A DNA stretch of 25,143 nt from a virus, in the IMG/VR virus record IMGVR_UViG_3300022752_000363, positions 1 to 25,143 of that record; one strand, 5' to 3'. Below, piece by piece: positions 1-25,143 of the stretch (its first letter is position 1; the number at the start of each line of letters is the position of its first letter). Below the pieces are notes generated by a model, which ran no database searches, was not told the DNA's origin, and saw only the letters and a list, made by a program, of their open reading frames with translations. Both the position numbers and the translations under genes were made by a program.

Positions 1-1503
1 TGCATTTGTAGTATCTGTTGTCGCTGATGATGCTAAACCTGAAATTTTACTTGTTGAAATAGCAGCACTAGCACTAATGTCGCCATTGACAATGGTACCA
101 TCAGCAATCATTGTGCTTGTTACGGTTCCACTGTCACCTGTTGTAACTACTGTACCTGTTGTTGCAGGAAATGTTATAGTTGTTGTTCCTGCTGTAGCAG
201 TTGGTTGAACTGTCACTGTTCCACTTGTACTACCGGGCATTGCAATACTTGAAATGCCAGTTAAGCCTTGATTTGCAGTTGTTCTGTTTAATGCTATAGA
301 AGTTGTACCGACAAATAAAGATGAATTGCCTAATACGGCGCTAGGTATTGTTCCGCTAAGTTGTCCTGCTGGTAATGATGTTAAAGATGATCCAGAACCT
401 GAGAATGTACCTGCTGCCAGAGTATCAGTAGAAGGATTATATGTAAATGTTGCAGCACTGTCTTGAAGTAGTGCATAATTGCCCGCTGTTGTTCCTGTAT
501 GATTAACAAAAGGAACTTTAAATGCGCTAGCAGTTGAAGATGTATTGATATAAGGCAAAACACCCGAGCCTAAGTTACCGCTTGCAACATTCGCCGCCGT
601 GAGTGTTGTTAATCCTGAACCGTTACCATTAAATATTCCGTTTGCTGTAATATTATTCGCTGTAAGATTTGCAAATCTAAAGCCTGATCCTGAGATGTTT
701 ATGTTTGTGTTTGTTGATGGCTCTACTGTATAATTATCAAAGAATTTCCATACACCGTCTGTAGCATCTCTAAACAAACCCGTATGTAAATTGGCTCCAC
801 TGTAATAGTGGCCCAAAAAACCTAAATCCACTGCATCTGTGGTATTAAATTTACCTATTTGTATAATATTGTCTTCAACAATTAAGTTATTCGCAGTAAC
901 AGAAACAACATTTCCAGTAAATGTAACGTTACCTGTCACAGTTAAATCTTGAAATGTAACATTCGCTGAAGTACCTAAATCTTGGCCGATTGATGCGGTG
1001 AGAGAACCGCCTGCTGAAGTTAAAATTTGAAAGTTTGCATTACTGCTATGATAATTGAATGCAGATACACCAGCTACACTGACGTTTGCTGCTGAAGTAA
1101 TACGACCCTGTGAATTAATAATAATTTGTGGAACTTGAGATGAACTACCATAAGCGCCTGCTGTGACACCTGAATTGCCAAGTTCCATTGTTACAGTGTT
1201 TGATGTAACTGCTGCTGTTATTCCGTTAGTGCCTCTAAATCCTAAAGTATCTGTTCCAAGCGTAATTGTGTCAGTGCCAGTATTGCCTGAAATACTTAGA
1301 TCAGTAGAAATTGCAACGTTTGATGCACTCGTTATTCTTCCTGATGAGCTAACTACAATTTGAGGAATTTGTGTAGCACTTCCATAAGCGCCTGCTGTGA
1401 CGCCAGATGGACCATACAAGTCATTAACTTGTGCGATAACTTCATTTGTTGTCGTTCTAAACTCGTTGAACGTATTTGATAACGCAACATTTGCAATTGT
1501 CAT
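1..1503 (-). CDS. Tail fibre protein, N-terminal part (runs off left edge)
   Basis: The frame is open from the ATG at 1503 to base 1 (501 codons, no stop), so the C-terminal receptor-binding part is missing. The translation is rich in Ser, Thr, Asn, Gly and Val, as in trimeric beta-rich phage fibres. Two copies of an about 31-residue element (SGVTAGAYG...GRITSA.NV) lie at residues 33-63 and 111-141. Next come segments typical of marine T4-like fibres: LTVTGNVTFTGN, then LIVEDNIIQIG, GFLGHYYSG and GLFRDATDGVWKFFD (about residues 190-260). The distal visible part has DGTIVNGDISASAAISTSKI. The ATG overlaps the stop of the 81-aa gene upstream (ATGA), suggesting coupling. It is probably a baseplate-attached adhesin, because it ends the baseplate operon. 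The family call is from motif recall; which T4 fibre it replaces is unknown. Confidence 0.8.
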   Translation of the reverse strand, partial: MTIANVALSNTFNEFRTTTNEVIAQVNDLYGPSGVTAGAYGSATQIPQIVVSSSGRITSASNVAISTDLSISGNTGTDTITLGTDTLGFRGTNGITAAVTSNTVTMELGNSGVTAGAYGSSSQVPQIIINSQGRITSAANVSVAGVSAFNYHSSNANFQILTSAGGSLTASIGQDLGTSANVTFQDLTVTGNVTFTGNVVSVTANNLIVEDNIIQIGKFNTTDAVDLGFLGHYYSGANLHTGLFRDATDGVWKFFDNYTVEPSTNTNINISGSGFRFANLTANNITANGIFNGNGSGLTTLTAANVASGNLGSGVLPYINTSSTASAFKVPFVNHTGTTAGNYALLQDSAATFTYNPSTDTLAAGTFSGSGSSLTSLPAGQLSGTIPSAVLGNSSLFVGTTSIALNRTTANQGLTGISSIAMPGSTSGTVTVQPTATAGTTTITFPATTGTVVTTGDSGTVTSTMIADGTIVNGDISASAAISTSKISGLASSATTDTTNA

Positions 1504-1745
1504 TGTTGATTACTCTTAGCTATTGTTAATAGTAGGGCTTTAATTTCACTTAGCTCAGACTTGAGTTCTTCCATTTCGGTTTTCATTTTTTCTACTTCTT
1601 GACTTCCGACAAATTTTTTTCTTTGTATTTTGTATTTCAATAGTGATTCAATATCTGTATTTAGCAGTGCTTTAGAATCTATATCTCGTTCAGTAAATCC
1701 TGATACGATTTCTTTCATTTTGACTTTTTCTGGTTCATATCTCAT
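1500..1745 (-). CDS. Small coiled-coil protein between the DUF4815 protein and the tail fibre
   Basis: An 81-aa protein of unknown function. Residues about 1-45 are charged and mixed. Residues about 48-75 form a clear heptad-like coiled coil (EVEKMKTEMEELKSELSEIK) ending in a short hydrophobic stretch (ALLLTIAK). The start codon overlaps the stop of the 2051-aa gene (ATGA at 1742-1745) and its stop overlaps the ATG of the tail fibre (ATGA at 1500-1503). It is therefore co-translated with both, which supports a real gene. From position it could be a fibre-attachment adaptor or a fibre-folding chaperone like those encoded beside T4 fibre genes, but no homology to a named chaperone is visible. 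No signal peptide or membrane segment is apparent. Confidence 0.75.
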   Translation of the reverse strand: MRYEPEKVKMKEIVSGFTERDIDSKALLNTDIESLLKYKIQRKKFVGSQEVEKMKTEMEELKSELSEIKALLLTIAKSNQQ

Positions 1746-4700
1746 GTTAGTGCTAAAGCCTTTAAGTTTTTAACTCTTGCAGAAATTGAAGAATTATCTG
1801 ATATGAAAACAATTTTAATCGCAAAATATTTAAATCCGGTATAAGTTCTATTATCAGGTGTACTATATTGAATTGCATTATTCAACACTTTAAATGCGTC
1901 TAGTCCTGAAAATGGTGAACTCAATGTACTAAATGCACTGTCAACTGTCAAAAATGTGTTATTGGCAATAGAAGAAACAACTTTTTGTGTTCTTGATGTT
2001 CCCACAGCAATTGTGTCGCCTATTCGGACTTGTTCAATGAATCTTGTTGATGAGCCGACAACGTTTGTTGTTGTGTTTGAAACTGTAACTGTTCCAGATA
2101 AAAGCGTTGTTCCACCAGTTTTGATTGAAGCTGGTACAATATATTTTTCTTCATTATATGTTTTATTATTTTGATTGAATAATTTTGTACCACTGAGTGT
2201 CATTTCTTGATAAAACTTATCATCAAAATTATCATTGTCATTTTCATTTAAAATTTTATAATACACTTTGATGTCTGTTCCGGCTGGGCGATTTACATCC
2301 AAATAAACAGTCAAATCTGATGCTTCAAATCCATCATTCAGTGCAACTCTTCGTGTAATATATCTACTCTCAGATGCATAGGGTAATCCTGGATTTTCCT
2401 CATTTTCAATACTGACGGTTTGACTTGCATCATTTGCTGTCAGGAAATTTGTAGTAACTGTCATGTACGTTGCATTCGCAACATTTGCAACAAGTCTATA
2501 TTGATTTCCAAATTTGACGTATTCACCAGCATCTATTTCAGTATTGAACGATGTGCCTGTTCCAATAACAACATTAGATGATGCAGAATAAGTTACAGTT
2601 CCTGTAACTGCTGTTGACGTAGAATTATTGATTACAAAATCTTCTAATGCAATATTTCCTCGAGTAAGATCAATATATGGACTAATATATTTACTGTTTG
2701 TTGAAAGCGTCGATTTCAACGTGATTGATTTGATGCCTTCTGATGTTTCACTAGTAGCGTCTGAAATTTGTTTTTGTGATGTTGATATCACTCTTTCCAA
2801 ATTTTTAAGTGAAAAGTAATTTCCGACAACATAAGAGCTGTCAGCGTTCCGAATTTCATAATTAATCGCAGTTTGAGATGGCACTAAATCTTCAACATTA
2901 AGTTGAAATGCTGAATACGTAATATTATCTGTAACATCAACATTACTGAAAATTGCTGTACCAGTAGATGTTGTCGAGAATGCAGCAATTTTCATTTTAA
3001 ATTTGACATCTAAATTTTGCTTCACACTCCATGTGTAGTCATTTGAACTTGTAAACAAAACTCCAGCAATCAAAGCGTTATTTTTATCAATACGGACACT
3101 CACATTACTATTCGTAATGTCAATTTGGCCTAATTCTGCTGTCCATATTTCAAATTCATCGGAATTTCCATCAGGCTTCACAACAAAACAATACTCATTT
3201 CCTGGAAGCAAATAGATTGGACTATTGAATGTGAATGTTGTTGCTGAACCAGCAGCAGCATTTATATTAATTGCTGAAGATAAAACTCTAGCTCTTTCTC
3301 CACCGATGACTTTTCTTGTTGGAAATCCGTTATCCATTTCACGAATTTCAACAGTAGCACCCAAATTAGCATTTGATGATTTAGATTTAAAATATAAATC
3401 AATTGATGTTACGAAAACTCCATCAGGATAAAACGCATCATCAATATAAAAACTTTGTGCTACCGGATCAACTCTGGGTGGCGGTGGTGGTGTTGGCACC
3501 GTTCCAGTTCTCACACTTGAAACAATCACATTAGATGTAACAGTTTGAGTTTGTTTTCCAGTAAAAGTTCTCAAATTTGTGCTATCAAAACTTACGCTTG
3601 ACGGCCTTGTATTTAAAACGGTTGTACTTTTAACTTGTGTTATTCCTAATGCTTGAATTGTATCTTTAGCTGAAGTTGTCGCACTAGTATCTGCATTCGT
3701 AGAACTATCAGTTAATTTAAATTCTCTTGTGCCAACATTAAATTGATTTGCAGGAACTCTAAAAATACCAATGATTTCGTTACTTTCATCAACTCTCAGT
3801 TCACCATTTTTTACAAGTGTGTATATCGTATTTAAAGCTGATGTAGGAATGTTTCCATTATTATCCATTGATTCAAATAAATTTTGAAGTGTTTTTCCTG
3901 CAACAAGTCTAATATGCTTGCAATTTGATGTGACATCAACACCATCAAAGAATGCATAAAGCCTTGATCCAGATTTCATTCCTGTTGCTTTAAAAATAAA
4001 ATCTCTTGAGCGCATTTCATGTACAATAGAAATGTCTACGACTCTGTCAACAGATTTTGTATCTAATGCAGACGTTGTAATGCCAGCATTTTGTATAAAC
4101 TCTCTCTGCGTATTTCTTGTAACATCTCTCGTTACACTAAAAATTCCTGAGCCTGCTACGCCCGTAGTTTCAGATCCAGTTTGTCTTGTTGTCGCTGACG
4201 TTCCTACCCAGTGTTTATTCAATGGCGCAACTTCAGTGTTCCATGCGTCAGCGAGTCTTTTCCAGTTATCAGCTTCGCCTGAATTGTCAATAACTAGATT
4301 ATTTGAAGTATCTCTTACTGTATTCAACCAATTATCTGAAGGTGGTATAATTTCTAAATCGCCGATCCATGTGAAAGTCAACTCTTGTGCTAAATTAATT
4401 GGTGTAGAAGCATACGGTTGATCAATAAATGTTTCTTCATCATAAGAAAGCAATAATTTATTTCCAGATGTTTTAGTCACACCTGACGATCCTGAAGATG
4501 TGTAAGCAATACGAATTTGATTTTCGTTATTTGCATAAGCAGTTAAATATTTTTCATCACGATTAATTGCTGCACTGTATGCACTAGATGATACATCTGC
4601 AACAGATGATCCTGTAAATGCATCTACGAGAATACCGCTCTTAAATTTATCAAAGCCGTCGTCATCAAGTACAGTTTTTTCTGTTGCTTCTTTTTCTAAT

Positions 4701-7700
4701 AAATTTAATACCGTAAAATATTCAAGTCTATTTACACGCTCTTCAATTTTACCAATATCTTTCATCGTATATCGTTTATTCTTAAATAACCGAATATCAA
4801 CACCGTTTGATGGTGACGATGGATATGGAGGAACAAGAATTTCAACAAGATCCATTGTATTAGATAAAGTTGGAGGAGACAATGGAGTTGGATAGCCTGG
4901 AGAACCGTTATTAAATCCTAATTCACCCTTTGTATCCAAATAAAGTTTTGCTCTTCTACCTTTATAGAAGATCAAATCAGATTCAAAATCAGAACCTGGA
5001 AATGGTATATGTAATCCACCTGTAGGAATTTGATAACCAAGATCGTCCAAGGGATTTAAAGATGTATTTGCTGATTTAATCGGCCTAAAATCAATACAAT
5101 TTCGCAAGTCAAAAGTTTTACCTGTTCTTATACTTGTGTATTTTGGAATGTTTGACGTTGTAATTGTTGTATTTGATGCAGCACTATCATTAATAGGATA
5201 AGAATCTACCGTTAGATATCCTACACCCTGTGTTGTATCATGAGAAAAATAATCATAGACTACATGAAGTCTTCCTGTAGGAGTCACACCAATTTTTGGT
5301 TTAATAGTTGCATGTTCATAACTGTTATCACGCTGACCGTTATCAAAAGTATAATTTGATGTTACATTTGTATCAGATGTTGTAGCGTTTGTTGTGAAAT
5401 TTGCTGACTGATAAATTGCACGAATTTGATAAACGTCAGAGCGACCTAAGCTGTATGGTCCAACAAGGCCATTAGGATGATTACTAGGCTGCAAATTCGT
5501 ATTTGCAGAAAAGTTTAACACTTTACTCATTTCTCTTGCGTCAGCACGATCCATTGTAGCAATTACTCTTGCTGTAAAGGATGCATTTTCTTTTACATTA
5601 ATTTGAATTGTTCCTGGCGATGATACAACGATACTTCTTGTTACTCCTGTACCACCATTACCGCTTAAATAAATTGGTGATCCAGTAGGCAAAATTTTAG
5701 TAAATGTATTGCTTGTCGCACCAACTGTTCTATTTGATGCAAGAATTGCATGATACGCATTTGTTATGGATGCTATTCTACTTACTTCATTGTTCGCTTT
5801 AATTAAGTCACCGACGTTCAATTGTGTTGTAAATGTTGTTCCTGAAAATCCTGGTGCTGAAAGCACATTACTTCCTGCTGTTGCATTTACTGTGCCTGTT
5901 AAAGATGTAGTCTCAACGTTAGCCCCAGAGTTATTTACAATGACGAGATAGTTTTCGTTTTTCTGAGATGTTGAAAGAGTTCCTGTTCCAGTAAAAGTTT
6001 CGTCAGAATCTGGAGATGAAATTGTAGCAACACCGTTTGTAAATGTCACTGAGAAATCTTTTCTGAATCTAAATCCGGTTTGAATATTACCACTTTCATC
6101 ACGAAGTGTCTTAATTGCTTCGTAGGGCAATTCAAAAATTGATTTGTCAAATGACTGTTCTAAAAGAACAGCATTGCCTGAAGAATCTAAAACAATATCA
6201 GCAAATCTTTTTGGTGTCGCTGAATCGTAAACTGATCTAACGTCAGAAAATATTTTACCAGAATTCATTACGACATCGTAAAGATATAAGTAATATCTAG
6301 CACTTGTTGTACCCGGATTACCACTTACATATTCAATTGATTTTACACGAGCTGTACCAATTTTCGTACCGGTAACTGTAGCAGTTGAAAATGCATTATT
6401 ACTAATAACTCTTTGTGCTGTGTCATACAAATCTATTGATGTTGCTTCCATGAAGTCCCATGCACCAACCATTTCTTCAACTTCAATATAACTGCCAGTG
6501 TTGATTTGCGTTTTAACTTGTGAATCGTATTGAGTGTCTAAACCTTTTTCTAAACTAACACTTTCTTTAACTAAAAATTCGTTTCTGAATCCACCAACAT
6601 AAGCAGTAAAAGGATCTATTTCAACAAGAAGTAAATTTGTATTTCCACCATCTCCTAACGTATATCTACCGCCGTTACCGTTCTGAGACAGGTGTTCACG
6701 AACATTAACTTTAGGATCGCTTAATGTATAATTTCCAGATTCTTCAAATGTTCTTTTTGCAATACCTTCTTCTAATCTACTTTCTACTGTTATATCTTTT
6801 CTTCTCTTTGTTATACCATTTTCAACTTCTAGAATTGAAATAAATTCATTTTCGTCAGTTGTTTCATTTAATGTTATCTTAGTCAAGACTGTATCTATTT
6901 TAAGTCTATCTGCACCAGGCGCTTGATAGTTTGGCGTACCTGCTGCATTGTCTACTAAAGTTACATCTGAAATATAATCTACATACGTTTTTGTAGGAAT
7001 AAAACCAATTTTATATGAAGGATTATTTGTATACTTGTCAAGTATTAATGTCTGTGTAGTATTTTTTACAAAATGATCAGCAATGTAAACAACACCATCG
7101 CCAATGGTAATTTTTGATCCTCTGTCATATATTTTTTCGGTCGCCAATCCACTGTCAACAATATATTGCGTTGCATCCGCACTTGCGCTGTTTGCATAAG
7201 CACGAGATGTTATATTTGATGTAAAAATTAATTCTGAATTTTCAAATTTAATGGAACTTCTTTTATCTACAACATCAGTCACATTCAAAACTTGAAGTGT
7301 GCCATTATCAAGTACAGTATTAGCTGTTGTAACAGTTAAATCGCCAGTAATATTTGCGACATAAATTTTGTTTATTTCTGTAATAGGATCTGTAACCCAC
7401 GCTCTAATTGTTGCAGTGTTTCCTGTTGAAAATGTAATTGTATTTCCGACAGTAAGTGTTGCCGGCGCAGTATTTACTGTTAGTAATAATGCACCAGCCG
7501 TTGTGTAATTAATGAATAGCGTTTTAGGATCTTCACCTTCAATGTCAGATACAATACCCACATACGCTTTTACGCCAGTATTTGCACCAACAACTTCTTT
7601 AAGCTCAAAATCTTCAACATCAACTTCCGCTGAATTGTATGTAGATTGAAGTTTAACATACTGCATGGCCAAATCAAGTGTTTTCTCGCAACCATCTACA

Positions 7701-7897
7701 ATTGCGCCCTGTTTAAAGAAATAGTTCGCAAATCTTTCAATTTGTTTTTGTTGATATGTTTGCGATTGCGTAAGTTCACGTCCCTGAACAGCTCTTCCGG
7801 GAACGTAAAGCATTCTTACATATTTCTTATCTTCATCATAATCATCATAATATGGACTGACGTTTAGATTCAATCCGCCAGGATTTGTATTGGCCAT
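1742..7897 (-). CDS. Large DUF4815-type baseplate/tail structural protein
   Basis: A 2051-aa structural protein. Its N-terminus (YVPGRAVQGRELTQSQTYQQ, then IERFANYFFKQGAIVDG, residues about 30-68) matches the start of DUF4815 proteins, which are large baseplate-proximal proteins in marine T4-like phages at the place of T4 gp9/gp10. The body is Asn/Thr/Ser-rich beta sequence. A proline stretch (PTPPPPPRVDP) near residue 1475 precedes a region with DPVAQSFYIDD and PIYLLPGNEYCFVVKPDG, resembling domains seen in phage appendage proteins. Three related modules of the form GTxF...GDxI...V..I.N.T.LTV occur near 5700-5908, 2400-2610 and 1915-2108. It starts 20 bases after the gp8 stop without a clear Shine-Dalgarno. 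The role (outer baseplate or fibre-bearing protein) is inferred from family and position. Confidence 0.8.
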   Translation of the reverse strand: MANTNPGGLNLNVSPYYDDYDEDKKYVRMLYVPGRAVQGRELTQSQTYQQKQIERFANYFFKQGAIVDGCEKTLDLAMQYVKLQSTYNSAEVDVEDFELKEVVGANTGVKAYVGIVSDIEGEDPKTLFINYTTAGALLLTVNTAPATLTVGNTITFSTGNTATIRAWVTDPITEINKIYVANITGDLTVTTANTVLDNGTLQVLNVTDVVDKRSSIKFENSELIFTSNITSRAYANSASADATQYIVDSGLATEKIYDRGSKITIGDGVVYIADHFVKNTTQTLILDKYTNNPSYKIGFIPTKTYVDYISDVTLVDNAAGTPNYQAPGADRLKIDTVLTKITLNETTDENEFISILEVENGITKRRKDITVESRLEEGIAKRTFEESGNYTLSDPKVNVREHLSQNGNGGRYTLGDGGNTNLLLVEIDPFTAYVGGFRNEFLVKESVSLEKGLDTQYDSQVKTQINTGSYIEVEEMVGAWDFMEATSIDLYDTAQRVISNNAFSTATVTGTKIGTARVKSIEYVSGNPGTTSARYYLYLYDVVMNSGKIFSDVRSVYDSATPKRFADIVLDSSGNAVLLEQSFDKSIFELPYEAIKTLRDESGNIQTGFRFRKDFSVTFTNGVATISSPDSDETFTGTGTLSTSQKNENYLVIVNNSGANVETTSLTGTVNATAGSNVLSAPGFSGTTFTTQLNVGDLIKANNEVSRIASITNAYHAILASNRTVGATSNTFTKILPTGSPIYLSGNGGTGVTRSIVVSSPGTIQINVKENASFTARVIATMDRADAREMSKVLNFSANTNLQPSNHPNGLVGPYSLGRSDVYQIRAIYQSANFTTNATTSDTNVTSNYTFDNGQRDNSYEHATIKPKIGVTPTGRLHVVYDYFSHDTTQGVGYLTVDSYPINDSAASNTTITTSNIPKYTSIRTGKTFDLRNCIDFRPIKSANTSLNPLDDLGYQIPTGGLHIPFPGSDFESDLIFYKGRRAKLYLDTKGELGFNNGSPGYPTPLSPPTLSNTMDLVEILVPPYPSSPSNGVDIRLFKNKRYTMKDIGKIEERVNRLEYFTVLNLLEKEATEKTVLDDDGFDKFKSGILVDAFTGSSVADVSSSAYSAAINRDEKYLTAYANNENQIRIAYTSSGSSGVTKTSGNKLLLSYDEETFIDQPYASTPINLAQELTFTWIGDLEIIPPSDNWLNTVRDTSNNLVIDNSGEADNWKRLADAWNTEVAPLNKHWVGTSATTRQTGSETTGVAGSGIFSVTRDVTRNTQREFIQNAGITTSALDTKSVDRVVDISIVHEMRSRDFIFKATGMKSGSRLYAFFDGVDVTSNCKHIRLVAGKTLQNLFESMDNNGNIPTSALNTIYTLVKNGELRVDESNEIIGIFRVPANQFNVGTREFKLTDSSTNADTSATTSAKDTIQALGITQVKSTTVLNTRPSSVSFDSTNLRTFTGKQTQTVTSNVIVSSVRTGTVPTPPPPPRVDPVAQSFYIDDAFYPDGVFVTSIDLYFKSKSSNANLGATVEIREMDNGFPTRKVIGGERARVLSSAININAAAGSATTFTFNSPIYLLPGNEYCFVVKPDGNSDEFEIWTAELGQIDITNSNVSVRIDKNNALIAGVLFTSSNDYTWSVKQNLDVKFKMKIAAFSTTSTGTAIFSNVDVTDNITYSAFQLNVEDLVPSQTAINYEIRNADSSYVVGNYFSLKNLERVISTSQKQISDATSETSEGIKSITLKSTLSTNSKYISPYIDLTRGNIALEDFVINNSTSTAVTGTVTYSASSNVVIGTGTSFNTEIDAGEYVKFGNQYRLVANVANATYMTVTTNFLTANDASQTVSIENEENPGLPYASESRYITRRVALNDGFEASDLTVYLDVNRPAGTDIKVYYKILNENDNDNFDDKFYQEMTLSGTKLFNQNNKTYNEEKYIVPASIKTGGTTLLSGTVTVSNTTTNVVGSSTRFIEQVRIGDTIAVGTSRTQKVVSSIANNTFLTVDSAFSTLSSPFSGLDAFKVLNNAIQYSTPDNRTYTGFKYFAIKIVFISDNSSISARVKNLKALALT

Positions 7898-7917
7898 ATT
7901 TTTTTATCCGCAATAAA

Positions 7918-9195
7918 TTAAAATTGAATGATGAGTTTTACGTCCTCAATTTGATCATCCGATCTAGCAATAGGAACTCTGTTTTCAACATAAAGAATTT
8001 CACCACTATAAGGCTGAAGACTTGCATTTGCAACAGCAATGATTGTACCAGTCGCACCAGATGATCCACCAGAAACACTTGCAGCATTTGCAAATGTCTT
8101 ATTCAACGGCAGCGTGACATATAGATTGGGTGAAGACCATTCAACGACCGTTGCAGTATTTGATCCACTTGTAACTGTTTCATCTGCTGTGAATGTTCCT
8201 GAAATGCTACCAAGTGTATATTTAAATGTTTGTCTATGAAGAGATGATACTGCTCTGTTTGTTGTACCATAATCATAAGGATCACGAATTAATGCAACTT
8301 GTCTGAATTCATTTGCTGTGCTATGAGTATTTGATTCATTACCATCCAAACGAACATTTAACATAACATATTTGCCTCCAAGTTCCTCAATTGCATCTTT
8401 GCCATGGCCACCTTTAGGAGCAATGATTGCTCTAGCAGTCGCAGCACCTGTACTAAATGCAACAGACGCTCTTGTATATCCTGAACCAGGATTTGTAATA
8501 GTCACGTTTGCGACTGCCCCACCTGAAATTTGACAATTCGCAGTTGCTCCTGTTCCGTCGCCCGTAATTATGACACTGGGTGCTGAACCGTAACCTGATC
8601 CGCCAGATGTTACGATGATCACATCAAGACTGCCATCTACAGCGGCAGCTTGTACATCCCATTGATCTTCTCCACCGTCAGAGTCTAGTGTTTGAATTGG
8701 TATATAACCATTAGTCAAAAACTTTAATGCTTTAACTGTTGTAATGGTATACATATACTTCCATATGTATCCGTCAGCAGTAGTAAACTTTGATGATGAA
8801 ACACCAGTTGGTTTTGTCGTTGACGCTGCACCGCCTTTATTGAAAAGACATTTATATACGTTATAATCTTCGGTAAGAACATAAAAATCGTCTTCAAGAA
8901 GATTTGTGTCTTGATCATCATATTGATCATAAACTGTACCTGAAGTCCAGTCATATCTAGGCACTGCATGAGTTACGTCAGAGGATGATATTCTTTTAGC
9001 AGCATAAGCATCTCTCCATGGTGTATACTCTACGTTAGCAGTGGAATTCACTGGTGTTGGTGGATTATTATCATCAGGAAATGCCGTTGTTTTACCAATA
9101 GTCATGTAGATGATAGAGTTTGATGTTTCGCTGAAACCTTCCACGAATTGTTCAGCGTTATGAATTCTGAATTTACTTGTTACAATAGATGCCAT
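7918..9195 (-). CDS. 8: Baseplate wedge subunit gp8
   Basis: A 425-aa homologue of T4 gp8 (334 aa), a dimeric wedge component. Supporting features are the N-terminal pattern IYMTIGKTTAFPDDNNPP (residues 29-46), WRDAYAAKRIS (60-70), VPRYDWTSGTVYDQYDD (79-94), FYVLTEDYNVYKCL (104-117) and GYIWKYMYTI (142-151), all in the order of the gp8 family. The C-terminus GEILYVENRVPI...QIEDVKLIIQF is typical of marine gp8 proteins. It is longer than T4 gp8 because of a glycine-rich segment with two GSGY elements (about 190-250) and a GSSGATGTI module before the C-terminus. A strong Shine-Dalgarno (AAGGAG, 9202-9207) and a late-promoter TATAAATA upstream support this start. Confidence 0.93.
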   Translation of the reverse strand: MASIVTSKFRIHNAEQFVEGFSETSNSIIYMTIGKTTAFPDDNNPPTPVNSTANVEYTPWRDAYAAKRISSSDVTHAVPRYDWTSGTVYDQYDDQDTNLLEDDFYVLTEDYNVYKCLFNKGGAASTTKPTGVSSSKFTTADGYIWKYMYTITTVKALKFLTNGYIPIQTLDSDGGEDQWDVQAAAVDGSLDVIIVTSGGSGYGSAPSVIITGDGTGATANCQISGGAVANVTITNPGSGYTRASVAFSTGAATARAIIAPKGGHGKDAIEELGGKYVMLNVRLDGNESNTHSTANEFRQVALIRDPYDYGTTNRAVSSLHRQTFKYTLGSISGTFTADETVTSGSNTATVVEWSSPNLYVTLPLNKTFANAASVSGGSSGATGTIIAVANASLQPYSGEILYVENRVPIARSDDQIEDVKLIIQF

Positions 9196-9225
9196 GAAAA
9201 TCTCCTTAATCTTTTGGATTTTGTT

Positions 9226-9233
9226 TATTTATA
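9226..9233 (-). promoter_or_regulatory. T4-type late promoter before gp8
   Basis: The minus strand reads TATAAATA, the exact T4 late-promoter -10 element, in the 50-bp gap between the 922-aa gene and gp8. With T4 geometry, transcription would start about 6 bases downstream, leaving a short leader with AAGGAG placed 6 bases before the gp8 ATG. It would give gp8, the DUF4815 protein, the 81-aa protein and the fibre their own late transcript. No -35 element is expected for this promoter class. Confidence 0.8.
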
Positions 9234-9245
9234 TACATTTTTTTA

Positions 9246-12014
9246 CTAAATTTGCTTATAAGCCGGAACATTCGTAAACAAAGCGGTCGGAGCGATTGAA
9301 ATGGTTAAGTTTGTGTCGCTTAAGACATTAACAATTGTCAGATATTCATTATTAGCAACTATAATGTCTCCGGATGCAAAATCAGTTAAGAAATTCGTTC
9401 CTGTTCCAGTAATAAACAATTGTTGTGTTTCAAGGGTTGAGTATGCGACTGATTCAATCGTTATATTCGCATAATCAGAAATTAAAGTGTTGGCAAATGT
9501 TGCACCAGGTCCAGAATATGTAACATTACCAGTTATTAACAAATATTTATTTGTCTCTTCTTCAATAGTTAGACTTTCAAAAGAATTAACAGATTCTATA
9601 GAAATAATTGTATCATCAGATATTGATGTTAGTGAACCATCAATATTTAAATTTGAATTGATAATAAATTCGCTAGAATTTTGAATTAAAGTATTTTCTA
9701 TAAAATCAAAACTTGATATTTTAAATTCTCTTTCAAAAGCTAAATTTTCTAATGATTTGAATGATTCTATGGCAATTGTTAAAGAATCCGATATTGTCGA
9801 TTCTAAAGACAAATCGCTAATTAAACTTGATTCAATCGCAAGTTCAGTATATGTTGATATGATTTCAGCATGTGCTTCAGATTGTTTAGCTATAACATAT
9901 TCCGGTAATATTGTCGCACCAACATCTATTAAATCATATAATTCTATGACTGACGGCGATATTTCAATTTCTATCGTGTCAGTTGTAATAATTGAAGATA
10001 CATCAATAATACCGCCGTTAGCAGTTGAAAGAAATGTAATTGTAAAATTTTTAACGTCAGAAATGAAATCTGATGTTGCAATCAAATCACTAATAATTAA
10101 AATTTCACCGAAGAATTTTAAACCAGCTGGATGAATAATCTCTTTAATGATATTTGACCAACGATCAATTGTTAAACCTGTGCGAATAACATACGAAAAG
10201 TTTGAATAAAAATCAGAATCTTGAATAATTTTATAATCAATTTTACCATCATCATTTATCCATACGCCTTCTGTCGTTCCAATACCAGTAACGATTGGCG
10301 TTACGTTTGCACTACCGTCTCCAGATGATGCTAATGACGCTGTAGTATTTGATGTATTATAACTGATACCGAAATCGATAATTCTAATTGCACGAATTGA
10401 ACCAATCCCAGCTATGTTATTTGCAACATCTATAGTAACGTTTGCTCCAGAACCTTGAATTCCTGTTACAATTAAATTTGCATTTGATCCTGTTGTTGAT
10501 GATACTGTAATGCTAGGCAAATTTGCTGATGTGTATCCATCACCAAAATTAGTAAATTCAATTCTACGAATAGGTCCTAGAACGTTCCAATCTTCTGTTT
10601 TAATGACATCATCGTAGCTGTCCTCGGACAACATTTCAAAACCGTCTTCAAACAAGAGAGTATTTGAGTAAGAAGCATTTGCAGAAATAGATGCGACTTG
10701 GCCAGCAGCATTTGCGCCAGAACCGCCTGTGATAATTAATGTATTACCTACACCATAATCTGATCCAGTGTTCGCAATTGTCACTAGTTTGTCTGTCAAT
10801 AGACCGAGCGATGAAATTACTGTATCAGTTAATGTGATTGTTGGCGCACGATAATAATTTTGACCACGATTTAGAATTGAAACTTTAGATGTTTCACCAA
10901 CTGTGTATGTTGTTGCGCCCGTGTTGACTGTATATGTGTTTGCTAAACCAGTGACACGAATAACTAAATCAGATCCACCTGTTCCAGAATTGTTGATAAC
11001 AGCTTCAGTGTTTAATCTATATCCATGCCCAGGCGTATTTACAGTAATTGCTGATATGGGCGATTGTTTAATTGACGATACTTCAGCTTCAGCTTCAGAA
11101 CCCGTATTACTTGTAATAACAACCTTGTCACCAATTGCATATTCAGAACCACCGTCATTAATTGTAAATCCTGTCACCATACCATATACGGTAGTATTGC
11201 TTGTCGGCGTATCAAGAATTTCTATGGTTTCACCAGCTTCAAATGTTCCGGATACAAGTTTAAGCGTGATTTCAGCTACTTCAATTGAACCGATAAAAAA
11301 TAATTTAATATCTATCACATTCGCTAAAGCATTTGAAGTCCTGCCGCTTATTGTTTGGCCGATGTAATCAAATATATTAGATTTAACTTGAGCACGAACA
11401 ATTTGAGTTCTTTCAAACTTTCCGTCTGACACACGAAGAATATCTTCGCCTGGATATCTGAGTTCAATATCTTCATTAAATAATGCTCTGAAAAGAAACT
11501 GATAAGATTTTTCGTTACTTTTAGATTCAAAAAAATCTCTAAACTTTCTCGCTATGAATCGCTTATCAACTTCTAGTTTACCAGGCAAGCTTGAATATAA
11601 TTCAGATTTTAAGTATTTAACATATTTGTCTACTGCTTTTTCTGTATTGCGATAATTTAATATTTCACCACTAGCACGAATAACATTATCTTTAATAGAA
11701 ATGATCGTTGCAGTGGCTCCACTTGTGCTGCCCGTTACTGTTTCATCAAGTTCAAATGGTATAATTGATTTAATTTTTACAACTATTTTTCCTGTAGGCA
11801 ATTGCTTAATGATTGCTGTTGCGCCGGAAATTGATCCGACGATTGTTTCATCCCTTTGAAATGTTCCTATTAAATCATCAATATTGAAAGTTGATGTTTC
11901 AAGCCATTCATAATAGGCCTGCAAAAACAATAAAAATAATTCCGAATCTTCTCTTAACTCATCCGTAATGAGATTTGAGATATTGAAGGACGGATTAAAC
12001 TGAGCGAGATTCAT
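9246..12014 (-). CDS. Baseplate wedge-region structural protein in the gp7 position
   Basis: A 922-aa protein between gp6 and gp8, the place of T4 gp7 (1032 aa). The N-terminal region has LFLLFLQAYYEWLE (26-39), then FRDFFESKSNEKSYQFLFRALFNE (158-181) and ILRVSDGKF (192-200), motifs I associate with large structural proteins of marine T4-like phages. Two GxxSGATAxI modules lie at about 60-105. Six GxGY-like beta repeats follow (near residues 290, 331, 386, 419, 493 and 551). HPAGLKFFGE (628-637) closes this part. The C-terminal third is unusually acidic, with repeated (I/A)IES motifs, and the extreme C-terminus resembles modules of the DUF4815 protein. Its ATG overlaps the gp6 stop (ATGA). 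Direct sequence likeness to T4 gp7 was not seen, so the gp7 assignment is positional. Confidence 0.7.
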   Translation of the reverse strand: MNLAQFNPSFNISNLITDELREDSELFLLFLQAYYEWLETSTFNIDDLIGTFQRDETIVGSISGATAIIKQLPTGKIVVKIKSIIPFELDETVTGSTSGATATIISIKDNVIRASGEILNYRNTEKAVDKYVKYLKSELYSSLPGKLEVDKRFIARKFRDFFESKSNEKSYQFLFRALFNEDIELRYPGEDILRVSDGKFERTQIVRAQVKSNIFDYIGQTISGRTSNALANVIDIKLFFIGSIEVAEITLKLVSGTFEAGETIEILDTPTSNTTVYGMVTGFTINDGGSEYAIGDKVVITSNTGSEAEAEVSSIKQSPISAITVNTPGHGYRLNTEAVINNSGTGGSDLVIRVTGLANTYTVNTGATTYTVGETSKVSILNRGQNYYRAPTITLTDTVISSLGLLTDKLVTIANTGSDYGVGNTLIITGGSGANAAGQVASISANASYSNTLLFEDGFEMLSEDSYDDVIKTEDWNVLGPIRRIEFTNFGDGYTSANLPSITVSSTTGSNANLIVTGIQGSGANVTIDVANNIAGIGSIRAIRIIDFGISYNTSNTTASLASSGDGSANVTPIVTGIGTTEGVWINDDGKIDYKIIQDSDFYSNFSYVIRTGLTIDRWSNIIKEIIHPAGLKFFGEILIISDLIATSDFISDVKNFTITFLSTANGGIIDVSSIITTDTIEIEISPSVIELYDLIDVGATILPEYVIAKQSEAHAEIISTYTELAIESSLISDLSLESTISDSLTIAIESFKSLENLAFEREFKISSFDFIENTLIQNSSEFIINSNLNIDGSLTSISDDTIISIESVNSFESLTIEEETNKYLLITGNVTYSGPGATFANTLISDYANITIESVAYSTLETQQLFITGTGTNFLTDFASGDIIVANNEYLTIVNVLSDTNLTISIAPTALFTNVPAYKQI

Positions 12015-13828
12015 CTATTTACAAGGCTATATGTTCTATCATCCACCATTGTAACTGATATATCTTCATCACGAATCGCAATAATTTGATTTCTGAGTGG
12101 TAAGATATCTGGATCACGGGAAAATGCTGTAAGTTTTAGAGTATTGCCTCCGTCAGCAAAAGCAGAAGGGGAAAAACTTGACAAGATAATTTTACCTGTT
12201 GTATAATTGAGTGTTCCCGCATCATTATTGACTGCTATTTTATCAGGACCAGATACTCTATAGATTCTAATGATTCCGTTATTTTCTTCTAAGAAGCATC
12301 CTGATAAACCATTTATCGTAAACTCATTAGAAGACAACTGATTACCTACGCCGTAAGGATGACTAGAGGGTCTTCCATTAGTTGATGAATTGATTGGATT
12401 AGAAAATCCAGTTTCATATCTTACTGATTGATTTAGCTGAATGTCAACTTCTTTTCTCATTCTGACACTCAAAATGTTATTTAGTATAGCACGATCTGAC
12501 GCATCAATCAATCTTGATAATTTTGAATATCTAAAATATTTTGAGAATTCATTAATATTATCGTCATTATAATCTATAATAGTTTGAATGATTTTAGCTT
12601 TTATACTTGCAGCAGTTATAGAAGTTATTGTCGCATCATACTTTGCTAATACGTCAATCAACAAATAGATATATTCTGGATCAACAAATTCTGTACCTAT
12701 AGTTACAATTTTTTTAGGTTTAATGATTGTTTCAATTAAAATATTCTTTTCTGACGCTGTGAGCGTTTCACCAACAGAAGGTTTTGCTGCTACATAAACT
12801 TTGCCAAATGCTGGTGGATCATTATCTTCACCGCCCCAAACGGAAACTGATGCAATATTAGATTGTTTTAAAAGTAAAGCTTTATAATCGTCAACAGTGA
12901 CTACTCTATTTTGAGCTTCATAAGACTTTGGTGCTGAAAATTTAATCTTATTGATACTCTCTCGCTCAGATCCTCCAGCTGCAGGATCTGAAGATATAAA
13001 AGCAATTCCTGTAATTCCGTCAACGGCCGCTGCATATGAAATATTTTGCACATCATTTGCACCAGCGCCGCTTGAAATTAAATATTCTATAACGACAACG
13101 TTTCCATTATCTAATTTTTTACCTATGACATCATCGCCAAAAAATATTTCATATTGACCATTTTCAACTTCTTCAATGAAATAAACTTGAGATGTGCCTT
13201 TAATTTCTGTTAAGTTTTCGGCTAATGTAAACAATCTACTAGCTGAACTAGATACAGAATCTAAAACATTAATACTAATCGTTGAAGTGTCAATGTCCGT
13301 GTTAGGAATTAAAAATCTTTGTTCAACATCAGATAAATTTACTGTAATTCTTTGATTAATATATCGACCTTCTTTCAGTGTAAGATTGCCAATGTATGCA
13401 CCTGAAATTGGACTTACAACTGTAGACTCAACTGTATTGAATGTATAAGTTACACCTGATATTGATCCAGTAAATGATGTATAAGCAGGAACTGTGATTG
13501 AAGCTGGAGTTCCAGTGACGCTAATAAGTGCTGTTCCGGTAATTGTCGCTGAAGTTTTTGATTTTGGTACATATCCCAGCGATCTAGCTAAATTTACAAC
13601 AGAATTTCTTTTTTGTGCAGTAGACAAAAAAGCTTCATTTGCTACCATATTTAAGTAAAATGAATTATAGTATGTGTTATAAGCAAGTACGTCTAGAAGA
13701 ACTTGCATACCAGATGCGTCAAAGTTATAATCTCTAAATTGATCTTGCGACTTTAAATAGCTGATGAAATTAGCTTTGATACCCTCAAAGTTAAGGTCGT
13801 CTACTTTAAGATCCGATAAAAGCGCCAT
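12011..13828 (-). CDS. 6: Baseplate wedge subunit gp6 (baseplate J-like)
   Basis: A 605-aa protein that aligns by eye with T4 gp6 (660 aa), which forms the inner ring of wedge dimers around the hub. The N-terminus has FISYLKSQDQFRDYNFDASG (21-40), then LLDVLAYNTYYNSFYLNMVA and a segment around RNSVVNLARSLGYVPKS, which is diagnostic for this family. The central part (VTVDDYKALLLKQSNIASVSVWGGED) matches the baseplate J core. The start codon overlaps the gp25 stop (TAATG) and the stop overlaps the start of the next gene (ATGA). Order gp25-gp6-gp7-gp8 is as in T4. Confidence 0.95.
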   Translation of the reverse strand: MALLSDLKVDDLNFEGIKANFISYLKSQDQFRDYNFDASGMQVLLDVLAYNTYYNSFYLNMVANEAFLSTAQKRNSVVNLARSLGYVPKSKTSATITGTALISVTGTPASITVPAYTSFTGSISGVTYTFNTVESTVVSPISGAYIGNLTLKEGRYINQRITVNLSDVEQRFLIPNTDIDTSTISINVLDSVSSSASRLFTLAENLTEIKGTSQVYFIEEVENGQYEIFFGDDVIGKKLDNGNVVVIEYLISSGAGANDVQNISYAAAVDGITGIAFISSDPAAGGSERESINKIKFSAPKSYEAQNRVVTVDDYKALLLKQSNIASVSVWGGEDNDPPAFGKVYVAAKPSVGETLTASEKNILIETIIKPKKIVTIGTEFVDPEYIYLLIDVLAKYDATITSITAASIKAKIIQTIIDYNDDNINEFSKYFRYSKLSRLIDASDRAILNNILSVRMRKEVDIQLNQSVRYETGFSNPINSSTNGRPSSHPYGVGNQLSSNEFTINGLSGCFLEENNGIIRIYRVSGPDKIAVNNDAGTLNYTTGKIILSSFSPSAFADGGNTLKLTAFSRDPDILPLRNQIIAIRDEDISVTMVDDRTYSLVNR

Positions 13829-14208
13829 TATGCCACCTTCTTAATAGTTGTTTCTATATTTCCTATAATATTTACATTTCTAATAGTATAATTGACTTGT
13901 ATTTCAATGTCCGTATCGTTAATAGTGCTACGAATACTGTTTACAATTACTCTCGGCTCATGTCTTGATATGGTTTCGTAAAGTTCTCTATTCAAACTAT
14001 CTTCAGCAAATGGCCCACTTTGAAATAGATAATTAAAAATGTTTGATCCAAAATCTGGACGAAATGGACGTGTTCCTTTTTTTGTTCGGATAAGATTTGA
14101 AAGTGATCTTCTTATTGCAGCATCATCCGTTAAAGGAACTACATCACCGCTTACTGGATGCGGTGTGAAATTTAAATTTAAATCTTTATAGAAAACTAAT
14201 TTTGCCAT
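13828..14208 (-). CDS. 25: Baseplate wedge subunit gp25
   Basis: A 126-aa homologue of T4 gp25 (132 aa), the small wedge protein that nucleates sheath assembly. It has the family pattern: FYKDLNLNFTPHP near the N-terminus, DDAAIRRSLSNLIRTKKGTR (28-47), RPFRPDFGSNIFNYLFQ, and a C-terminal EPRVIVNSIR...IEIQVNYTIRN. The region resembles the gpW/gp25 fold shared with type VI secretion TssE. The start is 7 bases after the stop of the Hc1-like gene with no visible Shine-Dalgarno, so it probably depends on coupling. A CATAAATA element lies only 4 bases before the ATG; it looks too close to be a useful promoter. Confidence 0.96.
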   Translation of the reverse strand: MAKLVFYKDLNLNFTPHPVSGDVVPLTDDAAIRRSLSNLIRTKKGTRPFRPDFGSNIFNYLFQSGPFAEDSLNRELYETISRHEPRVIVNSIRSTINDTDIEIQVNYTIRNVNIIGNIETTIKKVA

Positions 14209-14215
14209 TGTTTAT

Positions 14216-14401
14216 TTATGACGCCTTTTCCGCAGTTTTGGTATCTTGGATTTCTTTTCTTCTTTCTTTAATTGCTTTTGCGATTTCAGCAAGTGCTTTT
14301 CTGGCCCTTGTTCCTGCTGCTTTGTTTCCTTTTTCCTCAAACTTTGCATTTTCTGCTAAGTATGTGTCAAAAAGATTGATTAAATTTTCATGATTTGTCA
14401 T
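14216..14401 (-). CDS. Small basic histone H1/Hc1-like protein
   Basis: A 61-aa protein. The ATG at 14401 is preferred over upstream in-frame starts because AAGGA lies 8 bases before it and because the longer form would overlap the gp5 coding end. Residues 1-20 (NLINLFDTYLAENAK) look helical. Residues 21-50 (EKGNKAAGTRARKALAEI, then KERRKE) are lysine/arginine/alanine-rich and closely resemble the core of Hc1-type histone H1-like proteins (EKGNKAA.R.R), a motif also found in small proteins of marine phages. It lies between gp5 and gp25, in the same direction. DNA binding is an inference from composition and family likeness; a structural role in the baseplate cannot be excluded. Confidence 0.8.
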   Translation of the reverse strand: MTNHENLINLFDTYLAENAKFEEKGNKAAGTRARKALAEIAKAIKERRKEIQDTKTAEKAS

Positions 14402-14414
14402 ATGATTATTCCTT

Positions 14415-16109
14415 TTATATTGATTTAACAAAACTGCCGGTGAAAGGTGATGATGGTGTATTCGCCGTTCCGTACGTTGCGCTATTAATTCTATTGAGTG
14501 CAGCTGTTGCTGTTCCTTGTGCAGCATCTGCTGCTGTTTTTGCAGCATCTGCTGCTGTTTTTGCTGTATTTGCTTGATTGTATGCAGCTTTTGCAGTATC
14601 TAGAGCTACATTTGCAGTATCCCAAATTCTCTGAACGTTTTTAATTAAACCATATAATTGATTAAAACTTACATTATATTGGTTTGTATTAAACTCTATA
14701 TCAGTGCCCGATGCAATTTTAATATTGTTTGAAGAACTATAATCACGCACTTCAATATAATGGCCGTCTTTTGATTTGAGTTTAACTCCTCTAGCACTTG
14801 TCACATCAGACATTTCAAGCGAATGTCCTAATTTTGATGTAAGTGTAACTTTTGGGGTAGCTGTTACATCAGACATTTCAAGCGAATGTCCTAATTTTGA
14901 TTTAAGTGTAACTTTTGGGGTAGCTGTTACATCAGACATTTCAAGCGAATGGCCTGAATTTGATGTAAGTGTAAGTGACTGTTTTGTTTTTACTGTTGAA
15001 GTTGGATTTGAAGATGGCGGCGGTTCATCTATAAATGTTAATTTATGACCACCACTTGAAGCTAGTTCAACATAAAAATTATCTACAGGTAATCTAGTGT
15101 CATTAAATATTAAGTAATGGCCACCAGAGCCGAAGCTTCCAGTATTTGATTTCAGGGTAATATTTCGTGTATCCTTTTTAGTTATTGTATTATATCCGTC
15201 ATTGAAAAGTAATTCTCTTTTTTCATTAGATTTTAGTGATAAAAATCTATTTGAAATTGTATTTTTGATTCTTGTTTCTTCAGTTCCAGAATTATCTGTT
15301 GTTTTTACAATTTCCGATATATTATTATCATTCATCAATAACTCATGGCCTGAATTTGATGCTAATGAAATATATTTGTTTACAGATTTACTACCAGTCC
15401 TTAGAGTATTACCATCACTCAATATTAAGCCGTGACCTGAACTTGATTTTATCCACATCATTTCAGCATTCGGTTGATCATACATTAATACAAAATGCCC
15501 TACTCTATCATAAGCTTGAGCTTCTGATCTTGATTGCCACACTATAGTATTCGCTAAATCAAATTCATTAACTCCAACTTTTCTTATGTAACTTTGCAGT
15601 AAATTAAAATTTCTAATTACTGAGCCAGTTAAAGTATCAACCTCTATCACCTTCTCCGTTACAGGATCTACTGGTTTAATATATCTTCTTGGAGGTGCTC
15701 CAAAATAATCTGCACCGGATGAAGAAACCGCCGCAGGAAAATATCCTAAAACAGCTGGTTCTTGTGCTGTTTGGCCGTCTAAGAAAAAACCAAAAACCCA
15801 ATCCCCTAAATTAGGTGCGCCATACAAATTTGGTGTATTGAGTGGATGAATAGGAATTGCCCACGGCAAATCTTTGACGGGGACACCTTTGTCTATAGGT
15901 TCATATTCTTCAATGATTTTCTTACCATCTTTATCTAATACAAAATCACCGTCAGGATATTCTTTTCTTTTTTCTCTTCGCAAAATGATTTTTTTAGGAT
16001 GATATCCAAAACATCTAACTTTCATTCTACCCAAAAAACTACTATCTTGAATGTCTTCAACGACACCAATCCACCAAACAAATCCATCTTGACCTAAAAA
16101 ATTTCTCAT
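14415..16109 (-). CDS. 5: Baseplate hub/needle protein gp5, no visible lysozyme domain
   Basis: A 564-aa protein. The N-terminal region has FVWWIGVVEDIQDSSFLGRM (10-29), followed by PWAIPIHPL and LGDWVFGFFLDGQTAQEPAV (110-130 region), the OB-fold domain of T4 gp5 that docks on gp27. The middle has about nine SxxGHxLxxxD-type repeats, as in a triple-stranded beta-helix needle. Three are near-identical 21-residue copies (bases 14803-14991). The C-terminus is an alanine-rich coiled coil with KTAADAA repeats. T4 gp5 (575 aa) has a lysozyme domain between OB fold and helix; no such catalytic segment is seen here. The ATG follows the TAA of the 78-aa gene directly and has AGAGG upstream. Confidence 0.9.
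   Translation of the reverse strand: MRNFLGQDGFVWWIGVVEDIQDSSFLGRMKVRCFGYHPKKIILRREKRKEYPDGDFVLDKDGKKIIEEYEPIDKGVPVKDLPWAIPIHPLNTPNLYGAPNLGDWVFGFFLDGQTAQEPAVLGYFPAAVSSSGADYFGAPPRRYIKPVDPVTEKVIEVDTLTGSVIRNFNLLQSYIRKVGVNEFDLANTIVWQSRSEAQAYDRVGHFVLMYDQPNAEMMWIKSSSGHGLILSDGNTLRTGSKSVNKYISLASNSGHELLMNDNNISEIVKTTDNSGTEETRIKNTISNRFLSLKSNEKRELLFNDGYNTITKKDTRNITLKSNTGSFGSGGHYLIFNDTRLPVDNFYVELASSGGHKLTFIDEPPPSSNPTSTVKTKQSLTLTSNSGHSLEMSDVTATPKVTLKSKLGHSLEMSDVTATPKVTLTSKLGHSLEMSDVTSARGVKLKSKDGHYIEVRDYSSSNNIKIASGTDIEFNTNQYNVSFNQLYGLIKNVQRIWDTANVALDTAKAAYNQANTAKTAADAAKTAADAAQGTATAALNRINSATYGTANTPSSPFTGSFVKSI
14521..14562 (-). repeat. 21-bp tandem repeat in the gp5 C-terminal coiled coil
   Basis: Two perfect 21-base copies (14521-14541 and 14542-14562) each encode a seven-residue KTAADAA-like unit. 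Seven residues is one coiled-coil heptad, so copy-number change would lengthen the coil in register. Confidence 0.9.
14803..14991 (-). repeat. 63-bp tandem repeats in the gp5 needle
   Basis: Copies start at 14803, 14866 and 14929. The first two differ at one base of 63. The third matches for about 47 bases with two differences and then diverges. Each encodes 21 residues with core GHSLEMSDVTATPKVTL. This is an in-frame duplication within the beta-helix; near-identity at DNA level suggests it is recent or kept even by recombination. Confidence 0.95.
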
Positions 16110-16346
16110 TTAACCTCTATGTTTAAAAAATTGTATTCTTCGTTCTTGCTTTGCAACCCATTCATCGGATGGTTTACCTTCGCCATCGTAATATGCTAAA
16201 GGCTTACCAGTTTTTTTTGAGACTAAAGCCCATTTGCCATTCACTTGTTTGAGCACCTCTGAAATCTCTACACCAAACACGGCTTCTTCCCATTCTTCTT
16301 GCGATAGCGGTGCAGCATTATTGATATGTTCTTTGAACCGCTTCAT
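16110..16346 (-). CDS. 78-aa basic protein between kinase and gp5
   Basis: Unknown function. The N-terminus MKRFKEHINNAAPLS is followed by an acidic helix (QEEWEEAVFG) and a compact C-terminal part with WALVSKKTGKPLAYYDGEG and a terminal EWVAKQERRIQFFKHRG that is strongly basic and aromatic. I recall similar C-terminal segments in marine T4-like phages, but without a known role. The ATG overlaps the stop of the kinase-like gene (ATGA) and its TAA directly abuts the gp5 ATG. The MKxFxExI N-terminus recalls the capsid-targeting sequence of T4 internal proteins, although the usual cleavage glutamate is absent. Virion association is possible but unproven. Confidence 0.8.
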   Translation of the reverse strand: MKRFKEHINNAAPLSQEEWEEAVFGVEISEVLKQVNGKWALVSKKTGKPLAYYDGEGKPSDEWVAKQERRIQFFKHRG

Positions 16347-17311
16347 AGTTTGTCCAATTCTGCTGTGTCTAACGATCCAGGAGGCACATTATCTTTAATC
16401 CAACTAAACAATTCTTTTTTGATTTCAACTGATGTATTCATTGGTTTACCCGGTCTCTTTAGCGTCAGATATTTAAAATCTTTCACAACTAAATCATTCT
16501 TATCATATTTGCCCATGTTCTTGTAGGGCTTGTTTGTTTTTGGATCAATCCAAACAATTGTGTTCTCACGATTGTTGAGAATGACATAAAAACCACCGTC
16601 TACATCTTTAGGCAATCCAGCCTTTGTTAAATCAAACACAGTTCTCGCTGCACCTTGATGTGTCTGAAGAAGAATGTCATCAGGCACAACTCTTGATCTT
16701 TCACTGTTATTTTTCATAGCGACTTGATAATTTGTGAGCACCCAACTGATATGTATACTCTTCGGATCGTAGCCCATTTTGATGAGTTTCGGAACGTAAG
16801 TATTCAAATCATCCATATCTTTGAACGTTGTATCAAATATAATATTAGGTAGCTTGCCTTGCTTTGCGCCGTCGAGCATCATGTCAATGAGTTTATCTTT
16901 AGCACCTGTCGCACGAACTAGCACATGAAGCGCAAAGACATGCTCAGGTGTTCTAAGATTTAAATTCTTCATGCTGTAGTCTCTGTCAATGACTTGCTTT
17001 TGGACAATCTCCATTTCATGAGGCTTAATCTTGCTGCCGTATTTGGCTAACAATTGCTTCATCGTAAACTTATTCAGATAGTCTAGTTTCTGAAACGCCA
17101 TTTTCAATTCGTCAACGTCAATGACTTTGAACTTAGGGCCTTCCATGAAATTGGAAATTGCAAAGCCCTTGCCACTGCCAGCACCGCCTGCTAAGAAAAC
17201 AACTTGGCCATACGCTTTGCCGCCGTTGTAGACAATTTGTTTTTCTTGAAGCTGATTCGCATATTCATATTCTTTTTTATGAAAAAATTCTGAAAAATTT
17301 AATTTCATCAT
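16343..17311 (-). CDS. P-loop kinase-like protein (zeta-toxin/polynucleotide-kinase-like)
   Basis: A 322-aa P-loop protein. The Walker A motif GGAGSGKG is at residues 42-49, preceded by the beta strand QVVFLA. G49 occupies the usual Ser/Thr position, as in adenylate kinases, and the following residue is Phe. Downstream are KVIDVDELK (62-70), NIIFDTTFKD (156-165, likely second acidic strand) and a strand-helix with ISWVLTNYQVAMKNNSERSR followed by VVPDDIL and H-Q-G-A, resembling the lid-arginine region of zeta-toxin and related kinases. It lies between gp27 and gp5 with a good Shine-Dalgarno (AAGGGA) and is coupled to the 78-aa gene. The substrate is unknown. It could be a virion-delivered effector, a nucleotide or nucleic-acid kinase, or an assembly ATPase. 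No antitoxin is recognisable. Confidence 0.75.
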   Translation of the reverse strand: MMKLNFSEFFHKKEYEYANQLQEKQIVYNGGKAYGQVVFLAGGAGSGKGFAISNFMEGPKFKVIDVDELKMAFQKLDYLNKFTMKQLLAKYGSKIKPHEMEIVQKQVIDRDYSMKNLNLRTPEHVFALHVLVRATGAKDKLIDMMLDGAKQGKLPNIIFDTTFKDMDDLNTYVPKLIKMGYDPKSIHISWVLTNYQVAMKNNSERSRVVPDDILLQTHQGAARTVFDLTKAGLPKDVDGGFYVILNNRENTIVWIDPKTNKPYKNMGKYDKNDLVVKDFKYLTLKRPGKPMNTSVEIKKELFSWIKDNVPPGSLDTAELDKL

Positions 17312-17320
17312 AAGATTCCC

Positions 17321-19285
17321 TTAAGTTATTTTTGCTTTTATTTTATCTATTTCAGTTTGTTTTAAGTATGTTCCTGATGTTGAATTTACACTTCTAATTT
17401 CACCAAAATTTGCTGAAATAGTGTTAATTGAACCAGGATAAAATAGCACAAAAACTTCGCCGTATGTGATGTCTGGAAATAATAATTTAATCAAATTTGC
17501 CAAAACTGAATATGAATTTCCTGAATAATTTCCGGATGCATCAATCGTAATACCCAATCCTAATATAATTTTTTCAGTTGCATCATCTGGAAAACCAGCA
17601 AGACTTCCTGTAGTCTGACGGCGAAGATTATATATTTGTCCGTTGATAACTTTGGAATATACAGCCTCTTTAGCTTTATTAATATTATCAATTAATGGAA
17701 CTTCAGCTTTTATGTTGTTTATGATGTAGTCCCTGGTAAACTGTGATGACTGACTTTGACCCTGAGATGGTGACACAATAACACCTTGCGCCGTTTGACC
17801 AGTGAGTAAATTTACTGATGAAGAACCTCTTGCAATATCAATTTCCTTTAAATAATCATTTCCTACAATCATGTGCTTTACTTCAGTTACAATATAAGAA
17901 CCTGAATAAATTTTATCATCTTCAATAGCTGAATTTTGCGGATCTAATGTTTTCTTTTGTTGAGAAGGCATTCTAAAGTTGATTATATTACCGACTCCAA
18001 TGGCATTTGAGCCACCCTCAATCGTTAATCTTAATTTAAAAATATTTTTTGATATTTGACCTATAATATTAGTTGGCAACCATTCAGACTTAGACGTTAT
18101 TTCCGAACCAAAACCTGCATACTGTGTAGCACTATAAATTAATTTTTCACCAGGTGCTTCTGGTTGTTCATACTCATTAATAAAATCATTAGTTGCCTCA
18201 ACTGGTTTATAAAGATCAAAAATAGAACCTTTGGCTATCAGAGGTTCAGCATAAAAATCGTCTGTAGCTGATTCCACACGCTTTCCATAAAGCGTAAAAA
18301 ATGATAAATAAGATTTTGTTGCGGCATCTATACTTGTTATTCGTAAATTATAAAATCCAGTCATCATAGCATCAATATGATTAAATCCTGACAATTTTAC
18401 GACTTTATTTGTTCTAAGTACGTTGTTTGTTGAGCCTTTTTCAATGTTGCCGAATATTGTTGGAGAATATACTATAGTATAGATATCATTTTTGTATGTA
18501 TTTTTACATGCATTAACGATTTTATCAATACTTCCAAAAAAATGTGAATGCACTACGGTTTTCCTTTGATTGTTTTCTATGATTTCTGATGTTGTCGGAA
18601 TCAATCGTTCATAAAAAACAAAAAATTCTGAATGAGAAAATCTTTTTGCTAGATACTCAAGTGCTTTAAATGGAGTTAACCCAGGAGATATAAAAGCTCT
18701 ATTTAACTCTGTTTTAATTTCTTGAAAAATCTTAATTCTATGTAAATCACTCATACTAACTCTTTTATAAATATCTTCAACAATTTCATTCATTTTTAAT
18801 TTTTGTATTTCTGTATTGCGTTTTTTTGTTGTTGTATCATATAATATTTTTTCTACTTGAAAATAACTTTTAAATAATCTCTTTTTCAAAGATTTTAAAT
18901 ATGATTCTGTTGTAAAATATAATGTATACACGTTTACCAATGTAATATCATCAATAGGACTTTCAGATATTCTATGAACAATAAAGTCACCTCTAGTAAT
19001 GATTGGTGTGCCTTCTGAATTTGACAAAATAATTGTAATTTTTTCGCCGCCTGAAATTAAATATTTTTCAAAAAAACCTTCTGTATCAACAATTGTTATT
19101 TGACCTTCTAAAGCAGAAGAAAATAAACTTTCATAAATTATAATTTCTTTATATCTTCCGAGCAAATCAATAGCGTCAGCATTAGGATTATTCGGTTTAA
19201 GTGCGATAGCGTCAACAAGAATTTTACCGGCAATTCTGTCTTTTATTGCACCTATGTTACCCGTATATAATATTTTATCTGACAT
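17321..19285 (-). CDS. 27: Baseplate hub protein, gp27-like, with C-terminal extension
   Basis: A 654-aa protein. Residues about 45-125 (IIIYESLFSSALEGQITIVD, GGEKITIIL) match the first hub domain of gp27-like proteins. KALEYLAKRFSHSEFFVFYE (207-226) corresponds to the segment joining the hub domains. YSGSYIVTEVKHMI...YLKEIDIARG (460-487) is the closing beta-rich part. T4 gp27 has 391 aa; here a Ser/Gln-rich linker (about 495-515) leads to a further 140 residues of unknown fold. In T4, gp27 forms the trimeric hub that binds gp5 OB domains, and gp5 is encoded two genes downstream here. It starts 3 bases after the gp53 stop. Confidence 0.85.
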   Translation of the reverse strand: MSDKILYTGNIGAIKDRIAGKILVDAIALKPNNPNADAIDLLGRYKEIIIYESLFSSALEGQITIVDTEGFFEKYLISGGEKITIILSNSEGTPIITRGDFIVHRISESPIDDITLVNVYTLYFTTESYLKSLKKRLFKSYFQVEKILYDTTTKKRNTEIQKLKMNEIVEDIYKRVSMSDLHRIKIFQEIKTELNRAFISPGLTPFKALEYLAKRFSHSEFFVFYERLIPTTSEIIENNQRKTVVHSHFFGSIDKIVNACKNTYKNDIYTIVYSPTIFGNIEKGSTNNVLRTNKVVKLSGFNHIDAMMTGFYNLRITSIDAATKSYLSFFTLYGKRVESATDDFYAEPLIAKGSIFDLYKPVEATNDFINEYEQPEAPGEKLIYSATQYAGFGSEITSKSEWLPTNIIGQISKNIFKLRLTIEGGSNAIGVGNIINFRMPSQQKKTLDPQNSAIEDDKIYSGSYIVTEVKHMIVGNDYLKEIDIARGSSSVNLLTGQTAQGVIVSPSQGQSQSSQFTRDYIINNIKAEVPLIDNINKAKEAVYSKVINGQIYNLRRQTTGSLAGFPDDATEKIILGLGITIDASGNYSGNSYSVLANLIKLLFPDITYGEVFVLFYPGSINTISANFGEIRSVNSTSGTYLKQTEIDKIKAKIT

Positions 19286-19288
19286 GAA

Positions 19289-19819
19289 TTATCCAATAAA
19301 TGGAATTTTTTGTGAATTTAGATTTGTCTGAATTAATCCTACAAGCTCTGGTCTAATGAGTTTAATTTTAGATTTGTTTATGTTCATTCTGTATTCATAT
19401 TCATATAAGGTTTCAAACGATCTGTTTGTTGGCGATAATGATGTGTATGTAGTGGCATCTATGATGTCATTGTATTGATTATAATAATATTTAATTGTTG
19501 ATTGTGCTGTTGCGAGTGATCCGTATTTTTCTATGATATAATTTATAAATGTTTCACTTCCTTTAGGCCACTCATCATATATGTTATGTATGTCGTTTGC
19601 AGCTAACACAATCCAATCTAAATCTTGATTGCCATAAAATTCATATGCAACTTGATCAGGTCTTTCGTTATCTCTTACAATATAGGGTGTATATGAAATT
19701 CCTCTATATGAGTTTATAATATTTTTTATTTTTTGAGATGAATGAATATCAACACCGACGATTGTTTCAGTGTCATTTACATTATAATTTATTGTTTGAT
19801 AAAGATTAAAATATGACAT
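19289..19819 (-). CDS. 53: Baseplate wedge subunit gp53
   Basis: A 176-aa homologue of T4 gp53 (196 aa), which clamps the wedges to each other and to the hub. The LysM-like segment YTPYIVRDNERPDQVAYEFY (about 42-61) followed by GNQDLDWIVLAAND is the recognisable family core and parallels the PRPEELANAIYG...W pattern of T4 gp53. The C-terminal half has tyrosine-rich strands (YEYEYRMNINKSKIKLI). No Shine-Dalgarno is visible ahead of the ATG, and the gene starts 19 bases after the gp48/54-like stop. Confidence 0.92.
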   Translation of the reverse strand: MSYFNLYQTINYNVNDTETIVGVDIHSSQKIKNIINSYRGISYTPYIVRDNERPDQVAYEFYGNQDLDWIVLAANDIHNIYDEWPKGSETFINYIIEKYGSLATAQSTIKYYYNQYNDIIDATTYTSLSPTNRSFETLYEYEYRMNINKSKIKLIRPELVGLIQTNLNSQKIPFIG

Positions 19820-19838
19820 GATTGATAGTTATTAGTTG

Positions 19839-20786
19839 TTATATGACGATCTTATCTTCTGTTACATCATTAGCAGTTTGAAGGACAGCTTCACGTAAAG
19901 TTAAATTTAAAGTAACTTCAGAAGGATATGGCGTAGTTCCTTCAAAAAAAACCATTTTATTTTGAGAACCGTATGTGACTGCAACATTTGTTATAACACA
20001 AAGTTTGCTTGAAAATAGAGTGGCTATATCTTTACCCTCAAAAAGTTTCAAGTCCATTGTACACATATCCGGATATCCAAATGTAAATGGTGCACCAGCT
20101 GTCGCTGTAGATAAATTAGATCCGGAAATTATTGCTGGCGCTTCACTCGTATTATCAGTTTGTCCTGAATTCACGGCATTTTGATTTGTTGTCGGTGTAA
20201 GATCACCTCGCTTAGGCGATGACGCATATTTAAATCTTTTGATGATGTCAATCATTGCTTCAGCTTCCTTTTGAGTTGTGGGTCTCATTGTAAACGCTGG
20301 CGTAAATTGTCTAAAGTTTGGTCCCTGATAAATCAATTGTTGAAATGTGTTAAACATTTGTCGTGTAAGAAATTCTACTTGTTGCTTTCCAGTGGCTCCT
20401 GCTGACGCTACATACCCCGCAACATTTCCTACACCTCCAATTAATTGTTTTGTCAGTGCTTCTACAAATGACGATTTTACAGATGATATTGCGTTCAATG
20501 CGCTTTCCGTGCCTCCTGGAGTGCCAAAAATGCCTTGAGTTTCTTGATAAGGATTTGATAATGCAGTGTCAAAAGATCCATTCATCCTTATATAAATAGT
20601 AGATTTGTCACGAGGTTCTCCCAACGAACCATAAAAATTAAATTGCATATAAGGGACAGCGAATTCCTGATCTTTTGAATATGAATGAGATGTGTCCTGC
20701 CCAGCAATGGGTACGCCAAATGCAAGTAATTTAGTATATCCAATAGGGGTACTAGTAAAATTTGGCTTAAAATTAGTTGTTGTCAT
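19839..20786 (-). CDS. Baseplate tail-tube cap/initiator (gp48/gp54-like)
   Basis: A 315-aa protein of the size of T4 gp54 (320 aa) and gp48 (364 aa), the two related rings that join hub and tail tube. The N-terminus has AVPYMQFNFYGS. The centre has FTPAFTMRPTTQKEAEAMID and IIKRFKYASSP, and the C-terminal domain has FGYPDMCTMDLKLFEGKD and SSKLCVITNVAVTYGSQNK, followed by YPSEVTLNLTLREAVLQT. This is the tube-protein fold pattern shared by gp19, gp48 and gp54. Small residues around 115-135 (GGVGNVAGYVASAGATG) form a hydrophobic glycine-rich segment. I cannot separate gp48 from gp54 by eye. First gene of the leftward block, with AAGGA 6 bases before the ATG and a CATAAATA promoter element upstream. 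Confidence 0.85.
   Translation of the reverse strand: MTTTNFKPNFTSTPIGYTKLLAFGVPIAGQDTSHSYSKDQEFAVPYMQFNFYGSLGEPRDKSTIYIRMNGSFDTALSNPYQETQGIFGTPGGTESALNAISSVKSSFVEALTKQLIGGVGNVAGYVASAGATGKQQVEFLTRQMFNTFQQLIYQGPNFRQFTPAFTMRPTTQKEAEAMIDIIKRFKYASSPKRGDLTPTTNQNAVNSGQTDNTSEAPAIISGSNLSTATAGAPFTFGYPDMCTMDLKLFEGKDIATLFSSKLCVITNVAVTYGSQNKMVFFEGTTPYPSEVTLNLTLREAVLQTANDVTEDKIVI
20591..20598 (+). promoter_or_regulatory. Candidate late promoter for the rightward block, inside the opposite gene
   Basis: An exact TATAAATA (followed by GT) on the plus strand, 218 bases before the gp4 ATG and within the minus-strand gp48/54-like coding sequence. It is the nearest consensus late element upstream of gp4. If used, the gp4 leader would be about 210 nt and antisense to the 5' part of the gp48/54-like message. 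Confidence 0.5.
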
Positions 20787-20810
20787 TTTTTTCCTTACTA
20801 TTTTTTATAT

Positions 20811-20818
20811 TATTTATG
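20811..20818 (-). promoter_or_regulatory. Late promoter of the leftward baseplate block
   Basis: The minus strand reads CATAAATA, a variant of the T4-type late element (NATAAATA is reported for marine T4-like phages). It lies 25 bases upstream of the gp48/54-like ATG, with the AAGGA ribosome site in between. It overlaps the gp4 start codon (20816-20818) on the other strand. An AT-rich run, TATAAAAAATA, follows it. Confidence 0.6.
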
Positions 20819-21259
20819 TCATATAAAGGCCGTTACATACCACACAATTATCAAAAATATAAAGGTGATCCCACAAACATCATCTATAGAAGTCTTCTGG
20901 AAAGAAGATTTATGATTTATTGTGATACAAAAGATTATGTTTTGGAATGGAGTTCTGAAGAATTTCAAATTCCCTATGTGTCTCCGATTGACAATCGTTG
21001 GCATAGATATTTTCCAGATTTCTATGTAAAATATCGTGACAAAAATCATAAAATTAGAACTTGCTTAGTTGAAGTCAAACCACATTCGCAAACACAAGAG
21101 CCTAAGAGACAAACAACATCTACTGGCAAAGCGACACGAAGATTTATTACTGAAGTTAAAACTTGGGGTGTCAATCAAGCTAAGTGGAAAGCAGCAACAG
21201 AATTTTGTCTAGATAGAAAGTGGGAATTCATTTTACTCACTGAAAAACATCTGAAATGA
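20816..21259 (+). CDS. 4: Head completion protein gp4 (PD-(D/E)XK-type motif)
   Basis: A 147-aa protein starting MSYKGRYIP. The family pattern is clear: KYKGDPTNIIYRSLLERRFM (14-33), EWSSEEFQIPYVSPID (44-59), RYFPDFYVKY (64-73), LVEVKPHSQT (84-93), TRRFITEVKTWGVNQAKW and a final LLTEK. T4 gp4 (150 aa) acts at head completion before tail joining. E29, D68, E86 and K88 form the arrangement of a PD-(D/E)XK nuclease, as in TnsA-like proteins. The start at 20816 is chosen over an upstream in-frame codon because that extension is a non-conserved hydrophobic run in the divergent promoter region and overlaps the opposite gene. No good Shine-Dalgarno is present. Confidence 0.94.
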   Translation: MSYKGRYIPHNYQKYKGDPTNIIYRSLLERRFMIYCDTKDYVLEWSSEEFQIPYVSPIDNRWHRYFPDFYVKYRDKNHKIRTCLVEVKPHSQTQEPKRQTTSTGKATRRFITEVKTWGVNQAKWKAATEFCLDRKWEFILLTEKHLK

Positions 21260-21261
21260 TG

Positions 21262-21269
21262 TATAAATA
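21262..21269 (+). promoter_or_regulatory. Late promoter directly before the 196-aa gene
   Basis: An exact TATAAATA, two bases after the gp4 stop and seven bases before the next ATG (21277). By T4 spacing the transcript would begin near 21275, giving an almost leaderless message. No Shine-Dalgarno precedes the ATG. Confidence 0.7.
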
Positions 21270-21276
21270 GTTTATT

Positions 21277-21867
21277 ATGGCTATTTTCGACAACATACTA
21301 CAACAAGGCGCTAAACAAGGAATTATTCCCGCAAGAACTAAATTTGCAAGGGAATGGTATCGGTCGGCTGCTGAAGATTTGTATAAAAGAAGAGTTTCGT
21401 CTGGAGTCTTATTGAGAGATGAAACACGATTGACTGATAGTATCATTTATGGATATATGTACAGTTTTGTATATGATCCGAAATGGAAAAATGAGTTGCC
21501 CTATTATGATACTTTTCCTTTAATTTTTCCCGTCGAGTTAGAAAAAAATGGATTCCTTGGAATTAATTTTCATTATTTACCACATGTGTTAAGAGCTAAG
21601 TTAATGGATGCATTATATACAACAGTAACAAATAGAAAATATGATGATACGACGAAAGTTAGAATATCTTATGATATATTAAAAGGTGTTTCAAAATTTA
21701 ATGTTTTCAAACCCACACTCAAAAGATATTTGAGAAGTCATATTCGCTCTAATTTTTTACAGATATCATCAAAAGAATGGGATATCGCTTTGTTTTTGCC
21801 AACAGAAAATTTCAAAAAGCTATCAAAAGATAAAGTTTGGGCAGAATCTAGAAAGGCTATAGTATAA
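21277..21867 (+). CDS. Conserved phage protein, possibly DNA end-protector/neck type
   Basis: A 196-aa basic protein. Characteristic segments are YGYMYSFVYDPKWKNELPYY (58-77), DTFPLIFPVEL (78-88), GFLGINFHYLPHVLRAKLMD (92-111) and SSKEWDIALFLPTENF (163-178). I recall such YDPK...LPYYD.FPL...NFHYLP proteins as common in T4-like phages, next to head and neck genes. In T4 the neighbour of gene 4 is gene 2, the DNA end protector that shields packaged DNA ends, so that role is possible, but I do not see enough direct likeness to assign it. No membrane segment or signal peptide. Its stop overlaps the next start (TAATG). The immediately preceding TATAAATA suggests its own late transcript. Confidence 0.8.
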   Translation: MAIFDNILQQGAKQGIIPARTKFAREWYRSAAEDLYKRRVSSGVLLRDETRLTDSIIYGYMYSFVYDPKWKNELPYYDTFPLIFPVELEKNGFLGINFHYLPHVLRAKLMDALYTTVTNRKYDDTTKVRISYDILKGVSKFNVFKPTLKRYLRSHIRSNFLQISSKEWDIALFLPTENFKKLSKDKVWAESRKAIV

Positions 21868-22457
21868 TGTCATCATCAACAACTCCAACGACAACAACTC
21901 CACCGACAACAACTCCGCCTCCAGTTTCGCCGAAATCATTTAGCATAACGGATTTTAGAACGAAGATAGGCAATATTGTAAGGCCTAATCTTTGGTATGC
22001 AGAACTTACCTCTGGAGCGACGGGTACATCAACTACGATTAGCAGTATGCCCAATTTCGGTTTTCGCTGTGAATCTACAACGCTTCCGGGTAGAACAATT
22101 GCGACAATTGATGATGTAGGTTCTGGTCCACCTCTAAAACTGCCCTATGATATGAATTATGCTGATATAGAAATAACTGTTATATGCTCAAGTGACATGG
22201 CTGAAAGAAAGGCGTTTGAAAGCTGGATGGATTCTGTCGTTTCCAGGTCAGGAAGAGTTAATTATCATTCATCTTATGCAAGAGGAAATATGCTAACTCT
22301 TAGCCAGCTTGCTGAGAATGGCACAACCTTAATTACTTATAACTTGATGGACGTATATCCCATACAAATTAGTGCTATGAATTTATCTTGGGAAGATTCA
22401 AATACATACCAACGTTTTACAGCAACCCTGTGTTATAGACAACACAAAATTTCATAA
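21867..22457 (+). CDS. gp19-like tail tube paralogue with Pro/Thr-rich N-terminus
   Basis: A 196-aa protein. Residues 1-22 are a low-complexity Ser/Thr/Pro tract (TTPTTTTPPTTTPPP). The rest follows the T4 gp19 tail-tube pattern (163 aa in T4): NLWYAEL, CESTTLPGRTIATID (about 69-83), LPYDMNYADIEITVICSSDM (92-111), ERKAFESWMDSVV and LMDVYPIQISAMNLSW before a C-terminal FTATLCYRQ. It lies beside hub gene 26, not beside a sheath gene, so it could be a second tube-type ring protein and not the main tube subunit; the main gp19 is usually next to gp18, which is not in this window. Coupled to the gene upstream by TAATG. Confidence 0.85.
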   Translation: MSSSTTPTTTTPPTTTPPPVSPKSFSITDFRTKIGNIVRPNLWYAELTSGATGTSTTISSMPNFGFRCESTTLPGRTIATIDDVGSGPPLKLPYDMNYADIEITVICSSDMAERKAFESWMDSVVSRSGRVNYHSSYARGNMLTLSQLAENGTTLITYNLMDVYPIQISAMNLSWEDSNTYQRFTATLCYRQHKIS

Positions 22458-22474
22458 TTTTTGAGGAGATTATT

Positions 22475-23215
22475 ATGCCTTTACCTAAAATTAACGCACC
22501 CATTTTTGAATTGAATTTGCCATCTACAGGTAAACCAGTCAAATATCGTCCTTTTCTTGTAAAAGAACAAAAAATTCTTATGCTCGCAATGGAAGGTGAC
22601 GAACAGACATCAATCGTTACAGCAATTAAACAGATTATTAATAACTGTGCGATTGATCCTGTTGACGTTGATAAACTTCCAACATTTGATTTAGAATATT
22701 TCTTTACAAGACTTAGAGCAAAATCAATTGGTGAAAAAGTTGATTTAAGAATGCGTCATCCCAATAACAAAAATGCAAAGGGTAATGAATGTAGGCACGA
22801 AACTTCAGTGTCATTCAATCTTATGAATTTAGAAGTATCTAAGAAAGATGGACATACTGAAAAGATTGTTCTAGATGAAGAAACCGGTGTAGGTGTTAAA
22901 ATGAAATATCCTACAATGGAGGGTGTTTTAGTTAAAGATGCTGAAAAAATGAGTCAACTTGAAGTTGCAACTGAAGCAATGATCAATTCAATTGAATTTA
23001 TTTTTGATAAAGAAGCAGTTTACAATCGTGACGATTACACACGAGCCGAACTCAAAGAATTCATTGATAATTTATCACAGACACAATTTGAAAAATTAGC
23101 ACAATTTTTTGATACGATGCCTAAATTAAAACAAGAGATTAAATGGAAATGTTCAGGATGTGAAGAAGAAGAAAGTGTTACGCTTGAGGGTATGTCAAGT
23201 TTTTTCGTATTTTGA
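22475..23215 (+). CDS. 26: Baseplate hub subunit gp26
   Basis: A 246-aa homologue of T4 gp26 (208 aa). The family pattern is ELNLPSTGKPVKYRPFLVKE (12-31), ILMLAMEGDE, AIKQIINNCAIDPVDVDKLP (50-69) and DLEYFFTRLRAKSIGE (72-87). Cysteines form pairs or near-pairs: C106/H108 (NECRHE) and C226/C229 (KWKCSGCEE), which may bind zinc. In T4, gp26 is needed for hub assembly. The Shine-Dalgarno GAGGAG lies 9 bases before the ATG. Its TGA overlaps the next ATG. Confidence 0.93.
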   Translation: MPLPKINAPIFELNLPSTGKPVKYRPFLVKEQKILMLAMEGDEQTSIVTAIKQIINNCAIDPVDVDKLPTFDLEYFFTRLRAKSIGEKVDLRMRHPNNKNAKGNECRHETSVSFNLMNLEVSKKDGHTEKIVLDEETGVGVKMKYPTMEGVLVKDAEKMSQLEVATEAMINSIEFIFDKEAVYNRDDYTRAELKEFIDNLSQTQFEKLAQFFDTMPKLKQEIKWKCSGCEEEESVTLEGMSSFFVF

Positions 23216-23403
23216 TGGGGCATGAGTCGTTAGCTTCGTATTATAAAACAAACTTCGCTCTCATGCATCATCATAAATATAGTATCGCTGAGTTAGAGGA
23301 CTTAATTCCTTTTGAGCGTGACATCTATGTATTGTTGTTGTCTCAGCATTTAGAAAAAGAAAATGAAAGAATGAAAAGTCAACAATCGTCACGAAGGGGT
23401 TAA
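23215..23403 (+). CDS. 51: Short gp51-like baseplate hub assembly protein
   Basis: A 62-aa protein starting MGHESLASYYKTNFALM. The motif HHKYSIAELEDLIPFERDIY (about 18-37) followed by VLLLSQHLEKE is one I associate with proteins annotated as hub-assembly catalyst in marine T4-like phages. T4 gp51 itself is much longer (about 249 aa), so this is at most a counterpart of part of it. The ATG at 23215, overlapping the gp26 stop (TGATG), is preferred to the in-frame TTG at 23212. The gp26-gp51 coupling resembles tail-assembly chaperone pairs, in which two adjacent small genes are co-translated. Confidence 0.75.
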   Translation: MGHESLASYYKTNFALMHHHKYSIAELEDLIPFERDIYVLLLSQHLEKENERMKSQQSSRRG

Positions 23404-23406
23404 AAA

Positions 23407-23949
23407 ATGGCTGAAGAACAAAAACCAGAAAAAGAAGAAGGAAAGCCAGCTGAAGACTGGATGCAAAAGAAATGGCGTCCAATGATGGGTTGGCAATATA
23501 TGTTTGTCTGTGTTTTTGATTTTGTTGTATTTCCTATCATGTTTACGATTGTTCAGTTTTGGGAAACACAAGCTGCAAATGATGCATTTCGGCAATGGAT
23601 ACCACTGACACTTAGTAACGGTGGTTTATATCATCTAGCGATGGGTGCAGTTCTAGGTATCACAGCATGGTCACGTGGCCAAGAAAAAATGGCAGGCGTA
23701 AATACTTCATCAACGACAAGCAGTATGGGTATGAGCGTCGGCGGTGGAATGGGTGGTGGCATGATGACAAATTCCTCGTCTAATAACATGACAATGACTA
23801 GAACATATGACACTGTTACACCAATTATGCCATCTCAATCATCGCCATCATACATGCCGTCTACACCAAGACAAAATTCAGGACCTGGTGCACCAAATCT
23901 AGAGAGAATGCGTCAAGCTGATCCAGATAACGTCTTTGAACGTGGATAA
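23407..23949 (+). CDS. Holin, GTA 3TM-like
   Basis: A 180-aa membrane protein. A charged N-terminus (1-22) is followed by WRPMMGWQYMFVCVFDFVVF (23-42), one or two membrane helices spanning about 27-52, then WIPLTLSNGGLYHLAMG and AVLGITAWSRGQEK (64-94) with another helix. This matches the pattern of the GTA_holin_3TM family, which forms lesions in the inner membrane for lysis. The C-terminal half is an unusual cytoplasmic-type tail rich in Met, Gly and Ser (GGGMGGGMMTNSSSNNMTM) and then Pro/Ser. It lies between hub-assembly and tape-measure genes, with AAGGGG upstream of the ATG. No endolysin is in the window. Family call from motif recall; lytic function inferred. Confidence 0.8.
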   Translation: MAEEQKPEKEEGKPAEDWMQKKWRPMMGWQYMFVCVFDFVVFPIMFTIVQFWETQAANDAFRQWIPLTLSNGGLYHLAMGAVLGITAWSRGQEKMAGVNTSSTTSSMGMSVGGGMGGGMMTNSSSNNMTMTRTYDTVTPIMPSQSSPSYMPSTPRQNSGPGAPNLERMRQADPDNVFERG

Positions 23950-23954
23950 TTAAA

Positions 23955-25143
23955 ATGGCTAACATGGCCCAAAATTTCATTAGTGGAATGAAGGGTGCGT
24001 TTCTTTCCGAAACGCCCGCCGTTGGTTATGCTATGAATGCTATTTCAAAATTTGAAAAGACAGGAAAGGAAAACACAAAAGTCCAGCAGAAGAGCAATGT
24101 CATAAATCTTGACATGGCGAGAAGTCTCAAAAGCATCAATTCAGCAATTTTAGATCAGAGAAGAATAGCAGCAAATGCAGCAAAACGTGCTGAACAAGAA
24201 GCTGCATTTGCTGAAGAAGTTGAGCGTGAAAGAGTATTGCGTGACGAAAAACTTTTAAATGAAATTAAAAAACTTAGAGAAGCAATTGAAAAAATGTCTG
24301 GAGGCGCTAAAGGTGCTGACGGAAAAGATAGCATTCTCGGTTTCTTAGGTGGTCTTGCTGGTCTAATTCCTCGTGGTATTAGTGGTCTGATGCGTGGCAT
24401 AAGAGGCTTGCCGGCAATCTTTAGCGGAATCACTGATGCATTCAAAAACATAAAAATTCCTAATGTAAAAGGAATTTATGACGATCTATTTTCAAAAATA
24501 TTCGCACCATTTAAAGACATAAAGTTACCGAAAACTGCTGAGTTGTTCAGTGACATTTTTAATAAACTATTTGGATCTTTCAAAAATATAAATTTTGCAG
24601 ACGAATTTGCAAAATTTAGTCCATTCAAAGGAAGTCTAGACAATCTTTTCAAAGGTGTAGAAGATTTCTTCAATAAAAATGTTTATAACAAAGCGTTAAT
24701 TACATTTGCGGTTGTTGGCGACAAGTTTGACGAAATCGCAAAAGCATTCAAAGAATCTAGAATCGGCGGTGTTGTTGACGAAATTGGCACATTCTTTAAA
24801 GGTGTAGGAGATTCTTTCAATACTAATGTTTATAACAAAGCGTTAATTACATTTGCGGTTGTTGGCGACAAGTTTGACGAAATCGTTAATACATTTAAGC
24901 AATCTAAAATCGGCGGTGTTGTTGACGAAATTAGCGGTGCTATAAAGCAAGCATTTAGTGGAATTGGAGATTTATTTAAAGCTGGTGATGTTGCTGGTGA
25001 TGTCGCTAAAGTTGGTGGTGGTATAGGATTTATATCAAGTTTCTTCAAAGGAATTAGTGACGCACTAGGAAGTTCATTGAAATTTGTCGGTGAAGTGCTT
25101 GACATAACACCAGTTTTAAAAACAGCAGTAAAAGTTTTAGGGC
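23955..25143 (+). CDS. Putative tape-measure / hub-associated protein (runs off right edge)
   Basis: Open from the ATG at 23955 to the window end (396 codons, no stop). Residues about 20-110 are a long charged helix or coiled coil (AAKRAEQEAAFAEEVERERV and following). Residues 118-145 are Gly/Leu/Ile-rich (ILGFLGGLAGLIPRGISGL). Then come repeated amphipathic units ending in Phe (LFSKIF, LFGSFKNI, LFKGVEDFF), including two 49-residue copies, and another hydrophobic Gly-rich part near the edge. This composition and the place after gp26/gp51 fit a tape measure at the gp29 position, which sets tail length inside the tube. No direct likeness to T4 gp29 is seen. Six bases separate it from the holin stop. 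Confidence 0.7.
   Translation, partial: MANMAQNFISGMKGAFLSETPAVGYAMNAISKFEKTGKENTKVQQKSNVINLDMARSLKSINSAILDQRRIAANAAKRAEQEAAFAEEVERERVLRDEKLLNEIKKLREAIEKMSGGAKGADGKDSILGFLGGLAGLIPRGISGLMRGIRGLPAIFSGITDAFKNIKIPNVKGIYDDLFSKIFAPFKDIKLPKTAELFSDIFNKLFGSFKNINFADEFAKFSPFKGSLDNLFKGVEDFFNKNVYNKALITFAVVGDKFDEIAKAFKESRIGGVVDEIGTFFKGVGDSFNTNVYNKALITFAVVGDKFDEIVNTFKQSKIGGVVDEISGAIKQAFSGIGDLFKAGDVAGDVAKVGGGIGFISSFFKGISDALGSSLKFVGEVLDITPVLKTAVKVLG
24651..24944 (+). repeat. 147-bp in-frame tandem duplication in the tape-measure gene
   Basis: Two copies, 24651-24797 and 24798-24944, each 147 bases (49 codons). A central stretch of about 60 bases beginning AATGTTTATAACAAAGCG (24678 and 24825) is essentially identical, and both end in IGGVVDEI. 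The flanks of each unit differ at several codons. The duplication keeps the reading frame, so it would lengthen a tape measure by one unit. Confidence 0.92.

Follow-up and report, generated by a model that had tools for sequence, protein, structure and literature searches.

Injected phage proteins act ahead of any phage gene expression, and to our knowledge few of them have been described beyond T4 and giant phages. The internal proteins of T4 are, as far as we know, small non-enzymes. The PezT and epsilon/zeta toxins are UDP-GlcNAc kinases. The starts of the T4 internal proteins IPI, IPII and IPIII are alike (MKTYQEFIAE/A and MKTFKEFT...TITE/A, with the slash at the cut). In T4, the first ten residues suffice for targeting to the prohead core, with positions 4 and 7 the most important, the prohead protease gp21 cuts after L/I-x-E, and the internal proteins are ejected (PMC9026906). 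Here we describe two genes, KIN and p78, which lie among T4-type baseplate genes and encode proteins with starts of this kind.

Gene order and probable late promoter of the locus

The window, that is the whole stretch of DNA analysed, is a virus record of 25,143 bases. It contains a minus-strand T4-type baseplate block in the order gp48-gp53-gp27-KIN-p78-gp5-(61 aa)-gp25-gp6 and on. The first gene of the operon is a gp48-like tail-tube cap gene (19839-20786, minus strand; phrog_230, 6.6e-28), followed by a gp53-like baseplate wedge gene (19289-19819, minus strand; Pfam Phage_gp53, 1.1e-10; phrog_232) and a gp27-like hub gene (17321-19285, minus strand; phrog_350, 2.6e-32). KIN (16343-17311, minus strand), which encodes a predicted zeta/PNK-type P-loop kinase of 322 aa in family phrog_5268, starts 9 nt after the end of the gp27-like gene. 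It overlaps p78 (16110-16346, minus strand; 78 aa) by ATGA, and the stop of p78 directly abuts, with a gap of 0, the start at 16109 of a gp5-like hub gene (14415-16109, minus strand; phrog_430, 2.2e-19; weak Pfam Gp5_OB match). The positions of both reading frames, the overlap, the abutting gp5 and the identity of the two neighbours had been claimed in an earlier note on this DNA and were all confirmed.

The gp5-like protein has an OB domain and an alanine-rich coil at the C-terminus that matches tail-fibre families; no lysozyme domain was found in it by profile searches. Between gp5 and gp25 lies a small basic Lys/Ala-rich ORF (14216-14548; likely start MTNHENLI..., giving 61 aa). A small ORF of similar size is found there in most relatives; in a divergent contig, L235, the place is taken by a PAAR-like gene of 94 aa.

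A late-promoter-like box, CATAAATA, is located about 32 nt upstream of gp48 (20811-20818, minus strand) and was taken, from its sequence, as the promoter of the KIN/p78 operon. Of 60 distinct relatives, 58 carry the motif [TC]ATAAATA ahead of gp48, against a background of 1.3%; ahead of gp25 it was seen in 67 of 96. The 80 nt preceding gp53, KIN and p78 lacked it in every case. Over the whole window TATAAATA occurred 4 times against 3.1 by chance, which is not above chance, and the signal lies only in its position across relatives. Since the box stands before gp48 and none lies inside the operon before KIN, KIN is most likely expressed late together with the baseplate genes, as the earlier note had proposed; the support for this is of sequence only. 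Standalone copies of KIN in phage S13 and in contigs L236 and L237 have a late-promoter-like box of their own, and those in Matisse, a Morganella phage and phage 65 have variants with one or two mismatches only. KIN homologues are thus found behind late-type promoters and not only as scattered early genes. No late-type box was found in the 100 nt upstream of the T4 ip genes.

The kinase, its partner and their distribution

KIN matched Pfam Zeta_toxin (PF06414) with 31.7 bits (cut-off 22.3; 1.3e-07) and phrog_5268, a family of no known function, over almost its full length (E=1.8e-52); NCBIfam and PADLOC gave nothing useful. The motifs read earlier are present: Walker A GGAGSGKG at residues 42-49 (17165-17188, minus strand), D65-V-D67-E, IIFDTT at residues 157-162 and the arginines R205/R207. 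In an alignment of 35 relatives G43, G45, S46, G47, K48, G49, D65, D67, D160, T162, R205 and R207 were invariant. The acidic and arginine residues would be equivalent to those of the zeta active site, and the P-loop (GGxGSGKG, with G after K) is adenylate-kinase-like.

An AlphaFold2 model of KIN from the 35 relatives had a pLDDT of 81 and a pTM of 0.76. Its best solved Foldseek matches were PezT (5e-6), epsilon/zeta (1.5e-5), AvrRxo1 (2e-4) and a bacterial polynucleotide kinase (4.5e-4). Matches came from fold comparison alone, as PDB sequence searches with KIN and with a KIN profile found nothing significant. Against the bacterial polynucleotide kinase (4gp6) the TM-score was 0.65 normalised by target length, at 13% sequence identity; normalised by query length the scores were modest (0.3-0.4), so that the kinase class is clear and the substrate is not. 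The Pfam match above cut-off, the model and the fold matches bear out the assignment made in the earlier note, and KIN very probably belongs to the zeta/PNK-type class. That it is an active kinase is our expectation from the predicted fold and the conserved active-site residues.

The gene order from gp48 to gp5, including the gp27-kinase-78aa-gp5 arrangement that had been proposed for survey, is found again in dozens of contigs from uncultured phages and in practically every long-enough IMG/VR relative. Because KIN or p78 had served to select our initial loci, presence and conservation were counted in a set selected by gp6. Of the 42 non-redundant loci of this set, 22 have KIN and p78, 7 have KIN without p78 and 13 lack both, and KIN is therefore not required between gp27 and gp5. 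In at least nine of the loci without KIN, gp27 was joined directly to gp5. The contigs of eight such loci had no KIN elsewhere, apart from one weak match to another P-loop protein; these contigs are fragments, and absence from them is therefore weak evidence. In five contigs (L159, L160, L161, L162 and L165) the slot holds a 128-131-aa gene (MRKFxELREEI...) with a phrog_23027 module instead of KIN, sometimes with an additional gene of 240-250 aa.

KIN and p78 were the most conserved proteins of the block, with a median pairwise identity in the gp6-selected full loci of 76% each, compared with 66% for gp6, 60% for gp5, 52% for gp53, 48% for gp25 and 45% for gp27. KIN had a dN/dS of about 0.03-0.07 against its closest relatives (L007-L014), which together with the Pfam and phrog_5268 matches shows that it is no chance reading frame. 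Its dS against L007-L010 was 0.5-0.7, below nearly all flanking genes, most of which were near saturation, and this suggests cassette exchange among close relatives. KIN distances track those of gp6 (rho 0.80), so inheritance was mostly vertical. Recent transfer was tested as the source of the high identity and rejected, because dS was clearly below the flanks only against L007-L010 and because of the agreement with gp6; purifying selection with some cassette exchange gives the better fit.

Homologues of KIN occur in 207 annotated phage records, mostly of Straboviridae, with most of the protein covered and mostly 31-34% identity; one in an uncultured 484-kb phage had 43%. They lie near hoc, inh, uvsW and a deoxyribonucleotidase gene in Matisse and Morganella phages; in S13, phage 65 and Vibrio EniLVp02 the genes nearby are tRNA genes or a late sigma gene. 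Neither a hub-gene neighbourhood nor an accompanying p78 was found in the Straboviridae records inspected. Bacterial and archaeal assemblies gave only six matches; the four that were examined all resemble phage contigs, and one has the order gp27-KIN-gp5.

Relatives of p78 are encoded at no fewer than 174 IMG/VR loci. The protein had no match in Pfam or to a PDB fold. As KIN often occurs without it, p78 is not an obligatory antitoxin; no epsilon-type antitoxin gene was found beside KIN, whose upstream neighbour is gp27. A domain matching p78 residues 31-78 was found almost free-standing in jumbo phages, and the copy in APT65 has no leader. In Pseudomonas phage PA5oct (L020:4965-5159) a 64-aa protein with this domain, 69% identical over 52 residues, has a possible L-D-E site, and on its flanks lie three proteins with a structural annotation based on ESI-MS/MS.

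N-terminal leaders and the case for head cargo

Residues 1-23 of KIN (17243-17311, minus strand) form a capsid-targeting-like leader with a conserved L21-x-E23 and a predicted cut before K24, as judged from the alignment, the T4 leaders and the Straboviridae homologues. At the N-terminus of KIN homologues stands a short leader, in which two aromatic residues are usually spaced three apart, and L/I-x-E comes after it where the conserved kinase region starts. This was seen in the window group, in Matisse (MKSFKQFTESTLTE/A), phage 65 and S13, and in Morganella and Vibrio phages. E23 is invariant and L21 nearly so, and the leader is otherwise variable (40% identity to L010 versus 97% for the body). 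Near the N-terminus, the model is least confident at residues 19-23. A structural role might also account for the conservation of LxEK. The leader of p78, residues 1-30 (16257-16346, minus strand; MKRFKEHI...), is acidic (pI 4.7), has low model confidence and ends in I28-S-E30, with E30 invariant and located where the folded basic domain starts. Unlike a plain propeptide, it is itself conserved. The predicted mature domain, residues 31-78 (16113-16256, minus strand), has a beta-beta-beta-alpha arrangement. An (L/I)-x-E site follows the leader in 79 of 80 distinct KIN and in 61 of 64 distinct p78 proteins, and both predicted mature proteins are basic (KIN 24-322, 34 kDa, pI 9.4; p78 31-78, 5.6 kDa, pI 10.0). 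Two 150-kb relatives of the window, G001 and G002, have major capsid proteins with a candidate L-x-E/TAP site, read by eye, in the region that carries the cleavage site of T4-type capsid proteins.

The (L/I)xE motif is short, and chance would give about 2.5 leader-like starts per genome. We scored the similarity of each N-terminus to the T4 internal-protein leaders and ranked the scores within each proteome, in which the Vibrio KIN gene was mis-started. KIN ranked 1 of 276 in Klebsiella phage Matisse and 1 of 272 in Cronobacter phage S13, and p78 ranked 1 of 208 in G002 and 2 of 204 in G001. In these two, KIN itself scored only moderately (ranks 21 and 17, respectively), a real weak point of the argument. 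Other top-scoring genes of G001 and G002 lie between the portal and protease gp21 genes, as core genes 67 and 68 do in T4. Median scores were 21 for p78, 10.5 for KIN and 5 or less for baseplate families with more than one member, and no baseplate family had a leader-like N-terminus. In T4 the leader plus LxE pattern picked out exactly the three internal proteins and 61.1, where 0.6 were expected. The latter, gp61.1 (NC_000866, 18966-19130), is a 54-aa hypothetical protein whose leader MKTFKEFIKE is nearly identical to those of the internal proteins, which makes it a candidate unrecognised T4 internal protein.

From the computed gene order, late promoter, kinase fold with its conserved active site, leader similarity and LxE site, we infer, with a probability of roughly 0.6, that KIN and p78 are head-packaged, protease-processed and probably injected internal proteins of a T4-superfamily phage. 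Both would be made late from the gp48 operon, as the promoter suggests, and be brought by their leaders into the prohead core, as in T4. The prohead protease would cut after L/I-x-E to give the basic mature KIN 24-322 and p78 31-78, which would enter the next host together with the ejected DNA. In that cell KIN may act at once, before phage transcription, as an ATP-dependent kinase of the zeta/PNK type that phosphorylates a metabolite or nucleic acid of the host, with p78 as a small co-packaged basic protein.

A late kinase acting in the cytoplasm of the producing cell on nucleotides, polynucleotides or sugar-nucleotides, unpackaged and with a leader that is a plain N-terminal helix, would agree with the matches of the fold to polynucleotide and nucleotide kinases, with the deoxyribonucleotidase gene adjoining KIN in Matisse and with the only moderate leader score in the window group. 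We consider it unlikely, since divergent lineages and different contexts all retain leader and LxE, the KIN leader ranks first in two proteomes, and the same leader architecture is seen in p78, a protein without an enzyme fold.

The gp27-gp5 position, conserved in the window group and also in divergent contig L235, might point to the tail tip instead. The VgrG effectors of type VI secretion are encoded beside their spike, and KIN and p78 could likewise be effectors loaded into the hub beside the spike, or else chaperones of gp27 and gp5. This is improbable, given that the inspected Straboviridae homologues lie away from hub genes, that gp27 and gp5 are direct neighbours in many relatives, that the hub genes diverge while KIN does not, and that the leader is of head type. 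The fact that the inspected Straboviridae relatives, outside the baseplate cluster, keep leader and protease site suggests that this architecture belongs to the head and not the hub, and the position would reflect a convenient late operon with no hub function. The virion-carried or injected role put forward in the earlier note thus stands as the likeliest, whereas residence between gp27 and gp5 does not hold as the reason for it.

A third alternative is that KIN and p78 form a toxin-antitoxin-like or other mobile cassette which occupies a permissive slot in the hub operon by accident. The PezT and epsilon/zeta folds, the ATGA coupling, the slot being empty or otherwise filled in relatives and the low dS against L007-L010 might speak for it. 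It is very improbable, as there is no epsilon-like partner upstream but only p78 downstream with no known fold match, KIN repeatedly occurs without p78, and its distances follow gp6.

The principle of CTS cargo is known, with Alt as a known injected enzyme, and the cargo class described here is apparently new to the literature searched. Our searches found no published virion proteomics for any KIN carrier, no evidence on the KIN family in the KP15/KP27 and ValerieMcCarty papers, no paper joining zeta toxin with gp27 and baseplate, no relevant one joining zeta toxin with injection, and only a T4 review for capsid targeting and cyanophage. If head packaging is correct, the unannotated kinase of about 200 sequenced phages, mostly Straboviridae, and of many uncultured aquatic phages would be an injected effector, and more cargo could be listed by a simple rule of sequence. 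The analysis also corrects the tempting inference that a gene among hub genes must encode a hub protein.

More tentatively, and at slightly less than even odds, aquatic T4-superfamily phages may load sets of enzymes into their heads by modular capsid-targeting leaders, to be injected as a pre-transcriptional host-takeover kit; with leader plus LxE as the criterion, genome sequence would then suffice to recognise cargo. The proposed set consists of the zeta-like kinase with p78, DUF6267 ligase-like and cytidylyltransferase-like proteins, and phrog_2496 or phrog_23027 modules. In contig L236 KIN lies in a gene run with four leader-bearing genes: KIN, a phrog_2496 protein, DUF6267 and a cytidylyltransferase-like protein. 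This run (L236:5812-11445), whose DUF6267 protein has a ligase-like KWDG motif, is a possible cargo island. A candidate large leader-bearing cargo protein, 960 aa long and starting MKSFKESILLDE/A, is encoded in G002 (74911-77793; L190:14911-17793); it combines a cytidylyltransferase-like domain at the N-terminus with DUF5824 and a module of phrog_23027.

Comparison with known systems

Among described systems, T4 IPI, IPII and IPIII resemble KIN and p78 in the leader (aromatic, two residues, aromatic), the LxE site, the basic mature protein and late expression. KIN differs from them in its larger size, kinase fold, separate origin and location in the hub operon. T4 Alt, an injected ADP-ribosyltransferase compared here from the literature and not by sequence, is likewise an enzyme cargo of the kind that KIN would be, acting on the host straight after injection, but it belongs to an unrelated enzyme class.

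The phrog_5268 proteins of Straboviridae (e.g. CPT_Matisse236 of Matisse) are full-length homologues with leader plus LxE, annotated as hypothetical or zeta toxin; in the genomes inspected they lie outside the hub operon and have no p78. PezT and the epsilon/zeta toxins share the Pfam family and are the nearest solved fold, a likeness of sequence and fold alone; KIN differs in having no epsilon-type antitoxin and in its adenylate-kinase-like P-loop. The bacterial polynucleotide kinase 4gp6 shares with KIN the core P-loop kinase fold, a likeness of fold alone at 13% identity.
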